A stretch of DNA of 64,000 nucleotides from Bythopirellula goksoeyrii (lineage in GTDB: Bacteria; Planctomycetota; Planctomycetia; Pirellulales; Lacipirellulaceae). A model generated the notes under the pieces. It worked only from the letters and a program-made list of their open reading frames with translations. It was not told the origin of the DNA and did not search any database. This document shows positions 1 through 64,000 of this stretch, piece by piece. The translations under genes were made by a program, and so were the position numbers. Within the stretch, counting starts at the first letter, position 1. Every line of letters starts with the position of its first letter. The stretch spans positions 4,847,257-4,911,256 of the forward strand of contig NZ_CP042913.1 in NCBI RefSeq assembly GCF_008065115.1. Direction: 5' to 3'.

Positions 1-1028
1 TGGTAACCAAGATCCCGCAAGAGGGCAGCATCAAGTCTAGTAAGGTACTTGCGTGCTCCGTCCGTTGAGTTGGGATCGAGCGAGACTTCTGAGATGATCC
101 CAGCGGAGCTCCACACTTCGGACTGAATACTGCTTGCAAAATGGCCTGTGCTCGATTTGGGCACTGGCCCACCGTATTCGGCCACAAGATTTGTGCCAAT
201 CAGATTCCCTTCGTCATCGACGCCAACGAGATCATCGTCTTCTAGATTCGTGCTGGTGGCTCCCAGTGCATGAATCATTTCGTGCAAACCGGTAGAGTAC
301 AAGTCAGATTTACCTATAGCCGTGGGATCGACTGTTCTTAGGTCGAAGCCGTTCCACTTCAAGCTGGTGGTGTGCCAGTCCCAGTTGTCTGTGGAAATAT
401 CAGTCGTGGGCGTCTTGTTTGGATCTTGGATGCCGTAGTCATCGACAGGATTGACGCCAGGATCGTGACCTGCGTACCAGTTATCTCCGGTGTCAAAATA
501 AACTCGACCGCCCCAGGTGTTGAATTCCGACCCAGCCGCGCCTGCGGCATTGCGGCTATCGTAGCCGTCCCAGCCACCTTTGGCATGTGCAGTGGTGCCC
601 GAGTCAAAACTGAAAGCCCCGACATAGATGACGTACTCATTGGCCGCGACACTGGATCTGTTGGACGTCGACAATGTATAAGAATAACCTTGTCCGTCAC
701 TCTCTGCTGAGCCTTGAACCACATTCCCTGAGAGATCAACGATGCTACTCGCTTGGATATCTGAAAATCCGATGGAGCCGTTGAGTGATGTGAGGTCTGT
801 CCAGTCGTTGTTCGTGATGATGGCCGACAGAAAAGCTGCGGCGGAATCTAGGGATGCACGGCGTGCCTGTCCTGTGGACGTACCTAAATCAAACCAATTT
901 TCATTGTTCTCGTCGAGTGTGTAGTCGAGTGTGATCTGGATGGCGTGAACCGAAGCGACCGCAGAGACATGGCAAAAGACGAACACCAGCGCCTGAAGAA
1001 AACGGCAACGAAAGGCAGAGATTTGCAT
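1..1028 (-). CDS. Secreted zinc-metalloprotease-like protein, 3' end outside window
   Basis: The minus-strand frame from the ATG at 1028 stays open to the window edge, giving at least 342 codons. The first 30 or so residues form a Sec-type signal peptide ending near VHA. Residues 249-253 read HEMIH, a HExxH zinc site, followed by ALGATS, and the frame ends at the edge with RDLGY. The classical metzincin third histidine (HExxHxxGxxH) is missing, so the third zinc ligand is unknown. Family members of this kind in planctomycetes often end with a PEP-CTERM sorting signal, but that end lies outside the window. It begins 30 bases after the stop of the small membrane-protein gene upstream on the same strand, so the two may be cotranscribed. 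The signal peptide and HExxH are seen directly; protease activity is inferred. Confidence 0.75.
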   Translation of the reverse strand, partial: MQISAFRCRFLQALVFVFCHVSAVASVHAIQITLDYTLDENNENWFDLGTSTGQARRASLDSAAAFLSAIITNNDWTDLTSLNGSIGFSDIQASSIVDLSGNVVQGSAESDGQGYSYTLSTSNRSSVAANEYVIYVGAFSFDSGTTAHAKGGWDGYDSRNAAGAAGSEFNTWGGRVYFDTGDNWYAGHDPGVNPVDDYGIQDPNKTPTTDISTDNWDWHTTSLKWNGFDLRTVDPTAIGKSDLYSTGLHEMIHALGATSTNLEDDDLVGVDDEGNLIGTNLVAEYGGPVPKSSTGHFASSIQSEVWSSAGIISEVSLDPNSTDGARKYLTRLDAALLRDLGY

Positions 1029-1058
1029 CGATTGTTACCGACTTTAAATGGACCGACT

Positions 1059-1442
1059 CTACGACTTATTCATCAACAGCCCACCAGCGCCGAGAATCGT
1101 CAACGCTGCGCCAGCAACTTTCAGCCCGAATGCCAGCTTCGCATTGCTTGATTTGGCTGTTTGGACCTCAGCTTTGGCATCCTCGAATCGTTTGCGGGCT
1201 GCTTCCAATCCGCGAGCCTCTTCGGGGCTTTCGGGAACTCTCTTATTGCGAGCATCCCGCCCTCTTTCGGCGGCAGCCTTTTCTAGAGAGGCATGGGCTT
1301 CGTAGTATTCATGTGCCTGCTGCTCAGTCAGGGAACCTGCAGGATCCGCTGCGGCCGGCAAGACCAAACCAGTCACGATCATTAAAATTCCTAACAAAGC
1401 TGCAGCTCCCGGCCAAATGGATGCAAAACTAGATTCTCCCAT
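1059..1442 (-). CDS. Small membrane protein with coiled-coil middle, unknown function
   Basis: This encodes 127 residues from an ATG at 1442. A hydrophobic segment at about 9-31 could be a signal anchor. A charged Ala/Glu/Lys/Arg-rich stretch at about 37-100 looks like a coiled coil. A second hydrophobic, glycine-rich helix at about 104-123 lies close to the C-terminus. The order suggests two membrane helices joined by a helical loop of about 70 residues. I recognise no family. It precedes the metalloprotease-like gene by 30 bases on the same strand. The call as a real gene rests on its amphipathic and hydrophobic pattern and the lack of any competing frame. Confidence 0.6.
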   Translation of the reverse strand: MGESSFASIWPGAAALLGILMIVTGLVLPAAADPAGSLTEQQAHEYYEAHASLEKAAAERGRDARNKRVPESPEEARGLEAARKRFEDAKAEVQTAKSSNAKLAFGLKVAGAALTILGAGGLLMNKS

Positions 1443-1493
1443 GGCTGACTCTTCCTATTCTTCTCATTCGAGCAACACACAAAGTTGCTGAAA

Positions 1494-2552
1494 CTATAGT
1501 TCGCTTGTGTCGACACTTTGTCCATCACGAATATAAACAAGGTAAGCCATTACAAAATCGTCAACCTCATCAGTAAGGAACGAGACGTGACCATCGACGA
1601 AAGAGGCATTGACTCCTCCTAAATGATTGGATCGCGGGGCAGCGGATATGAAAGCGTCAATTGCGCAGGGCACCCCTTCGGCTAGAGCGCCGACAGGATC
1701 GGGACACGAGTACCCAATGTCCGGGTTCGTGCTATTTGGCCTTCGGGACAAACCGGCCCAGTTTGGGTCAGGCATGAACTCAAGTCCCGTGTCAGCCGAG
1801 ATTTTGCTTTCCTGTCCCGATGCATCGACAGCATGCATGTCGTAAGCAAGAATCGCAGCCCCTGCCCAAGGCAAAGCCCATGCACCACGTTGATCTTCTT
1901 CTTGATCGCGAGTACGCACCTCCGAGAGCAAGAGAGTAGACGAGGTACCATCCTCGATCGCTCCCAATTTATTCCCATAGAGACTTATCGCGCCGGGCCA
2001 ACGAAAGTAATCCGCATGATGGACGCTTTCAAAGGCCGCGTAGTTCCCTTTGGCAAAACGCGAACGCTCTCCAGTGCCTGGTGCATTGGTACCCCAATGC
2101 TTGTAAGTACGACCTTGTGCTGATTCGCTAGGACACAATAACGAAGAAATCTCAGACTCCTGGGGCTGAGGATCGCCGAGTGTGTTGGCGATATTGGTAT
2201 TCTCAATATCAAACTGGGAATAGAGGTTTTGCTGCTCGATATAAGGCAACATTAAAACGATCCAACTGTGATTGCGACCGGCGCGAAGATTCACCTTGTC
2301 GCTCTCATTACCCGGCTTCGGGAGAAAAAGTCCTGCCGGAGGAAGTGTCTTGCGCGACGATTCGTAGTTCTGTGTCGACAAAGCGAGTTGCTTGCAATTG
2401 TTTACACATTGCATCCGCCGGGCGGCCTCTCGTGCGGCCTGCACTGCTGGCAGCAGGAGGGCAACCAACACCCCTATGATGGCGATGACCACCAAGAGTT
2501 CAACCAAGGTAAATCCGGCATTCAGCCTGATTCTGCTCTTCTTGTTTTGCAT
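1494..2552 (-). CDS. DUF1559 domain protein with type IV pilin-like N-terminus
   Basis: The protein has 352 residues. After a short basic leader it shows the prepilin cleavage/methylation motif GFTLVELLVVIAIIGVL at about residues 13-29, followed by LLPAVQAAREAARRMQC, the typical start of planctomycete DUF1559 proteins. The C-terminal part contains FVDGHVSFLTDEVD, the usual H-x-G-G...DGH region of this family. By homology it is a pseudopilin exported and processed by a type IV prepilin peptidase; one is encoded at 36409-37770. The ATG at 2552 is preceded by an AGGAAG ribosome-binding site. It lies 11 bases after the PEP-CTERM gene upstream and is probably in the same transcript. Exact function of DUF1559 proteins is unknown; they are present in many copies per planctomycete genome. 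Confidence 0.93.
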   Translation of the reverse strand: MQNKKSRIRLNAGFTLVELLVVIAIIGVLVALLLPAVQAAREAARRMQCVNNCKQLALSTQNYESSRKTLPPAGLFLPKPGNESDKVNLRAGRNHSWIVLMLPYIEQQNLYSQFDIENTNIANTLGDPQPQESEISSLLCPSESAQGRTYKHWGTNAPGTGERSRFAKGNYAAFESVHHADYFRWPGAISLYGNKLGAIEDGTSSTLLLSEVRTRDQEEDQRGAWALPWAGAAILAYDMHAVDASGQESKISADTGLEFMPDPNWAGLSRRPNSTNPDIGYSCPDPVGALAEGVPCAIDAFISAAPRSNHLGGVNASFVDGHVSFLTDEVDDFVMAYLVYIRDGQSVDTSEL

Positions 2553-2563
2553 GGGCTTCCTGC

Positions 2564-3916
2564 TTAGAGGGTATGAGAAAATTCAAAACCGAATCGCCTA
2601 CGATTGCAAATCAAGCTGCCTAAGGAAATCATTGCAACAACGATTGTAGCAGGTTCTGGCACTGCAGTCACGGACACAATATTTGAGGGATTGCCGTATT
2701 CGCTTTGCCACTGTCCCAAGTCGATGCCATCAACGGTCCCATCCCCGTTGGAATCGCCGTTAGAATTGTCCGACTGGTTGGTGAGACCAAAGCCACGCTG
2801 CCAAACAAGAAAATCATTCCCATCGACGTCCCCATCCCCATCGAAATCGGGATCCGCTGCCGAAGGGACGCTCGTGATCTTTAAGGTCACTGCGTCCGTG
2901 CCGTTCCAAGTTGTGGGATCCCAGGTACTCGCGTCGTCCGCGTAGGAAAGACCAGTGATCCCATTTATCACTTTGCCGGCTCCTGTCTCCAACTGAGGAT
3001 TCGCGAGTATTAGTTCGACATCCGGAGAGTTTATCGTCACGTTCGAAGAATTGGTGAACCAGGTATGGGTCACCACCTGCGTCCCAGGGATATTCGTGAA
3101 AGTAGCTGTGGAACTGTCATTAAGAATGAGTTTCACTCCCTCTTGAATCTGGCCGGCAGTGATCGACGAATTCCCAGTCAACGTGAGACTCGCCGTCGCA
3201 GAATCAATATCCGTGGTCGTCAGATCTTCCAGATCACCGTCGATCATGAACACCGAATCGTGTGCAACCATATCGAACTGGTCAATTCCGAATCTTGAAT
3301 TCGAGAAGAACGTCGCACCCGTTATTGACGCACCGGCAGAGGGGGTCAATTCAGCTTGGACCCAGATATTCGAGGTGGATCCACTACTAACGTCTGTGGT
3401 TCTAACATTTGTCCCATTAATGATTAGGTTGCTACTGCGAAACTCGATATCATCAAAAAACGATTCAATAGACCCTCCTGTGAGTGTCGTGGAATCTCGA
3501 AATACGATGTCATCTTGTACAGTTAAATCTGCATCGGTCAGCTTGAAAGTAGCACCCGTACTTATCTCGAACTGTGCATTAAAAAAATCATTGAAGACGT
3601 TCAGGGAAGATCCTGTCTGTAATTCCAAACCACCTCCGTTGCCAATATCCACTCCAAACTCGTCCCCTGCCCCACCATTCGCTTCAACCACATCGCCGTC
3701 AAGAATTAAATAGTGTGAGATTCCTAGACCAGGATTAATTGTCCCTACCGCTGGAGTAAATCCGCTTCCATTGGCCATCGAATTCCAGAACGATTCATTG
3801 AAGAAATCGCCACCAGAGGGCCCCGTGTAATAGAAGGTATCAGCAAGGGCTGAACCACAAGACAACAGACTACTGGTTAGTACACACCACGTTAAAGCTC
3901 TTCTCGTCCGAAACAT
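2564..3916 (-). CDS. PEP-CTERM protein with dockerin-like calcium repeats
   Basis: From the ATG at 3916 the product has 450 residues; an in-frame GTG one codon upstream is less likely. A signal peptide ends near residue 25 (GSALA). The mature protein starts with a YTGPSGGDFF block shared with the neighbour at 4008-5126 (FVGPSGGDFF). The middle is a beta-rich, Ser/Thr/Asn-rich passenger. Residues about 356-408 carry two dockerin-type calcium loops (DFDGDGDVDGNDF and NGDSNGDGTVDGID). A VPEPA motif near 418-422 is followed by a hydrophobic helix and an Arg cluster, the PEP-CTERM sorting signal read by exosortase. Nine extra residues (FGFEFSHTL) follow the Arg cluster, which is unusual. It is probably anchored to or processed at the cell surface; function is unknown. 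Confidence 0.85.
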   Translation of the reverse strand: MFRTRRALTWCVLTSSLLSCGSALADTFYYTGPSGGDFFNESFWNSMANGSGFTPAVGTINPGLGISHYLILDGDVVEANGGAGDEFGVDIGNGGGLELQTGSSLNVFNDFFNAQFEISTGATFKLTDADLTVQDDIVFRDSTTLTGGSIESFFDDIEFRSSNLIINGTNVRTTDVSSGSTSNIWVQAELTPSAGASITGATFFSNSRFGIDQFDMVAHDSVFMIDGDLEDLTTTDIDSATASLTLTGNSSITAGQIQEGVKLILNDSSTATFTNIPGTQVVTHTWFTNSSNVTINSPDVELILANPQLETGAGKVINGITGLSYADDASTWDPTTWNGTDAVTLKITSVPSAADPDFDGDGDVDGNDFLVWQRGFGLTNQSDNSNGDSNGDGTVDGIDLGQWQSEYGNPSNIVSVTAVPEPATIVVAMISLGSLICNRRRFGFEFSHTL

Positions 3917-3936
3917 CACACCTCACTCCATTTCAA

Positions 3937-3970
3937 AACGCCGGGGATATTCTTGAATATCCCCGGCGTT
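3937..3970 (-). terminator. Perfect hairpin, terminator of the upstream PEP-CTERM gene
   Basis: Positions 3937-3952 and 3955-3970 are perfect inverted repeats of 16 bases with a two-base centre. Read on the minus strand the stem is followed by TTTTGAAA. It sits 38 bases beyond the stop of the gene at 4008-5126 and 21 bases before the start of the next gene. This fits an intrinsic terminator that separates the two PEP-CTERM genes. Confidence 0.75.
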
Positions 3971-4007
3971 CAATAAACTATTTGGCAAATTCTCTAGACT
4001 CTAAACA

Positions 4008-5126
4008 CTATCTACGTCGTAGGCAGAGGCTAGAGGCTATCGCAAACGATGCCAGTATCGCAACACTTGGCTCAGGCACTGCCATGATCGTCACCGTACT
4101 CTGACCATTCCAATTGGATGGAGTAAACAGGTGAGGATGAGTTGCATAGGAGAACTCTGTGCCCGAAAGACCATTAAAAACCTGCGTGGCATCGTCGGAA
4201 AGCCCCTGTGGTCCTACGAAGCTCAGCGCTGCAAAACGCGACTTAAATACTACCTTCGTTTCAAAGGGTGCCACTCCCGGATCGGTAATCCATTCACCTT
4301 CGGCGTTGTCGTCAATGAAGCTTGCCTGGGACTCATCTTCCAAATACAAAGTGATGCCTTCATCCAATTGGTCGGCACGCAATGCAGTGTTGCCTTGCAG
4401 AGTCAGAGTACCATTGGAAAAACTATTAAATGCGTCGTCGATGTCCCCGTTCATGTTGAGAACGGAATCGATGGCAACCAAATCGGTATTGGTTCGTATA
4501 CTAAGACGTCCTGTGGAAAAAGTGGAATCTGTAATTGTTGCAGATGACTGAAAAGAAATGATTTGATTCAGATCAGCCGTCGTCAGGCTACTGTCGTGAA
4601 GTAAGGAAACCACAGAACCGGTCTGGAACTCGATGTCATCAGCGACGCTGACGATCCTGGACCCACTAATAGAAGCATTCCCACCGAAGAAGATATCATC
4701 GGAGGCAACAAGAAACGAATCCACCAAGGAAAACGACGAACCTGGGTTCATGTCAAGTTGGCTGCTACTATCGTTCAGGATATTGAGCTGTGAACCATCA
4801 AGCGACAGGCTGCCAGTATCGAATGAAACTCCACCAGAGTTAACGTTCAGGTTCGATCCCGAGAGCAACGACAGCGAGCCTACTCCAAATGGGATTTCGG
4901 AGGTTGCATAAACCAAGTCTCCGTCGAGGATCAAATCGATTTCGACTTTTGAAGTTCCACCATCGATGATTGAAGCGGGATTAAAGCCGCCGCCGTCTTG
5001 CCAATTTAGTACATCGAAGAAGTCGCCGCCGGAGGGACCGACAAAAGTGAATTGTGCGGTTGCAAATGATGGCAGCAGTAAAGCTGCGCAAGCCACGGTA
5101 AGAATTCTCAATAGATGTCGCTTCAT
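4008..5126 (-). CDS. PEP-CTERM protein, paralogue of the neighbour
   Basis: This encodes 372 residues from an ATG at 5126. A signal peptide ends near residue 24 (FATAQ). The mature protein opens with FVGPSGGDFFDVLNW, matching the opening of the next gene's product, and continues as a Ser/Asn/Leu-rich beta-repeat passenger with recurring SLSLLSGSNLN-like units. The C-terminus has VPEPS, a hydrophobic helix and a final LRRR, a PEP-CTERM signal. Unlike its neighbour it lacks the dockerin loops. The pair probably arose by tandem duplication, with later gain or loss of the calcium-binding part. A surface or exopolysaccharide-associated role is the general expectation for PEP-CTERM proteins; nothing more specific is visible. 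Confidence 0.85.
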   Translation of the reverse strand: MKRHLLRILTVACAALLLPSFATAQFTFVGPSGGDFFDVLNWQDGGGFNPASIIDGGTSKVEIDLILDGDLVYATSEIPFGVGSLSLLSGSNLNVNSGGVSFDTGSLSLDGSQLNILNDSSSQLDMNPGSSFSLVDSFLVASDDIFFGGNASISGSRIVSVADDIEFQTGSVVSLLHDSSLTTADLNQIISFQSSATITDSTFSTGRLSIRTNTDLVAIDSVLNMNGDIDDAFNSFSNGTLTLQGNTALRADQLDEGITLYLEDESQASFIDDNAEGEWITDPGVAPFETKVVFKSRFAALSFVGPQGLSDDATQVFNGLSGTEFSYATHPHLFTPSNWNGQSTVTIMAVPEPSVAILASFAIASSLCLRRR

Positions 5127-5558
5127 TAGACTCGCTCTCCCCTCAACATTAGTTTGGACAATTAGCTAGTGACTTCTGCCAACCGCCCGTGGGTAAAAAC
5201 TCAACAAAGAGTGCATTCGGATTTTTGACCAATCAGCAGCATCGCATGCTGACATTGGAAAGTCAATCTTTTTGGCACCTCTCTAGTCAAATTTCCCCCC
5301 AAAATCCCCAAAATACTGACTGCGCACATTATTGGCCTGGCCAGCGAAAACGCCCCCAGGGCTTTGCGGCTTCCCACAAGCTGAGAGTTGGCGAAACATA
5401 TCTTGGGCCAAGAACCCGGGTTTTTGATGCTCCGACCTCGCCAAAAGGGCCATTTCAGCAGATTCGGTTTGGTGTGAACCCATGTTTACTGCTATGGTAA
5501 GAGGAGTAGGCATAACCTGTCGCCAGCTTCATCCACCTGACCCAGAGCTTTGTAAACC
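5127..5558. other. Intergenic region, no gene seen
   Basis: This 432-base stretch separates a minus-strand and a plus-strand gene that diverge from it. I see no convincing reading frame, RNA gene or repeat. It must hold both promoters, but I could not pick -35/-10 boxes with confidence. Confidence 0.5.
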
Positions 5559-6320
5559 ATGTCTAGCATGTCCTTTCGGTCCAGGGTTCTCGTGATTCTC
5601 TTGGTGGGGGTCATGGTCCCGGCTGGTTCCCTTGGCACTGCCAAGGAAAGTGCGGAGCCTGCAAATGCTTCCACAAAGAAGGCCGAGTCTAACAACGGTG
5701 GTTCCGAGCTGACCCTCAAGAGAACGAAGAAGTCGAAGTTGGCTACTAATCTCTTGGCCTCAGCGACCAAGACTCGCAAGTCACGCAAAACGGCTCCTTC
5801 CTCGAATGTGGAACCGATCACGAAGTCGGATTTGAAACGCGCCAAGCTAGATCTGGTGGAAGAGAGTGACCTGCCGAATTTGGAGCCGCGCAACCGTGAG
5901 GATGAGAAACTGACGATCGGTGCAATAGCTCGGGTAACGGAGACCCAGAGCGAACTGCCATTTCTTGCGCGCGTCGATACGGGGGCCGCTTCTTGTTCGA
6001 TGCACTGCGAAGAGTGGGAAATCGACGAAGAGGCCGAATCCATGGAGGAGAATATCGGCAAAGATATTCGTGTACTGATCAGCAATGACGAAAATGAATC
6101 ACAATGGGTCGACAGCCGCATTGAACACTGCGTGGTCGTTAAGACTAGCGAGAAACGCGAGACTCGTTACAAAGTCCCGATGACCTTGCGCTGGAAAGAT
6201 TTTGAGAAGGAAGTCGTTGTTACTCTCAACAATCGGGGCCACATGGTCTATCCGCTTCTCTTGGGAAGGAATTTTCTCGAAAACGATTTCGTCGTCGACA
6301 TCACGCTTCCGAGTGAGTGA
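5559..6320 (+). CDS. Retropepsin-like aspartic endopeptidase (PF05618-type), exported
   Basis: The protein has 253 residues. Residues 1-28 form a signal peptide, followed by a Lys/Ser-rich linker of about 80 residues. From about 118 on it matches the family annotated as putative ATP-dependent zinc proteases, now regarded as retropepsin-like: LARVDTGAASCSMHC at 137-150 carries the D-T-G catalytic triad of aspartic proteases (D140), and VYPLLLGRNFLENDFVVDI near the C-terminus is the usual closing motif. Family members are often encoded next to ATP-grasp ligases, but none is adjacent here. An alternative start at 5568 (fourth codon) is possible. Peptidase activity is inferred from the family. 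Confidence 0.85.
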   Translation: MSSMSFRSRVLVILLVGVMVPAGSLGTAKESAEPANASTKKAESNNGGSELTLKRTKKSKLATNLLASATKTRKSRKTAPSSNVEPITKSDLKRAKLDLVEESDLPNLEPRNREDEKLTIGAIARVTETQSELPFLARVDTGAASCSMHCEEWEIDEEAESMEENIGKDIRVLISNDENESQWVDSRIEHCVVVKTSEKRETRYKVPMTLRWKDFEKEVVVTLNNRGHMVYPLLLGRNFLENDFVVDITLPSE

Positions 6321-6448
6321 AATCCCGCGTACCGTGGCGAGCCGGTTGCGTTAACTTCCGGTATTGCCCGTACCCGTTTTCCACGCCGGCACACAATTCA
6401 CGACGCTCCGCTGAAATCGTGTCCAAACACCGCAGAGCGCTGGTATTT

Positions 6449-6473
6449 CGTCCCCACACGGAGCATGGGGACG
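6449..6473 (-). terminator. Possible hairpin terminator after pdxA
   Basis: CGTCCCCA (6449-6456) and TGGGGACG (6466-6473) are a perfect 8-base inverted repeat with a 9-base loop. It starts 12 bases past the pdxA stop on the minus strand. There is no T-run after it, so termination is uncertain. Confidence 0.35.
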
Positions 6474-6484
6474 AGGGATGATGC

Positions 6485-7504
6485 CTACTTCGCCAATTTC
6501 GCTGCCGTTGTGATCGCCGCGACCATGCCGGTGGACTCGGCGGTTGCTTGCCAGGCACGATCGAAGGCGGTGCCGTGGGCCACGCTGGTGCGAATAATTG
6601 GTAGGCCCAGCGTTATATTGACCGCGCGATGCATTCCTAAGAGTTTCAACGCGATGTGACCCTGGTCGTGGTACATGGCAACGATGGCATCGAATTCGCC
6701 GTCACGTGCGCGAACCATGAGCGTGTCCGTCGGGAAAGGTCCCGTTACGCTGATCCCTGCCGCTTGAGCTTGTTCAACTGCCGGGGCGATGATGCGCGTT
6801 TCTTCGTCTCCAAAGAGCCCCGACTCACCACCGTGGGGGTTCAAAGCGCATACTCCGATTCTGGGCGACTCGAGTCCAAAGCCTTCGTGCATCACCCGCT
6901 GGGCAAGATGGCATTTTTCTAGGATTGCCGCCGTCGACAGGTTGGCAAACACTTCGCTCAGGGCCATGTGCAGAGTCACATGCACCACACCAAGCCCGGC
7001 AACGCTGTTAGGCAATTCTTCCGGCGGCAGATAGAGCATCATGGCAAAGTCGGTGACGCCGCAACGCTCGGCCAGCAGTTCCGTGTGCCCAGGATAGAAG
7101 TGACCGGCGGCGTGGAGGGCGGCCTTACTCAGAGGGGCGGTGACAATCCCATCGAATCGCCCGGCCAGTGTCTCATCAATCGCACGGATCAAAGCTTCGT
7201 AAGCCGCCTGGCCCGTAAGGGCATCGACACTGCCATGCGGCACGGCCAACACATCGTCGCTGCCAACTCGCAGGCAAGGAATCGTATCGGGCATGACCTG
7301 ATCGAAGTCCTTGTCGACTTCGATGACTCCAAGTTTTGCATCGAGTAGTCTGACCGCCTGGCACATAATATCAGGATGGCCCAACACCACAGGCCGCGAA
7401 CATTGATGAACCCGGGGATCGGCCCAGGCGCGAACAATGACCTCTGGGCCAATACCCGCAGCATCGCCCATCGTGATCGCCAGTCGTTTCTTTGCCGTGT
7501 CCAT
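6485..7504 (-). CDS. pdxA: 4-hydroxythreonine-4-phosphate dehydrogenase PdxA
   Basis: This NAD-dependent enzyme oxidises 4-phosphohydroxy-L-threonine in the DXP-dependent pathway to pyridoxal phosphate. The 339-residue length is normal for the family. The start MGDAAGIGPEV (12-22) is the PdxA signature. The three metal-binding histidines are visible as H140 (YPGHTE), H179 (TLHMAL) and H279 (MYHDQGH), and NPHGGESGLFGDEE (222-235) is a conserved substrate-site block. The start is an ATG at 7504. No pdxJ is nearby. It stands alone between an upstream HTTM pair (76 bases away, same strand) and a plus-strand gene. Confidence 0.97.
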   Translation of the reverse strand: MDTAKKRLAITMGDAAGIGPEVIVRAWADPRVHQCSRPVVLGHPDIMCQAVRLLDAKLGVIEVDKDFDQVMPDTIPCLRVGSDDVLAVPHGSVDALTGQAAYEALIRAIDETLAGRFDGIVTAPLSKAALHAAGHFYPGHTELLAERCGVTDFAMMLYLPPEELPNSVAGLGVVHVTLHMALSEVFANLSTAAILEKCHLAQRVMHEGFGLESPRIGVCALNPHGGESGLFGDEETRIIAPAVEQAQAAGISVTGPFPTDTLMVRARDGEFDAIVAMYHDQGHIALKLLGMHRAVNITLGLPIIRTSVAHGTAFDRAWQATAESTGMVAAITTAAKLAK

Positions 7505-7580
7505 AGATTAATTCTAGCAAGTCAATTCGCAGGCCGGAACGAGCGGTAGCGCTGTTCCGGAACTGCAAGCTGATTGCGGC

Positions 7581-8543
7581 TTAGCGACCAGCTCCCAACA
7601 ATCGCGCAATGCGACTAGCCACCGGATCGACCCAGCGGCGGACCGTGGCGGGCTTGAAAAACGAGACATTGGCAATCAACATCGCTAGGCCGAACGTGAT
7701 CATCCCCATAATGAGGGCGATCCCACCGTGAACAAAAACTGCCATCCACAACACCAGTGGGCGCGTATAACGATTCCATACCAAGGCACAGTAAAACAAT
7801 TCCCAGAAGAGCGCGACGTGCGTGGCGATGGCAATCAAGACCGGATAGTTCGCAATCCACGTCATGTCCAGCGACTGATATTCTTGATTTGCGATTGCCC
7901 ACCAAACGGCTGTGCCGGCATGCCAGTTCTCGCCCGTGAGTTTTGCCAACCCTGAGAAGAGGTAGATGATACATAGGTGAATCTGCAAGAGTCGTATTGC
8001 CAAGTTGGCTGACGTGCTGGGGGCCACTGGCTGGGTGTCCCCACGTCGGAGCCTGCGAACACTGTCGAGCGAGTAACGTGCCCCACAGGGACCAAGCATG
8101 GTATAGAGCGCGAGCATGCAGTTCGCTTTGTCGAGGCCGAAGAATGCACCGGGACTAATTCGGTGAGCATACGAAACGGCGAACAAGAATCCCAGCACCG
8201 CCATTGTGCGGCTGAAGAGTCCGAGCATGAGGCAGAAAAAGACGAGCAAGGCAACTATGTGGACCGTCCACAGCAGCCACACCGGTTTGGTCCAGAAAAA
8301 AACGCTCCACACGGACCATTGTTGGCCCTGAATCCGGCGGATGTATTCCACAGGGAGCCAACCATCCTGGCCAATGAAAGCCTGCAGATCGAACGACCAA
8401 ACCAGATGCGTGTAGAACAACATCGCCCCGGCCAGCAGACGAATCAGCGAGAGCGTAGCGGGATCCGTCGGCCGGAACCAAAACCGATTCCAAGCTTGCC
8501 AACACTCAGCAATGTATCCACGCGTATCTGAGAAGACTCCCAT
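7581..8543 (-). CDS. HTTM domain (gamma-carboxylase-like) membrane protein
   Basis: The product has 320 residues with about seven to eight hydrophobic segments. It belongs by pattern to the HTTM family, the membrane part shared with vitamin K-dependent gamma-glutamyl carboxylases: DPATLSLIRLLAGAMLFYTHLVW near residue 27, the IYLFSGLAKL-x-GENWHAGTAVWWAI block near 193-215, and a W-ELFYCALVWNRYTRPL stretch. Eukaryotic-type carboxylation is not implied, because the large lumenal catalytic region is absent. The ATG at 8543 overlaps the stop of the upstream gene (TGATG), so translation is coupled to the 250-residue partner. Substrate and reaction are unknown. Confidence 0.85.
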   Translation of the reverse strand: MGVFSDTRGYIAECWQAWNRFWFRPTDPATLSLIRLLAGAMLFYTHLVWSFDLQAFIGQDGWLPVEYIRRIQGQQWSVWSVFFWTKPVWLLWTVHIVALLVFFCLMLGLFSRTMAVLGFLFAVSYAHRISPGAFFGLDKANCMLALYTMLGPCGARYSLDSVRRLRRGDTQPVAPSTSANLAIRLLQIHLCIIYLFSGLAKLTGENWHAGTAVWWAIANQEYQSLDMTWIANYPVLIAIATHVALFWELFYCALVWNRYTRPLVLWMAVFVHGGIALIMGMITFGLAMLIANVSFFKPATVRRWVDPVASRIARLLGAGR

Positions 8544-9295
8544 CAGCGGCCACCTCCGGGAATGGTGACAGCAGTTTCACCAGGAGGCGGCCCGACTCGT
8601 GCCCCGGCGGTCTCGTCAATGTTGGCGAGGACAACGAAGGTCTGCGGCGCATCAAGCGGCGTGTCTGCGAGAACCTGTTTCGGCGAAAGCAGCGTGTGCA
8701 TGAGCCATTCTAGTCGAATCGTTTGGCCGCCGTTCACGGAAAGCAAATGCTGGGCATAGTGACGACCCGATTCTGGACCCATGTCACCTGTTTGCGCCGC
8801 GAGCATCAAGTGGCGATGGTACAACAAGCGGGGCCATTCCGTAGCGAGATCTGGGAATTGTCCCTTGGTAATCTCTTGCCCCCCACTATCACGAATCACA
8901 TAACGAACCAGATTGCTGCCACCGGGATCGGGGGCAAAGAATTCATAGCCATGGTTCAGATACATTAGATTGAGATAGTGGCGAAAAAATCGGCGAAGGC
9001 TGCGCGGAACGACTGGCTCCTGCCACACTTCGCTATTCGCGGGAGGAAGTTGCGCCTGGCGACCCAGGTTGTCGGTCTCTGCCTGATAACCCGGGGGAAG
9101 TGCCGCCAACGTGGACAAGTCCCACGGAGCGGAGAAAACAGCGGCCAAATGCAGCACGATGAGCACGCTCACGAACCACCGCCACGCCGGATGCCAGCCA
9201 ATGTCCCCTTGGGGCCGATTGTCGACTTTACGTGGTGTTTGCTGGGCAGGCTTAGCAGGCTGCTGCTGTTCTTTTTTTTGATCGAACTTCGCCAT
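8543..9295 (-). CDS. Membrane-anchored partner of the HTTM protein, unknown function
   Basis: This encodes 250 residues from an ATG at 9295. The N-terminus is a Gln/Lys/Pro-rich cytoplasmic stretch of about 35 residues. One transmembrane helix follows at about 39-57 (WFVSVLIVLHLAAVFSAPW). The rest is soluble and contains NHGYEFFAPDPGGSNLVRYVI at about 115-135, a block I associate with proteins encoded beside HTTM genes. The last residues are Gly/Pro-rich. The one-base overlap with the next gene suggests a fixed pair, perhaps a two-part membrane enzyme. Nothing catalytic is recognisable. Confidence 0.8.
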   Translation of the reverse strand: MAKFDQKKEQQQPAKPAQQTPRKVDNRPQGDIGWHPAWRWFVSVLIVLHLAAVFSAPWDLSTLAALPPGYQAETDNLGRQAQLPPANSEVWQEPVVPRSLRRFFRHYLNLMYLNHGYEFFAPDPGGSNLVRYVIRDSGGQEITKGQFPDLATEWPRLLYHRHLMLAAQTGDMGPESGRHYAQHLLSVNGGQTIRLEWLMHTLLSPKQVLADTPLDAPQTFVVLANIDETAGARVGPPPGETAVTIPGGGR

Positions 9296-9404
9296 TTACT
9301 TGTGTTGCCCCAAAAGCACGCCCCCCTTAGCCGGACCGCCACGCGGTCCGGAACATCCCGGAGGCAGGTGTGCTTCCGGCTGGGGAGATTCTCAGAGACA
9401 CTAG

Positions 9405-9445
9405 CAAAAGAAAAACCCCCACTTCGGTCAACACCGAAATGGGGG
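9405..9445 (-). terminator. Intrinsic terminator of the TIGR03000 gene
   Basis: Positions 9416-9428 and 9433-9445 form a 13-base stem with a single G-U wobble on the minus strand and a CAAC-complement loop. The minus-strand transcript continues with TTTTTCTTTT. It is 33 bases beyond the stop of the gene at 9478. This is the clearest rho-independent terminator in the window. Confidence 0.9.
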
Positions 9446-9477
9446 TCGGATTGATAAAAGTATCAGCAAAGAGCTGA

Positions 9478-10461
9478 CTAATTGGTCAACTGGGCCAAAT
9501 TGTCGGCCAAGTCTTGAGTTTCATTCTCGAAATTGAATGCTAGCTCGTAGGTTTGGCCCCCTTCGATATCGAGGGTTTCCTCACGAACTTCTGTCTGACC
9601 GTCCACATCCAATTCAACCCGAACTGTGTAACCAGTCCAAGTCTGGCCGGCGGAAAGCCGACTTGTTGAATAGTTGCGGTCGGTGCCAGTCTGCTCGGTT
9701 GGTGCGCCGGCTAAGAAGACTTTGGCTTCGGCTGGAACCGAGACTTTCAGTTCTGTCTTAGCTGGTTTCATGGCCGTTACCGTTTCAGAATTTTCGTCGA
9801 TTCCGAAGGAGAGGGCCAACTTGTCGCCAGCGGTGAGATTGATCGATTCCTCTTTGACCACGGTTTCGCCATCCTGCTCATACTCCACGCGGAAGTCGTA
9901 GCGATAGGCTTGACCTCGCTTGAGACCGTTCGAGACATAGCTACGAGAAGAACCGGTGCTGGTCGTAGGATTGTCGTTGACAAATACCTTTGCATCAGCA
10001 GGGAGGGTCACTTCGACGGTGGCATCATCCGCGGCACTTGTCTCTTCGGCACCTTCCGGGACTTCCTGGTAATACGTTCCGCCATAGCTTCCCGAGCTAC
10101 CGCTTGAACCGTAGCTTCCCGAGCTGCCACTCGAGGCATAGCTTCCGTAGCTACCCGAACTGCCATAGCTTCCGTAGCTGCCAGAACTGCCATACGAACC
10201 ATAGCTCGCGCGGGCGGCACGTCGGGCAGCGTGACGGGCATGAATTCTGCCGAAAATGCCTACTCGGCCATAGCTGCCGTAGCTTCCGCCAGAACCGTAG
10301 CTACCATAACTCGCGCTCGAGCCGTAAGAACCATAGGAGGCGCTTGATCCATAGGAACCCCAACTGCCGTGCGACCAAGCCATCGACTCGGTCGAAAGGC
10401 CCACTACTAATACCGCTGCCAACAATGCCATTTGCCAAGATGCAAAGCCTTTAAATCTCAT
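9478..10461 (-). CDS. TIGR03000 repeat protein with GSYGSS low-complexity region
   Basis: From the ATG at 10461, preceded by GGAG nine bases upstream, the product has 327 residues; the frame is open further to a TTG at 10503 and an ATG at 10476. A signal peptide (MALLAAVLVVGLSTESMA) is followed by many SYGSYGSS units around a basic HARHAARRAARA stretch. Two copies of the planctomycete TIGR03000 domain follow at roughly 145-220 and 232-312, each with the pattern VxLPADAKVFVN/AG-x-PT-x-TG-x-R-x-Y...L-x-G and a terminal acidic strand. The repeated Ser/Gly/Tyr region suggests an extended or adhesive surface stalk. A strong terminator follows. Function is unknown. Confidence 0.88.
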   Translation of the reverse strand: MRFKGFASWQMALLAAVLVVGLSTESMAWSHGSWGSYGSSASYGSYGSSASYGSYGSGGSYGSYGRVGIFGRIHARHAARRAARASYGSYGSSGSYGSYGSSGSYGSYASSGSSGSYGSSGSSGSYGGTYYQEVPEGAEETSAADDATVEVTLPADAKVFVNDNPTTSTGSSRSYVSNGLKRGQAYRYDFRVEYEQDGETVVKEESINLTAGDKLALSFGIDENSETVTAMKPAKTELKVSVPAEAKVFLAGAPTEQTGTDRNYSTSRLSAGQTWTGYTVRVELDVDGQTEVREETLDIEGGQTYELAFNFENETQDLADNLAQLTN

Positions 10462-10735
10462 CACCGGTGTCTCCATATTTGTACTAAAACCCTCTTGATC
10501 CAAATGCAGAGTGAAAACTCTGCTAGCAGTGTCTCAGGATAGCAGGCCATTGGTTTAATTCAAGCAATATACGCAAAATTCACCTATTCTAGGGATTGGG
10601 AGGTTTCCGAGGTGTTTTGCCCCATTTTTGCCCATGAGCGGCGATTCTCCAGCAATTCACTTACGTGGGGCAGTCATCTTGGCTCTATTTGAGGCATGTT
10701 TAGACCGCCCAGTCGGAGTGTTTGGGGGGATATTA

Positions 10736-10750
10736 CAGGCTGGAAGCCTG
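10736..10750. repeat. Small palindrome (CAGGCT-GGA-AGCCTG)
   Basis: CAGGCT (10736-10741) and AGCCTG (10745-10750) flank a GGA loop. It is 18 bases beyond the stop of the methyltransferase gene on the minus strand. It may terminate that transcript or be a dispersed intergenic repeat; no T-run follows. Confidence 0.4.
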
Positions 10751-10767
10751 CTCCATGGGAAGAATTT

Positions 10768-11997
10768 CTAATCCTCAATCACCTCCAGAAGAACTTGGTC
10801 GATGTCCAGTTTTCCAGTCCCTCCCAGGAGCCCCAGCCGCAAAATTGCCTCCCGAGTCACGTCGGGGACGCGAATTTCTTTCTGAACCGCTTTCCAGTCG
10901 AAACTCCCTTGCCACGGCCCCAGCACTTGATTTTCGATCACTGCTCGACGCCTGTCGTAGCAGGTCAAGATGATGGCCGGCCTTTGATGAGGCGTTGGAC
11001 CGGGACCCAGTTCAGCACCACGTACAAGTGCCGAGATACGCACAGCACGCACCTCTCGACCATCGAGTGCAAATCCCTGGAGTGCGCGACTCGCTTCGCC
11101 CGGCAACGCGTTTTCAAAGGAGAGATAGTTTCCTTTGGGAGACTTCGGGGATTTAGGGGCGTCGCCCACGCTACTCACTTTCACTCCGCGCAAGTAGTGC
11201 CAACCCTCGGGGGTACGATCCTGGCCAATTACTTTCTCGAAGTTTCCATTTGCAATCTGAGGGTGTGCTGGATCAGGAAGCACCTCGCGTTGAGATTCGG
11301 CCGTACCTGTCATGGGAACAAACAGAGTTGCTTGCAAAGGCTCTTGGGTTAACTCGCCTGATTGTTTGGTGACGCGGATGAGGTTTTGTTGATAGCGCTC
11401 GCCGACTGGAATAATCATCCGTCCCCCTTCGGCAAGTTGCTCAATAAGTGGCGGAGGAATCGCTTCAGGAGAGCAAGTGACTATGATCTTGTCGAACGGA
11501 GCCGCTTCGGGCCAACCTTGATAGCCATCGCCAATACGCACGTGGACGTTTTCGTAATCCAGCCTGCGGAGAGTTCGCTCGGCGCGACGACCAAGATCAG
11601 AGACGATTTCAATCGTGTAGACTTCCTTTACCAAGGGACTCAGCACCGCAGCCTGGTATCCACTTCCTGTGCCGATCTCGAGGACACGATCCGTAGGTTG
11701 AGGATCGAGCTGTGCGGTCATGAAAGCGACCACATACGGCGGCGAGATTGTCTGTCGGTCGCCAATGGGCAAGGCGCCATCGAGATAGGCTTGGGGCAGC
11801 CACTTGGAAAGAACGAACTCGTGCCGAGGAGTGGCCCGCATGGCACTGAGCACTGCGGGGTTTTTCACTCCGGCAGCCTCGATTTCTTCGGCTACCATTT
11901 TCTCTCGTAGCGCGGCATAGTCTTGTGCTATGATGCATGGCGCTATAAGACCACTCATCACGACTGCCAATGTTGTTGCGGTCAAGTGGCTCCCCAT
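10768..11997 (-). CDS. Exported PIMT-type methyltransferase with C-terminal CBM-like domain
   Basis: The protein has 409 residues, about twice the usual length of protein-L-isoaspartate O-methyltransferase. Residues 1-24 look like a signal peptide (ending CIIAQ). Residues about 28-235 are a PCMT domain: RQTISPPYVVAFM at 81-93, LEIGTGSGYQAA at 106-117 (SAM-binding motif I) and the later IIVTCSPEAIPPPL block. After LPDPAHP a second domain of about 165 residues starts with NGNFEK...GWHYLRG, has a jelly-roll-like beta pattern and ends LDIDQVLLEVIED; it resembles carbohydrate-binding domains of the CBM4/9 type. An exported SAM-dependent enzyme is odd, because SAM is cytoplasmic. The start ATG lies only 20 bases from the start of the divergent aminotransferase gene. 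Confidence 0.88.
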   Translation of the reverse strand: MGSHLTATTLAVVMSGLIAPCIIAQDYAALREKMVAEEIEAAGVKNPAVLSAMRATPRHEFVLSKWLPQAYLDGALPIGDRQTISPPYVVAFMTAQLDPQPTDRVLEIGTGSGYQAAVLSPLVKEVYTIEIVSDLGRRAERTLRRLDYENVHVRIGDGYQGWPEAAPFDKIIVTCSPEAIPPPLIEQLAEGGRMIIPVGERYQQNLIRVTKQSGELTQEPLQATLFVPMTGTAESQREVLPDPAHPQIANGNFEKVIGQDRTPEGWHYLRGVKVSSVGDAPKSPKSPKGNYLSFENALPGEASRALQGFALDGREVRAVRISALVRGAELGPGPTPHQRPAIILTCYDRRRAVIENQVLGPWQGSFDWKAVQKEIRVPDVTREAILRLGLLGGTGKLDIDQVLLEVIED

Positions 11998-12017
11998 GGT
12001 GTTATCCCCAAGTACCT

Positions 12018-13172
12018 ATGAACCAAGCCATCCACAGCACACGCCAAACCTTACGCGCAGCAATGCCGATTACGCGGAAGTGGGCCTACTTCGATCATGC
12101 CGCGGTAGCGCCAATCACGCAACCCGCCGCTGACGCGATTGCCACTTGGCTTGCGCAGATTTCTGAGGAGGGTGACACGGTATGGCTCGATTGGGTGCGC
12201 CACGTGGCAAATGCGCGTACCAGCGCTGCCAGCCTCATTGGAGCGAAATCGGATGATATTTCACTGTTACCCAACACGACCGCGGGGATCAATCTAGTGG
12301 CCGAGGGGCTCGATTGGCACTCTGGGGACAATGTGGTGACGCTTGAAGATGAGTTTCCGTCGAATCTTTATCCCTGGATGCAACTCAAACATCAGGGCGT
12401 CGAGACTCGGCTGGTACCAACGAACCAAGGACGTGTCGACCCGACTGCTATCGCAGAATATTGCGACGAGCGAACTCGCGTCGTGAGTATCAGTTGGGTC
12501 TGTTACTCCAATGGTTGCCGACGCGCTTTGCGACCCATCGCTGATGTGGCACATGAACGGGGTGCGATATTTTTCGTCGACGCGATTCAAGGCTTGGGTG
12601 TCTTCCCCCTGGATGTGACTGAAGATGGCATTGATGCTCTAGCTGCCGATGGTCACAAGTGGCTCTTGGGTCCGGAGGGAGCAGGCATTGCCTACGTGAA
12701 TCAAAAGTGTTTGGAACATCTCAAGCCCATCGGAGTCGGGTGGAAGAGTGTTGTGCAGGAAGGGAATTTCAATTTGATTGAGCTGGATCTCAAACAAACA
12801 GCTGCTCGCTATGAAGGAGGCACCCTCAACAAGGCGGGATTCATCGGACTGGGGGCTAGTCTTGATCTGTTTCTGTCGCTCGGCATAGAAAACATAGCCG
12901 CCGCCATCCTGGACATTACCGACCAAGCCTGTGAGAAGCTGACCGCTGCGGGGGCCGTGGTCTGCTCTCCTCGCGAGGGAGAGAACCGGTCTGGCATTGT
13001 CTCGTTCGAACTACCAAATCACGACTCCGAGACGTTCAAAAAATTCTGCTACACGCACTCTGTCGCCCTCAACTGCCGCGCCGGTCGCTTACGGCTTAGT
13101 GCCCATGCTTACAACACCGAAGAAGACCTGGATCGCTTACTAACAGCGATCGAGCTATTCAAATCCCGCTAG
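12018..13172 (+). CDS. Class V aminotransferase / cysteine desulfurase-like PLP enzyme
   Basis: From the ATG at 12018 the product has 384 residues; the frame is open further to 11970, but that would overlap the divergent gene. AYFDHAAVAP at 23-32 is the class V N-terminal block. VDAIQGLGVFPLD at 188-200 contains the PLP-ring aspartate and ADGHKWLLGPEG at 210-221 has the Schiff-base lysine K214. The class includes cysteine desulfurases, isopenicillin-N epimerases and selenocysteine lyases. The active-site cysteine loop of group I NifS/IscS (SSGSAC) is not seen, so a NifS/IscS role is unlikely. The natural substrate cannot be told. It is not in an obvious operon. Confidence 0.88.
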   Translation: MNQAIHSTRQTLRAAMPITRKWAYFDHAAVAPITQPAADAIATWLAQISEEGDTVWLDWVRHVANARTSAASLIGAKSDDISLLPNTTAGINLVAEGLDWHSGDNVVTLEDEFPSNLYPWMQLKHQGVETRLVPTNQGRVDPTAIAEYCDERTRVVSISWVCYSNGCRRALRPIADVAHERGAIFFVDAIQGLGVFPLDVTEDGIDALAADGHKWLLGPEGAGIAYVNQKCLEHLKPIGVGWKSVVQEGNFNLIELDLKQTAARYEGGTLNKAGFIGLGASLDLFLSLGIENIAAAILDITDQACEKLTAAGAVVCSPREGENRSGIVSFELPNHDSETFKKFCYTHSVALNCRAGRLRLSAHAYNTEEDLDRLLTAIELFKSR

Positions 13173-13207
13173 CATCTATTGCTCAGTTACAGCAAAATGA
13201 CCAATGA

Positions 13208-13350
13208 ATTAATGAGGGTGTCCGGTAACAGAATTCGTCAAAACCAGCTTCGAAGCACATTGTCATCCCGAGGTACTCCGAGGGATCTAGCCAGATTTCT
13301 CGGAGTACCTCGAAATGACAGAAACGTGAATTACCGGACACCCTCACTTA
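13208..13350. repeat. MITE-like nested palindrome
   Basis: An outer perfect 15-base inverted repeat, GAGGGTGTCCGGTAA (13214-13228) and its complement (13331-13345), encloses an inner 22-base inverted repeat at 13261-13282 and 13299-13320 with two mismatches. The inner arm starts TGTCATCCCGAGG, the same core as repeats at 30106 and 34040. TTAAT occurs just outside both outer arms, which could be a target-site duplication or part of the palindrome. There is no coding capacity. The rest of the 13173-13487 gap is AT-rich leader of coaD. Confidence 0.75.
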
Positions 13351-13487
13351 ATAGAAGAAACCGATCACAGTTGAACACCGATTAAGCGGATTGTCGCTGA
13401 TCTGAAAATTTTTTTGAATGACTCCGCGTTCGTCCGCGGCTAATTTTCCCCTTGTTTTTTTTTAAAGTTTGTACTGCCGAGGCACAC

Positions 13488-13979
13488 ATGTCTTCTCGTC
13501 GCGCCGTTTACACTGGTTCGTTCGATCCCATTTCGCTGGGGCATCTCAATGTCATCGAGCGGAGCAGCCGACTTGTTGACGAGTTGATCGTCGGCGTGGG
13601 CATCAATATCGAGAAGCAGTCGCTCTTCACGGAGAAAGAACGGGTCGAGTTGCTCTCACGGGTTACCAAGCATCTGCCGAATGTCGAAGTAAAAACCTTT
13701 GCTGGGCTGGCCGTGCAATTCGTCCGAGACTGCGATGCGAGGGTGATTATCCGTGGCGTGCGATCACTCACCGACATGGAGACGGAATTCACCATGACAC
13801 TGGCCAATCGCAAACTCGATCCAGGTGTCGAGACGGTGTTCCTGATGGCCGACGATGAGTTTTCGCACGTTTCGAGTAGTCTGATCAAACAAATCACCCC
13901 CCTAGCCGGCGACGAGGAGTTGGCACGCTTCGTGCCAAGGGAAATTGTTGCTGATCTGCGAGAGAAACTCTCCGGCTGA
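13488..13979 (+). CDS. coaD: Phosphopantetheine adenylyltransferase CoaD
   Basis: This enzyme transfers AMP from ATP to 4'-phosphopantetheine, the fourth step of coenzyme A synthesis. From the ATG at 13488, preceded by GAGG six bases upstream, the product is 163 residues, the usual size. YTGSFDPISLGHLNVIERS at about 8-26 is the nucleotidyltransferase T/HxGH region (SLGH), and SSSLIKQI near 128-135 is the ISSTxVR-equivalent motif. RGVRSLTDMETE (about 91-102) is the usual central block. An upstream in-frame start at 13452 lacks a ribosome site and adds an atypical leader, so it was not chosen. Confidence 0.97.
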   Translation: MSSRRAVYTGSFDPISLGHLNVIERSSRLVDELIVGVGINIEKQSLFTEKERVELLSRVTKHLPNVEVKTFAGLAVQFVRDCDARVIIRGVRSLTDMETEFTMTLANRKLDPGVETVFLMADDEFSHVSSSLIKQITPLAGDEELARFVPREIVADLREKLSG

Positions 13980-14085
13980 CTAAAGCTGAATTCGCCTTTT
14001 GCAGGGCTCATGCGTAAAATGGGGGCGATGTCGCGGGCTGTGGTCCTGCGAACTCCCGCAACCACCCCGCAGAGAAATCCCGCTG

Positions 14086-16008
14086 ATGAGGAAGACCCCC
14101 ACTTCCAGTAAAGAACGATTCGCAGAATACCGTGATGAGGTTCTTGCCAAGAACAAGACCGAGCTAGACAAGAAGCGGCGGGAACGCTCCACCTGGGACT
14201 TGGTCACCAATTTTCTGAGGCTGCTGCGAGGTCAAAGGTCAGCACTTGCATTTGCCCTGACGACTCTGACGATCTCGACGATTCTGGCCCTGATCCCCCC
14301 CGCGACGACCAAGATCGTCATTGAAAATGTACTCGGCGATACGCCGCTTCCTGCGAGTTTGGCGGAATGGCTCCCCAGTGATCGTTGGTCGCTCTTGATA
14401 GCCATCGTAATCGGTGTATTTGCGATTTCACTGGTACGGCTGGCGTTGCACGTGTGGGGACGTTGGTACGCCACCCGAGTGACCAAACTCCTGCAACTCT
14501 CGATTCGGAAGAAAGTCTTTTCGCATGTGATGCGGCTCCCCCTGCACCGAGTGCAGGAGCTCAAGTCAGGAGGAGCGGCTAGCATTCTGCGGCAAGATGC
14601 CGGTAGTGTGGGCGAGCTAGTGTTCGGCATGATTTACAACCCCTGGCGGGCGATGGTCCAGCTAGTCGGCAGCCTGTGCGTATTGGCCTGGGTCGATTGG
14701 CGGTTACTGCTGGGCGCGGTGCTAGTGATTCCACTCGTATTTGCGACCCATCGCACGTGGATTCGCAAGATTCGTCCGCAACATCGCCGCATCCGCGCAG
14801 AGCGTGAGAAAGTCGATTCGCTAGCCACCGAAGCATTTGGAGGAATGCGCGTCGTGCGCGCGTTTGGCGGGCAACGCGTCGAGACCGGCCGCATTATGCG
14901 CGGCAACCATCTCATGGGCCGCCAGGAGCTTCACACCTGGTGGTGGATGCGGTGGATCGAAATCATTTGGGAGATCCTCATGCCATTAGCGAGCGGGGCG
15001 CTGTTGCTCTATGGGGGATACCGTGTCCTGGGAGGAGCACTCACCACAGGCGATTTGGTGATGTTCTTGGCGTATCTCCTAATGTTGTTGGGTCCGATCG
15101 CTGTGCTGGCCCAAAGTGCCGCAGAATTGCAAAATGGACTTTCAGGACTTGACCGCATCTTAGATTTGCTCGAAGAGCCACGAGAAACTTCCGAGGAAAC
15201 AGCGATCAAGATCGAAAAATCCACCGTCGAAGGAGGCATCACACTCGACAATGTGTTGTTCAGCTACCCGGGCGCCGATGCGTTCGCACTCGAGGACATC
15301 AACTTGGAGATCGCCCCCCGTGAAATGATCGCCCTGGTGGGGCCCAGCGGTGGCGGCAAGACGACGTTCTGCAATCTGGTCGCGCGTTTCTATGAACCCA
15401 CCAGTGGACGAATTCTGCTTGATGGACAGGACTTCTCCGACCTGGATATGGACAGCTATCGCCATCTGATCGGCATCGTCGAGCAAGACGTGTTTCTGTT
15501 CGACGGCACGATCGCGGACAACATTGCCTACGGCAATCGCCACGCGAGCGAAGCGGCAATCCGCCAAGCCGCGCGAGTGGCTAACGCGGCAGATTTTATC
15601 GAAGCACTACCCAAAGGTTATCACGCGCTGATCGGCGAACGGGGCGTCAAGCTGAGCGGGGGCCAACGGCAACGCATTGCGATAGCCCGAGCCGTATTGG
15701 CCGATCCCAAGATTCTGATTCTCGACGAAGCGACGAGCAATCTTGATACCGAGAGCGAGCGCACAATTCAGGCGGGGATCGCCAACCTGATGGCCAGCCG
15801 TACTTGCCTGGTGATTGCCCACCGTCTGAGTACGATTGCTCATGCCGATCGCATCGTGGTTTTAGAACACGGCCAGATTTCCGAAGTGGGCACGCATGCC
15901 GCGCTCATGGAGACCAACGGTAAATATCGGAGAATGGTCGACTTACAAACTCAGCCGCAGGAGAAAAGCACGTCGGATGCCGATGCGAGTTCATCTATTT
16001 CACTTTGA
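14086..16008 (+). CDS. ABC exporter, MsbA-like half-transporter
   Basis: The product has 640 residues from the ATG at 14086; the frame extends upstream to a TTG at 13999 without a ribosome site. The N-terminal half is a type IV ABC transmembrane domain with about six helices. The C-terminal nucleotide-binding domain has Walker A GPSGGGKT at 419-426, the signature LSGGQRQR at 523-530 and Walker B with D547/E548 (ILILDEATSNLD), and the H-loop in IAHRLSTIAHADR. Single-chain fusion of membrane and ATPase domains indicates a homodimeric exporter of lipids, lipopolysaccharide core or peptides. It follows coaD by 106 bases on the same strand. The substrate is not evident. Confidence 0.93.
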   Translation: MRKTPTSSKERFAEYRDEVLAKNKTELDKKRRERSTWDLVTNFLRLLRGQRSALAFALTTLTISTILALIPPATTKIVIENVLGDTPLPASLAEWLPSDRWSLLIAIVIGVFAISLVRLALHVWGRWYATRVTKLLQLSIRKKVFSHVMRLPLHRVQELKSGGAASILRQDAGSVGELVFGMIYNPWRAMVQLVGSLCVLAWVDWRLLLGAVLVIPLVFATHRTWIRKIRPQHRRIRAEREKVDSLATEAFGGMRVVRAFGGQRVETGRIMRGNHLMGRQELHTWWWMRWIEIIWEILMPLASGALLLYGGYRVLGGALTTGDLVMFLAYLLMLLGPIAVLAQSAAELQNGLSGLDRILDLLEEPRETSEETAIKIEKSTVEGGITLDNVLFSYPGADAFALEDINLEIAPREMIALVGPSGGGKTTFCNLVARFYEPTSGRILLDGQDFSDLDMDSYRHLIGIVEQDVFLFDGTIADNIAYGNRHASEAAIRQAARVANAADFIEALPKGYHALIGERGVKLSGGQRQRIAIARAVLADPKILILDEATSNLDTESERTIQAGIANLMASRTCLVIAHRLSTIAHADRIVVLEHGQISEVGTHAALMETNGKYRRMVDLQTQPQEKSTSDADASSSISL

Positions 16009-16039
16009 CACCTCCAGTGCTGTTTGTAACAATAGATGC

Positions 16040-16303
16040 ATGCAAATCGATATCTCCCAAGACGATTACGATAGACTTGCTAAACATGCGGACGCGGCAG
16101 GCTATGCTGACGTCCCCGCTTTCATTTCGGCTTTGGCCAGTGAACCGATTGAGGATCCCCGCGGCATCCTCTCCGATGAAGATCTTCGAGTGAGCATCTC
16201 TGAATGCGAGAAGGCCCATGCAGACATACAAGCGGGGGGAGGGCGTGATTTTCGTGAAGCAATACTCGAGATCGGGCGGAAGTTTGGATTCGAACTTCCC
16301 TAA
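16040..16303 (+). CDS. Antitoxin of ParE/RelE-type module
   Basis: This encodes 87 residues from the ATG at 16040 (MQIDISQDDYDRLAKHA). The frame is open upstream into the ABC gene, but the ATG at 16040 gives the protein-like N-terminus. The first 30 residues have a strand-helix pattern resembling a ribbon-helix-helix or similar DNA-binding antitoxin. The second half is acidic and probably binds the toxin. Its stop overlaps the toxin start by one base (TAATG), typical for toxin-antitoxin operons. The antitoxin role is inferred from position. Confidence 0.75.
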   Translation: MQIDISQDDYDRLAKHADAAGYADVPAFISALASEPIEDPRGILSDEDLRVSISECEKAHADIQAGGGRDFREAILEIGRKFGFELP

Positions 16304-16617
16304 TGAAGATTTATCGCATCATTCTCTCTGACGATGCCTTTGACGACATTGAGCATATACTGCATTACATCGCCAAAGATCAAGGGTCGCCCCTCAATGC
16401 CGAACGGTGGTGTAAGAAAGTCCTCAAGGAAATCTATTCCCTTGAAAAAATGCCGGAGCGTTGCCCATACGCACCAGAAAATAATGAGAGCGATTTAACG
16501 ATTCGAATGTTGCGGATCGATAGTTGTCTGTTCCTCTACTGCATTGTTGAGAAAACTAATACTGTAGAAATACTTCGGGTTCGTCACGGCAGTCGACAAC
16601 CATACCGTATCGATTGA
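16303..16617 (+). CDS. ParE/RelE superfamily toxin
   Basis: The product has 104 residues. The opening YRIILSDDAFDDIEHILHYIA matches the strand-helix start of ParE/RelE toxins (xxxSxxAxxDLxxIxxYIA). It ends with IVEKTNTVEILRVRHGSR, matching the final VxILRVxHGxR strand of ParE/YoeB-like proteins. An IEHI...LEKMPERCP loop lies between. ParE proteins poison DNA gyrase and RelE proteins cleave mRNA on the ribosome; sequence alone does not decide which, though the RVRHGSRQP ending favours the ParE branch. Translation is coupled to the antitoxin. Confidence 0.85.
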   Translation: MKIYRIILSDDAFDDIEHILHYIAKDQGSPLNAERWCKKVLKEIYSLEKMPERCPYAPENNESDLTIRMLRIDSCLFLYCIVEKTNTVEILRVRHGSRQPYRID

Positions 16618-16680
16618 TGAAGCAATGGAGCAGTTTGCTGCGTGCTCAGTGATGTCGGGCAGAAGTTGCAGAACTCTGTA

Positions 16681-17388
16681 TCATTTTTCAACCCGCCCAA
16701 AGAACATCAAATGCTGCCACGGCAATTCGTCATACACTTCCACCAGTTCGTAGCCGTTCGGCTTGTACTCTTTGAGAATCTGCCGCTTGCTCATCTTGTG
16801 TAAAGGCTTGATTGGCACGGTGGGGTCTTCCTCACGGAACTCCGCCAAGGCGATGCGACCTGTTGGCTTGAGACTCTGCCGAATTGCCGCGAGCATCTCA
16901 GCCGGTTGTGAAAACTCGTGATAGACGTCGACTAGCAGCACCAGATCAAATGTCTCAGCAGGCATCCGGGGATCAACCTCAGTGCCAAGTATCAGTTCGA
17001 TGTTCTTGATACCTTTTGCTTCTGCCGCAGCCCGTAACATTCCGAGCATCTCGGGCTGGATGTCGACGGCTACGACACGGCCTTCTGGGCCGACAAGACG
17101 AGCTAGTTTCAATGTGTAGAACCCATTTCCACAGCCAAGGTCGCAAACGGTTTGCCCTGGCTTGATCTTCAGTGCGCCGAGCAGTTTTTCGCAATCTTCC
17201 TCGCGCTGTCGAGATTCACGCATCAGCCAAGGTGCACCCGTGAAATGCATGGTAGTAGCAATTTCGCGTCCGAAGTACTTGTTCGCGGGTGGTGTGAGGG
17301 TCGCCTCTTGTGCGATTGTGAATGCGCAGAATTGCAGCAAGACGACGACTATCAGACCCAGAAAGTATGTTCGAGACTGAAAAGTCAT
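16681..17388 (-). CDS. Exported class I SAM-dependent methyltransferase
   Basis: The protein has 235 residues from an ATG at 17388. Residues 1-26 form a clear Sec signal peptide (GLIVVVLLQFCAFTIAQ). The rest is a methyltransferase fold: VCDLGCGNGFYTLKLA at 81-96 is motif I, VVAVDIQPEML follows as the acidic ribose-binding loop, and LVLLVDVYHEF is motif II. Similar periplasm-targeted methyltransferase-like proteins are common in planctomycetes. The substrate is unknown. As with the gene at 10768, an exported SAM enzyme raises the question whether it is active outside the cytoplasm or was retargeted. Confidence 0.85.
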   Translation of the reverse strand: MTFQSRTYFLGLIVVVLLQFCAFTIAQEATLTPPANKYFGREIATTMHFTGAPWLMRESRQREEDCEKLLGALKIKPGQTVCDLGCGNGFYTLKLARLVGPEGRVVAVDIQPEMLGMLRAAAEAKGIKNIELILGTEVDPRMPAETFDLVLLVDVYHEFSQPAEMLAAIRQSLKPTGRIALAEFREEDPTVPIKPLHKMSKRQILKEYKPNGYELVEVYDELPWQHLMFFGRVEK

Positions 17389-17522
17389 GCTCGCATCAAT
17401 TCTGTGATGAAACTCTTCTAGATAGCCGTCGCCGGATGGCGATGGCTGCTCTCAACTCGACCATGGCCATCCAGCGACAGTAACTAGGAAGGTATGACGA
17501 CTGAGCTCTAGACAGTCTTTGC

Positions 17523-19001
17523 TCAGCTTGCTGCAGTGCGCGTATCGACGCTTTCGAGATTCGGGACGATGAACGGCGCCCTTTGTTTGGGAGAACGTAA
17601 GGCATTCGCAGCGTCGTTGTCGACAAACAACTCTGTCGCGGGATCTAGTTCCAGAGTTGCCCCCAGTGTGATTGCGTCTTTCGTATCGATGTCCACATCG
17701 TTGGCACGCAAGTGACTTGCCATGCGATCGAATGAATTGGCTAGCAATTCACGGCCAGCAACCATTTCGGCGATCTCGGCCGTGGGCTTTTCGCTGCCGA
17801 GTTGATGCGAGATGCTTCCCATGAAACAGAGAGAACTGGAAAGATGCCCCTCTTGGATCTCGGCGTTCAATTGCGATCGATCATGGTTGGCAACCGCCTT
17901 GAGCCAGTTGTCAAAATGTGATTCGCTGCGGTCGTTCCATTTCTTGACTACATTGCCATCGTTGTCGTAGGCAATTGCACTATTGTAGGAACTGCCTGCA
18001 ACGACAAAGCCATCCTCACATTGCACGGCCGCCGCGATCTGCATGCCACGATACTTGTCCATCGATGCTCCCCAATTCTTCTGGCCAGCCTTGGAATGGG
18101 GGAGGCCTCTGGTTTCGAAGATCAACGGAGCCTCAGGATAGTCATAATAGGCAATTTGAGAGTTGGGAGTATCACCCGCATCGTCGTAGCCTAGTCTACC
18201 CCCGATACTCAACACGCGAGGGGCAAGTGCATTGGCACCCATTAACCACCGTGCTACATCCATTTGGTGAATGCCTTGGTTTCCCATATCACCGTTACCG
18301 GTATTAAAATCCCAATGCCAATCGTAATGAAGATGAGGGCGATAGATCTCTTTCATTTCGACGGGACCACACCACAGATCGTAGTCGATCGACGACGGAA
18401 TTTTCAAAGGCTGGTCGAGCTTGCCGATACTAGGTCGAGGCTTGTAACACGTGCCTACGGCGTATCGGACTTTGCCTAAGTTTCCACTACGCAAGTAGTC
18501 GACGGCACCTTGAATACTGCGGCTAGAGCGAGCCTGAGTACCACATTGAATAATGCGATCGTACTTGCGGGCAGCCTGTACGACTTGGCGACTCTCCCAT
18601 ATGTTGTGAGCGATCGGTTTCTCGCAATAGACATCTTTGCCTGCCTGGGCAGCAGCGACGGCAATTAACGCGTGCGTGTGATTGGGAGTCGCAATCGAAA
18701 CGGCATCAATGTCTTTGCGCTCAAGGAGCCGACGATAGTCGCCCAATGTGTCTACATTGCGACCATGCTTTTCCTGAAATTTAGCTGCGCTATCGTTGAG
18801 CACTTCTTCATCGACATCGCAGATAGCCACGACATTATTCCCAAACCCATCGAGATGCGATTTGCCGCGCCCTCGCAGGCCAATCACTCCGATTCGAATA
18901 TCAGCAGTCTCGGCTCCACGAGCCGAGCTCAGTCCCATCAATCCCAAGGAAGCCGCTGTAGTGGCAGTTGATGCAATGAATTGGCGTCTTGAAACAGACA
19001 T
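17523..19001 (-). CDS. Gfo/Idh/MocA family oxidoreductase, Tat-exported
   Basis: From the ATG at 19001, preceded by GGAGG ten bases upstream, the product has 492 residues. The start MSVSRRQFIASTATTAASLG is a twin-arginine signal. IGVIGLRGRGKSHLDGF (about 36-52) is the Rossmann NAD(P) motif and DVYCEKPIAHN contains the family's catalytic EKP lysine. GDMGNQGIHQMDVARW is the H-x-x-D region of the C-terminal domain. Planctomycetes carry dozens of these for sugar oxidation. A frame extension upstream to 19097 lacks a ribosome site. Substrate is not deducible. Confidence 0.93.
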   Translation of the reverse strand: MSVSRRQFIASTATTAASLGLMGLSSARGAETADIRIGVIGLRGRGKSHLDGFGNNVVAICDVDEEVLNDSAAKFQEKHGRNVDTLGDYRRLLERKDIDAVSIATPNHTHALIAVAAAQAGKDVYCEKPIAHNIWESRQVVQAARKYDRIIQCGTQARSSRSIQGAVDYLRSGNLGKVRYAVGTCYKPRPSIGKLDQPLKIPSSIDYDLWCGPVEMKEIYRPHLHYDWHWDFNTGNGDMGNQGIHQMDVARWLMGANALAPRVLSIGGRLGYDDAGDTPNSQIAYYDYPEAPLIFETRGLPHSKAGQKNWGASMDKYRGMQIAAAVQCEDGFVVAGSSYNSAIAYDNDGNVVKKWNDRSESHFDNWLKAVANHDRSQLNAEIQEGHLSSSLCFMGSISHQLGSEKPTAEIAEMVAGRELLANSFDRMASHLRANDVDIDTKDAITLGATLELDPATELFVDNDAANALRSPKQRAPFIVPNLESVDTRTAAS

Positions 19002-19164
19002 GGAATACGAGCCTCCGGAATGAATCTTTGGAGCGTCCCAGCAGAACGCACCGCGGGTAGGAATAGTAGTTAGACCCGTAATTCTAGCGAAGAGCACGAT
19101 AAAAGGGAATCGTTCAATCGATGGAGAACTGGGGCTATTTCGCTACGATTTGCAAGATTTAGCC

Positions 19165-20616
19165 CTAATCAACGATTTCAAAGGGTATCGCAGAGTGCCC
19201 AATCTTATTGCTCAGCTGATCGGTGATCGTAAGCCGGAGTTCGTAGTTGCCTGGATAGATGCGAGTTGGCAAAGCCAGCCCATATTGCATATGAAAATCG
19301 TGCCGAGGATTCTGGCAAATATCTTCCACCTCAGGAAACTGAGCGCCATCAACGCGACGGCCTTGAGGATCAAGCACCTCATAGCTGGTAGCAAGTGATG
19401 TGCGGAAGCCATTCTTCGTGGATTCGCTTCGAAAGTTTTCTACTTCCGTATAAAGAGTCACCTGGTCACCCGGATGGAACTTCGTGTCGGTGTGGGGTTC
19501 ATAGAGGCCATAGCCATCGACCTTGTCGGCGAAGGTCAGGTTGCGAACTTGCAACGAAGCCAATTCACCGAGTCTAGCCCGAGCTTGATCTAAGTGGACC
19601 AAGGCCCCGGCAGCACGTTGTTTCATATCCGGTTGGCGCTCTGAATCAAGTATCGTCGAAATCGCAAATAATTGTTTAGACCAATAGTCCTGCTCCGAGG
19701 CAGATGCACCTGGGATTGGCTCAAGCGAGTCTTCTTCACGACCTGCCGTCAGGAGCAACATCCTCAATCGCATGTGCTCCTGCAATTCCTCTGTGCTACC
19801 AGGCAGCGGTTTTACCTCTTGCTTCATCGTGTCGATCGCTTCCGCAAGGTGGTCTTGCCAAGCAAGATCTGCACTCTCCATCTCAATCGCATGACTTGCC
19901 GTTTGAATGGGAGACGCTTGAACTTCTCTGGGATGAGTCACCGCTTGGTTGGCCAGAGTTGTACCACGAACTGGCAATGCAGCAGCGGAATCACTCGTCG
20001 AGTTTTCCACAAGAAGCTGGTGGTTGACTTGCTGGATTTGTTTATCTTTTGCCATTTCAGCACGCAAGCGTTCGAACTGCATCGCCGTGGGATTCAAAGT
20101 GGACTGGTTCGATTGGGGATCATAGCTCACCTTCAAAGCTGCCGTAGGTTGATTGGTAGGTTGAGTTGCTATCTGTCGCGCTTCCTTCGCCAGTAATTCC
20201 TGTCGATATTGCAGTGTGGAGCGAAATTGCTTTGCCACGATCGGCCATTCATCTTGGCGGGCCGCGCTCAGTTCCTTGCGCAACTGAGCCTCAGCGGTCG
20301 GATCCAGTGCGATACTATTGCGCAGCTCAGAGAGAAATAGATTGAGAGCCGCTTCTTGAGTTGGTTCCAGAGGCACCTGGTGACTAACCAGGGACGTGGA
20401 GGGGTCAATCCGATGTTCGCTTGAACTGTCAGACGCAGTAATTAAAGGGGTGGAATTTTGCGAATCGCCACCATCGTGAGCGACAGACATGGAATGATCC
20501 TGCTGCCGGGCAGACCATGGGCCTTTGCATCCGATTGTTAGGAATATCGCCGCACATCCCAACGCTAGCCAGTTACAGCTAGGAGGAGTTGGCCGAGTTA
20601 CCGAGTTTCGCATCAT
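19165..20616 (-). CDS. Probable lipoprotein, unknown function
   Basis: The product has about 483 residues from the ATG at 20616, or one codon less from 20613; a TTG at 20643 is also in frame. A hydrophobic segment LALGCAAIFLTIGC ends in a cysteine that could be lipidated, though the -3 residue is not ideal. The central 300 residues are Gln/Glu/Ala-rich and helical. The last 120 residues look beta-rich (DKVDGYGLYEPHTDTKFHPG...LYTEVENF) and end LRLTITDQLSNKIGHSAIPFEIVD, an Ig-like or macroglobulin-like fold. It lies upstream of the oxidoreductase gene with a gap of 163 bases. No family is recognised. Confidence 0.75.
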   Translation of the reverse strand: MMRNSVTRPTPPSCNWLALGCAAIFLTIGCKGPWSARQQDHSMSVAHDGGDSQNSTPLITASDSSSEHRIDPSTSLVSHQVPLEPTQEAALNLFLSELRNSIALDPTAEAQLRKELSAARQDEWPIVAKQFRSTLQYRQELLAKEARQIATQPTNQPTAALKVSYDPQSNQSTLNPTAMQFERLRAEMAKDKQIQQVNHQLLVENSTSDSAAALPVRGTTLANQAVTHPREVQASPIQTASHAIEMESADLAWQDHLAEAIDTMKQEVKPLPGSTEELQEHMRLRMLLLTAGREEDSLEPIPGASASEQDYWSKQLFAISTILDSERQPDMKQRAAGALVHLDQARARLGELASLQVRNLTFADKVDGYGLYEPHTDTKFHPGDQVTLYTEVENFRSESTKNGFRTSLATSYEVLDPQGRRVDGAQFPEVEDICQNPRHDFHMQYGLALPTRIYPGNYELRLTITDQLSNKIGHSAIPFEIVD

Positions 20617-20757
20617 CAATCGATATCTATGTCGAAAATCCAAATCCGTAGCGCAAGCCGTAGGCCGGCCACGAGTCTTGGTAGGATAAGTTGGGTAGAA
20701 AAGCGGGCAGAAGCATAGAAAAACGAGCCACGACTGACAAGCTCATTCCCCCTGTGG

Positions 20758-20776
20758 GGCAGCCATCCTGGCTGCC
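20758..20776 (-). terminator. Hairpin after holA
   Basis: GGCAGCCA (20758-20765) and TGGCTGCC (20769-20776) pair perfectly around a three-base loop. It starts 28 bases beyond the holA stop. No T-run follows on the minus strand, so it may be a dispersed palindrome rather than a terminator. Confidence 0.4.
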
Positions 20777-20803
20777 ATTGCATGAGCTAGCATGCCAAGA
20801 TAT

Positions 20804-21901
20804 CTACGTCTTAGTACGAACCGGTGCTGCCTGCTTTGAGAGTCGCACAATCAAAGTCTCGATCTCTCGGCGAGCACGATCCTTGGGAGAATTGTGCCCC
20901 TTGAGTGCCAAGTCTGCTGCTAGCAACCATCGATAGAGCTGTCTCGCGCGAGGACGACCAATCTGCTTGAGCTGCCCCTCGGCATCTCCCAGTTTGAACC
21001 GTGGAATACCACCTTGCTCTAGAGCATCTCTTAATTTCATGGGCCGGCGGGTCCTCTCAGCCACTTCATAGCTGCGCGCGGCAGCGGCGAACTTGCGCAA
21101 GGTCGATGCCATTTGAGGCATGATCGCAAAAGGGTCTTCCCCGGCTGAGATCAATCGATCCAATTGATTGAGCGCCTCGGCAGCGTTGCCATCTGCCACA
21201 GCGTCGATCATGTCCCATGTCTTGCGAACCCGCCAACCTCCGACGTGTTCTCTGACGAGCGCGGCATCGATGGGAGACTTGTCTTCAGTGAGCAATGCCA
21301 GTCGAGCAATCTCCTGGCACAAGATGCCTGATTCACTCGGGAGCAACTCCAACAGCACGTCGGCAGCTGCCCGATCGAGTTTTACGCCATGCTCCTGGCG
21401 TGCCAAGTGCGTTAACCAATCTTTGAGCAGCTTGGTGTGTGCAGTCAACTCAGCTCCCTTATCAGGAGTTGAGCAGGAGATCGTCAATCCACTCTTGGCA
21501 ACTGCTTTGGCTAGTCGTGTGTTTCCAGGCCAACTGCCAACTTCTAGCAGAAGAAAACTACCTTCCGGAATCGTATCAACGAGATCTTCAAGTTGTTCAC
21601 GATATTGTTTGACGAATGGATCGGCATCTTCGATCACAACTACTTGCTGCGAACTCCCAAAGAGCGACCGCTCTCGCAGAGCATCGAGCACATCGCGCAA
21701 TTCGGCCTGACGCCCTTCCAGCACTTCAACCCCAAAACCCTCCGCAGCATCTCCCAAGGTCGCTTTCACCAAAGCATTGCGTACTTCATGCTTGAGGAAG
21801 AGATCGTCTCCTGAAATAGCGCAGACACCTACGGCGGGATGCTCATCGGGCTTCATGAGCACCTTGAGTGCAGGAACGATATGTGCGGCTTGTTTTGCCA
21901 A
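20804..21901 (-). CDS. holA: DNA polymerase III subunit delta HolA
   Basis: This clamp-loader subunit opens the beta sliding clamp. The product has 365 residues, a normal length. VCAISGDDLFLKHEVRNAL at 26-44 and LFGSSQQVVVIEDADPF (about 80-96) are characteristic of the delta N-terminal domain, and the LLPSESGILCQEIARLAL stretch (about 190-207) corresponds to the E-KL helix region. The start is a TTG at 21901 with AGGAG ten bases upstream; the next ATG at 21856 would cut into the leader only, so both are possible. It has no Walker A, as expected for delta. Confidence 0.93.
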   Translation of the reverse strand: MAKQAAHIVPALKVLMKPDEHPAVGVCAISGDDLFLKHEVRNALVKATLGDAAEGFGVEVLEGRQAELRDVLDALRERSLFGSSQQVVVIEDADPFVKQYREQLEDLVDTIPEGSFLLLEVGSWPGNTRLAKAVAKSGLTISCSTPDKGAELTAHTKLLKDWLTHLARQEHGVKLDRAAADVLLELLPSESGILCQEIARLALLTEDKSPIDAALVREHVGGWRVRKTWDMIDAVADGNAAEALNQLDRLISAGEDPFAIMPQMASTLRKFAAAARSYEVAERTRRPMKLRDALEQGGIPRFKLGDAEGQLKQIGRPRARQLYRWLLAADLALKGHNSPKDRARREIETLIVRLSKQAAPVRTKT

Positions 21902-21927
21902 AGGTGCGAGAACTCCTAAAGGATCAG

Positions 21928-21945
21928 GTAGACTCGCCAGTCTAC
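21928..21945. terminator. Short hairpin between hxlR-type gene and holA
   Basis: GTAGACT (21928-21934) and AGTCTAC (21939-21945) flank CGCC. It is 66 bases beyond the stop of the regulator gene and just upstream of holA. It could end the regulator transcript, but there is no T-run. Confidence 0.35.
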
Positions 21946-22010
21946 ACGATTCGGGGCGCCAGATGCCACTGGTGACTGACGAAGGGAGGCATGATAAGCG
22001 GATTATCTGG

Positions 22011-22373
22011 TTACTTCTTTGAACGACGAGAAGATTTCAGAGATTCTTCGGCCCAGTCGTGCATGGCGAGTAGAACCGGCTCGAGCTTTCTGCCTATGGT
22101 CGTCAGCGAATACTCGAGCTTAGGGGGAACTTGTTGATGAACTTTGCGGTCGATGATACCGCTGGCTTCCAATTCACGAAGCTGACGGGTCAAGGTACGT
22201 GCTGAAATACCCCCTAAGAGTCGTGTCAATTCGCCAAAGCGTTTCGTTCCTTCAAGGAGATGGTGAATGATGAGCACTTTCCAACGTCCACCGATCGCCT
22301 CCAGCGTGAATTCAACCGGACAACCGACCGATTTCTTGCTCTGTTTGTTATGCTTCACAGACGACGCTGCCAT
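22011..22373 (-). CDS. HxlR family transcriptional regulator
   Basis: The product has 120 residues from an ATG at 22373. VGCPVEFTLEAIGGRWKVLIIHHLLEG at 16-42 is the HxlR/DUF24 signature; C18 is the conserved cysteine that senses electrophiles or oxidants in YodB, CatR and HypR. A winged helix follows (RFGELTRLLGGISARTLTRQLRELEASGIIDR). It diverges from the isochorismatase-DoxX-pirin operon with 172 bases between, so it most likely controls that operon in response to quinone-like or oxidative stress; this is an inference. Confidence 0.93.
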   Translation of the reverse strand: MAASSVKHNKQSKKSVGCPVEFTLEAIGGRWKVLIIHHLLEGTKRFGELTRLLGGISARTLTRQLRELEASGIIDRKVHQQVPPKLEYSLTTIGRKLEPVLLAMHDWAEESLKSSRRSKK

Positions 22374-22545
22374 TTTGTCACTTTAGTATCTTTAAGGATA
22401 TCATGTTACAAATTCGCCCATACTTGCTTTGTTGTCTCATAGGAGATAAAAGTCAAGAGGCGACACTTGCACCAATGTGCGGCAACCTACTTTGACTTCG
22501 TCAATTTGACGTCACAAGTAGCACTTCACGAACCAGGAGATAGTA
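22374..22545. promoter_or_regulatory. Divergent control region of the HxlR-type regulator
   Basis: The region separates two divergent genes. A small inverted repeat, TATC-TTTAAG-GATA (22387-22400), lies close to the regulator start and is a candidate operator. AGGAG at about 22535-22539 serves the plus-strand gene. No clear -35/-10 pair was picked. Confidence 0.4.
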
Positions 22546-23166
22546 ATGAGCGAGTTCAAATATCGTCGATTGGACAGATCAGACGCCGCCGTCCTGCTGG
22601 TCGATCATCAGTCCGGACTGTGCAACATCGTTGGCGATTTCTCGCCGGACGATTTCAAGAACAACGTCTTGGCCGTTGCCAACGCAGCAAAATACTTCAA
22701 GCTGCCGACAATTCTCACGACCAGTTTTGAACAAGGACCAAACGGTCCCATCGTCCCAGAGATCAAGGAAATCTTTCCAAAGTCTCCGTACATCGCTCGT
22801 CCCGGCCAAATCAACGCCTGGGACAATGAGGATTTCGTCAAAGCCGTGAAGGATACGGGGAAGAAACAACTCATCATAGCTGGGGTCGTCACCGAGGTCT
22901 GCGTGGCATTCCCGGCCCTATCTGCAATCGAGGAAGGTTACGAAGTATTCGTGATAACCGACGCATCCGGGACATTCAACAAGACAACACGTGATGCAGC
23001 ATGGTCTCGCATGGAAGCCGCTGGAGTGCAGTTGATGAGTTGGTTCGGGATGGCCTGCGAGTTGCATCGTGACTGGCGAAACGACATGGAAGGATTGGGT
23101 GCATTGTTCTCGAATCATCTTCCGGCCTATCGCAATTTGATCACAAGCTTCAACGCACACAAGTAA
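22546..23166 (+). CDS. Isochorismatase-family cysteine hydrolase, YcaC-like
   Basis: The protein has 206 residues. AAVLLVDHQSGLCNIVGDFS at 14-33 carries the catalytic aspartate D20, and IIAGVVTEVCVAFPAL at 110-125 has the nucleophile C119 with the preceding cis-peptide valines. TTSFEQGPNGPIVPEI and the tail MSWFGMACELHRDW fit the YcaC subgroup rather than true isochorismatases. Members are hydrolases of unknown substrate, probably amide or N-formyl bonds. It is the first gene of an operon with DoxX and pirin genes. AGGAG upstream of the ATG supports the start. Confidence 0.9.
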   Translation: MSEFKYRRLDRSDAAVLLVDHQSGLCNIVGDFSPDDFKNNVLAVANAAKYFKLPTILTTSFEQGPNGPIVPEIKEIFPKSPYIARPGQINAWDNEDFVKAVKDTGKKQLIIAGVVTEVCVAFPALSAIEEGYEVFVITDASGTFNKTTRDAAWSRMEAAGVQLMSWFGMACELHRDWRNDMEGLGALFSNHLPAYRNLITSFNAHK

Positions 23167-23181
23167 GCAAAGGAAACTGAA

Positions 23182-23607
23182 ATGATCAATCGAGAAGTGT
23201 CTTCCCAAATTGGGTTGTTGCTGCTGCGAGTTGCCTTCGGCCTGATGATGTTGGTCCACGGCTGGCAGAAACTGATGGGATTCAGCGAGATGGCGGACAA
23301 GTTTCCCGACCCACTCGGCATGGGAAGCCAGTTGAGCCTAATCTCAGCGATTGGCGCTGAAGTGGGTTGTTCGCTGTTGCTGGTTCTTGGTCTGCTAACC
23401 CGATTCGCTGCCGGGCCGCTGGCATTTACGATGCTCATTGCCATGTTCGCGATACACGGTGCCGATCCATGGCAGAAGAAAGAATTGGCGGCTGCCTACT
23501 TGGCGGTGTATGTAACGTTGTTTTTCACAGGAGCAGGTCGTTTCTCGCTTGATCATCTAATTTGGGGTCTCAGCAAAGTGACCGCGGACGAGGAGGTAAG
23601 ACGATGA
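23182..23607 (+). CDS. DoxX family membrane protein
   Basis: This encodes 141 residues with four hydrophobic helices. LLLLRVAFGLMMLVHGWQKL at about 12-31 is the DoxX opening, and FLAVY...FFTGAGRFSLDHLIWG near the C-terminus is typical. DoxX proteins are linked to quinone redox and to oxidative-stress defence (for example the MRC complex in mycobacteria). It begins 15 bases after the hydrolase gene and its stop overlaps the pirin start (ATGA), so the three are cotranscribed and translation-coupled. Confidence 0.92.
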   Translation: MINREVSSQIGLLLLRVAFGLMMLVHGWQKLMGFSEMADKFPDPLGMGSQLSLISAIGAEVGCSLLLVLGLLTRFAAGPLAFTMLIAMFAIHGADPWQKKELAAAYLAVYVTLFFTGAGRFSLDHLIWGLSKVTADEEVRR

Positions 23608-24464
23608 AAAAAAGTACCCAGCGAATCGTTCGGGACACTCAACCACACTGGGTCGGTGATGGCTTTCCGGTGCGAAGCCTATTTTCCTATCGCGAAGGAG
23701 AAACCTTCGACCCCTTTCTGCTTCTTGACTATGGTGGGCCCTATTCATTTGAGCCCGCGGAGGTAAAACGTGGTGTGGGCGAGCATCCGCACCGTGGTTT
23801 CGAAACCGTCACGATTGTCTATCAAGGCGAGTTGGAGCATCGCGATTCCAGCGGCAGCCAGGGCTCAATTGGCCCTGGTGATGTGCAATGGATGACTGCC
23901 GCATCGGGCGTGGTGCACGAGGAATTCCATAGCGAGCGGTTCACCAAGAGCGGCGGTATGTTCGAGATGGTCCAATTGTGGGTCAATCTGCCTGAAAGAG
24001 TGAAAATGTCGGAGCCCCGTTACCAAGGTATTCTTGACGCGCAGGTTCCCCAAATCTCGCTCCCTGAGAGTGCAGGCACGGCGCGGATTATTGCTGGTGA
24101 GCTTCTTGGGACCTCTGGGCCTGCAAAGACTTTCACTCCGATTAATGTTTGGGATCTGCAATTGAATGCAGGTGCTTTAACGGAGCTGCCGGTACCTTCC
24201 GGTCATACTACGGTAGTGGTCGTTCAGAATGGTGCTGTACTATTAAACGATGAACCTGTCCGGGCAGTTGAATTGGCTTTGCTCGACCGCGAAGGCGACT
24301 CTCTCAGCCTCCAGGCGGAGACACCATCACGAGTCCTTATTCTTGCGGGTGAACCCTTGAACGAACCTATTGTGGGAGAAGGCCCCTTTGTGATGAATTC
24401 GCGTGACCAGATTCGCGAAGCGATCCAAGACTATCAGGCTGGCCGCATGGGAAGCCTTTCTTAA
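23604..24464 (+). CDS. Pirin family protein
   Basis: From the ATG at 23604, with AGGAGG seven bases upstream, the product has 286 residues. GEHPHRGFETVTIVYQGELEHRD contains the metal ligands H61 and H63, and SGVVHEEF contains H105 and E107; all four pirin metal ligands are present. The second cupin follows to the C-terminus. Bacterial pirins such as YhhW act as quercetin dioxygenases; others bind redox regulators. With an HxlR regulator, a cysteine hydrolase and DoxX, a role in detoxifying quinone or flavonoid-like compounds is plausible. Confidence 0.95.
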   Translation: MKKSTQRIVRDTQPHWVGDGFPVRSLFSYREGETFDPFLLLDYGGPYSFEPAEVKRGVGEHPHRGFETVTIVYQGELEHRDSSGSQGSIGPGDVQWMTAASGVVHEEFHSERFTKSGGMFEMVQLWVNLPERVKMSEPRYQGILDAQVPQISLPESAGTARIIAGELLGTSGPAKTFTPINVWDLQLNAGALTELPVPSGHTTVVVVQNGAVLLNDEPVRAVELALLDREGDSLSLQAETPSRVLILAGEPLNEPIVGEGPFVMNSRDQIREAIQDYQAGRMGSLS

Positions 24465-24924
24465 TCAAATTGCCGGCTGGTAGGAATGGCCTACGAATCC
24501 CAGCGATTTCCTACAATCGGCCCCGCTGTGTTGCCTGAATCAAGCAAAATGCTTGCTCTCGCCGAAATCGGCAATTATTCTGAAAAGGGGTAAGAACGCT
24601 CGGTTAGCCGACATTCTGATCCAGAAATGAACCGACGTTGACAGTCACCGGAACAAATCCATCGAGAAGAGGCAAGTCTAATGAGTTGATTATGGGGACC
24701 TACTACGTTGCTGGTCACACCTTCTACTAGTGTGACTCTTAGAGTGTTCGTAGTGTTCCTAGCTGCTCATATGTTATCTCAGGCTCTATGATTCCTGAGC
24801 AAGTCGGTCGCCCGATTGCAAAGCGATCGTCAAAGACTTTCTTTCCGATTGTATTTTCCGTTGTCTGCTGCACCGAGTTTGTCGATTACTTGTTCGACTC
24901 CCATGTGACGCAACGGATGTCCTA
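24465..24924. other. Intergenic region, no gene seen
   Basis: This 460-base gap separates the pirin operon from the PEP-CTERM protease gene. It holds a small hairpin (GTCACAC at 24714-24720 with GTGTGAC at 24730-24736) and no convincing reading frame or RNA gene. The promoter of the protease gene must be here but was not resolved. Confidence 0.5.
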
Positions 24925-26298
24925 ATGCAACGAACCACAACATGCGTTCTTCTCGTAAGCGCGGCCTTGATCGTTGTACTCGTGCTACCGAATTGCGCTC
25001 GAGGCAGCGAAGCCGCTAGTACTTCATCACACGACTCCGATTCTAGCCACGAGCTATTCGATGAATATCAAGTGGGTGGTGGAGAAGAACCTGCTGCTTT
25101 TCGCACTGTTGGAAGCGGCTGGAGTAACACATCTGGCGGATTTTCTCCTTTCGGAGAGCCCGCGATCCTGTCGTGGAGTATCGTCCCTGATCAAACGGTC
25201 CTCCCCCAAGGTCAATCAGAACCCTTGTCGCCGAGTAACCTGATTGCATTTCTTGATGGCATTCATCACGGTGGCGCCGGTCCTGGTGGTTCCGACTTGA
25301 CGCAGCGTGACTGGTTTCCGCTTATCAAGAGCGCATTCGACCGTTGGGATGCTGTCTCGGGTCTGAAGTTTTCTTACGAGCCAAGCGATGATGGCGTAGT
25401 CAATGGAATCCCCACAACAGCCTTAGCCAGTGCTTTGGGTGTATCGGGGGTCCGAGGCGACCACCGTATTGGCGGTCACTCGATTGATGGTTCCACAAGT
25501 CCGACGATCGTCGCCTACAATTATTTCCCCAGCAATTCCGACATGGTCCTCGATACTGATGAAGCGGGACGCTTCGGAAATCCTAGCGACAATTACTTGC
25601 GGTTCCGCAATACCTTGATGCATGAAATTGGCCACGGAATTGGCCTCAATCATGTTGCCTCGGCTGGCCATAATTTCCTCATGGAGGGCTTTCTGGACAC
25701 CTCGATCGATGGCCCCCAGTTCGATGACATCCTGGGAGCACACCGACTCTATGGTGACCGGTTTGAAGAAGATGGTGGGAATGATTCGCCATCGCTGGCA
25801 ACTCCCTTGGGAAGCTTCGCATTGGGCCAATCCGTCTCTCTCGGAGCGGACGCAGTCGATGCTGCTGTGGCGCCGACCGACATCGACTTTCTCAGCATCA
25901 ACAAGAGCGGTGATAACGACTACTTCAGGTTTTCGGTGGCTAGCCCCAGTCTCGTAGATATTCTGCTGACACCTCTCGGTCCAACGTATCCCGAAGGACC
26001 TCATGGCGGGACGGAAACGCCGTTCGATGCCTCGGCTAAGAACAATCTGCGGCTCTATCTCTACAACAGCACCGGAAATAGTTTGCTGGGCTTCTCCACT
26101 GGCGGCGGCCTGGGAGCCGAGGAGAGTCTCATCAACTTTGCCCTTCCCGCGGCTGGCGACTATCTCATCCAGATTGCCGGGTTGCAGGATGCCGCGCAAT
26201 TCTACCAACTCGATTTGGCCGTGGTACCCGAGCCAACTTCTGCGATCTTGTTGTTCGCAGCGCTTACGGGATGGATCGCGAGCAGACGGCAGACGTAG
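24925..26298 (+). CDS. PEP-CTERM matrixin-like zinc metalloprotease
   Basis: The product has 457 residues from an ATG at 24925. A signal peptide covers about 1-27. LMHEIGHGIGLNHVAS at 231-246 is a complete metzincin site: H233, E234, H237 and H243, with the Met-turn methionine at about 253 (FLMEG). The region about 285-420 (DNDYFRFSVASPSLVDILLTP...) resembles a pre-peptidase C-terminal (PPC) beta domain. VPEPTSAILLFAALTGWIASRRQT is the PEP-CTERM signal. It therefore looks like an exosortase-sorted surface protease. It is a monocistronic gene converging on the ABC operon. Confidence 0.9.
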   Translation: MQRTTTCVLLVSAALIVVLVLPNCARGSEAASTSSHDSDSSHELFDEYQVGGGEEPAAFRTVGSGWSNTSGGFSPFGEPAILSWSIVPDQTVLPQGQSEPLSPSNLIAFLDGIHHGGAGPGGSDLTQRDWFPLIKSAFDRWDAVSGLKFSYEPSDDGVVNGIPTTALASALGVSGVRGDHRIGGHSIDGSTSPTIVAYNYFPSNSDMVLDTDEAGRFGNPSDNYLRFRNTLMHEIGHGIGLNHVASAGHNFLMEGFLDTSIDGPQFDDILGAHRLYGDRFEEDGGNDSPSLATPLGSFALGQSVSLGADAVDAAVAPTDIDFLSINKSGDNDYFRFSVASPSLVDILLTPLGPTYPEGPHGGTETPFDASAKNNLRLYLYNSTGNSLLGFSTGGGLGAEESLINFALPAAGDYLIQIAGLQDAAQFYQLDLAVVPEPTSAILLFAALTGWIASRRQT

Positions 26299-26326
26299 GC
26301 TGTGAACAAGACTCACTGATCTACTT

Positions 26327-27112
26327 TCAGCCGCTCCCCTCTTCACTCATAGAAAACTCGCGCTCTCTCACTATTCCTACCGCGGCCAGCAAGAGCACCA
26401 GCGTGATCGAGATGAGCACCACGACATGTTCCCATGCGGGTGGTTCACCGATGAAAGCCAGCAGGGCATTTGTGTCGGTACGAATGGGGATGTCTGCCCA
26501 GAGAAACAGTAACGTGCGTAGTCGGAACTGCACAGTTATGGTATTGATCAAGGCGGGAATCATACTCACGATCAACTCGAATATCAGTGTATAGGCGACA
26601 GCCATGACCATCGCTCGTTTGGGAAAAAGAGTTCCCAGCAGCAAGTACAAAGCTCCATACGCAGGACAAGACAACAATGTGAGCGGCAGAATCGTTCTAA
26701 CGATCTCCCAGCGGTCGAACGGCACAATAGCCACCGCGAGCAACAGTCCTAAAACTGCCGAACTGAGAACCCAGGCGACCGTGGCCAAGTATTTGCCCAA
26801 CAGGACGGCCGGAGTACCATGCGGACGCACCGCGAGATAGACCCAGCTTTTCCTCTCCAACTCCGAAGAGATTGCAGGAGTCGCCCACAGAAATGTGCCA
26901 AGCATGCTCACCAGCATCGGCACCAGTGCAAATAGGAATACGGTCCACACCTCAGTTCCGGGCGGATAGTTGTCACTAGCAGTGGTCATGCGGATCATGC
27001 CAATAATCAGCGAGGGAAAAAGCGTAAGCGTACCCCACCAGAGTAAACGCGAGAAAGTCATCGCCCGCCGCGACTCGAACCAGAACACAGTTGCCACACT
27101 CCTGGCGATCAC
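26327..27112 (-). CDS. ABC-2 type permease
   Basis: The product has 261 residues and about six hydrophobic helices. It starts at a GTG at 27112 that overlaps the stop of the ATPase gene upstream (GTGA). Pattern and context indicate an ABC-2 family membrane subunit, the last gene of a four-gene operon with two ATPases and two permeases. The first residues (ARSVATVFWFESRRAMTFSRLLWW) are a typical cytoplasmic amphipathic start. Substrate unknown. Confidence 0.85.
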   Translation of the reverse strand: MIARSVATVFWFESRRAMTFSRLLWWGTLTLFPSLIIGMIRMTTASDNYPPGTEVWTVFLFALVPMLVSMLGTFLWATPAISSELERKSWVYLAVRPHGTPAVLLGKYLATVAWVLSSAVLGLLLAVAIVPFDRWEIVRTILPLTLLSCPAYGALYLLLGTLFPKRAMVMAVAYTLIFELIVSMIPALINTITVQFRLRTLLFLWADIPIRTDTNALLAFIGEPPAWEHVVVLISITLVLLLAAVGIVREREFSMSEEGSG

Positions 27113-28038
27113 AATACTTCTCCCCGATGGATCTTCAAGAGCGAATCGAACAACGCCTGCAAGGACTCATCTGCCGAGTGCATCTCTGTAATTGCGATTT
27201 TCTCGTCGGCTAACCACTGTGGTAGCTGCTCGTAGAGTTGCCCCGGATGTTTTGTTGAGAGCACGACGCAATGGTCACTGACATGCAAAGAATCAGTCAC
27301 TTTGTGTTCCACAAGCAAACTGGCCAACCGATGGGGATGCGAGGTGCGCAGCGTGATCTCGTTAGGAGCATCGACCAACAATGCGTGCACCTCAGCCGCT
27401 GTCCCGGAGGCCAGCAATCGCCCGCCGTTGATGAGCAAGAATCGGTCGGTAATCGACTCCACTTCATACAGCAAGTGGCTTGCCAGGAGCAAGCACTTTC
27501 CCCCGGCAATCCACTCTTTGAGTAATTCCCCCATCTCATGGCGACCAATCGGGTCGAGTCCATTGAATGGTTCGTCGAGAATGAGAAGGTCGGGATCATG
27601 GGCAATTGCCTGAGCGAGTTTCACCCGTTGCCTCATTCCCCTCGAATAACTCGCAATCGGCCGCTGCATCGCTGCGGTCATCCCCACTGTGGCGAGGGCC
27701 GCTTCAGCAGCTCGGCGTGCATCAGCCGAGTTCCACCCCTGCAGCTGACACAAATACCGAACCCATTCCAACCCCGACACATTGGCATAGAGACCTTCGC
27801 TGCCTGGACAGTACCCTAATCGGTGAAAAAGCTCAGCATTGTTCCGCGGTGATTGACCAAACACTCGCACGCTTCCAATTGTCGGAACCAACTGACCGGT
27901 CAAGAGACTCAAGAGAGTTGTCTTCCCCGACCCATTGGGACCCAGCAGTCCGTACGCGCCAGCAGGCAGATCGAGCGTCATATCGTTGACGCCGATTACG
28001 GTGCCATACAGCTTGGTAACACTATTGAGTTGGATCAT
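27109..28038 (-). CDS. ABC transporter ATP-binding protein
   Basis: From the ATG at 28038 the product has 309 residues; the frame is open for 44 further codons upstream, but the domain starts exactly at MIQLNSVTKLYG. Walker A is GPNGSGKT at 33-40, the signature is YSRGMRQRVKLAQA and Walker B LLILDEPFNGLDP. About 90 residues after the ATPase core form the accessory C-terminal domain usual in ABC-2 exporters (CcmA/NatA type). It is coupled to the permease gene by a GTGA overlap. Confidence 0.93.
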   Translation of the reverse strand: MIQLNSVTKLYGTVIGVNDMTLDLPAGAYGLLGPNGSGKTTLLSLLTGQLVPTIGSVRVFGQSPRNNAELFHRLGYCPGSEGLYANVSGLEWVRYLCQLQGWNSADARRAAEAALATVGMTAAMQRPIASYSRGMRQRVKLAQAIAHDPDLLILDEPFNGLDPIGRHEMGELLKEWIAGGKCLLLASHLLYEVESITDRFLLINGGRLLASGTAAEVHALLVDAPNEITLRTSHPHRLASLLVEHKVTDSLHVSDHCVVLSTKHPGQLYEQLPQWLADEKIAITEMHSADESLQALFDSLLKIHRGEVL

Positions 28039-28117
28039 GGCGATTGGAAGGCGAGCCGGATGCGTAAGCTTCGTGTATTGGTCGTCCTTGGACGAGAGCT
28101 GTTTCGATGGAATGACA

Positions 28118-29083
28118 TTAAGCACGCATTGGGGCGGAAATTCTCCGGAAAAGAACCGCGGTCGAAACAACCGTGATTACGACCAACATGAGCACTGCAA
28201 ATTTGATTTGTTCGAAGGTGGCGATTCCAAAAACCCAGCTTTGGACTTCTCCTAGGGTGTGGTACAGAGAGACGGGAGCCCATTTCTCAAGTGTGGTGGT
28301 GTCTGGATTCTCCGTGTGGCCAAGCTCCACAGCAGTCATTACTGCATAAGTAAACCAACCCAAAATCCATGCGGTAAACCAGGCAAACGCTGCGTAGCGA
28401 CTTTCTTCTGTAAGCGATGAGAAGCAGAGAGCCAAGGTTGCTGTAGGGACCATTAGCACTGCAGATGCAACAATGATTCGAAACGGAAGATCCCAAGTAT
28501 CAGCAATCACATTGACGCTCGGCGACATAAACACACCGAGCACATATAGAAACAGGGCAGGCACGGCTGAAATCATCAATAGATAGAACCACACCGTGGC
28601 AATCTTGCCCAGTGCATACTGCCAGCGGGCGATAGGTCGCGAGAAGTAGAGCAGGAACGCCCGAGAACGCACGTCCTGCGAAACCAGTGGCGGAGCGATT
28701 ATTCCCACCATGAGTACCATGATCCCCCCTTGAGGGTATCGGAAAAAGTAATACAGAAGCAAAGACCATACACTGTGTCTTGCAGCCCGCTCGTCTTCAA
28801 CCCGCAGCCCATCCGTAAAGCCTTTGATGTCGGGAACCCTCACTTCTTCTTCCAGTGCACTTTCAAGGAGAGGCAACATTTCTTGGTTCACCAACGACTG
28901 TTCCCACATCAGAAAACCCGACGCAAAGATAATTGCTGGCATCCAGGAAAAAAACATCATCCGTTTCAGCCAACTGCTCTGCCATGTCCTGCGCACTCCT
29001 GCCTTGGCTATCACCAGCCAGCGAGTCCAGGGTGAGGCAAGTGTGCCTTGCCAAACTCGGTAGCCCACATCATGAATGGCCAT
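28118..29083 (-). CDS. ABC-2 type permease, larger partner
   Basis: From the ATG at 29083 the product has 321 residues with about six helices; it overlaps the end of the upstream ATPase gene by 14 bases. A frame extension to 29233 overlaps that gene heavily and was not used. The stretch RSRAFLLYFSRPIARWQYALGKI is the conserved cytoplasmic coupling region of ABC-2 permeases that precedes a helix. A long extracytoplasmic loop follows the first helix, with WEQSLVNQEMLPLLESALEEE. It pairs with the upstream ATPase. Confidence 0.85.
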   Translation of the reverse strand: MAIHDVGYRVWQGTLASPWTRWLVIAKAGVRRTWQSSWLKRMMFFSWMPAIIFASGFLMWEQSLVNQEMLPLLESALEEEVRVPDIKGFTDGLRVEDERAARHSVWSLLLYYFFRYPQGGIMVLMVGIIAPPLVSQDVRSRAFLLYFSRPIARWQYALGKIATVWFYLLMISAVPALFLYVLGVFMSPSVNVIADTWDLPFRIIVASAVLMVPTATLALCFSSLTEESRYAAFAWFTAWILGWFTYAVMTAVELGHTENPDTTTLEKWAPVSLYHTLGEVQSWVFGIATFEQIKFAVLMLVVITVVSTAVLFRRISAPMRA

Positions 29084-30002
29084 CAGGTTGCTCCCGAACT
29101 GCGGTGAGAAAGATTTCCTCCAGCGAGTTGCGCGAAGGCTCGATGCTCCGCACTCCCACACCGGCTTGACGTGCCAATTGCCAAATCCGCTCCGCCAATT
29201 CTTCGTGATGCCCCTCGACGGTGATCGCACCATTCACACCGGTTTTTATGGGTAGTCCAGCCTGTTCAAGCTGCGATTGAAATGCGTCGATATCTCCCAG
29301 AACTTTTACTCTTAGTGAAGGTTCTGTCGGCACGCTTAGCTGCTCCAGTTGCTCGGAAACTCGTACTCGGCCACTGGCCAGAATCACAACCGCATCGCTC
29401 ACCGCTTGCACATCGGGAAGTATGTGCGTACACAAGAGCACTGCCTTTCCCTTTTCGCGAGCTAGAATCTTGATGCGATTGAGCATCGATTCCCGCTCAC
29501 CCGGATCGAGCCCAGACGTTGGCTCGTCGAGAATCAAGATCGGTGGGTCGTGGACCAATGCCTGCGCAAAGCGCAGCTTCTGCCGCATCCCGGTCGAGTA
29601 AGTTTCCACCGTACGGTAGCGCTCCTGCCCCATGCCACAAAAGTCGAGAATCTCGTGGCCGCGACGGAGCGCTTCCAGGCGAGGAAAACGTGACAACTGT
29701 GCCGAGAGCTGCACTGATTCGACTCCCGAGAGTCCCGAGAGATAGCAATCATCCTCAGGCATGTAGCCGACTTGTTCGCGAATCTGACGATTCTGGCGAC
29801 CGAGCTGAAATTCCATCAGTCGCCCAGTGCCTGTCGTCGCTCGCAATAGCCCCAGCAAGACCTTGATGAGTGTACTCTTGCCAGCCCCATTGGGACCCAA
29901 GAGGCTCGTGATGCCCGACTCGATTTTGAGCGATACCCGATCCAATGCCCGAAACGAGCCATAGTTCTTCGAAATCTCGTCCAATTCAATCAGGGCGTTC
30001 AT
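29070..30002 (-). CDS. ABC transporter ATP-binding protein
   Basis: The product has 310 residues from an ATG at 30002. Walker A is GPNGAGKS at 36-43, the Q-loop is in VGYMPEDDCYL, the signature is YSTGMRQKLRFAQA and Walker B PILILDEPTSGLDPGE. The C-terminal 90 residues are an accessory domain. It is the first gene of the operon 30002-26327 (ATPase, permease, ATPase, permease). The two ATPases are clearly related, suggesting duplication of a two-gene unit. Function may be a Nat/Gld-type exporter; no marker gene defines it. Confidence 0.93.
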   Translation of the reverse strand: MNALIELDEISKNYGSFRALDRVSLKIESGITSLLGPNGAGKSTLIKVLLGLLRATTGTGRLMEFQLGRQNRQIREQVGYMPEDDCYLSGLSGVESVQLSAQLSRFPRLEALRRGHEILDFCGMGQERYRTVETYSTGMRQKLRFAQALVHDPPILILDEPTSGLDPGERESMLNRIKILAREKGKAVLLCTHILPDVQAVSDAVVILASGRVRVSEQLEQLSVPTEPSLRVKVLGDIDAFQSQLEQAGLPIKTGVNGAITVEGHHEELAERIWQLARQAGVGVRSIEPSRNSLEEIFLTAVREQPDGHS

Positions 30003-30105
30003 CGAAGAATTATGAGGGGCTCAGGAAATGGGCGAGGTGGAAGGTAGAGAAAATATAATAGCGTATTAGTGGCAGGAGTGCGATTGTTCCACTGAAATTG
30101 GGCGT

Positions 30106-30147
30106 TGTCATCCCGAGGGGAGTTTTGCGACCTGAGGAAGCTGGGTT
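30106..30147. repeat. Half copy of TGTCATCCCGAGG repeat
   Basis: The sequence from 30106 begins TGTCATCCCGAGGGGAG and continues GCGACCTGAGG, closely matching the left arm at 34040. No clear opposite arm is found, so this may be a truncated copy. It lies in the 357-base gap upstream of the ABC operon and the second toxin-antitoxin pair; the rest of the gap holds only the palindromes noted at 30290. Confidence 0.65.
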
Positions 30148-30289
30148 AATTGACCAATATCTATAGAGGACGAGAATTGCTTCTACCCAAATTCCTCCAT
30201 TCGCACGGCGTCTGTCTGAATCGCAAATAGTCCTTGCTTGGAAAGTAAATCGCTTGTTATGCAGCGACCTTATCAATCTTGCTCTCAGT

Positions 30290-30319
30290 GGACTAGTCCG
30301 ACCAATCAAAGTATACTTT
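30290..30319 (+). promoter_or_regulatory. Promoter with two palindromes before toxin-antitoxin pair
   Basis: GGACTAGTCC (30290-30299) and AAAGTATACTTT (30308-30319) are perfect palindromes of 10 and 12 bases. TGGACT (30289-30294) and TATACT (30312-30317), 17 bases apart, could be the -35 and -10 boxes. The arrangement fits autoregulation by the antitoxin-toxin complex of the genes starting at 30360. Confidence 0.55.
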
Positions 30320-30359
30320 AAGCAGGTTCATTACGATAACTTCGTAAAAGAGGTTTCTT

Positions 30360-30605
30360 ATGTCTCTCACCCAAAGCGACATTGACAACTTCCACAGTTT
30401 CGCCAGCCAAGAATTGCCTCATTGTGATGCAGGGCAAGGCTTGGAAGATTTGGTTAAAAAGTGGCGAATCCAAAGAGAGCAGATAGAGACCCTGAACTCG
30501 CTTCACCGCGGGATCGAGGACGCTGAGGCCGGGCGCATGCGTGATTTGAACGCAGTCGACGCAAGTATCCGTGAGGCCATCGGCTTCCCGGCACGTCGAC
30601 AATGA
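30360..30605 (+). CDS. Antitoxin-like small protein
   Basis: This encodes 81 residues from an ATG at 30360 with AGAGG six bases upstream. The sequence is helical and acidic in the first half, and ends DASIREAIGFPARRQ. The second half, GIEDAEAGRMRDLNAVDASIREAIGF, resembles the C-terminal toxin-binding part of antitoxins paired with ParE-type toxins in planctomycetes and cyanobacteria. Its stop overlaps the toxin start (ATGA). It is unrelated in sequence to the antitoxin at 16040. Confidence 0.75.
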   Translation: MSLTQSDIDNFHSFASQELPHCDAGQGLEDLVKKWRIQREQIETLNSLHRGIEDAEAGRMRDLNAVDASIREAIGFPARRQ

Positions 30606-30931
30606 CCTGCTATCTCCAGCTTACTGACGAAGCCGCAGATCAACTATTTGCCATCGCTCAGTGGTATGCTGAGACCTCTCAATCTTTAGAGATAGCTGCA
30701 AATTGGTACGATGGCTTACTCGATGCGCTGGAGACTTTGGAAGAAAACCCACATCGTGGTGAACTCGCCGCTGAGAATGATCTCTTCGACTTCGAACTCC
30801 GTGAACTGTGCTATGGGAGCGGTAAACACAAGACCCACCGGGCGCTCTATCGCATCGCAGGAACTAGAGTTGAGATTTTATCGATCCGCCATCTGGCACA
30901 ACGAGGTCTCAGCCCCACTGACCTTGATTGA
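30602..30931 (+). CDS. ParE/RelE superfamily toxin
   Basis: The product has 109 residues. LQLTDEAADQLFAIAQWYAE (6-25) is the opening strand-helix of ParE-like toxins with the usual IxxxxxxYxx helix. Closing LYRIAGTRVEILSIRHLAQRGLSP matches the FRI-x-G-x-VxILxIRHxA pattern seen in this family. It is translated by coupling to the gene before it. Whether it acts on gyrase or mRNA is not visible. Confidence 0.85.
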   Translation: MTCYLQLTDEAADQLFAIAQWYAETSQSLEIAANWYDGLLDALETLEENPHRGELAAENDLFDFELRELCYGSGKHKTHRALYRIAGTRVEILSIRHLAQRGLSPTDLD

Positions 30932-30992
30932 TCTTTCGCAATATCAGCTCAAATAATCGCGTTGAGATCCATCACAGATTAAGCAACTCCCC

Positions 30993-33083
30993 TCAATCCT
31001 CATCTTCCTTGAGTTTCGCCTGCGAGATAATCTCCTGTTGTACGTTCCCCGGCACGACGTCGTAGTGAGAAAACTCCATCGTATAGCTCCCCTGCCCTCC
31101 GGTCATCGAGGAGAGAGTGCGGGCGTAGGTGGAGACCTCAGCCAGTGGGACCTTAGCTTCGATCGTAGTCATACCACCGCCGACCGTATCCATGCCGACC
31201 ATTTGGCCGCGTCGACCTGAGAGATCGCTAGAGACATCGCCGACGTTGTCGGCGGGAATGGTAACGTGCAGGTTGACCACCGGCTCCAATAAACCCGGTT
31301 TCGCTTGTTTGAAGACCTCAGCCAGCACACGGCTAGCAGCAATTTTGAAGGCTGTTTCGTTGCTATCGACGGGGTGGTCTTTGCCATAGTGGACTTCGAC
31401 GCACACATTCTGGATCGGATAGCCGGCGACGACCCCCTGCTTGATCCGTTCGTGGAATCCTTTTTCGATGGCCGGCATGAAATTGCCTGGGATCGTTCCC
31501 CCCACGACAGAATCAACCCATAGAAAATGGCTTCGCTCCTCGAAGTGATGGGACTTAAGATGGGGAAAGCGATCCTTCGTAGCGAATTCCTCAATGTCCG
31601 TTCCTTCGGGTAGCGGGAACATCCGCACGTGAATCTCCGCAAACTGCCCTGCCCCGCCGGACTGCTTCTTGTGCCGATAACTTCCCTCGGCGTTAGTCTG
31701 AATTGTCTCGCGATAGGGAATCTTGGGTTCTTTGGCTTCGACTTCGACATGATCGCGACGTTTGAGCCGCTCGCGAATTAAGTTCAGGTGCAAATCACTC
31801 ATGCCGGTGAGTACCATCTCCTTGGTTTCGGCGTCGTGCTCGATGTGGATGGTCGGGTCTTCTTCGGTAATCTTGTGCAGCGCCCCGGAAAGCTTTGATT
31901 CGTCCCCACGTGTCTTGGGAGCAACCGCCAATCCCACCATAGGTGTCGGAAATTTGAGCGGTGGCAGCTGGACTTCACCAATCGACGAGCCAGTATGCAA
32001 ATCTTCGCATTTTGCAATCGCGACAATCTCCCCAGGGCCTGCCTCATCAACCGGTTCTGTGTGTTCGCCTTGCACACTCAACAGCGGCCCAATCTTGAAT
32101 CCTTTTCGCGCACCAGCAACTTCAATCGTGGCGTCTTTCTTCAAGGTTCCGGAGAAGACACGTAAGAAACTCAATCGGTGCACAAATGGGTCGATACGCG
32201 TCTTAAACACCTGGGCCGATAGCGGTGCCGACGGATCGGGCTTGAGTGTGACGGTATCGCCATCCTTGGTGCCCTGACGCGTAATTGCATCGGGAGGCAA
32301 TGCCACATTGGCCAGCAAGTCCATCAATTCATTGAGTCCTACCTCTTTCTTGGTCGAGACGCAGACGATCGGTGTGAGTGTCCCGGCTGCAATCGCTTGG
32401 ACCATCAACTTGGTCAATTCAGCGGTGGCAGGCATCTCGCCCTCGAAATACCGTTCCATCACGGCCTCATCGACCTCGATAATCGACTCGACGAGCGCTT
32501 CATGAATTGATTTGGGATCGATAACTGCATCGCCCACGTCGCCGGGAATCTCCAATGTACTGGCAACGCCATGAACTGAATCACCAAGCCCAAGTGGCAC
32601 GTTCAGCAGCGCACAGCCCGTGCCAAATACTTCCTTGATCGAATCCACCAGTTCCGCGAAGTTTATATTATCGGTATCAAGTTTTGTCAGCACAATGATT
32701 CGCCCACACCCTGCCTTGCCCGCCTCGTTCCACGCCCGGCGGGTGTTCACCTTGATACCTGCATGGGCGTCCACAGTAATCAAAGCGGTTTCCACGGCAC
32801 GCAGTGCCCCGATCATCTGCCCTACCAGATCGGGATAGCCGGGCGTATCGATCAGATTGATTCGTTTGCCTGCATGATCGAAATGGACAACGCTCGCCTC
32901 GACGGAATGCTTGTGATGCTTTTCCTCTTCATCGAAATCGCAAATGCTCGTGCCGGCTTCCACGCTCGGCTTGCTATTCACGGCTCCGCTCAGCACCAAG
33001 AGTTGATCGACCAGCGAAGTCTTCCCCGCGTTGCCATGTCCGCAAATAGCAAGGTTCCGTATATCCGCAACATTTCTGACCAT
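30993..33083 (-). CDS. Elongation factor G-like GTPase (EF-G2 type)
   Basis: From the ATG at 33083, with GGAG five bases upstream, the product has 696 residues; a GTG at 33095 is also in frame. G1 is GHGNAGKT at 15-22, G3 is DTPGYPDL, and G4 reads TKLD in place of the canonical NKxD. Domains II to V follow in normal order (ending with the IEAKVPLAEVSTYARTLSSMTGGQGSYTMEFSHYDVVP domain V block). The unusual G4 and switch I (DFDEEEKHHKHSVEAS) suggest an EF-G paralogue rather than the main translocase; no str operon is near. It may work in translation under special conditions. Confidence 0.92.
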   Translation of the reverse strand: MVRNVADIRNLAICGHGNAGKTSLVDQLLVLSGAVNSKPSVEAGTSICDFDEEEKHHKHSVEASVVHFDHAGKRINLIDTPGYPDLVGQMIGALRAVETALITVDAHAGIKVNTRRAWNEAGKAGCGRIIVLTKLDTDNINFAELVDSIKEVFGTGCALLNVPLGLGDSVHGVASTLEIPGDVGDAVIDPKSIHEALVESIIEVDEAVMERYFEGEMPATAELTKLMVQAIAAGTLTPIVCVSTKKEVGLNELMDLLANVALPPDAITRQGTKDGDTVTLKPDPSAPLSAQVFKTRIDPFVHRLSFLRVFSGTLKKDATIEVAGARKGFKIGPLLSVQGEHTEPVDEAGPGEIVAIAKCEDLHTGSSIGEVQLPPLKFPTPMVGLAVAPKTRGDESKLSGALHKITEEDPTIHIEHDAETKEMVLTGMSDLHLNLIRERLKRRDHVEVEAKEPKIPYRETIQTNAEGSYRHKKQSGGAGQFAEIHVRMFPLPEGTDIEEFATKDRFPHLKSHHFEERSHFLWVDSVVGGTIPGNFMPAIEKGFHERIKQGVVAGYPIQNVCVEVHYGKDHPVDSNETAFKIAASRVLAEVFKQAKPGLLEPVVNLHVTIPADNVGDVSSDLSGRRGQMVGMDTVGGGMTTIEAKVPLAEVSTYARTLSSMTGGQGSYTMEFSHYDVVPGNVQQEIISQAKLKEDED

Positions 33084-33173
33084 GATTGCTCCCACTGAAT
33101 AGGTATAAGACGTGCAAAGCCAATTTGAAGAAAAGAAAAATAACTAGGTGGTAGATATAAGGTGATTGAACTC

Positions 33174-33917
33174 CTATTGATCCTTCGAAGACGCAATAAC
33201 ACCCGTCTCGGCCACTTCGATGGCTTCGGATAAATCGATAGTGCCCTGATACAATGCCCGCCCCACGATGGCTCCCGCCAATCCGACATCGGCCAACGCG
33301 CGGACGTCTTCAATCGTGGTAACGCCACCGGATGCGACGACCGGCACGCTGACCTGTTTCTGCATTTTTTCCATCTCTGGTACATTGGGTCCCTGGAGCA
33401 TACCGTCGGTAGCAATATCCGTGTAGATGATGGCCGCCAAGGAAACGTCATGAAACTGAGTAGCCAGGTCGGTTGCCCGGACATCGCTGACTTCAAGCCA
33501 GCCATGAGTAGCTACGTAGCCATCCCTTGCATCAATTCCAAGTACCAACTGTTCCGGATGCGCTTTGGCCATTTCCCGCAACCAGTCAGGATCGTCCAAC
33601 GCGGCAGTCCCCAGAACAAGACGATGCAGACCGGTTGCAAATAAGTTGTCTATTGTTTTCTCGCTACGGATACCTCCACCAAGTTCGCATTGCATGTCAA
33701 CCGCCGCGACGATCTCGCGGACAATTTCGTGATTTGTGGGCTGGCCGTCACGGGCACCATCCAGGTCGACCAGATGCAGATACTTGGCACCGGCGGATTG
33801 AAATTTCAGAGCCATTGCCACAGGGTCGTCGGAGAAGACCGTCTCACGGCCGTAGTCGCCCTGCTGCAGTCGCACACACTTCCCCCCCAACAGATCGATC
33901 GCAGGCCAAATTTGCAT
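33174..33917 (-). CDS. hisA: HisA isomerase of histidine synthesis
   Basis: This enzyme (ProFAR isomerase) performs the Amadori rearrangement in histidine biosynthesis. The length, 247 residues, is normal. IWPAIDLLGGKCVRLQQGDY at 3-22 carries the first catalytic aspartate D8; the second is in LVLGIDARDGYVATHGW (about 124-140). VVASGGVTTIEDVRAL and the terminal GAIVGRALYQGTIDLSEA are phosphate-binding blocks. It lies 221 bases after hisH in the same direction, but a repeat element separates the two. Confidence 0.96.
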   Translation of the reverse strand: MQIWPAIDLLGGKCVRLQQGDYGRETVFSDDPVAMALKFQSAGAKYLHLVDLDGARDGQPTNHEIVREIVAAVDMQCELGGGIRSEKTIDNLFATGLHRLVLGTAALDDPDWLREMAKAHPEQLVLGIDARDGYVATHGWLEVSDVRATDLATQFHDVSLAAIIYTDIATDGMLQGPNVPEMEKMQKQVSVPVVASGGVTTIEDVRALADVGLAGAIVGRALYQGTIDLSEAIEVAETGVIASSKDQ

Positions 33918-34039
33918 TCTGTAGCCGCCGTATGTTGAGGTGATAGGGATAACCGATAGACCTAGAATATCGCATAGAACAGAGGCGATTTCAAGGCACA
34001 GCAGAATGCCCCAACTTTATGGCCATGGGCGAAAAGTTC

Positions 34040-34159
34040 TGTCATCCCGAGGGGAGCTCCGCGACCAGAGGGATCCGGGGTCACATTGCCAACACGACTT
34101 GAAGGCCATTTCTAGTTGAACGTAGATTCCTCAGACGCCTAAGCTCCTTCGGAATGACA
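34040..34159. repeat. TGTCATCCCGAGG repeat, two inverted arms, reaching into hisH
   Basis: The left arm (34040-34082) begins TGTCATCCCGAGGGGAGC. The right arm (34118-34159), read on the minus strand, begins TGTCATTCCGAAGGAGC and continues with GTCTGAGGAATC, so the arms are degenerate inverted copies with about 35 bases between. The right arm overlaps the 3' end of hisH. Other copies are at 13261 and 30106. Confidence 0.75.
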
Positions 34160-34774
34160 GGATGCTAAGGTCAGCTCAGCGAAATTACTCAGTACACGAA
34201 GACCTTCGCTCTGGCTTTTCTCTGGATGAAATTGTGTTGCAAAGAGGTTCTCGCGCCAGATGCTTGCGCAGAAGGGAGCAGGATAAGAGGCCTGGCCATC
34301 GACGACTTCCAAATCTTCAGGCACGACATAATAGGAATGCACAAAATAGAAAAATGTTTCCTCGGCAATGCCATCAAAGATTGGTGCCTTCCGTCTGAAA
34401 CTTACTTCGTTCCACCCCATGTGTGGAACTTTGTACTGAGCTGGAACTTGGAACTTGCAGACCTCTCCCTTCAGCACTCCCAGTCCCTCATGCTCGCCAT
34501 CTTCGAAACTGTGCTCAAACAAGAGTTGCAGACCGAGGCAGATACCTAGAAACGGCTTACCACTTTGAATCGCTTCACGAATTGGCCCAACTAGCTCTCG
34601 GCGTTTGAGTTCGGCAATCGCATCTGCAAATGCTCCGACACCGGGAAGCACGATGTGGGAAGCCTTTGCTAGAATCGCCGGATCGCTCGTGATAGCCGCC
34701 GCGTGGCCAACACGTTCAAACCCCTTCTGCACACTGCGAAGGTTGCCCATTTGATAGTCAATGATCGCGATCAT
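34139..34774 (-). CDS. hisH: HisH, glutamine amidotransferase subunit of IGP synthase
   Basis: HisH delivers ammonia to HisF for imidazole glycerol phosphate formation. From the ATG at 34774 the product has 211 residues; an upstream frame extension to 34822 was not used. PFLGICLGLQLLFE at 75-88 holds the nucleophile C79, and the class I triad is completed by FATQFHPEKSQ. SHIVLPGVGAF is the oxyanion region. The last residues (about LASCHSEGA and the TAG stop) are encoded by the right arm of the intergenic repeat, so the natural C-terminus has been extended or replaced. Confidence 0.95.
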   Translation of the reverse strand: MIAIIDYQMGNLRSVQKGFERVGHAAAITSDPAILAKASHIVLPGVGAFADAIAELKRRELVGPIREAIQSGKPFLGICLGLQLLFEHSFEDGEHEGLGVLKGEVCKFQVPAQYKVPHMGWNEVSFRRKAPIFDGIAEETFFYFVHSYYVVPEDLEVVDGQASYPAPFCASIWRENLFATQFHPEKSQSEGLRVLSNFAELTLASCHSEGA

Positions 34775-34847
34775 ATTGTGAATGGACCCACTAGAGGGAG
34801 GAAAGTTCAGCAGAGAACACATTCTAGGAGTTCGATGCTCTATTTCC

Positions 34848-34910
34848 TAGCCGTGGGCGCCAGGCCCATGGTTTTTGCCAGTTTCAACCATGGGCTTCCG
34901 CCCACGGCTA
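34848..34910. repeat. Palindrome TAGCCGTGGGCG
   Basis: TAGCCGTGGGCGCCAGGCCC plus ATGG (34848-34871) and the matching opposite arm (34888-34910) pair with one indel around a loop of about 16 bases. It lies between hisH and the OmpA-like gene. It resembles dispersed intergenic palindromes of planctomycetes, though I could not search for copies. Confidence 0.6.
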
Positions 34911-34930
34911 CTAGAAAGAATGGCTCACAT

Positions 34931-35758
34931 TTAGCGACTGGCGATTCGCTCAGGATAGACGACGAATTCAATTCGCCTGTTGCGTGCCTTGCCCGCCTCG
35001 GTGGCATTCGAAACCACCGCATGATTTCCACCGTGGCCGATGACGAATAGCTGGACGGCAGGCAATGTTCCCCGCTCAATCAGGGCGTTGTAGACTGAGA
35101 GTGACTGAGCAGCAGAGAGGTGGTGGTTTGAAGGGAATTGTTGGGAATGGGTAGAAGAGTCGTCCGTATGCCCCTCGATGCCGATGATGTGTTCGGGGAA
35201 ATTCTGCCGCAGATCTATGGCGACGCTGGCCAACAGTTGCTTGGCATCGTCCTTCAAATAAGGACTCCCCGGCATGAACAGCTGATCCGCGGGGATTTCT
35301 ACCCGCAATAAATCGCCATCCTGGCGCACCTGCACCCCCGGCAAATCAGCCAATGCCAGGTTCTTAAGCATACTGTTGTTGGCCCGAATCTCGCCTTGCT
35401 CGCGTTGGCTGGCCGACGCCATCAACGCCGATGTTTTCGTTCGAAGTTGCGAATTGTCTTCACGCAAGGCGACTAACTGATCTGTCGTCGCGCGGAGTTG
35501 ATCGCGAGTCGTATTGATCTCGTCGGTTAAGAGTTGCACCTTTTGTCGCGACTGGGCCAGGATTGCTTCGAGTTCCTGATTATCGCGATCGAGCGATTGG
35601 GCTCGGCTTTGGTATTCCTGATTCTGCTGTGCCACTAACTGCATCTGTTGGTCGGCTGCAGCGGCTGCCTGCTGGTTCGGTTTGTACGCAAGCCGACTAC
35701 ACCCGGTTGCCAGAAGCAACGCGAGGCATGAGAACAACATGAGGCAGCGAATTGACAT
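34931..35758 (-). CDS. OmpA-like peptidoglycan-binding lipoprotein
   Basis: From the ATG at 35758 the product has 275 residues. LALLLATGC at 12-20 is a lipobox with C20 as the lipidation site. A coiled coil of about 100 residues follows (QNQEYQSRAQSLDRDNQELE and on). The C-terminal 120 residues are an OmpA_C domain: FPEHIIGIEGHTDDSS is the peptidoglycan-binding TDxxG-like block and RNRRIEFVV the arginine block. It probably links the outer membrane to the wall, as Pal does. Confidence 0.92.
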   Translation of the reverse strand: MSIRCLMLFSCLALLLATGCSRLAYKPNQQAAAAADQQMQLVAQQNQEYQSRAQSLDRDNQELEAILAQSRQKVQLLTDEINTTRDQLRATTDQLVALREDNSQLRTKTSALMASASQREQGEIRANNSMLKNLALADLPGVQVRQDGDLLRVEIPADQLFMPGSPYLKDDAKQLLASVAIDLRQNFPEHIIGIEGHTDDSSTHSQQFPSNHHLSAAQSLSVYNALIERGTLPAVQLFVIGHGGNHAVVSNATEAGKARNRRIEFVVYPERIASR

Positions 35759-35867
35759 ACGATCGCATTGAGTGACGAGGAATTGTCGATAGCGCGAACA
35801 CACCTCCCACGGTCAGCACCGCGATGAGTGGCCGGAACGGTAGCAACCGTCACCCGCCCCAACAAGA

Positions 35868-36407
35868 TCAGCTCGCCACTAGAATGCTAGCAGCGCATTC
35901 GCCAACGCTTTCTAAAGGCAATTCAATCCTCGGGTAGTCGCCGTAGAATCGTTTGATGAAATTCCGATGCCAGCGTTGAGGCTTGTGAGCTTCCCAACCT
36001 TGGCGAGCAAGAAACCGGTCCGAAAGACGGCTGTTGGCCGCATCGCAAAGAATGGCATCGGAACGCTTTGCCTCGGCGATGGCATCGAGTGCGGTGGCGG
36101 CGGCCAGTGCGGTTGCCATACTCGTACTTTGGCTGGAGACGACATACTTCAACGCGAGAAAATTTGGGCAAGAGAGTGGCTGATTATAGTACAGCCAGCA
36201 ATGATCCTCCGCCCCACGCGCGTGATAATCGCGGCTTACCGGCAATATCTCGGGCAGTGATAGCAGTTTGGGCCAACGTCGCAAGTGGATTGCCACGAGT
36301 TTTCCTGCCGCGGTTTCGATCACCCCATAGCGACCGCCACGAATCGCAGGCAAGGCGTTCAGCCATTCATCGCGGTTTCTACAAGAAAGTGTTCGAGTAA
36401 AAGTCAT
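35868..36407 (-). CDS. Conserved hypothetical, acetyltransferase-like C-terminus
   Basis: From the ATG at 36407 the product has 179 residues. It has no clear signal peptide. The second half (ALDAIAEAKRSDAILCDAANSRLSDRFLARQGWEAHKPQRWHRNFIKRFYG) resembles the end of GNAT folds, where a peptide such as FLARQGWEAH precedes an arginine-rich loop, but the acetyl-CoA Q/RxxGxG/A motif is not obvious. It is a base away from the prepilin peptidase stop and is probably cotranscribed. Function unknown. Confidence 0.7.
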   Translation of the reverse strand: MTFTRTLSCRNRDEWLNALPAIRGGRYGVIETAAGKLVAIHLRRWPKLLSLPEILPVSRDYHARGAEDHCWLYYNQPLSCPNFLALKYVVSSQSTSMATALAAATALDAIAEAKRSDAILCDAANSRLSDRFLARQGWEAHKPQRWHRNFIKRFYGDYPRIELPLESVGECAASILVAS

Positions 36408-36408
36408 T

Positions 36409-37770
36409 TCAATCCATCCTTGTCGCTTGTCCAAACAACAGTCGCTTGATCTGCTGCCAGATGAACAACAAGATGCCCAACATCACGAAACAAAACAACA
36501 ACACTGCCGGCACAAGCCAGCCGAGTTGAAACGCAAAGGACACGCGATTCCAAACTCCTGCCCAGTAAACCATGACGAACAAGGCCCCCAGGCAAAGGAA
36601 CGGTCCGTAGGGAATCACATCATCACGTTTGGTGATGAGCTGCATCAGTCCGCCAATCAAACCTGCAAAGGGGGCTACGAAGAACACGATGACACATGCT
36701 TGCCAGCCCAGGAAGGTGCCGACCATCATCATGAGTGTCACGTCACCGAAACCCATCGCCTCGCGACCCATGGCAGCGCTGCCAACGATGCGCACGATCC
36801 AGATCATGGCACCACTCATTGCTAACCCGACAAGTGCCGTGAGCAACCCCATCCAGGCGACCGTACCCCACCACCACACGGCTGCGATGGCCAACGCACC
36901 GCCCCAAGCAATTACCCCGAGCGGCGGGCGGCAGAATTCACGAAGGACCCGGCGGCAAATAACGCTCGTCGCTCGCCACACTCCTCGCCGCCCTCGCCAG
37001 ATTCTTGGCGCTAGAGCGAAACACCATAGCCACCAACAGAACTGGCCCAGGGCTAACGAACGCCAATTAGGTGCCGGCCGAAACTGCGGTGACCATTCGT
37101 TTGGCGAAGCAAGCAGAGTTGGTTCCACATAAGCCTTCAGTCCGATGGCTATCTGCGGCAAGGGCACTTCGATACCAATCTCAGGCGGCGCTTGTGGGAA
37201 AGTCCCCAGTGGCAGCAAACTCATGGGCAAGCAAGCAGCCAACAAGAGTCCGATCAACGTCCCGGGCACAGTGATTTCGTCGGGAATTATTTTTTCATCG
37301 AAGTCGATAAAACTCGCAGCAACCATCAGCGTGATCAAGATCGCGTGACTCCAGAATGTGGGCCACACTGCCGAGAGTGGAATTGCTGTTCTGGGAAAAG
37401 CGAGTGGAACCTGTGCATCTTGCAAAAGCTGTTGGAGCTGGCCAAGCACGAGTCCACGCTGGTCGACTTCCCACCAGCACAAGAGTACAAGACCAATTCC
37501 CATGCTAAGTTCAATCAGAAGCGGTCTGCCCCAAAACCAACTACCATGCACTGTGCTCTCACGCCGCATGCCATTCCAGCCGAGAACCGGTAACCTATCC
37601 GACCAACGCCGCGATGGCACCCCGTCAGGGATTGGCCCCCAAGGAGAAATTGGTCGAGGATTCCAGGCGAGGCAATAGATGGCCCAATTCGCAAGCGCAC
37701 CCAAGGCAGCACCGACGAAGAATACGCCGAGTTGCATAAGAGAAAACTGAATGGCAGCGAGCGGGAACAT
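36409..37770 (-). CDS. Prepilin peptidase (A24 aspartic, PilD-like), long form
   Basis: The protein has 453 residues with many membrane helices. GALANWAIYCLAW at 24-36 is the leader-peptidase start, but the two CxxC zinc pairs of PilD are absent. AASFIDFDEKIIPDEI (151-166) contains the first catalytic aspartate (D156 or D158) and GFGDVTLMM in the C-terminal half contains the second. Family members are about 200-290 residues, so the protein is long, with an insertion of about 180 residues between the two aspartate blocks. It likely processes pilin-like proteins, among them the DUF1559 protein at 1494, in which it would cut after GFTL's glycine. Confidence 0.9.
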   Translation of the reverse strand: MFPLAAIQFSLMQLGVFFVGAALGALANWAIYCLAWNPRPISPWGPIPDGVPSRRWSDRLPVLGWNGMRRESTVHGSWFWGRPLLIELSMGIGLVLLCWWEVDQRGLVLGQLQQLLQDAQVPLAFPRTAIPLSAVWPTFWSHAILITLMVAASFIDFDEKIIPDEITVPGTLIGLLLAACLPMSLLPLGTFPQAPPEIGIEVPLPQIAIGLKAYVEPTLLASPNEWSPQFRPAPNWRSLALGQFCWWLWCFALAPRIWRGRRGVWRATSVICRRVLREFCRPPLGVIAWGGALAIAAVWWWGTVAWMGLLTALVGLAMSGAMIWIVRIVGSAAMGREAMGFGDVTLMMMVGTFLGWQACVIVFFVAPFAGLIGGLMQLITKRDDVIPYGPFLCLGALFVMVYWAGVWNRVSFAFQLGWLVPAVLLFCFVMLGILLFIWQQIKRLLFGQATRMD

Positions 37771-37841
37771 GCATCAAGTCGAGGGTGGGAGTCGTCCCTG
37801 TCCCCCCTCCTGTAACTCAGGTGAGGGCCTAGGGGTGGGGC

Positions 37842-38375
37842 TCAGCCCACCAGCGCCACGTATATTTCGTCGGCTATCTCGGCAGGCTGCTTTTCTTCGG
37901 TATCGACCTCAAGGGTAGCACACCCCCGGTAAATCGGATCTCGTTGGTCCAGGAGGACCTCAATTTCGGTACGACCGCCGTGATTAGTCAGGTTAGGACG
38001 CCGCTCGGCGGTCGTGGAGTCGGTTTCCAGCCGCCCAGCGAGGGTCTCGGGGGTGGCTTTGAGCCACACCACCGCCTGACAGCCAGCAAGGCAATCGCGG
38101 TTTTCCTTCCGCAAGACAGCCCCACCACCCAGGGCCAATATCGCTTGTGAGCGCCGACAAAGCTCGGACACCACCTTGGCCTCCAAATCACGAAATGCCG
38201 CTTCCCCATCGTCGGCAAAAATCGCCGCGATCGACTTGCCAGCGCTCAGTTCTACTTCGACGTCGGCGTCCACCCAGTCCCACCCAGTGCGCAGAGCAAG
38301 AAGCTGCGCGACGGTCGTCTTCCCCGTCCCGCGGAGTCCAATTAGGGCAATGGAGCGTGTATCAATCGGTGGCAT
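37842..38375 (-). CDS. aroK: Shikimate kinase AroK
   Basis: This enzyme phosphorylates shikimate at the 3-hydroxyl using ATP. From the ATG at 38375 the product has 177 residues, the usual size; an upstream frame extension to 38480 is out of family range. Walker A is GLRGTGKT at 13-20. DADVEVELSAGKSIAAIFADDGEAAFR (about 34-60) includes the shikimate-binding D34 and the lid region, and GGGAVLRKENRD is the substrate loop. It lies after aroDE on the same strand, so aromatic synthesis genes are grouped. Confidence 0.95.
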   Translation of the reverse strand: MPPIDTRSIALIGLRGTGKTTVAQLLALRTGWDWVDADVEVELSAGKSIAAIFADDGEAAFRDLEAKVVSELCRRSQAILALGGGAVLRKENRDCLAGCQAVVWLKATPETLAGRLETDSTTAERRPNLTNHGGRTEIEVLLDQRDPIYRGCATLEVDTEEKQPAEIADEIYVALVG

Positions 38376-38507
38376 CGTTTCCCTTGGTTTGCCGCGCTCG
38401 CGGCGCCTTCTTGTTAGCCGCGATGCGGAGCGCAGCGCAGCAGAGCGCGTTGTACGATCCTTACGGCTTAGCGTCAACAACTCCGTTCGCCATCGCTCCC
38501 GGCTCGT

Positions 38508-40010
38508 CTACCGCCCAATCCCAATCGGCCCAATCGCCTTCTTCAATACGTCGCGCATTAGGTTGGGAGGTGCTTCCTGCTTGGTAAAAAGGTAAAACTG
38601 CAGCCGCGCCTGTCGCACAAACATTTCAACGCCGGTGATTGCCTCCGCATTGCGTGCCCGAGCATCTTTCACAAGCAAAGTCGATTCGGGATTGTACACC
38701 GTGTCGAACACCAGCATCGAAGGTTTCAGGAACGTCTTACTCACCGGCGACTCATCGACGTTCGGGTGCATACCAATCGGTGTGCAATTGATGAGAATGT
38801 CACACTGAGCCCGCTGGCGAGATTCCCAGTCGATCGCCTTGCAATCGAAAGCAGCGGCCAGTCGATCGGCACGCTGCTTGGTCCGCGAAGCTATCGTCAC
38901 AAGCGCACCCCGGCTTTTGAGTCCATACACAATCGGCCTGGCAACTCCTCCCGCTCCCAAGACCAAGGCACGCTGGTTTTTCAGCGGACTTGGCTTCACT
39001 CCAATACCACCCATGGCATGTTCCAAGCAATCCATGGCGGAGTTGTAGTCGGTGTTGTATCCGATGACTTCACTACCATCGAATACGACCGTATTGACTG
39101 CCGCAATGCTCTTCACTGCAGGATCTACCTTCGTGAGAAACTTGGCAATCGCTTCCTTATGAGGAATCGTCACGCTCAGTCCCTTGATTCCCAGTCGCGG
39201 GGCATCTTCCATAAACTGCTCAAGATCGTCCGAGGGAACACGAAAAGGACAATAGACCGCATTTATTTCACGAGCATCAAAGGCTGCATTGTGAACATGA
39301 GGGCTCAGACTATGGCCGACCGGATCAGCGATCACACCATAAACTTGAGTCTCTGGTCCGATATGCTCGTATCGATAGATCTCATTCATCTGCTGAAAGC
39401 TTAGCTGCCCCGGAGCCAATGTACGTTCGTGGTGAAACGTGGCATAAGTAAAAGGTGCTTTGAACTTCGAAGCAAGGATTCGTGAAGGGGTTCCGACGTC
39501 TCCCATGCACATTCCGATCGTGGGAATTTCACTCTCGGACATCATCTCCAACATGCGTAGGTTGTCATGGGGATCATTCGCCATGGTGGCAATCTTGATG
39601 ATGTCGGGGTCGAGCTTCGACATATCCTCGTGCAGTTGACGCAAATTCTCAGGTGTCTTGCGGAAATTGTGGTAGCTGATGATTCGCTTCGTCTTACCAA
39701 ATCGCGGGATCTGACCAGCGATGTCTTCTTCAATGTCCACATAGTCCACTCCCTCGGCGATGGCCTCGCGTAGGACAAGTTGCCTCGCTTCTTCACTGCC
39801 GGTCCACTTCCCACCATCTTCTAAGCGGCGACAAGTAATAATGATTTGGCAATCGAGATCGTTTTGTTCGGCAAGCAAACGGCGAACATTGATCTTGCTG
39901 GTGACGTAATCCAAGCGCAGCTCAACCAGCTTGGCACCTTGCTCACATAGGTGTCGATGCTCGGCCAGAATGTGTTTATGACGACTTCGCCCAATGGCAA
40001 CGCAGATCAT
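38508..40010 (-). CDS. aroDE: Bifunctional dehydroquinate dehydratase / shikimate dehydrogenase
   Basis: The 500-residue product joins two shikimate-pathway enzymes. Residues about 1-212 are a type I 3-dehydroquinate dehydratase: catalytic H114 in IISYHNFRKT and Schiff-base K139 in PDIIKIATMAND. Residues about 222-495 are a shikimate dehydrogenase: SLSPHVHN at 234-241, K285 in TIPHKEAIAKF, and the Rossmann motif VLGAGGVARPIV. Such AroD-AroE fusions are known in plants and in planctomycetes and chlamydiae. Channelling of dehydroshikimate is possible. The stop lies 132 bases before aroK. Confidence 0.96.
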   Translation of the reverse strand: MICVAIGRSRHKHILAEHRHLCEQGAKLVELRLDYVTSKINVRRLLAEQNDLDCQIIITCRRLEDGGKWTGSEEARQLVLREAIAEGVDYVDIEEDIAGQIPRFGKTKRIISYHNFRKTPENLRQLHEDMSKLDPDIIKIATMANDPHDNLRMLEMMSESEIPTIGMCMGDVGTPSRILASKFKAPFTYATFHHERTLAPGQLSFQQMNEIYRYEHIGPETQVYGVIADPVGHSLSPHVHNAAFDAREINAVYCPFRVPSDDLEQFMEDAPRLGIKGLSVTIPHKEAIAKFLTKVDPAVKSIAAVNTVVFDGSEVIGYNTDYNSAMDCLEHAMGGIGVKPSPLKNQRALVLGAGGVARPIVYGLKSRGALVTIASRTKQRADRLAAAFDCKAIDWESRQRAQCDILINCTPIGMHPNVDESPVSKTFLKPSMLVFDTVYNPESTLLVKDARARNAEAITGVEMFVRQARLQFYLFTKQEAPPNLMRDVLKKAIGPIGIGR

Positions 40011-40082
40011 GGGAGGAGGGGTTCCTTGAGAGAATTCTTTTCCGAAAGGCTAAAATCAAATGCCAAAATAACGTGCGATCCT

Positions 40083-40209
40083 AATGATGAATGACGGAAA
40101 TACCTAAGCACAAAAGGAATGGGTAAGAACGAAGGTCGAACGATGCGCCAGCTTAGACATTCGTAATTCTGACTTCTTTCGTCATTGGGTATTTCCGTCC
40201 TTCGTCATT
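40083..40209. repeat. Inverted repeat AATGACGGAAATACC
   Basis: Positions 40083-40104 and 40188-40209 are 22-base inverted copies with two mismatches. A second shorter inverted pair, AGCACAA...GGAAT(G), follows each arm in the order A-B...A'-B'. It lies in the mutL-aroDE gap. It may be a dead insertion element remnant or a dispersed repeat. Confidence 0.55.
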
Positions 40210-40247
40210 ACCAAGCATTCCCATTGTGCTAGAAGTGCGACGAATTT

Positions 40248-42116
40248 TCAAATCCGCTTGAATTGTCGGTCTAATTGTTCTCGGGTAAAGACTAGGGCAG
40301 TCGGCCGTCCATGGGGGCAATGATGGTGATCCTGAGCCAAATGACGCTGGGCCAGCAAGGCTTCGACCTCCCCAGGTGTCAGCGAATCGCCGAATTTGAT
40401 CGCGGCCTTGCAGGCGATCGTGTGCATCAATTCATCGAGCAAATCCCTTGATTCAGGGCGTTTTCCCTCGGCCTGCAATTGCTCGACCAGGCTGCCGAGT
40501 ACCTCTCGCGGGCTGAAGTTGGCCAGCATGGCCGGATAGGCCGCCACGAGAACCGTTTCCCCTCCGAAGGGTTCCAGCTCCAATCCCAACTGGGAGAGTA
40601 GCGCCTGATTCTCCAAGAGTACCGCCGCCTCGCTGCCGGCCAGATCCACCGGCTCTGGCACCAGAAGCCTTTGGCTTTCGAGCTCCCCTTGGGCAACTTT
40701 GTCACGAAGTTGCTCGTAGAGGATTCGCTCGTGAAGTGCATGCTGGTCGATGACCTCCAATCCATCCTCATTTTCTACAACAAGGTAGCGATTGTGAATC
40801 TGCAGTGCCCGGGGAGTACCCAGTGGGGCAGGCACAGCGGAATCGGAAGCATCCAATCTTCGGTCTTGCGATTGCGGCATCGCAGGAAGACTGGCGCCAC
40901 TCGCTGGTTGAATAAAGTCATGCAGCCGCAATCCTTCCGAACTCGTGGATGTCCCCTCTGTCGAAAACCCCGTCAACTCGGATTGGACGGTAGGTGATCT
41001 GCCGAGTTGATTCTTGGCCCAAGCATAGAGTTCACTCGCCTCGACCGGGTTGTTCGCAGCGAGGTCACCCGACTCACTACTTTCTCGACCGGGAAAGGAG
41101 CCACGGGCAACCAGGTCCGTGGATAAAAACTTCGACCGGAGTGTTCCCAGCAGTTGACTATAAATCCGCCCCCCATCCTGAAAACGGACTTCCAGTTTCG
41201 TCGGATGCACATTCACATCCACCAGCGATGGCGATAATTCCAGATTCAAGAAACAGATCGGATAGCGACCCGTAAGCAGGAGGCCACGGTAGGCTTCGCC
41301 CAAGGCATGTTGCAGCGACCGATCACGTATCACGCGGCCATTGAGAATCAAATACTGCAGGCGATTGTTGCCGCGGCTGTGACTCGGATTGGCAACATAC
41401 CCCGAGAGACGAATTTGCTGATCACCGTGCTCATCGGCACTTTCAATCTCGATGAGCCCGTCTGCCAACTCCGCTCCAAACAACGAGCCAATCCGCTCTC
41501 GCAAATTCGAAACAGGAGGTAAATCATGTACCAGCCGACCGCCATGTGTCAGTGAGAAATGAACATGCGGTGCCGCCAACGCCAGTCGGGTAATCGCCTC
41601 TGTGATATGCCCCATTTCGGTCTGGGTAGTGCGCATGAACTTATGTCGCACGGGAGTATTGAAAAAAAGCTGTCGAATTTCAATGGTGGTACCTGCGGGG
41701 CATCCTACCGGTCGAATCGGTTCGGCACGTCCACCAACGATTTCTAACTCCGCCCCCGCTTCGCAGTCGGCCGGCCTGCTGCGCAGTACCAGCCTGCTTA
41801 CCTCCGCAATTGAGGCCAGCGCCTCTCCGCGAAATCCCAGCGTGCCCACACGAAATAAGTCGTCTGCGTCAGCGATCTTGCTCGTGGCATGACTGGCAAC
41901 TGCAAGTTGCAATTGATCGGCCGCGATACCGCACCCGTTGTCGGTCACGCGTACCAGCTCGACCCCCCCCTGCTCGATCGTCACATCGATCCGCGTGGCT
42001 CCCGAGTCGACACTATTCTCCACCAACTCCTTCACGACACTCGCCGGACGCTCGATCACCTCGCCGGCGGCGATCTTGTTGACGACATTTGAAGATAGTT
42101 GGCGAATGGTGGGCAT
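40248..42116 (-). CDS. mutL: DNA mismatch repair protein MutL
   Basis: This is the mismatch-repair matchmaker. The length is 622 residues. The N-terminal GHKL ATPase has NKIAAGEVIERPASVVKELVENS (13-35), DNGCGI (59-64) and GFRGEALASI (94-103). The C-terminal domain has the endonuclease motif DQHA-x2-E-x4-E at 457-468, ACKAAIKFGD at 568-577 and CPHGRP at 600-605, so this MutL probably nicks DNA itself, as in species without MutH. It is not next to mutS. Confidence 0.97.
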   Translation of the reverse strand: MPTIRQLSSNVVNKIAAGEVIERPASVVKELVENSVDSGATRIDVTIEQGGVELVRVTDNGCGIAADQLQLAVASHATSKIADADDLFRVGTLGFRGEALASIAEVSRLVLRSRPADCEAGAELEIVGGRAEPIRPVGCPAGTTIEIRQLFFNTPVRHKFMRTTQTEMGHITEAITRLALAAPHVHFSLTHGGRLVHDLPPVSNLRERIGSLFGAELADGLIEIESADEHGDQQIRLSGYVANPSHSRGNNRLQYLILNGRVIRDRSLQHALGEAYRGLLLTGRYPICFLNLELSPSLVDVNVHPTKLEVRFQDGGRIYSQLLGTLRSKFLSTDLVARGSFPGRESSESGDLAANNPVEASELYAWAKNQLGRSPTVQSELTGFSTEGTSTSSEGLRLHDFIQPASGASLPAMPQSQDRRLDASDSAVPAPLGTPRALQIHNRYLVVENEDGLEVIDQHALHERILYEQLRDKVAQGELESQRLLVPEPVDLAGSEAAVLLENQALLSQLGLELEPFGGETVLVAAYPAMLANFSPREVLGSLVEQLQAEGKRPESRDLLDELMHTIACKAAIKFGDSLTPGEVEALLAQRHLAQDHHHCPHGRPTALVFTREQLDRQFKRI

Positions 42117-42163
42117 TTTTTGAATTCGGAGTGCGGAGTGCAGATTGCGGAATAAAAGATTGG

Positions 42164-42189
42164 CGAGCCGTAAGCGTTAGCGCCCGGAG
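42164..42189. repeat. Short motif CGAGCCGTAAGCGTTAGCGC
   Basis: The 26 bases from 42164 have the form of a repeat I know from Pirellulales intergenic regions, and a degenerate related stretch is at about 38450-38515 upstream of aroDE's end. It is in the mutL-ntrC gap. Recognition is from memory; copies were not counted. Confidence 0.4.
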
Positions 42190-42206
42190 ATTCTAACTCT
42201 CAAAGC

Positions 42207-43601
42207 TCACAACTGATACTCCTTAATCTTGCGGTAGAGGGTTCGCTCACCGATACCTAACAATTTGGCGGCCTCCTCACGATTACCTCCGGTGAATTCT
42301 AATGTCTCGGCGATGAACAGTGCCTCGATGTCGGAGAGTGGTTTGCCTACCAGACCTGCGAGGCCTTTGCTCCCCATCTCTGAATTCGGGGGGCTTCCAG
42401 CCGACAATTCCTCCGGCAAATCGTCTAAATCGAGCACGTGATCGTAATCGACTACAACCATGCTCTCGAGGATGTTCTTCAATTGTCGAACATTGCCCGG
42501 CCAATCGTAGCTCATCAGCCTGCGTCGCGCCGCAGTCGTGATACTCTTGATTTCTTTGTGATGTCGCTGGCTATGCATCTTGAGAAAATGCTCGATCAAC
42601 AGGGGAATATCCTGCGTGCGCTCCGACAGACTGGGCAGCGTGATCGTCACAACTTTGAGCCGATGATAGAGGTCCTCACGAAAAGTCCCCGCCGCGATGG
42701 CATCTTCTAAATCACGATTGGTTGCAGAGAGGATTCGAACGTTGACTTTGATGTTTTCGTTGGAACCGACACGCGTGATTTCGCTGCTTTCCAAAACTCG
42801 CAGGAGCTTAATCTGAGTGGGGAGAGGCATGTCGCCAACCTCGTCCAAGAACAGCGTCCCTCCGTTCGCATATTCGAATTTGCCAATGCGATCGGCACTG
42901 GCGTCAGTGAAGGCACCTTTCACGTGACCAAACAGTTCGCTCTCAAGGATGTGCTCGCTCAGCGCCGCGCAATTGAGTCCCACAAAGGGACGATTCTTAC
43001 GAGGGCTGTTTTGATGAATTGCCTGGGCAATCAGTTCTTTGCCGGTACCCGTATCTCCCTGAATGAGCACCGTCGCATCGGTCGGAGCAATCCGGCGTAG
43101 GCGATCGAGCACTTCCTGCATCGGGGGGCTATTGCCAATCACTCCCTCAAAGCCAAACTTCTCGTCCAAGCGACGACTCAGTTCGGCGTTTGCCCGCCGC
43201 AAATGTTGATTGCGCGCCGCATTGTCCACCACCGCGCGAAGCTGCTTTAAATCCAGCGGTTTGAGGAGATAATTAAACGCCCCCTGCTGCATTGCTTCGA
43301 CCGCAGATTGAATCGTGCCGTGGCCAGTGACCAGGATCACTTCCGCGTCGGGCAGCACTTCCCGACTTTTGGTGAGGATCTCTAGCCCGCCCACATCAGG
43401 CATTTTCAGATCGCTGACCACAATCTCAAACGAACCATTCTCCAGTAGATCCGCCCCTTCAGCACCCGTCGTGGCAACCGTACACTCATATCCCACCCGC
43501 GACAAACTATCTGCCATCGTCTCCGCGTGCGCAGCATCGTTGTCAACGATCAAAGCACGAATCGGCGGGCCCGTGGTGGCGGTGGTTCTGTTGTCAGACA
43601 T
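42207..43601 (-). CDS. Sigma-54-dependent response regulator (NtrC family)
   Basis: The product has 464 residues. The receiver has D64 ([12 protein letters not shown]) as phosphoacceptor and K114 in YLLKPLD. The AAA+ domain has Walker A GDTGTGKE at 182-189, a GAFTDA loop at 229-234 in place of canonical GAFTGA, and Walker [13 protein letters not shown] Fis-type helix-turn-helix ends the protein ([23 protein letters not shown]). It activates sigma-54 promoters when phosphorylated. The kinase gene lies upstream at 43814 with 212 bases between, in the same direction. Confidence 0.95.
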
Positions 43602-43656
43602 GGCTCTCTAGGGAACTTTTGATGAAATGTATTCGTTCGGGGGGAAATGTTTTTGA

Positions 43657-43742
43657 AACGCAGAGGAGGCTGAGGCTCAGAGTATAGGAGTCCATAGAAC
43701 CGTGTTCTCTGCGAATCTTAGCGGCTCCGCGCACTCTGCGTT
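43657..43742. repeat. Inverted repeat AACGCAGAG
   Basis: AACGCAGAG (43657-43665) and CTCTGCGTT (43734-43742) are perfect 9-base arms about 68 bases apart in the gap between the sensor kinase and the response regulator genes. The internal part contains further CTCTGCGAATCTTAGCG-like sequence. It is probably a dispersed intergenic repeat. Confidence 0.4.
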
Positions 43743-43813
43743 ACATCCATTCTCTTCCTCGCTCATAGGAGGATACGTAGGAATTGTGATAGTTACCGTC
43801 TGGCAGATCAAGG

Positions 43814-44614
43814 CTAGGACGTCTCCCCGTGTGTTTCCCCGGAGTTACCTTGGCTCGACGGTGATTTCTGGTGAATTCTGGCTGGAATGGGAAGCTCGAT
43901 GGTGAATTGGGTTCCTCGACCCACTTCACTTTGCACCGAGATGCGTCCTCGGTGGCCGTCAATGATCTTGGCAGTCGTTGGGAGTCCTAAGCCAGAACCT
44001 CCAGGTTTCGTTGAAAAGAAGGCTTCAAACATCTGTGCTGCCGTGCGGTCGTCCATTCCGCAACCCGTGTCGATCAAATACATGGCGACGCTCCCTCCCT
44101 TGGCAGCCGTGCGGACCACCAACTGGCCCCCACTGGGCATCGCTTGCTTGGCATTCAAGAGCAGATTAAACAGCGCCCCACGAAAGGCCTCACGATCCAA
44201 CATCACCGAGGGTAATTCCGGATCCAGATACCGTACAATCTCGACTCCTGCTTCGCTGGCCTCCGGTTCAAAGAAATCGAGGGCTTCGGCGATCTCTAGA
44301 TTCAAGTCCGTAGGCACAAGATTCATGTGACGAACTTTGGCATAACTCAAGAAGTCATCGAGCAAATCCTGCAGTCGCTGACATTCACGCTGCATCACGT
44401 CGATCCGCTTGAGGCCGCGCCGCTGGGCGGGAGTCTGGCCTTCTTCCAGGTCTTCGGCCAATAATTCCATATTGAGCCGAATCGTAGAGAGCGGGTTCTT
44501 GATCTCATGCGCCAAGCCCCCTGCGAGCCGCGCAATCTCCGTGTATTGATCCATCAGCCGCTGAATGGCTTGGGACGTCTGTTCGTTTCCAACTGGAGGA
44601 GGATCAATTGCCAT
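43814..44614 (-). CDS. Soluble sensor histidine kinase (NtrB-like)
   Basis: The product has 266 residues with no membrane segment and no PAS domain in front; about 30 N-terminal residues precede the dimerisation box. The phosphoacceptor is H36 in GGLAHEIKNPLS. The catalytic domain has LFNLLLNAKQAMP (N box), DTGCGMDD (G1) and GGSGLGLPTTAKII (G2). It resembles the core of NtrB/ZraS and presumably phosphorylates the regulator at 42207. The stimulus is probably delivered by a partner protein, because there is no sensor domain. The ATG at 44614 is preceded by weak purines. Confidence 0.93.
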   Translation of the reverse strand: MAIDPPPVGNEQTSQAIQRLMDQYTEIARLAGGLAHEIKNPLSTIRLNMELLAEDLEEGQTPAQRRGLKRIDVMQRECQRLQDLLDDFLSYAKVRHMNLVPTDLNLEIAEALDFFEPEASEAGVEIVRYLDPELPSVMLDREAFRGALFNLLLNAKQAMPSGGQLVVRTAAKGGSVAMYLIDTGCGMDDRTAAQMFEAFFSTKPGGSGLGLPTTAKIIDGHRGRISVQSEVGRGTQFTIELPIPARIHQKSPSSQGNSGETHGETS

Positions 44615-44828
44615 GACTTAACCAGGGACGGAATCACATACCGCCAATCGCAGGACCCTCTCCCCCCGGAGGGTCGGACGCGGTGGCAGTCGGGGAGGGA
44701 ACTCTGGGATAGGCTTTCAAGAACCCCTCCCATCATAGAGCACCCCTACCTGGGACCGGAACACCTCGCCAACAAAAAAAGCCGGTCGACCACTGATTCA
44801 GTCAATTGGGTGCAGATTGCTGCGAAAG

Positions 44829-46292
44829 TCACGACAGTATTCCACGTACGATGTGGGCTTCTTCTACACCGGTCAGTTTAGCATCGAGCCCCCTGAATGG
44901 ATAGGTAAACCGAGCATGATCGATACCCAGGCAATGGAGAATCGTGGCATGAAGATCGCGCAGGTGGACTGGATTCTCGACAATGTTGTAACAAAAGTCA
45001 TCCGTCATTCCGTATTCCATTCCACTTCTGATTCCCGCACCTGCTAGCCATACCGTAAAGCATCGGCCATGGTGGTCGCGTCCCATTGTGGGGGAGCCCA
45101 GGACTCCTTGGCTGAAGACAGTACGACCGAACTCTGTTGCGAATACCACCAGCGTGTCTTCCAACAAACCGCGTTGTTTGAGATCCTTCACTAGCGCGGC
45201 TGTCGGTTGATCGATATCTCGACACTGATTGGGAAGTTGCCGACCGATTGCAATATGTTGGTCCCAGCCACGATGGTAGAGTTGGACAAATCGAACGTCG
45301 CGTTCCAACAGACGTCTCGCCAGAAGACAATTCGCCGCATAGCTTCCAGGCTTATGAACTTCGGGACCATAGCCAGCAAGTGTTGCTTCCGATTCTTCGC
45401 TGATATCGGTAAGTTCTGGCACGGAGGTTTGCATGCGGAACGCCATTTCGTAGGCGTTGATGCGAGTTAGTGTTTCCGGATCACCAAGTTGCTGGGCGCG
45501 CATTCGATTGAGATTCGCCAGATCATCAAGCATTGCGCGGCGCTGTTTCCTATCTGTACCGGGCGGATCATTGAGGTAAAGTACCGGGCTGGCACCAGCG
45601 CGTAAACCAACTCCTTGATGGGAGGAAGGGAGAAAACCGCTACCCCAGAGTCGCGAGAAGATTGGTTGTCCGGGGTTCTTTCCCGATCCTTGCGATACCA
45701 TGGCAATAAAGGTGGGTAGGTTCTCGTTTTCAGTTCCCAAGCCGTAGCTCACCCATGCCCCCATGCTCGCGTAACCCGGTTGCTGGTTGCCAGTATTCAT
45801 GTACGTGATCGCAGGATCATGGTTGATCGCCTCGGTGTAAACCGTCTTCACGAGGCAAACATCATCCGCGATGGTTTGCGTATGGGGAAGCAGATCGCTG
45901 ATCCAAGTCCCTTGTTGTCCACAAAGACGACCATTCCACAAAGGTGCAACCACAGGGTAAGAGGACTGTCCAGAGGTCATCCCAGTGAGCCGCTGATCTC
46001 CTTTCACCGATGCGGGGATCTCTTCGCCATTAAACTTCGCGAGCGTTGCTTTGTTATCAAACAAATCGACATGTGACATGCCTCCTGACTGAAAAAGGCA
46101 GACCACCCTCTTAGCTTTGGGAGCAAAATGGGGCAGCTTACCGCTGCCGAGTATTGCCGGGGCGGCTTGCACAGTTTGAGGTACTGAGGAGTACAACAGA
46201 GAACCAAGGGCAATCTGACCAATTCCACCGGCAGTCTTGCCGAGAAATGTGCGACGAGTTTCGTGCCGTGCTTTCTCTTGCTGAGGATTCAC
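44829..46292 (-). CDS. DUF1501 domain protein, Tat-exported
   Basis: The 487-residue product starts with [20 protein letters not shown], a twin-arginine signal. [16 protein letters not shown] (about 64-79) and the EFGRT...[15 protein letters not shown] block near 400 are characteristic of DUF1501, a sulfatase/alkaline-phosphatase-like fold. In planctomycetes DUF1501 genes sit beside DUF1549/DUF1553 genes, as here, where the partner's stop is 24 bases upstream of this start. The pair is thought to act on the periplasmic side, perhaps on sulfated polysaccharides, but no activity has been demonstrated that I know of. Confidence 0.95.
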
Positions 46293-46316
46293 AACTTGCT
46301 CACTTTTCCATTTTGT

Positions 46317-49300
46317 TCAGTTACAAGTGACCGTTTCACTCAGATTCATCAACAGGGCAGCCACTTGCGACCAAGCCGCGTGTTCTCCAGGAGGTATTTG
46401 TTCGTTTCGTGGCGACTCACCATTGGCAAGAAACTCTTCTGCTGCGGTTTGGTCGTCACTATAACGGCGTCGTTCCCTATCCAGGGCATTGGCCAATACT
46501 TCGAGTTCTTCGACGGTTGGCGTTCGAGAAACACATTCCTCGAATGCCCAGCGAGCGCGATCAGAGTCTTTATTACCATGAGCGATGATTCGCTCCGCAA
46601 AATTCCGCGCCGCTTCGACGAATTGTGTGTCATTCAAAAGAACGAGGGCTTGCAAAGGTGTCGTCGTCGAAAGCCGCTGAATCGTGCAAGTTTCTCGCGT
46701 GGGAGCATCAAATGCAGCCATATTCGGCGGAGGCACTGTGCGCTTCCAATAAGTATAGAGCGAACGCCGATAAAGTTTCTCGCCATGGTCTTGGACAAAC
46801 GTCTGGGCAGTCGCTCCGGTGCTCCCATAGTGGCTTACCTCGCGCCACAAATCTCCAGGGGTGTAGGGATTCACGCTTGGGCCACCGATGCGGGGGACTA
46901 GCAATCCACTGATCTTGAGGGCCGAATCGCGAATGAATTCAGCCGGCAATCGAAATCTCGGTCCCCGCGCGAGAAGTTCATTGTCTGGATCTATTTCAAG
47001 AAGTTTGCTTGTTTGACCAGTTGCCGAGGTTCTGCGATACGTGGCTGAAGTCACTATCTTGCGAACTAAGGCCTTTATATCCCAACCGTCTTCGACAAAG
47101 TCAACCGCCAGCCAGTCAAGCAACTCGGGATGCGTGGGCCACGCTCCCTGTGCACCGAAATCGGCGGCGGTACGAACTATCCCTGTGCCGAACAACATCT
47201 GCCATATACGGTTGACTGCAACTCTCGCGGTGAGGGGGTTTGTAGGCATCGTGAGCCATCGAGCCAAGCCTAGCCTATTTGCCGATACGCCTGCAGGGGG
47301 TTTCGGTAGCGCTTCGGGTATACCAGGAGTCACTCTTTCGCCAGGAGATGCGTAGCTTCCTCGGTTAAGGATATGTGTCTCACGTGGTTCGTCTGCCTCA
47401 TCCATCACCATCGTTGGAAACTTCTGGGTCAGCACACTTACGCGTTCTTCCAAATTAGCCAGCTCAATCCTAAGTGGCAGCATCGTGTCGGAGTGACTGG
47501 CAAAATAGTGGCGAAGGCGTTCAATCTGTTCCGAGCTTCGATTATCCTTGGGTGTCTCGATAATCTCAATCACCTCCTCGGGCAGCTCACTATCATCGTC
47601 ATTGCCGGTCAAGGCATAAAACTCGAACTTGGCCGCTACTAATTTAACCGACTGTCCAAAGTTCACATGCATTGTGAGATAGGACATTTGGGTCGCATCG
47701 AATGGTTTCTCCAGATTAAGTGTGATATGTACGGGACCTTTGTGTGCAAGCTTTGGAGACCAACCGTTGTTGCGCCTTGCGTCGAGAACATTTCCAGGAA
47801 GATAGTCTTCGCGCCAAGAATTTGCTGTAACGCTTGAGACACCTAAAATATGGTGGAGGTCTAGCTGATCACCTGGCACACTTCCTGCGCTAGCCGCCAG
47901 CGCAGTTAGGACAAACGTACCTTTCTCAGGGCCATTGGAATCTTCCCCTGATTCGTTAGTGTCCAACTTGCCGTAGCCCCAGCCTTCACCCGGTGCCAAG
48001 GCATCAGGGTGGAACACGATTCTGATACCAGTGACTTTCCGATCAACATGTGGGAGTTGCATTGAAACTTCGTAAGCGACAAATTTCGGTGCATTTGTGA
48101 TCTTCACATAGTGGTTCTCTTCGATCTCAAATCCCGCCCCTTGGTTGGGGGTGCTTATCTCAAGGAGCTTCGCGGAATGCATTGCAAAATCACGCCCCCG
48201 TTCACTTAGCAGTTCTTTCTGACGTTGCTCCCACTCAGTGACTTCAACCGGATTGGGGGAATTCAGTTCATTATTTATCTCATCGATACGAGCCTTTAGA
48301 GCGGGTAACTCACCAGTGGGTAAAACCGTTCGAGTCTCGAAAGTGGGACGAGCGTTTACGCCTCTATCTCCGTCGAGTCCAACGTCACCAAGCGTATTAA
48401 AATAGGCAAACAAACGATAATAATCCCGCTGTGTGATGGGATCATATTTGTGATCGTGACACTGGGCGCATCCCAAGGTCAACCCGAGTACCGCTTCTCC
48501 GAGAGTTTTCAGACGATCAGCGTTGTAGTTCGTGATGTTCTCTTCAGGAATGGTTCCCCCCTCGTGTGTAACCATATTGTTCCGTTGAAATCCTGTCGCT
48601 ATAAGCTGGGATTCCGTTGGGTCGGTCATCAAGTCCCCTGCAATTTGATCCACCAAGAATTGATCATAGGGCAAGTTTTCGTTGAACGCATTGATGACCC
48701 AATCACGCCAGAGCCAAAGATGTCGGCCTCCATCGATCGAATAGCCGTTAGTGTCGGCGTAACGTGCAGCATCAAGCCATTCCAGAGCCATTCGCTCACC
48801 AAAATGTGGGCTGGCAAGCAGACGATCAACTAGTCTTTCGTACGCCTGCGACTCGTCGTCCAATGCAAATGCCTCGACTTCCTCCGCCGAAGGCGGCAAT
48901 CCGGTAAGATCTAGCGAAAGACGTCTAATGAGCGTGCGTCGATCTGCCTCTTGCAAGGGAACGATCTTTTCCTCTTCGAGCCGAGCAGCGACGAAAAGAT
49001 CAATCTCATTTCGCGGCCAAGACTCATCGGCAACCTTGGGAATCGGCGACTTCTCGGGGGAAATGAACGACCAATGCTTCGCATAGGGAGCGCCTTGTTC
49101 AATCCACAATCGAAGCGTTTTCTTTTGCTCAAGAGTTAGCTCCCGACGCGAATCGGGAGGCGGCATCATCTCGTCCTCGTCTTCGCTATTAATCCGCCGC
49201 CAGAGTTCACTCGCCTCCAAATTGCGAGGCACGATCGCGGCGTACCCCCCGCGATCTTTCAAAGCCGATCCGGCCTCATCAAGCCGCAAGTCTGCCTCGC

Positions 49301-49442
49301 GTGCCCCTTCATCGAATCCGTGGCAAGCGAAGCAATTCTCCGAAAGAATTGGCCGCACATCGCGGTTGAAGTCCAGCGCAACTAATGCTCCACTCGGGGC
49401 TTGGCTGCTGAGCAAGATTAATAGAAAGGTCAAGATGCGCAT
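46317..49442 (-). CDS. PSD1 / DUF1549 / DUF1553 cytochrome c-domain protein
   Basis: From the ATG at 49442 the product has 1041 residues; an extension to 49511 was not used. A signal peptide is at 1-22. The N-terminal planctomycete cytochrome c domain has CFACH at 37-41 and a later MMPPP methionine likely to be the sixth haem ligand. DUF1549 follows (EIDLFVAARLEEEKIVPLQEADRRTLIRRLSLDLTGLPPSAEEVEAF) and DUF1553 takes the C-terminal third (AVNRIWQMLFGTGIVRTAADFGAQG). Between them is a concanavalin-like insert. It is a fixed partner of the DUF1501 gene downstream. The haem suggests electron transfer coupled to substrate breakdown. Confidence 0.95.
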   Translation of the reverse strand: MRILTFLLILLSSQAPSGALVALDFNRDVRPILSENCFACHGFDEGAREADLRLDEAGSALKDRGGYAAIVPRNLEASELWRRINSEDEDEMMPPPDSRRELTLEQKKTLRLWIEQGAPYAKHWSFISPEKSPIPKVADESWPRNEIDLFVAARLEEEKIVPLQEADRRTLIRRLSLDLTGLPPSAEEVEAFALDDESQAYERLVDRLLASPHFGERMALEWLDAARYADTNGYSIDGGRHLWLWRDWVINAFNENLPYDQFLVDQIAGDLMTDPTESQLIATGFQRNNMVTHEGGTIPEENITNYNADRLKTLGEAVLGLTLGCAQCHDHKYDPITQRDYYRLFAYFNTLGDVGLDGDRGVNARPTFETRTVLPTGELPALKARIDEINNELNSPNPVEVTEWEQRQKELLSERGRDFAMHSAKLLEISTPNQGAGFEIEENHYVKITNAPKFVAYEVSMQLPHVDRKVTGIRIVFHPDALAPGEGWGYGKLDTNESGEDSNGPEKGTFVLTALAASAGSVPGDQLDLHHILGVSSVTANSWREDYLPGNVLDARRNNGWSPKLAHKGPVHITLNLEKPFDATQMSYLTMHVNFGQSVKLVAAKFEFYALTGNDDDSELPEEVIEIIETPKDNRSSEQIERLRHYFASHSDTMLPLRIELANLEERVSVLTQKFPTMVMDEADEPRETHILNRGSYASPGERVTPGIPEALPKPPAGVSANRLGLARWLTMPTNPLTARVAVNRIWQMLFGTGIVRTAADFGAQGAWPTHPELLDWLAVDFVEDGWDIKALVRKIVTSATYRRTSATGQTSKLLEIDPDNELLARGPRFRLPAEFIRDSALKISGLLVPRIGGPSVNPYTPGDLWREVSHYGSTGATAQTFVQDHGEKLYRRSLYTYWKRTVPPPNMAAFDAPTRETCTIQRLSTTTPLQALVLLNDTQFVEAARNFAERIIAHGNKDSDRARWAFEECVSRTPTVEELEVLANALDRERRRYSDDQTAAEEFLANGESPRNEQIPPGEHAAWSQVAALLMNLSETVTCN

Positions 49443-49497
49443 GTCTGGTACTGCAGCCAACCCGATGAGGTTTTTGCAAAAGGATATAAGAAACAAA

Positions 49498-49527
49498 ATC
49501 CTCTGGCTCAAGTGAGAGCCAGAGGAT
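49498..49527 (-). terminator. Terminator after pnp
   Basis: ATCCTCTGGCTC (49498-49509) and GAGCCAGAGGAT (49516-49527) form a perfect 12-base stem with a six-base loop. On the minus strand the stem is followed by TTTTGTTTC. It lies about 145 bases past the pnp stop and 56 bases upstream of the PSD1 start, so it ends the rpsO-pnp transcript. Confidence 0.8.
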
Positions 49528-49672
49528 CATTTGTTTGACTTACATCACCTATTCTATAGTTTACTTCCAATTGAATTAGTCAAGAAGCAACCATGACAAG
49601 CAGGTATTATTCATCAATTTGTCGCAAAAAGCCAAAGAACACCTTCCTGGCTGGTCTGGCCTGCATCTCTAA

Positions 49673-51796
49673 TCAAGACGCGGCGTCGGCAGGTTCAGCC
49701 TCTTGCTCGCCGAGTTCTTCCATCGCAGCGCGACGGCTCAGTTTCACACGATCCTGTTCGTCGACTAAGATGACCTTCACCTTCATTTGGTCCCCAACTG
49801 AGCAGACATCGCCCACATTGCCGACGTACTCGTTCGAGAGTTCGCTAATGTGGCACAAGCCATCGCGTCCCGGCAGAATCTCGACAAACGCACCGAAGTC
49901 TTTGACACTCGTCACGCGGCCGTCGTAAATCTTGCCGACTTGCACACTCGCCGTGAGGGCATCAACACGAGCCAGACCCGCTTCGGCAGTGGCTTGATCA
50001 GCCGCAGCAACGGTAACCGTGCCATCCTCGTCGACATCGATGTTGCAACCGACTTCTTCTTGGATACCACGGATCGTCTTGCCACCTGGGCCAATCAAGA
50101 GGCCAATCTTTTCGGGATTGATCTTCGTACGCAACAACCGTGGAGCCGACTCGGCCGTCGTCGCTCGCGGTCGTGCAATCGTACTGATAATCTTTCGCAG
50201 GATCTCAATGCGGGCTTCGCGAGATTGCTTAAGGGTGGCACGAATGATTTCCTCGCTGATACCCTTGATCTTCAGGTCGAGCTGGATACCCGTGATGCCG
50301 TTTTGCGTGCCGGCAATCTTGAAGTCCATATCGCCAAAGTGATCTTCGTTGCCGATGATGTCCGTGAGTAAGGTCCATTTCTCACCTTCCTTCACCAGAC
50401 CAACCGAGATACCAGCCACGGGATTGCTGATCGGCACACCCGCCGCCATCAGCCCCAGGGTGGCACCGCAGACCGACGCCATCGAACTAGAGCCATTCGA
50501 CTCCAAGATGTCGGAAATCACGCGGATCGTGTACGGGAATTTTTCATGATCCGGTAACACGGGATTGACGCTCCGCTCAGCCAAGGCACCGTGGCCGATT
50601 TCGCGACGACCGGGACCACGAATCGGACGGCACTCGCCGACCGAGAACGAAGGGAAATTGTAATCCAGCATGAACCGCTTGGTGTATTCATCGAACAGTC
50701 CATCAACGCGCTGCTCATCACGGCCTGTACCCAAGGTGACCGTGACAAAGGCCTGCGTCTCACCTCGTTGGAACACAGCCGAACCATGCACGCGTGGCAA
50801 GAGGTCGACTTCACACTGAATATCGCGGAGTTCGTCGCTCTTACGCCCATCAGAACGGGTCCCGCTAAGAATCTGCTCACGACTCACGTGGGACTCAAGA
50901 TCATGCCAATTCTTGTAAAATGAATCGAGCGTGTAAGCTCCTTCCGCATCGGGATCGGGGACCAATTCTGCTACTGCTTCATCTCGCAAGGCGACGACAG
51001 CATCGTGACGTTCGTGCTTGCCATCAATAAGGTTCGCTTCGCTAAATCTGGCACCGTACTTTTCTTTGAGAACCTCGAACAAGCCATCTGAGGGAGGTGC
51101 CTCAAACTTCATCTTTTCTGTACCGACTTTGGCAATCAACTCTTCCTGCAGGTCACACAACTCGCGGATGAATCCGTGGGCGGCCATGATCGCTTCGGCC
51201 ATCGTATCCTCAGGCATTTCGCGAGCGAAACCCTCGATCATCAACACGGCTTCCTTGTTTCCCGACACGATCAAATCGAGCGAGCTCGCTTCCAAATCAT
51301 CCTGGGTGGGGAAAGGAATGAACTCGCCATCGATATAGCCAACCCGCACCGATGCCAGGGGGCCTTGGAAAGGTAGTGGCGAAATACCCAAAGCGGCACA
51401 GGCACCGTTCATCGCCAGCACGTCGCCGTCGGTCTGCTTGTCGCTCGACATCACGAAGTTTTGAATTTGAACTTCGTCGTTGTACCCTTCGGGGAACATT
51501 GGTCGAATGGGTCGGTCGATCAACCGGGCGGTAAGAGTTTCTTTGGTCGTAGGACGACCTTCGCGCTTCATGAAACCGCCGGGGAATTTACCCGCTGCGG
51601 CAACCCGCTCCCGATAGTCACACATCAGGGGGAAAAAGTCGATGCCGGGCCGAGCGGGGCCACTGGCGGCGGCGCTCAACACAGTGGTGTCACCATACTG
51701 TACGAGACAGGCTCCGGCTGCCTGCTTAGCTAAATAGCCGGTTTCGATGCTGAAGACGCCACTGCCAATTTGTTTTTCTACTCGAATTTTATTCAA
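49673..51796 (-). CDS. pnp: Polyribonucleotide nucleotidyltransferase PNPase
   Basis: PNPase degrades RNA 3'-5' by phosphorolysis. The length is 707 residues. Two RNase PH domains are followed by a KH domain (KIGLLIGPGGKTIRGIQEEVG, near residue 575) and an S1 domain (VGKIYDGRVTSVKDFGAFVEI). The catalytic FFPLMCDYRER and FSVGECRPIRGPGRREIGHGALAERS blocks are present. The start is a TTG at 51796 with AGGAAG eight bases upstream. It follows rpsO in the same direction, the conserved rpsO-pnp order. Confidence 0.98.
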   Translation of the reverse strand: MNKIRVEKQIGSGVFSIETGYLAKQAAGACLVQYGDTTVLSAAASGPARPGIDFFPLMCDYRERVAAAGKFPGGFMKREGRPTTKETLTARLIDRPIRPMFPEGYNDEVQIQNFVMSSDKQTDGDVLAMNGACAALGISPLPFQGPLASVRVGYIDGEFIPFPTQDDLEASSLDLIVSGNKEAVLMIEGFAREMPEDTMAEAIMAAHGFIRELCDLQEELIAKVGTEKMKFEAPPSDGLFEVLKEKYGARFSEANLIDGKHERHDAVVALRDEAVAELVPDPDAEGAYTLDSFYKNWHDLESHVSREQILSGTRSDGRKSDELRDIQCEVDLLPRVHGSAVFQRGETQAFVTVTLGTGRDEQRVDGLFDEYTKRFMLDYNFPSFSVGECRPIRGPGRREIGHGALAERSVNPVLPDHEKFPYTIRVISDILESNGSSSMASVCGATLGLMAAGVPISNPVAGISVGLVKEGEKWTLLTDIIGNEDHFGDMDFKIAGTQNGITGIQLDLKIKGISEEIIRATLKQSREARIEILRKIISTIARPRATTAESAPRLLRTKINPEKIGLLIGPGGKTIRGIQEEVGCNIDVDEDGTVTVAAADQATAEAGLARVDALTASVQVGKIYDGRVTSVKDFGAFVEILPGRDGLCHISELSNEYVGNVGDVCSVGDQMKVKVILVDEQDRVKLSRRAAMEELGEQEAEPADAAS

Positions 51797-52076
51797 TTTT
51801 CTTTCTTCCTACATTGGTTTCTGGAACAGCCTTTGCCATGTCGCAACAACGGAATGCCTCCTCACAGGAAGCGCACCTCGCGCGACAATTCAAAGAACAG
51901 AGTCTCAGCGGTTGTCAGGAGCCCTCAGCAATAGCTAGGATTCTCAACCGTTCTTAAGAGTCGAGGCGACTCACAAGTCGGCATTGGAGTTTCTCTTCCA
52001 ATATCTCGACTCGCAAAATCACAACTCTACACCGAGACAGCAGAGCGACTAGATGGGATCGCAATAGCCGAGCAGA

Positions 52077-52125
52077 GTAGCACGACTCTCCAAGCCGCAT
52101 GATACGACTCGGAGAGTCGAGCTAC
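52077..52125. repeat. Palindrome GTAGCACGACTCTCC in rpsO-pnp gap
   Basis: Positions 52077-52091 and 52111-52125 pair with one mismatch out of 15 around a 19-base centre. It lies in the 342-base gap between rpsO and pnp, just after the rpsO stop on the minus strand, so it could act as an attenuator or processing site in the rpsO-pnp mRNA. The remaining part of that gap holds nothing I recognise. Confidence 0.55.
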
Positions 52126-52138
52126 AAACTTGGCGGCA

Positions 52139-52408
52139 CTATTTGCGGATATCTAAGCGGCGCAACAGATCAAGATACTTTTGCGGATTCTTGCGTTTCA
52201 CATAATCCAGGAGACGACGACGGCGACTGACCATACGGATCAGACCACGCTTGCAAGCGTGATCGCTACGGTTGTCTCGCAAATGTCGGGTGAGCTCGGC
52301 AATCCGACTGGTCAAAATAGATATCTGAATTTCAGGCGAACCGGTATCCGACTCGCTCCGTCCAAACTCGCTGACCAACTCTTTTCTTCGTTCTTTCGTA
52401 ACCGACAT
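52139..52408 (-). CDS. rpsO: Ribosomal protein S15
   Basis: S15 binds 16S rRNA and helps assemble the 30S platform. The product has 89 residues, the usual length. RSESDTGSPEIQISILTSRIAELTRHL (18-44) and HACKRGLIRMVSRRRRLLDYVKRKNPQKY (51-79) are textbook S15. An AGGA ribosome site precedes the ATG at 52408. In many bacteria S15 binds its own leader to control translation; the leader here holds a small AGCCG-CAAA-CGGCT hairpin (52471-52484). Confidence 0.98.
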   Translation of the reverse strand: MSVTKERRKELVSEFGRSESDTGSPEIQISILTSRIAELTRHLRDNRSDHACKRGLIRMVSRRRRLLDYVKRKNPQKYLDLLRRLDIRK

Positions 52409-52887
52409 CTTTTCCTACTTGTTGAACTGTTTGTTGCCAGCCAGTCACCCACGCAATCCGAAAATCGCTAAGCCGCAAACGGCTAACACGCGGAGACCTG
52501 TTCTTGTGGCTGTTCCTACATTTACTTGTGTGTTTCCAAAATTAAACTACGACCCCTCTAATGTACTGATCCGGAGGCCGCTGGCAACCACAAATTTCCC
52601 GGGAAATGCAGTAAAAAGGAGGCCCGGAGCCCCGCTAAGTCAACTTTCTAGCTGGTCTAAGTGTGCGGAAAGGCACTGGCAACCTGGGGAGAGCCTGCCT
52701 GCTAGTGGAGAGTGTTCAACCAAACCCACCTGCAATCTAGCTCCTTTAGCTGCAAAGAAACTGCTAGCAATTCTGCCTGGTAAACCCTGCGGGTACTTCT
52801 AGCAAAGCTAGTCGTCCGCTTTATGAGTAGACGAATGAAACTAAGCAGATAGGCAGTAGGTCAGTTTCCATTCAACGAGTATCGGTC
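52409..52887. other. Divergent promoter region of rpsO and the porin gene
   Basis: The 479 bases carry no gene I can support. On the rpsO side a hairpin AGCCG-CAAA-CGGCT (52471-52484) is in the rpsO leader. The rest is non-coding; promoters for both directions must lie here but were not assigned. Confidence 0.5.
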
Positions 52888-54486
52888 ATGTCTCAACTTT
52901 CCACCTTTCTTGCTAGCGCGGTGGTACTTCTTTCGACTGAGCTTGCGTCTGCACAACCCTATCAGGGCACTTCGCAATATTCAGTAGCCCCAGCAGCACT
53001 CTCGCTCGGACACGATTTTGATGCCAACGGCGACCTGACCTTCAAGTATCCAAATTCTGATCAGGAATTCCAACTCACAGCAGGGTGTACAGAGGAGTCA
53101 TGTGATTGTGGCGACACGGTAGGCTGCGGCGATGGAGTAAGCGGCAAGGGTGGCAAGAAACCCAATCCCTGTGCCGGTTCACATAAAGCTCTGTTCTACG
53201 ACAACGACTTCAACTACCTCAAGGACCCTTGCTACAAAGGGCATTGCTTGGGTGACTGCCTGAAACTCATGCCCGTGAGCCAGGACAATCGTTGGGGCAC
53301 ACTCGACATCGGTGGACAGCTGCGACTCCGCTACCACCATGAAGTCGGCATGGGACAGCAAGCGGGGGAAACTCGCTTTGAACCGACCACCAACGATTTC
53401 CTGCTCTCGCGCGTGAGGCTTTATAGTAACTGGCAAGTCAACGACCACCTCCGCTTCTATGTCGAAGGGATCGACGCCCAAGTTGCTGCCGCCAATTCAG
53501 CGTATATCCCTAGACCGATCGACCGCAACTTTGGCGATTTCCTCAATCTTTTCGTCGACCTCAAATTGCTCGAAAGCACGACGCTCCGCGTGGGTCGCCA
53601 GGAACTGTTGTACGGCAACCAGAGATTGATATCACCGCTCGATTGGGCAAACACTCGGCGCACCTTCGAAGGTGCCAAGGCAATGATTAAAGCGGGGGAC
53701 TGGGAGACCGACATATTCTACACTCACTATGTACCCGTAGTCCCCAACGAACTGGATGAGGCCGATTACAATCAGCCGTTTTATGGTTGCTACATGTCCT
53801 ATAGCGGGTTTGATAACTTCGTCGTCCAGCCCTTCTACATCGGCTACGACAACCAGAATCCCGCCGGTCCTGTCGCCGGTTCGGGCGATTTTTCGTTGCA
53901 TACCGTCGGTATGCGGGTCAATGGAGGGATCGACGATTGGCTCTTCGAGATGATTGGGGGGCCGCAGTTTGGACGCCAAAGCGCACTGGGTGTCGATCAA
54001 GATGCAGCATTCGGCACTTGCGGCATTGGGCGCAGCCTTGGTTCACAACTCCCCTGGTCACCAACCTTGTGGGGTTACTACGACTACGCCTCAGGCAACG
54101 CCCCCGGCGGTAGTTTCAACCAATTCAACCAACTGTTCCCCTTGGCACACAAATACCTCGGCTTTATCGACGCTGTGCAGAGGTCGAACATTCAGTCTCC
54201 CAATATCCTGCTTACCATGAAGCCAGCGGAAAAGCTCAGCTTGCTTTTTTGGTACTACCATTTCATGGCCAACCAGGCCGGCGACGTGGTCCCCTCAATC
54301 GGAGGCACCCCACCACAAAGTTTGACCAGTACCGACTTCGGTGACGAACTGGATGTGTTGGCCACCTACCAGTGGGGCCCTCGCTCAAATATCCTCTTCG
54401 GTTGGTCCCACTTCTGGCGCGGCGACAAAATCCTCGCCCCCACTGACGCGGACTTTTTCTATTCGCAGTGGGAATTGAATTTCTGA
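52888..54486 (+). CDS. Outer-membrane beta-barrel porin, alginate-export-like
   Basis: The protein has 532 residues. A signal peptide ends at about 22. A cysteine-rich segment, GCTEESCDCGDTVGCGDG..., is at about 70-130 and contains ten cysteines, with NPCAGSHKALFYDNDFNYLKDPC in it. From about 138 the sequence has alternating beta strands (GQLRLRYHHEVGM, RVRLYSNWQVNDHLRFYVE, TTLRVGRQELLYGNQRLISP) and ends with the aromatic outer-membrane signature WELNF. It resembles the alginate export family (AlgE). The substrate cannot be read; the context gives no sugar locus. Confidence 0.85.
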   Translation: MSQLSTFLASAVVLLSTELASAQPYQGTSQYSVAPAALSLGHDFDANGDLTFKYPNSDQEFQLTAGCTEESCDCGDTVGCGDGVSGKGGKKPNPCAGSHKALFYDNDFNYLKDPCYKGHCLGDCLKLMPVSQDNRWGTLDIGGQLRLRYHHEVGMGQQAGETRFEPTTNDFLLSRVRLYSNWQVNDHLRFYVEGIDAQVAAANSAYIPRPIDRNFGDFLNLFVDLKLLESTTLRVGRQELLYGNQRLISPLDWANTRRTFEGAKAMIKAGDWETDIFYTHYVPVVPNELDEADYNQPFYGCYMSYSGFDNFVVQPFYIGYDNQNPAGPVAGSGDFSLHTVGMRVNGGIDDWLFEMIGGPQFGRQSALGVDQDAAFGTCGIGRSLGSQLPWSPTLWGYYDYASGNAPGGSFNQFNQLFPLAHKYLGFIDAVQRSNIQSPNILLTMKPAEKLSLLFWYYHFMANQAGDVVPSIGGTPPQSLTSTDFGDELDVLATYQWGPRSNILFGWSHFWRGDKILAPTDADFFYSQWELNF

Positions 54487-54517
54487 GTACTGGGATCTAT
54501 CTGCCAGTTATTTGCCA

Positions 54518-54931
54518 TCACCCCTTATCACTATTTGGAAAAACTCCCTCTGCCATTAGTGACTGCCGCACGGCGACGGCGAATTCCTCATTGATTTTCA
54601 ATACCTCGATGGTTGCTCTTCCCGAGAGTGTCTTTCCGATCAGATAGGGTCTTTTCCAGAGGAAATGACGATTCTATTTCTGCTTAAGGGGATTGAAAAG
54701 CGGCACAATCTGGCCCGTATCTGGATCGACGCCCGAAAGGTTAGGGCCTTTGTATGAATTGCAGTAGAAGCAGGCGAGACAAAGGTTCTCCAGTGAAGAC
54801 TCTCCACCATGCTTCTCAGCGATAATATGGTCAACCTCAAATCCAAATTCCGAAAACTGTACTGGTAGCTGACAATATTCGCAAACAAACTGTGCCCGCT
54901 CCCAAACTTATTGTCTGGTCCGTGCGATCAT
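54518..54931 (-). pseudogene. HNH endonuclease gene broken by two stop codons
   Basis: In one frame from the ATG at 54931 to the TGA at 54518-54520, 138 codons read through as an HNH nuclease except for two stops: TAA at codon 8 (54908-54910) and TAG at codon 86 (54674-54676). Between them the sequence ERAQFVCEYCQLPVQF...EVDHIIAEKHGGESSLENLCLACFYCNSYKG is a full HNH core with both CxxC zinc pairs and D-H-I. After the second stop the frame continues NRHFLWKRPYLIGKTLSGRATIEVL, as in intact members, where a tryptophan sits at the TAG position. The ATG overlaps the upstream gene by ATGA. It is a young decay, a sequencing error or, less likely, recoding. Confidence 0.85.
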
Positions 54932-55212
54932 TCCGGATTTCGCGAGGCGTTCTGCAAAGCGAGACGGGCCTTGGATTTCAGCAGTTCGAAGATTCTGCCT
55001 GCGCGACGATAGTTCTCTAATTCAATGGCTTGTTCCTCGGTGAGAGAATTGCAACTGGCAAGTTTCGACAACTCTCTGGCAGCTTCTTTATCCTCTTCGG
55101 TCAATCCAACACTCAAGACATGCTCCGCCAGTTCAGGAGAGAGATTCCCTTCGTCGAGACTCAACGCCCGTGCGAGGATTGCCGATTCGGATCGATCCGT
55201 GGATGTTGCCAT
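54928..55212 (-). CDS. Small helical protein upstream of the HNH gene
   Basis: The product has 94 residues, all predicted helical, with LARALSLDEGNLSPELAEHVLSVGL and then EDKEAARELSKLASCNSLTEEQAIELENYRRAGRIFELLKSKARLAL. Similar short proteins are usually encoded directly before HNH nucleases of this type, with a four-base overlap, as here. It may be an antitoxin-like or accessory partner of the nuclease. It seems intact although the nuclease gene is broken. Confidence 0.8.
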   Translation of the reverse strand: MATSTDRSESAILARALSLDEGNLSPELAEHVLSVGLTEEDKEAARELSKLASCNSLTEEQAIELENYRRAGRIFELLKSKARLALQNASRNPE

Positions 55213-55300
55213 AGTTTCGTTGTACAGTAATTGCTTGCTTGAAGTCCATTCCGGCTTTCGGCCACGCAGACAAGAGCTAGCTTGAATCCTGGGATTCGCA

Positions 55301-56371
55301 CTACCTCTCCTTCCCCACGCTCAGCACCAACGACCGTGTCATTCCGACAAATGTCGTTAGCCAAGCGGCCAGCGCGAAGTAAATGAATCCTTGAGGAATG
55401 AATAGCAGGAACGGCAAATCGAGTGTGGTTGCTAGCCGATAGGTGCAAGCGGTGTACATGCCCAACGGGAAGACCCCACCCCAGTATTGGGGGTCGTAGG
55501 TGAGTCGAAACCGCATGTAGACGTGTCGCCAGATCCCGAGGATTATTAGCATCGGTATCCACGCCGTGGCCGTTGCCCAGAAGAAGAGCGTGAAACCTAT
55601 GAGAAACGGCAACAACTGAGTGAGGATCGCCGAACCGTCGGCTGCAGAAACCAGGACAATACCAGCCAGCGTCGAGATCGCCATCGCCCCCATGTTGATC
55701 CAATACGGCGGCGCGAGATCTGCTGGACTCATCGAGAAGAAGTTGTACCGATAGAAAATCAGCGAGATGATCCAGATGTAATGCATCCCACCACTGAGCC
55801 ACATCGCCAGCGAAAAGAATAAGACCTGCTCTCGATATTCGCCAAACCCATCGGCCAATAGACCTCCCAGAAGAGCCACCGATTGGGTAGCAACCACAGA
55901 GACGAGCCAACCGCCGTGGATTCCCTCAGGGAGTGTTGGCTTCTTTTCCTTCACAGCGAAGGCAGTGAAAATCGTGTAGTTCAACAGGAACCACAACACG
56001 ATCCCCAGACACCACAGCGCCACAGCGACGAAGCGCAATTGGCCGATGAGCAGGAACTGGTTTCCCAACACGCATGTGGCGGCGACCGTAGTGAAGAATC
56101 CCACTCCTCGCCTGTGGTCGACCAGGTCATTGAAAAACTTTCCTGGGAACATTGCCAGCCGCATAAAAGTGAGAGCCACCAATATCACATAGGCCCCGAT
56201 GTTGATCCAAAACAGCGTCTGCGCGATCCAGGGCATCTCGAGAAGTTGGCACGCAATGGAAACAATCCCGGTAGCCATTACCAGCGCAAAATAGACCGGA
56301 TTGAGCGTTGCCAGGTCTTCTTGAAAGGGAGACAAGCGCCCCTGCTGATTGTCCACGATCGCCTCGTTCAC
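55301..56371 (-). CDS. TDT/SLAC1 family anion transporter
   Basis: The product has 356 residues and ten hydrophobic helices. It begins at a GTG at 56371, because the first ATG is inside helix 1 ([18 protein letters not shown]). This opening with FALVMATGI, and [19 protein letters not shown] in the middle, match the tellurite-resistance/dicarboxylate transporter (TehA, Mae1, SLAC1) family. SLAC1 relatives are channels for nitrate, chloride and other anions. It follows the Rieske/4Fe-4S/molybdoenzyme genes by 18 bases and closes the operon, so it could import or export the enzyme's substrate or product. This role is inferred. Confidence 0.88.
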
Positions 56372-56389
56372 GGGTTACTCGATTCCCAT

Positions 56390-56614
56390 TCATTCATCTA
56401 ACGACACCAAATAGTACAGCAGACCGACATTAAGCAACAAGCAAGCAAGGCTGGCAATCGCGGCAGGCCACACAAAAGTTTCGTTGCCTCCCAAAAAAGC
56501 ATTCATCGTCGCCGTTAGCAGCCAAAGCTGCATCACAACGAGGAGCAACACGATGCAGAGAATGCCGTAGACAATTGCCAACCGTTGGCGTCGGGTATGC
56601 GAAGGATCGCTCAT
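56390..56614 (-). CDS. Small two-helix membrane protein (DUF6755-like)
   Basis: The product has 74 residues, with helices at about 13-36 and 47-70. It resembles short proteins I associate with molybdoenzyme clusters in planctomycetes (DUF6755), but this is from memory and not certain. The start overlaps the Rieske gene's stop (ATGA). It may help hold the electron-transfer complex in the membrane. Confidence 0.7.
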   Translation of the reverse strand: MSDPSHTRRQRLAIVYGILCIVLLLVVMQLWLLTATMNAFLGGNETFVWPAAIASLACLLLNVGLLYYLVSLDE

Positions 56615-57150
56615 GATGCACTTACCTCAATGTTGGTAGCGTAAATATTCCCTTTCGCGATTCGCAATTCGATCCGCGGCAAAGGCCTCCGGGGCGGTCC
56701 AGCCGTCGGTCGCCCCGTGGCGACATCAAAGAAGCCCCGATGGCAGGGGCAGTGTAAACGGTCGTTCTCCAGATCAGGCTGCACGGGACACATCAAATGC
56801 GTGCATTGACTGGAATAGGCCACGAAGTCGTCCTCAGACTTACGTATCAGCAGACAGGGATCGCGGTCAGTCGGGTAGTGAAAACTCATCGCTTCGCCGA
56901 CCGCGATGTCGTCTACCTTCGCAATCCGTTGCTCGCCCGGTTTGTAGCCTCGAAAGAATGTATGCAAAGCAATCCAAAATTGCCCGCAGACGAACGCCAA
57001 GCTGGTAAGCACCATAAACTTGGTAAAGTCCCGGCGGGCACCGTATTCATCTGCCTCGACTTCAATCGGAAAATCGCGTCTCCATTTCGGCTGTTCGCAC
57101 TCCGGACGACCATCGGGAAAACTGACTTTAGGGGCTTTATCGTGTTCCAT
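56611..57150 (-). CDS. Membrane-anchored Rieske [2Fe-2S] protein
   Basis: The 179-residue product has a basic N-terminus with ARRDFTKFMVLTSLAFVCGQFWIALHTFF at 38-66, a twin-arginine anchor helix like that of QcrA. The Rieske site is complete: SSQCTHLMCPVQ (C116, H118, C121) and LHCPCHRGFFD (C134, C136, H137), so ligands and the stabilising disulfide are both present, as in high-potential Rieske proteins of bc/b6f type. No cytochrome b of bc1 type is near. The domain would face the periplasm. It is encoded between the iron-sulfur gene and the small membrane-protein gene in the same operon. Confidence 0.95.
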   Translation of the reverse strand: MEHDKAPKVSFPDGRPECEQPKWRRDFPIEVEADEYGARRDFTKFMVLTSLAFVCGQFWIALHTFFRGYKPGEQRIAKVDDIAVGEAMSFHYPTDRDPCLLIRKSEDDFVAYSSQCTHLMCPVQPDLENDRLHCPCHRGFFDVATGRPTAGPPRRPLPRIELRIAKGNIYATNIEVSAS

Positions 57151-57167
57151 GGGTTAAGACTCTCTGA

Positions 57168-57815
57168 CTACGAGATTATCGGCAGTTCATACAGTGTGGC
57201 GGCCATCATGTCGTCGGCTTGCGGATCGTCGCCGCTGTCGAACATACCGTCGGTAACGTCAAGGTGGTTTACGGTCGCCTCGCGGGGAACCATCATGCGA
57301 ACCTTCGTATGAATCGTCTGTTCGCCAAATTTAAATTCGTTGATCGGCCGCGAACGGGGACGCAAGTCTGCAATCTGTTCGCGGGTACCAAAGAACAGGG
57401 CCTGACTGGGGCAAACCGTCGCACACATGGGCCGCTTCCCCTCCGAGGTACGGTCGTAGCACATGTCGCACTTCATCATCAGTTCCATATGGGTATCCAT
57501 CTTCGGAACTCCGAACGGACACGCCAGCACACAATTGTTGCAGGCGATACATCTTGGCTTTCGGGCCGTTTGCACAACGCCATCTTCGGTACGTTTGATC
57601 GCGTCGGCTGGGCAAACTTCGGCGCAGGTCGGCGAATCACAATGCATGCAAACCACCGGCAACGTCTGCGGCGATTCGCGCCGGTTCACGTACTCCAGAT
57701 GAATCATCGAGTGCCCTTTATGCGTATCACATTCCGAGCAGGCCTGCACACACGACTCGCAGCCGATGCAGCGATTTGGGTCGATGAAAAAGTATTTGGT
57801 ATCGGGAACAGGCAT
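57168..57815 (-). CDS. 4[4Fe-4S] ferredoxin-like electron-transfer subunit
   Basis: The 215-residue product has 16 cysteines in four clusters: C16-x2-C19-x2-C22-x3-C26, C56-x2-C59-x4-C64-x3-C68, C89-x2-C92-x2-C95-x3-C99 and C116-x2-C119-x11-C131-x3-C135. This is the DmsB/NrfC/PsrB pattern. There is no signal peptide, so it works on the same side as the molybdoenzyme, which also lacks one. It is six bases downstream of the catalytic-subunit gene and should carry electrons between that subunit and the membrane. Confidence 0.96.
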
Positions 57816-57821
57816 GCTAGG

Positions 57822-60071
57822 TCACGATTGTTGTGGTTCAAGTTGATCTGCATACTCAGGCGCGGCAGTCGCCTTCGCCAACCGTACGGCACACACTTTG
57901 TACTCAGGAATCTTTGAGATCGGATCTTGAGCAGAAATCGTCAGCCGATTCGCGCTCTTCACTCCCGCCCAGTGGTAGGGTACGAAGACCGTGTCAGGTC
58001 GAATCGTCTTCACGATTTGCGCCCTCACCGTGATCTCGCCGCGGCGTGACGCTACGGTAGTCCAGTCTCCCTCCTTGATGCCAAGCCGCTGGGCAAGCTG
58101 CGGATGGATCTCGACTCGTGGCTCAGGATACTGTTCCACTAGCGGTCCGATGCGCCGCGTCTGCGTGCCTGAGAGAAACTGGCTGACGACTCTTCCTGTG
58201 GTCAAGATGACTGGGAATTCGCTATCCACTTCTTCAGTCGGTGGCGTGTACTCGGCAACGTTGAATCGCGCCTTGCCATCCGGGAAGTAAAACGGACCGG
58301 CCACTTTGGCAATCGGATTGTCGCTGCAGAGCTCGAACAAGCGGGGCGTACCGGGGTGATCCTCCGAGGGGCAGGGCCAGCAGATGCCATAGTTCGCTTC
58401 GATCTTTTCCCAGGTAATCCCCGAATAGTCCGCCACGCCCCCCTTGCTTGCTCGTCGTAACTCGTCAAATATCTCGCGAGGATTTTGGAATGTCATTCCA
58501 TGCGTGCGACCTATTGCGGCTGCTATGTCCTGAATGATTCGCCAATCCTGCCGTGCATCTCCTGGGGGATCTACCGCCTTGTTGATCTTGATCACCTTCC
58601 CTTCAATCTGCGTGACCACTCCTTCATCTTCTTCCTGAAGAGAGCCCGGCAGCACGATGTCCGCATGGCGTGCCGTATCGTTGAGAAAGAAATCGATCGC
58701 CACATAAAAATCAAGTTTATCGAGCATCCGCTGAATGAAATTATTGTCTGGCAGCGACACCAGCGGATTGAAGCAGATCGAAATCAGCCCACGAATCTCA
58801 CCGCGCTCAATCTTGCGGAACATCTCATAACAATCCACACCTGGCTCTGGCAGATCGTCGGGGGAGACGTCCCACACCTTGGCCACATGAGCACGATGCT
58901 CGGGGTTGGCCAAATCTCGCGCACCAGGAAGCTGATCGCACTTCTGCCCATGTTCGCGGCCCCCCTGGCCATTGGCCTGACCAGTAATCGTGGCGTAACC
59001 GCAGTTCTCTCGTCCGATGCGCCCCGAGGCGAGTACGATGTTGATCGCCCCCAGCACATTCTGCACACCGTGGCTGTGATGTTCGATGCCTCGCGCGTGG
59101 GTCAGAAAGCTTGTCTTTGCTTGTCCCCACCACTCGGCTGCCTGGCGGATCGACTTCTCGGCGATACCTGTCACCTCAGCGGTACGGGCTGGAGTCCATT
59201 CGCGTACCGATTCTGCGAGTGCCTCGAAACCAATTGTGTGCTTTTCGATGAATTCGTGATCAAGCCAATCGTGCTCGATCATCAAATGCAGGATGCCGTT
59301 GAATAGGGCCACATCCCGCCCCGGTTTCACGGGCAGGAACAAATCGCAGGTGCGAGCAATCGGAGTAATCCGTGGATCGACGACGATGATCTTGGCGCCG
59401 TTCTCACGAGCTTGCCACACATAGTTCGTCGTAATCGGGGCGCACTCTGCGACATTTGCCCCGCTGATCCATACTACGTCAGCACCAAGCATGTCCGACC
59501 AGGGGTTGGCCGCCCGGTCGATGCCAAACGCCTTCTTGTTTCCTGCCCCAGCACTCACCATGCAGAGCCGACCGTTGTAGTCGATAAACGGCGTCTTCAG
59601 ACAAACCCGGGCGAACTTGCCCATCAGATAGGTCTTTTCTGTGGTCAGACTTGCACCGCTTAATACTCCCACTGCACCGTTGCCGTGCTCCGCTTGGATC
59701 TTCTGAATCGCATCGGCCGTGCGACGAATTGCCGCGATGTAGTCGATTGGACGAAATCCGCCGGGGGCATTCGGAGCGCGCTCTTGAGCACTAACCAAAC
59801 GATCTGGATGCGACCCTTGCAGATATCGCTTCACACCTTTTGGGCAAAGCATTCCCTGGTTGAAAGGAAATTCCTCCCAAGGTTCGAAACCGATAACCTC
59901 GTTGTCCTTCACTTTCAGCTGGATGCCACATTGCTGCCCACAAAAGCAGCAATGGGTTTTCACCAACCGATCCGGTTCGACACCCCGATCAAGCCGCGTC
60001 CCACTGGAAAACGCCAAATGGGGGCCGAATTGCTCAATGATGTCAAGTGTGGCGGTCGGTTGTTGGGCCAT
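57822..60071 (-). CDS. NapA/NarB-type molybdopterin oxidoreductase catalytic subunit
   Basis: From the ATG at 60071 the product has 749 residues; an ATG at 60155 is in frame but overlaps the upstream gene. The N-terminal [4Fe-4S] motif is C41-x2-C44-x3-C48-x27-C76. [21 protein letters not shown] contains C170, at the molybdenum-ligand position, where NapA and NarB also have cysteine. The bis-MGD blocks [38 protein letters not shown] and SGTQTRRIG are present. There is no Tat signal, so it is cytoplasmic, unlike NapA. Best guess is nitrate reductase; formate dehydrogenase-like activity cannot be ruled out. Confidence 0.93.
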
Positions 60072-60085
60072 GTGCTTATTCTCTC

Positions 60086-61153
60086 TTACGATTCGATCCG
60101 ACGCTCCGCATGCCAAAGCTGCCCCTGCGCCAATGCCAGCGAAACTCGACGACATTTGGGGCAGATCCGCTGATAGTGATCGCCGCGTGAATCATTCATT
60201 TCGTACTTGTATCCCAACTGCCGTTCAACCTCAATCAAATCATCAACCTGCATTTGAGAGGCGTACGGTTCTTTACACAGCGCACATGTTGCCTGAGCCC
60301 CTCGCGCTCCCGCGTCCTTGTAAAACAACACCCCCAATTGCGCCGGCCGCTGAAACAAGTGAAACAACTTGCCAAACGGCAACCAAAGCAACGTGAATAT
60401 TACCGTGGCTGCGTGCGTGATCGAGAGGAACTCGTAGGCGTACCCTTCGAGCCACTGGTAACTAACTACCAGCATGAGCCCCGTGATGCTCACGGCGAAG
60501 AGCAAAATCAACGGCAGGAAATCTTCGCCGAATCGCTGCAGTGCCAAGGCATCTCGGCCCCGCATGCGGCGACGCATGGCCAACATCACACCGGGGATAA
60601 CCAAGAATGAAGCCCAGACAAGTCCATGAAAGATCAAGAAACCAAGCGGGGAATCGACCGCGAAAGTAAAAGCAGGGAACCCGAATACATTTGCCTGGTA
60701 AAGATCGAATCGATCACCGACAAATTCGAAATGAACCCACCCGAACACCAGTGGGAAGGTAATCGCCGCTGCGAGCAGACAGCCCCACATCACAAGCCAA
60801 TGTGCCGCCCCCCGAGAAATCCCTCGCCGCCAAATAAAACTGTTAGCGAAGAAAACCGAAACCATCCGCCGTACCCATAGCCAAAAGTTTCGCGGCAGGT
60901 CCTTGGGATTCAAAAACACTTGCCAGCCACGCTTCCAATACATGGCCGTCGGCGGACGCTGTAGCCACATCGCGTAGCGATAAGTGATTCCAAAGACGGC
61001 AAACAGACTGGCGAAGGTGTATCCGACCAGAGCCGCATCAAAATGCGACAACCGCCGAGACCCGAGCATGATCAGACCTACCAGTAAAAGGGTCGCCACC
61101 AACCCGCTCAAGCCGGCTTTAATTGACTCCCGAGGAAAGGCGTGAGGCTTCAT
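60086..61153 (-). CDS. NarI/DsrM-like membrane cytochrome b candidate with zinc-ribbon tail
   Basis: From the ATG at 61153 the product has 355 residues; ATG 61162 and GTG 61201 are also in frame. It has about five or six transmembrane helices. Histidines in [34 protein letters not shown] and [26 protein letters not shown] could bind two b-type haems as in NarI, HdrE or DsrM; THAA...[15 protein letters not shown] is especially NarI-like. The cytoplasmic C-terminus has CALCKE and ICPKCRR, four cysteines that may bind zinc or an Fe-S cluster. It is the first gene of the operon, probably the quinol-interacting subunit. Confidence 0.8.
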
Positions 61154-61307
61154 GCGTTGCATCCGAATGGAGAATGGAAGACTGGGAGGCACTTTTAGCA
61201 CGAATGCATGCCTTTTCCCACTCCCTGGTTGCCACCCAATCTACGACTCGCTATAAAGGATGTAAAGGTCCTTTTGTCTGTTTATTGAAATCCCCTGCAA
61301 AACGCCT
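61154..61307. promoter_or_regulatory. Divergent control region of the molybdoenzyme operon and Rrf2 gene
   Basis: The 154 bases carry promoters in both directions. AAAGG-T-CCTTT (61264-61274) is a small palindrome 33 bases before the Rrf2 start, with a second AAAGGA just upstream, and is the best candidate operator. I could not define -35/-10 boxes. Confidence 0.4.
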
Positions 61308-61814
61308 ATGTTTTCCCAAACTGTCGAATATGCCCTGCGGGCTATTGTCACGATTGCCCAACACGATGGCCAACCGCGCACGGCCCAGCAGATCTCCAAA
61401 CTCGCCCAGGTTCCGGGTCCCTATCTTTCGAAGATGATGCAAGGGCTCGCGCGTTCGGGACTCGTCAATTCTCAGCGAGGCCTGCACGGGGGGTTTGTCC
61501 TCGCCAAAGCGGCCAAGGAACTGACTGTCTGGGAAGTAATGGAGGCGGTCGACCCCATGCAACGAATCCATGTTTGCCCGCTCGGCCTCAAGTCCCACGC
61601 CAAAACGCTCTGCCCGCTGCATCGGCGCCTCGACAACGCGATGGCCCATGTCGAAGAACAATTCAAGAACACCACCATCGCCGAACTGCTCTCCGAACCA
61701 GGCAGCGTCACACCTCTCTGCGAGCAGCAGCAAGTGATGAATATCGACACTTGCCACGCCGTCAAGAAATCACCGGGTGACCGTCACGCCAGCAAGACTG
61801 CGGTCACGAAATAA
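61308..61814 (+). CDS. Rrf2 family transcriptional regulator
   Basis: The product has 168 residues. FSQTVEYALRAIVTIAQ is the Rrf2 opening, SKLAQVPGPYLSKMMQGLARSGLVNSQRG the winged helix. Cysteines at C90 (HVCPLGL), C102 (TLCPLHR) and C138 could bind an Fe-S cluster as in NsrR, IscR or RsrR, but the spacing (C-x11-C) is wider than in NsrR. By position it controls the divergent molybdoenzyme operon and perhaps the two haem-protein genes downstream. Nitric oxide, redox or iron could be the signal. Confidence 0.93.
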   Translation: MFSQTVEYALRAIVTIAQHDGQPRTAQQISKLAQVPGPYLSKMMQGLARSGLVNSQRGLHGGFVLAKAAKELTVWEVMEAVDPMQRIHVCPLGLKSHAKTLCPLHRRLDNAMAHVEEQFKNTTIAELLSEPGSVTPLCEQQQVMNIDTCHAVKKSPGDRHASKTAVTK

Positions 61815-61854
61815 GTACTGCTACCAACTCATCCGTTGTTCAGATTAAACCTTC

Positions 61855-63177
61855 ATGGTATCTCCACCCACAAGTATCAACCTTCGGATTGCAATATTCT
61901 CCGCTTTGTCGGCAGCAACGCTACTGTTTACATGTGGACCAGTCAGCGCCCAGATAGACTTCGAACGCCCCCCGATCAACTATTCTACAGCCACACCAGA
62001 CAATCCTGTGTCGCGTTTGCAAGCTCGCTTGGATAGCGGCGAGGTAGAATTAACCTACGACGAAAATCGTGGCTACCTGGCATCGGTACTTGAACAACTG
62101 GGTATTTCACCCTCATCACAGATGCTTGTTTTCTCCAAAACGAGCTTCCAACCTCAGAAAATATCTCCGCGCCGACCTCGTGCCGTCTATTTTGGCGAAG
62201 ATGCCTATGTGGGCTGGGTTCAAAGGGGAGACGTGCTAGAAATCTCGACGGTAGACCCTCAGTTGGGTGCAGTCTTCTATACTCTGGAACAGAAGGCGGC
62301 AGCGAAACCGACTCTTGTACAAGACCGAGGGCAATGCATCGTCTGCCACGCATCTTCACGTACCGCCGATGTGCCAGGGCATCTGGTGCGCTCGGTCTAC
62401 CCTGCCCCGTCAGGCCAGCCGTATTTTGGTGCTGGGACTTTCACGACCGACGATCGCAGTCCCTTTCACGAACGATGGGGGGGCTGGTATGTCACCGGCA
62501 CCCACGGCAAGGAACGGCACATGGGCAACGTCGTAGTGCAAGGCAAAGACGATCCAGAAGAACTTGATCGAGAGGCGGGAGCCAACGTCACCGACCTCAG
62601 CGAACTGCTAAACACCTCCCCCTATTTAGCTTCTCACAGCGATATTGTGGCGTTGATGGTCCTAGAGCATCAGACAAGGATGCACAACCTCATCACCCGC
62701 GCTAATTTCGAAACGCGTGCTGCCTGCCACTACGACCGCATCATGAACAAGGCCTTGGAGCGCCCACTCGACCAACGCAGCGAATCGACCGAGCGCAGAA
62801 TCGCTGCCGTGGTCGAAAAGCTGATCGATGGCCTATTGTTTGTCGACGAATATCCCTTGAATGATCCCATCGAAGGGAGCTCGACATTTTCTCAAGAATT
62901 TTCCGAAATTGGCCCGCAAGATTCTCAGGGCAGATCACTCCGCCAGCTTGATCTCTCTCAGAGGTTGATGAAGTATCCCTGCAGTTATCTGATCTATTCC
63001 GAGCCGTTTGCAGGAATTCCTGTCGCAACACAAGAACAAATCTACCGCCGTTTGTACGACATCCTGAGCGGTACCGATACGAACGAAAAGTATGCTCACC
63101 TAACTTCTGCCGACCGCCGAGCGATTCTCGAAATCCTGCGGGAAACCAAAACCGATTTACCCGATTACTGGAAATAG
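61855..63177 (+). CDS. Secreted single-haem c-type protein, unknown function
   Basis: The product has 440 residues. Residues 1-32 are a signal peptide ending GPVSA. C161-I-V-C164-H165 is the only c-haem motif. A conserved-looking block, SPFHERWGGWYVTGTHGKERHMGNVV, follows the haem site and is rich in His, Trp and Gly. A CHYDR motif near 290 has a lone cysteine-histidine pair. The remaining C-terminal part is helical. I do not recognise a characterised family. It starts 40 bases after the Rrf2 gene and is followed 18 bases later by another haem-protein gene, so all three are probably cotranscribed. Confidence 0.8.
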   Translation: MVSPPTSINLRIAIFSALSAATLLFTCGPVSAQIDFERPPINYSTATPDNPVSRLQARLDSGEVELTYDENRGYLASVLEQLGISPSSQMLVFSKTSFQPQKISPRRPRAVYFGEDAYVGWVQRGDVLEISTVDPQLGAVFYTLEQKAAAKPTLVQDRGQCIVCHASSRTADVPGHLVRSVYPAPSGQPYFGAGTFTTDDRSPFHERWGGWYVTGTHGKERHMGNVVVQGKDDPEELDREAGANVTDLSELLNTSPYLASHSDIVALMVLEHQTRMHNLITRANFETRAACHYDRIMNKALERPLDQRSESTERRIAAVVEKLIDGLLFVDEYPLNDPIEGSSTFSQEFSEIGPQDSQGRSLRQLDLSQRLMKYPCSYLIYSEPFAGIPVATQEQIYRRLYDILSGTDTNEKYAHLTSADRRAILEILRETKTDLPDYWK

Positions 63178-63195
63178 ACAATCAAAGGAACTGAA

Positions 63196-63738
63196 ATGAA
63201 AACTGTGTTAGCGCCTGCTCTCTGCCTGACAATTACCCTGGCGATCTCTCTGGCCTTGGCCACTGAGAAGGAACAACCCATTGCCAACTCGAGTGACAAC
63301 GCCTCGCCAGCAGCTGTCGAGCAAGCCAGGGAGACTGTCGCCATGCTGGACAACATCTACAAGCAGGTGATTGTCCTGATCACCGATAAATACGTTCACG
63401 ATACCGACGATTTCGCAGCCGGCAGCGCGGCTGTCCTGCTGTTCAAGAACATCTCTGAGAACGGTTCCCATACAGTGCGGCTGATCGACGCCACCGGCGA
63501 ACCCTACAACCCGGACAACATCGCGGGCGACGACTTCGAGCGTGAAGCCCTCAAGCAAATCAAGGCTGGCAAGCAGACCTACGACCAAGTCGAGGCCAAA
63601 GATGGCAAACAGTTCTTACGATCCATGACCCCGGTACCTGTCGTCATGGAGCGCTGCATCATGTGCCACGACCACTATGGAGACGTAGAAAAGGGCGAAC
63701 CCATCGGCGCGATCAGCTACACGATTCCGCTGGAGTGA
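63196..63738 (+). CDS. Tll0287-like (DUF3365) haem-binding protein
   Basis: The product has 180 residues, with AAGGAAC before the ATG. A signal peptide is at about 1-22. The domain shows DGKQFLRSMTPVPVVMERCIMCHDHYGD with the haem motif C154-I-M-C-H158, and ends EPIGAISYTIPLE, the typical DUF3365 ending. The fold is PAS-like with a c-type haem near the C-terminus, as in Tll0287 and in redox-sensing histidine kinases. Here it is a free-standing secreted domain. It may sense redox or gas, or pass electrons to the neighbouring haem protein. Confidence 0.9.
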   Translation: MKTVLAPALCLTITLAISLALATEKEQPIANSSDNASPAAVEQARETVAMLDNIYKQVIVLITDKYVHDTDDFAAGSAAVLLFKNISENGSHTVRLIDATGEPYNPDNIAGDDFEREALKQIKAGKQTYDQVEAKDGKQFLRSMTPVPVVMERCIMCHDHYGDVEKGEPIGAISYTIPLE

Positions 63739-64000
63739 GGCCAACCATTGCCTTCAAAAGGTGCACTATTAGCTCCCTTCGCCAGTTGCAATGGTGTTCA
63801 CGACTGATTTCGAAAAGAGTCCGCTGCCTCCAAGCAGACAACAGCCTCGTGGCAAGGTTATACTTTTGCCAGATGGATCAGCATCACCCAGTGCTGGAGT
63901 GCCAATTGCGGTTCGAGCCGGCGGGCATGGACACCTCCCGCACGAAAACTGTTCGTCCATTTGGCCGATTTGAGGCCAATTCGACCTCAGTTCCGGACGA
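63739..64000. other. End of window, no gene supported
   Basis: The final 262 bases hold only short frames on both strands without a ribosome-binding site or recognisable motif. A gene on either strand may lie beyond the edge. Confidence 0.4.

Follow-up and report, generated by a model that had tools for sequence, protein, structure and literature searches.

What does an operon that joins a molybdenum enzyme to a probable membrane cytochrome and a Rieske iron-sulfur protein do in the planctomycete Bythopirellula goksoeyrii? The operon lies in a 64,000-nucleotide stretch of contig NZ_CP042913.1, hereafter the window, and a preliminary description had taken it for a nitrate reductase-like complex. 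We find the catalytic subunit among nitrate reductases and the gene set conserved as a unit in about 40 genomes, in line with that proposal, and here we consider what the enzyme reduces, on which side of the membrane, and for what purpose.

Gene layout

Six ORFs, all on the minus strand, occupy 55301-61201 of the window, and further genes lie beside them on the plus strand:

60086..61201, minus: NarI-like membrane subunit (P0005) with some six TM helices, four His conserved throughout and a HycF-like domain at the C-terminus
57822..60071, minus: Mo-bisPGD catalytic subunit (749 aa), assigned to the Nas type by cluster ligands, Mo ligand C170 and clade
57168..57815, minus: Fe-S subunit carrying four [4Fe-4S] motifs, similar to FdnH/HycB/DmsB, without visible TM helix
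56611..57150, minus: Tat-anchored Rieske [2Fe-2S] protein, structurally nearest AioB
56390..56614, minus: DUF6755 (PF20540) small membrane protein, 74 aa
55301..56371, minus: SLAC1/TDT anion channel, its slot held by a NarK-type transporter at other loci
61308..61814, plus: Rrf2-family regulator, divergent from the operon, candidate operon regulator
61855..63177, plus: putative monohaem c protein (CIVCH) that matched no family, adjoining the module also in L025 and L049
63196..63738, plus: Tll0287-like haem c protein (CIMCH), present in L049 as well

The catalytic gene more likely starts at ATG 60071 than at the printed ORF start 60155, because an ORF opened at 60155 would share sequence with the end of the NarI-like gene, which itself probably begins at ATG 61153 rather than GTG 61201. 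Neither NarJ nor NapB is encoded among the six genes. A foreign island was rejected on composition (operon GC 0.53-0.56 as compared to 0.50-0.56 around it, no anomaly), and a search for palindromes upstream of the operon gave nothing of use, its single hit being short and overlapping. Rrf2 genes also occur in the retrieved flanks of six module loci.

Distribution of the module

A contig scan with a few peptide patterns recovered 38 close orthologous loci (67-84% identity), a lower bound, since such a scan finds only close relatives of those patterns. Their hosts are mostly Planctomycetota, and also Gemmatimonadota, Acidobacteriota, Chloroflexota, Myxococcota and Bacteroidota; Deinococcus plasmids carry the module as well, at 55% identity. 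Because the gene order is kept in about 40 genomes, chance can be excluded for the gene set.

For linkage and transporters we counted 43 loci (the window, L081, L019-L056 and L060-L062; L020 and L032 are one MAG), five of which end before the Rieske gene (L019, L025, L044, L053, L054). The Rieske gene is linked at all 38 loci whose contig reaches its position, the outcome on which the preliminary description had made its reading depend. With DUF6755 as the starting point, the Rieske gene adjoins in 12 of the 13 planctomycete genomes with a match; the match in G221 is probably false, since it is below cut-off and no other module gene lies within 5 kb. The Rieske protein had no match in phages.

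The catalytic subunit belongs with nitrate reductases

Counted from ATG 60071, C41, C44, C48, C76 and C170 are present and invariant in the 38 to 41 covering ortholog rows (rows below 60% of length were left out of these ligand counts). C170 occupies the Mo position in 41/41 rows and is followed by Met. The tree gives the catalytic subunits their own clade (support 100/100) beside the Gram-positive-type assimilatory nitrate reductases, a neighbouring clade that includes nirB-linked Nas, with three of its six rows adjoining annotated nirB; the first tree omits seven partial catalytic rows (L043, L044, L047, L048, L050, L053, L054). This is the phylogeny that the preliminary description had suggested as a check, and it places the subunit among nitrate reductases, not formate dehydrogenases. 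Cys-Met and TGQ motifs are common to the module subunits and Nas/Nap (17 rows), and in the same 17 rows the columns of the formate dehydrogenase residues His141 and Arg333 hold Met and Thr. Despite a score of 772.6 bits on the NCBIfam NasC profile NF047855, below the cut-off of 1100, the trees place the protein in the Nas clade, and its active-site motifs are those of Nas. The NAPA profile scored 256 bits (cut-off 930) and the NarG profile TIGR01580 61.9 bits (cut-off 1084); NarG has about 1200 aa and an Asp as Mo ligand, and with 749 aa and a Cys at the Mo position, this is not NarG.

The low NasC score marks a diverged clade and so lends something to the idea of another substrate, be it formate, arsenite, chlorate/selenate or nitrite as a compound to be oxidized. 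We consider this very improbable, given the missing formate dehydrogenase residues, a Mo-ligand Cys unlike AioA, and linkage to nitrate transporters and nitrite reductase. FdhF identity is ruled out by the active-site columns (U140, H141 and R333 of E. coli) together with the tree, and AioA identity by C170, the Mo of AioA having no amino-acid ligand (PMC10100899). The "other oxyanion" that the preliminary description had allowed for is likewise unlikely in view of the NarK-type transporters and nirBD linkage described below.

Judged by eye, none of 38 rows shows a Tat-like signal ahead of its first cluster motif; RR occurs in 15 of these N-terminal stretches, mostly before the probable start and with no hydrophobic segment. 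The earlier statement that the catalytic subunit lacks a signal peptide holds in this respect. Profile, motifs and N-termini all speak against an exported NarG-type subunit like that of haloarchaeal pNar.

Nas, NarB and NasC share with the module the catalytic family, the Cys-Met and TGQ motifs and probably a cytoplasmic location, and form the neighbouring clade. Known Nas enzymes receive electrons from NADH or from ferredoxin/flavodoxin proteins, whereas the partners here are a predicted membrane cytochrome, a four-cluster protein and a Rieske protein. A soluble, NADH- or ferredoxin-fed Nas encoded with its nitrite reductase does not describe this locus, where the partners are membrane-bound and no nirBD lies in the window.

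Transporters and nitrite reductases

Among the 36 informative loci the transporter slot holds SLAC1 in 25 and a NarK-type gene in 11, never both and never neither. NarK-type genes were identified as nitrate transporters by the NarK profile and counted when they lay on the same strand no more than 2.5 kb downstream; two further loci are contig ends (L031, L032), the remainder being the five that stop before the Rieske gene. The full tally, which we do not count (33 TDT, 12 NarK, 4 contig ends, 3 none), includes the short clips L004-L018, several of which duplicate other loci. On longer sequence, two of its three "none" clips do have NarK-type genes, divergent in L083 and upstream in L085; the third is L013.

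Directly upstream of the module in L083, a locus nested inside the main clade (89/89), lie nirB and nirD in one operon with it, and L084 has a NirA/NirB hybrid in this position (scores below cut-offs) along with a NarK-type gene. Taken together, the clade, the Nas/Nap signature, the NarK-type/SLAC1 slot and the nirB-nirD linkage argue that nitrate is almost certainly the substrate and that it is probably reduced in the cytoplasm.

What the nitrite is for is a separate matter. The same enzyme might be assimilatory, a quinol-driven nitrate reductase feeding a cytoplasmic siroheme nitrite reductase, which we see as a real though minority possibility. The operon of L083, the hybrid of L084 and the nirB genes of the neighbouring clade favour it, as does NirB in 5/13 DUF6755 genomes (4/12 without G221) versus 43/392 genomes of the phylum; the window genome, too, has its own NasA-like gene beside an Fe-S/DmsC membrane fusion. 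Among the 39 module genomes, however, only six have NirB over cut-off, close to the phylum proportion, NO-stress genes (RIC, NnrS) lie near some module loci, and the window genome already carries a separate cluster of NarK-like, NasA-like and NirBD genes in addition to NrfAH. Since that Nas-NirBD cluster already covers assimilation, a dissimilatory role is the most likely one in the window genome, in which neither NarG nor NapA was found over cut-offs.

NrfA (E<=1e-20) is present in 23/39 module genomes and 101/392 in the phylum, but we do not uphold this coupling as proof of respiration, because in the phylum sample only 4/13 DUF6755-bearing genomes have it (4/12 without G221). NirK and NarG were set aside as co-occurring partners, each being over cut-off in 3/39 module genomes; frames of 1150-1214 aa with weak narG matches in 10/39 are perhaps other Nar/Nxr enzymes.

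The membrane subunit

Four His are invariant in 35/35 rows of the membrane subunit: H134, H192, H263 and H281 counted from the GTG, or H118, H176, H247 and H265 from ATG 61153. VIA matched eight NarI entries with Z 10.0-10.3 and EtfD with 11.5, the next row being 6.1, where Z below about 13 may reflect a common helical-bundle arrangement. Foldseek alone had no NarI chain among its best 50 rows, mostly GPCRs with poor TM-scores, which VIA-align reordered. A partial hhalign match (probability 1.9% against one NarI sequence) aligns NarI H187/H205 with H247/H265, and one outer haem ligand is apparently on a different helix than in NarI. The structure-based alignments cover 26/32 NarI-like and 22/32 Rieske rows, each plus the window protein.

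The window protein ends in a HycF-like CxxC-x37-CPxC tail (structural match, rmsd 1.3 over 52 residues), and 36/38 rows have CxxC-x35-45-CPxC; loop charges predict this dock on the cytoplasmic side. In E. coli formate hydrogenlyase the HycF four-Cys domain contacts HycB (PMC9474812). The modelled structure of the subunit suggests a dihaem cytochrome of NarI fold that, unexpectedly, carries a HycF-like metal-site tail.

The module resembles two known systems in part. With NarGHI it shares an apparently NarI-like fold with four conserved His, a multi-cluster Fe-S bridge and a probably cytoplasmic active site; it differs in having a non-NarG catalytic subunit, no NarJ, an added Rieske protein and HycF-like tail, and a haem ligand that seems to lie on a different helix. 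With the FdhF-HycB-HycF arm of formate hydrogenlyase it shares the Mo superfamily, a HycB-like subunit and the HycF C-terminal four-Cys domain, but here that domain is fused to a predicted NarI-type cytochrome, and formate residues and hydrogenase are absent.

The Rieske protein

The 16 cluster cysteines of the Fe-S protein, and C29, are invariant in 39 or 40 covering rows; in the Rieske protein the ligands C116, H118, C134 and H137, the additional C121/C136 pair and the twin arginines R39R40 are so in 38/38. The six same-strand genes and the cysteine and Rieske motifs first reported for them are therefore confirmed in the ORFs and among orthologs, as is the Tat-type nature of the Rieske protein.

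By its modelled structure the Rieske protein is of the arsenite-oxidase (AioB) type, with Z 16.7-17.6 to AioB versus 14.9 for the next kind. The AioB-type NCBIfam profile is also its best, yet at 60.5 against a cut-off of 95.65, and in phmmer AioB nearly ties with Thermus Rieske. Its alignment has Gly for Ser and Phe for Tyr at the tuning positions; because the Ser and Tyr of high-potential centres are missing, the "high-potential" label given to it previously is doubtful, and we would predict a potential lower than the +300 mV of bc1. Like AioAB, the module places an AioB-type Tat Rieske beside a Mo enzyme; unlike AioAB, it has a Mo-Cys ligand, a separate four-cluster subunit, and a Gly in the Rieske site at the position of the AioB Ser/Thr.

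The usual partner of an AioB-type Rieske protein is a Mo subunit in the periplasm, which counts against our preferred, cytoplasmic explanation, and AioAB offers a precedent for Tat hitchhiking. The Mo and Fe-S subunits might accordingly be exported on the Rieske's Tat signal, with nitrate reduced outside and the Rieske feeding the Mo subunit directly. The nearness to AioB and the invariant twin Arg would suit such export, and haloarchaeal pNar, a nitrate reductase encoded with Rieske and cytochrome b, acts outside with that complex (PMC4683180, PMC8400030); the preliminary view that neither Nap nor Nar normally has a Rieske subunit overlooks this system. In type, pNar is a NarG enzyme with its active site outside, whereas the module is Nas-type with a NarI-like cytochrome. 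With a NarK-type or SLAC1 gene in 36/36 informative loci, the nirBD co-operon of L083, a dock predicted to be cytoplasmic and cytoplasmic Nas relatives, we judge export improbable.

A proposed electron route

The explanation we prefer, and think fairly probable, is a membrane-bound nitrate reductase with a catalytic subunit from the cytoplasmic Nas line and NarI-type quinol input, its role most likely dissimilatory in the window genome. We base it on the gene set, conservation, clade, ligands and linkage, from which we infer haems, quinol site, sidedness, direction and the Rieske role. (Mena)quinol would be oxidized at the outer side of the NarI-type dihaem cytochrome b, and electrons would pass over two b haems to the four-cluster HycB-like protein, which would sit on the cytoplasmic HycF-like tail, and from there through the N-terminal [4Fe-4S] cluster to the Mo centre, where nitrate would be reduced to nitrite in the cytoplasm. 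Nitrate might enter, and/or nitrite leave, via the SLAC1 channel (NarK-type at other loci), and in the window genome nitrite would be passed to NrfAH.

The AioB-type Rieske on the outer face may provide, next to the quinol site, another point of electron transfer, a route through it being one that we, as the preliminary description did, propose from sequence. For instance, in a Q-cycle-like variant, one electron from the outer quinol site would go to the b haems and cytoplasmic nitrate and the other via the Rieske to a periplasmic cytochrome c; alternatively, in reverse, cytochrome c might feed the Rieske. This would put a NarI-fold version of the cytochrome bc1 scheme inside a nitrate reductase, and we think it rather unlikely.

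Significance

Among the matches listed we recognised no description of this six-gene set, nor did any paper in the literature searched mention DUF6755; that literature mostly lacked subscription journals and preprints, so that a prior description is possible. If our explanation is true, this is a further nitrate reductase architecture, found across several phyla and easily missed by surveys with narGHI profiles, such as those on which a survey of Phycisphaerae relied (PMC11266412). The claim in PMC10100899 that homologs of NasC/NasA act only in nitrate assimilation would then need qualifying, and DUF6755 would gain a likely setting. Since Deinococcus strains carry the module, the proposal is testable, and the module would bring together a Rieske centre and a NarI-type cytochrome in a natural setting.

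Gene order and recurrence of the module

The six genes of the module run along the minus strand of the window, from 61201 down to 55301. Pfam and NCBIfam profiles assign molybdopterin oxidoreductase domains, Fer4 domains, Rieske, DUF6755 and SLAC1 to the last five products, and against the same profiles the first, NarI-like product matches no Pfam family and only QmoC, weakly. No description of the six-gene set was recognised in the literature searched. The features of the region are:

55301-61201, minus strand: NarI-like, molybdoenzyme catalytic, four-cluster Fe-S, Tat-Rieske, DUF6755 and SLAC1 genes
52888-54486, opposite strand, downstream of the operon: Alginate_exp family protein
61855-63177: 440-aa putative monohaem c protein with no Pfam or NCBIfam match; it adjoins the module at loci L025 and L049 too
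63196-63738: Tll0287-like haem protein (CIMCH motif), beside the putative c protein; present at L049 too

Scanning genome contigs for the catalytic protein gave 40 loci, two at 30% identity and 38 at 67-84%. The gene order sought beyond the window recurs among these 38 (NarI-like, Mo, Fe-S, Rieske, DUF6755, transporter), with the segment from Fe-S to transporter inverted in L024. By the unchecked titles of their metagenome-assembled records, the majority are Planctomycetota and the others Gemmatimonadota, Vicinamibacterales, Caldilineaceae, Polyangiaceae, Bacteroidales, Latescibacterota and “Cyanobacteria”. The catalytic protein is also found, at about 55% identity, on four Deinococcus plasmids; the three opened (L060-L062) keep the order and end in a NarK-type nitrate transporter gene. 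We note that their public records label the NarI-like gene “MFS transporter”, which hides the complex. In L022, L038 and L052 the NarI-like and Mo genes are separated by a conserved ORF of about 133 aa, which in L026 and L028 is found downstream of the module.

The linkage of Rieske and catalytic genes on which the preliminary description depended held in all 38 loci with a long enough contig (33 scan loci, the window, genome G105 and three Deinococcus), five further loci ending before the Rieske position and standing outside this count; four additional relatives (L083-L086) have the Rieske gene as well. DUF6755 occurs in 13 of 392 planctomycete genomes (12 above cut-off); the 11 other listed genomes of the same order lack it, and the distribution of the module is thus patchy. 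The Rieske gene stands beside it in 12 of the 13, the exception (G221) being a match under cut-off.

Catalytic subunit and substrate

The top NCBIfam profile for the catalytic protein is assimilatory NasC (772.6 bits, cut-off 1100), followed by the formate dehydrogenase (FDH) alpha profile (572.3 bits, cut-off 666); it falls far under the NapA and NarG cut-offs. The proposed nitrate reductase affinity was borne out by phylogeny, which grouped the subunit with nitrate reductases on the Nas side and left the FDHs outside. In a 54-row tree, midpoint-rooted and with several long-branched outside rows (a program warning), the module rows (32 plus three Deinococcus) form a single clade (100/100), united at 100/100 with a six-row group (itself 98/93) that includes Nas proteins of Mycobacterium, Paenibacillus and Deinococcus aquaticus with an annotated adjacent nirB; its remaining three rows carry no annotation. 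NapA and proteobacterial Nas come next outward. The clade was recovered again (100/100) in a 34-row tree with L083-L086 added, in which the Paenibacillus row was unresolved and L083 fell within the main clade (89/89). At the columns of FdhF Sec140-His141 and Arg333, compared over 17 rows, Cys-Met and Thr are found in the five module rows and likewise in the eight Nas/Nap-type rows; the four FDH-type rows keep Arg, with Sec/Cys-His or, in one, Cys-Gln.

The best evidence for the substrate comes from neighbouring genes. In L083, nirB (1151 bits, cut-off 578), nirD (120 bits, cut-off 75) and the NarI-like, Mo, Fe-S and Rieske genes follow one another on the same strand with ends touching or overlapping, and a NarK gene above cut-off (318 bits) diverges from the module. 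Directly upstream of the module in L084 is a fusion of a NirA-like part (328 bits) with a NirB-like part (301 bits), each under its cut-off, and a NarK-type gene lies downstream. Since a cytoplasmic nitrite reductase and a nitrate transporter adjoin the module, nitrite would be made from nitrate inside the cell, and the substrate is very likely nitrate. In 36 of 43 loci (window, G105, L019-L056 and three Deinococcus) the contig extends past DUF6755 to the next gene, which is SLAC1/TDT in 25 and NarK-type in 11, never both or neither; the NarK-type calls are TIGR00886 matches (200-274 bits in the five scanned, under the 311.7 cut-off) or tblastn matches to those, and for Deinococcus rest also on public annotation. 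In L023 a CLC-type channel with a CBS domain (14836-16626) follows the SLAC1 gene.

Membrane subunit

The NarI-like subunit has four histidines that are kept in all 35 rows compared (H118, H176, H247 and H265, counted from the ATG at 61153). When its AlphaFold2 model (27-row alignment, pLDDT 84.1, pTM 0.71) was compared by VIA-align, EtfD scored highest (Z 11.5), then came eight NarI entries (Z 10.0-10.3, with rmsd 4.6-5.2 over 175-190 residues), and the next score fell to 6.1, although Z below about 13 may reflect no more than a common helical-bundle arrangement. At low probability, hhalign placed NarI H187/H205 on H247/H265 with a common PFxx motif between. By loop charges, over segments chosen from the model, loops 65-111 and 195-205 face the cytoplasm, which would place H118 and H265 towards the inside and H176 and H247 towards the outside; the C-terminal tail would also be cytoplasmic. 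The subunit would hold two bis-His sites, one outer ligand coming from a neighbouring helix in place of NarI H66.

The tail (model residues 285-341) resembles the C-terminal domain of the formate hydrogenlyase subunit HycF (25% identity and rmsd 1.3 over 52 residues, Z 6.0), a likeness indicated earlier by phmmer (E 0.62); direct alignment scored 76 against a maximum of 53 among 300 shuffles. Its CxxC-x35-45-CPxC motif is present in 36 of 38 rows, the frame taken having ended early in the other two (L025, L029). According to PMC9474812, the corresponding quartet of E. coli HycF (CxxC-x34-CPxC) is a metal-ion site, tentatively for iron, and the HycF domain contacts HycB near FdhF. Because of this contact, and because the module Fe-S protein matches FdnH best in the PDB (1kqf_B, E 1.1e-23) and has HycB (7z0s_B, E 6e-20) among its following matches, the tail is probably where the Fe-S and Mo subunits dock. 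The Mo subunit is likely cytoplasmic and tied to a NarI-type cytochrome, and the fold suggests quinol as electron donor.

Rieske protein

The Rieske model (23 rows, pLDDT 86.2) is nearest to AioB of arsenite oxidase (Z 16.7-17.6 for nine entries, the next kind 14.9). AioB is also the top NCBIfam profile, yet under cut-off, and first by phmmer, nearly tied with a Thermus Rieske. Cluster and disulfide cysteines are retained, but where bc1-type centres have Ser and Tyr this protein has Gly139 (38/38 rows) and Phe141 (23/23). According to PMC3758308, hydrogen bonds from this Ser and Tyr are held to lift the potential towards +300 mV in bc1, AioB potentials span +130 to +225 mV, and replacing Phe with Tyr in one AioB made no difference. 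Given these replacements and the AioB range, a middle or low potential appears more likely than the high one of the preliminary description, and would suit menaquinol. On the boldest reading, the Rieske protein might serve bifurcation or a connection to cytochrome c. Joining nitrate reduction to a Rieske complex has some precedent, since a nitrate reductase of Streptomyces is reported (PMC7931247) to depend on the bcc-aa3 supercomplex.

Nitrogen metabolism of module genomes

Across 39 module genomes, many closely related and incomplete so that counts are not independent, NarG (3), NirK (3) and NirB (6) were found above cut-off, NapA was strong yet under cut-off in three, and NrfA reached E<=1e-20 in 23. 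In the phylum sample NirB occurs in 43 of 392 genomes and NrfA in 101; in its 13 DUF6755 genomes the counts are five and four. Ten of the 39 also encode 1150-1214-aa frames with weak narG matches (e.g. G398, G414, G397), which may be diverged Nar/Nxr-type enzymes (NarG/NxrA). One clustered family, RIC, an Fe-S repair protein, lies in the fetched flanks of L019, L022, L024, L049 and L054 (confirmed above cut-off in L049), NnrS in that of L045 and Rrf2 regulators in those of six loci, gene content that hints at nitrite and NO metabolism.

Outside the operon, the window genome has two PF00384 matches, one YdeP-like and one NasA-like. The NasA-like gene, which reaches no NCBIfam cut-off, lies in a cluster (L078, 5.486-5.502 Mb) that also encodes an Fe-S/DmsC fusion, a fused NirB-NirD (above cut-offs) and a NarK-like protein that falls just short of its cut-off; this cluster is possibly a second quinol-linked nitrate reductase. 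NrfH (above cut-off) and NrfA (by Pfam) are present, and the profile search found no NarG or NapA above cut-offs. With the Nas-NirBD cluster and NrfAH, assimilation seems already covered and a periplasmic nitrite reductase available. It is plausible that the module is respiratory in the window genome and assimilatory in some relatives.
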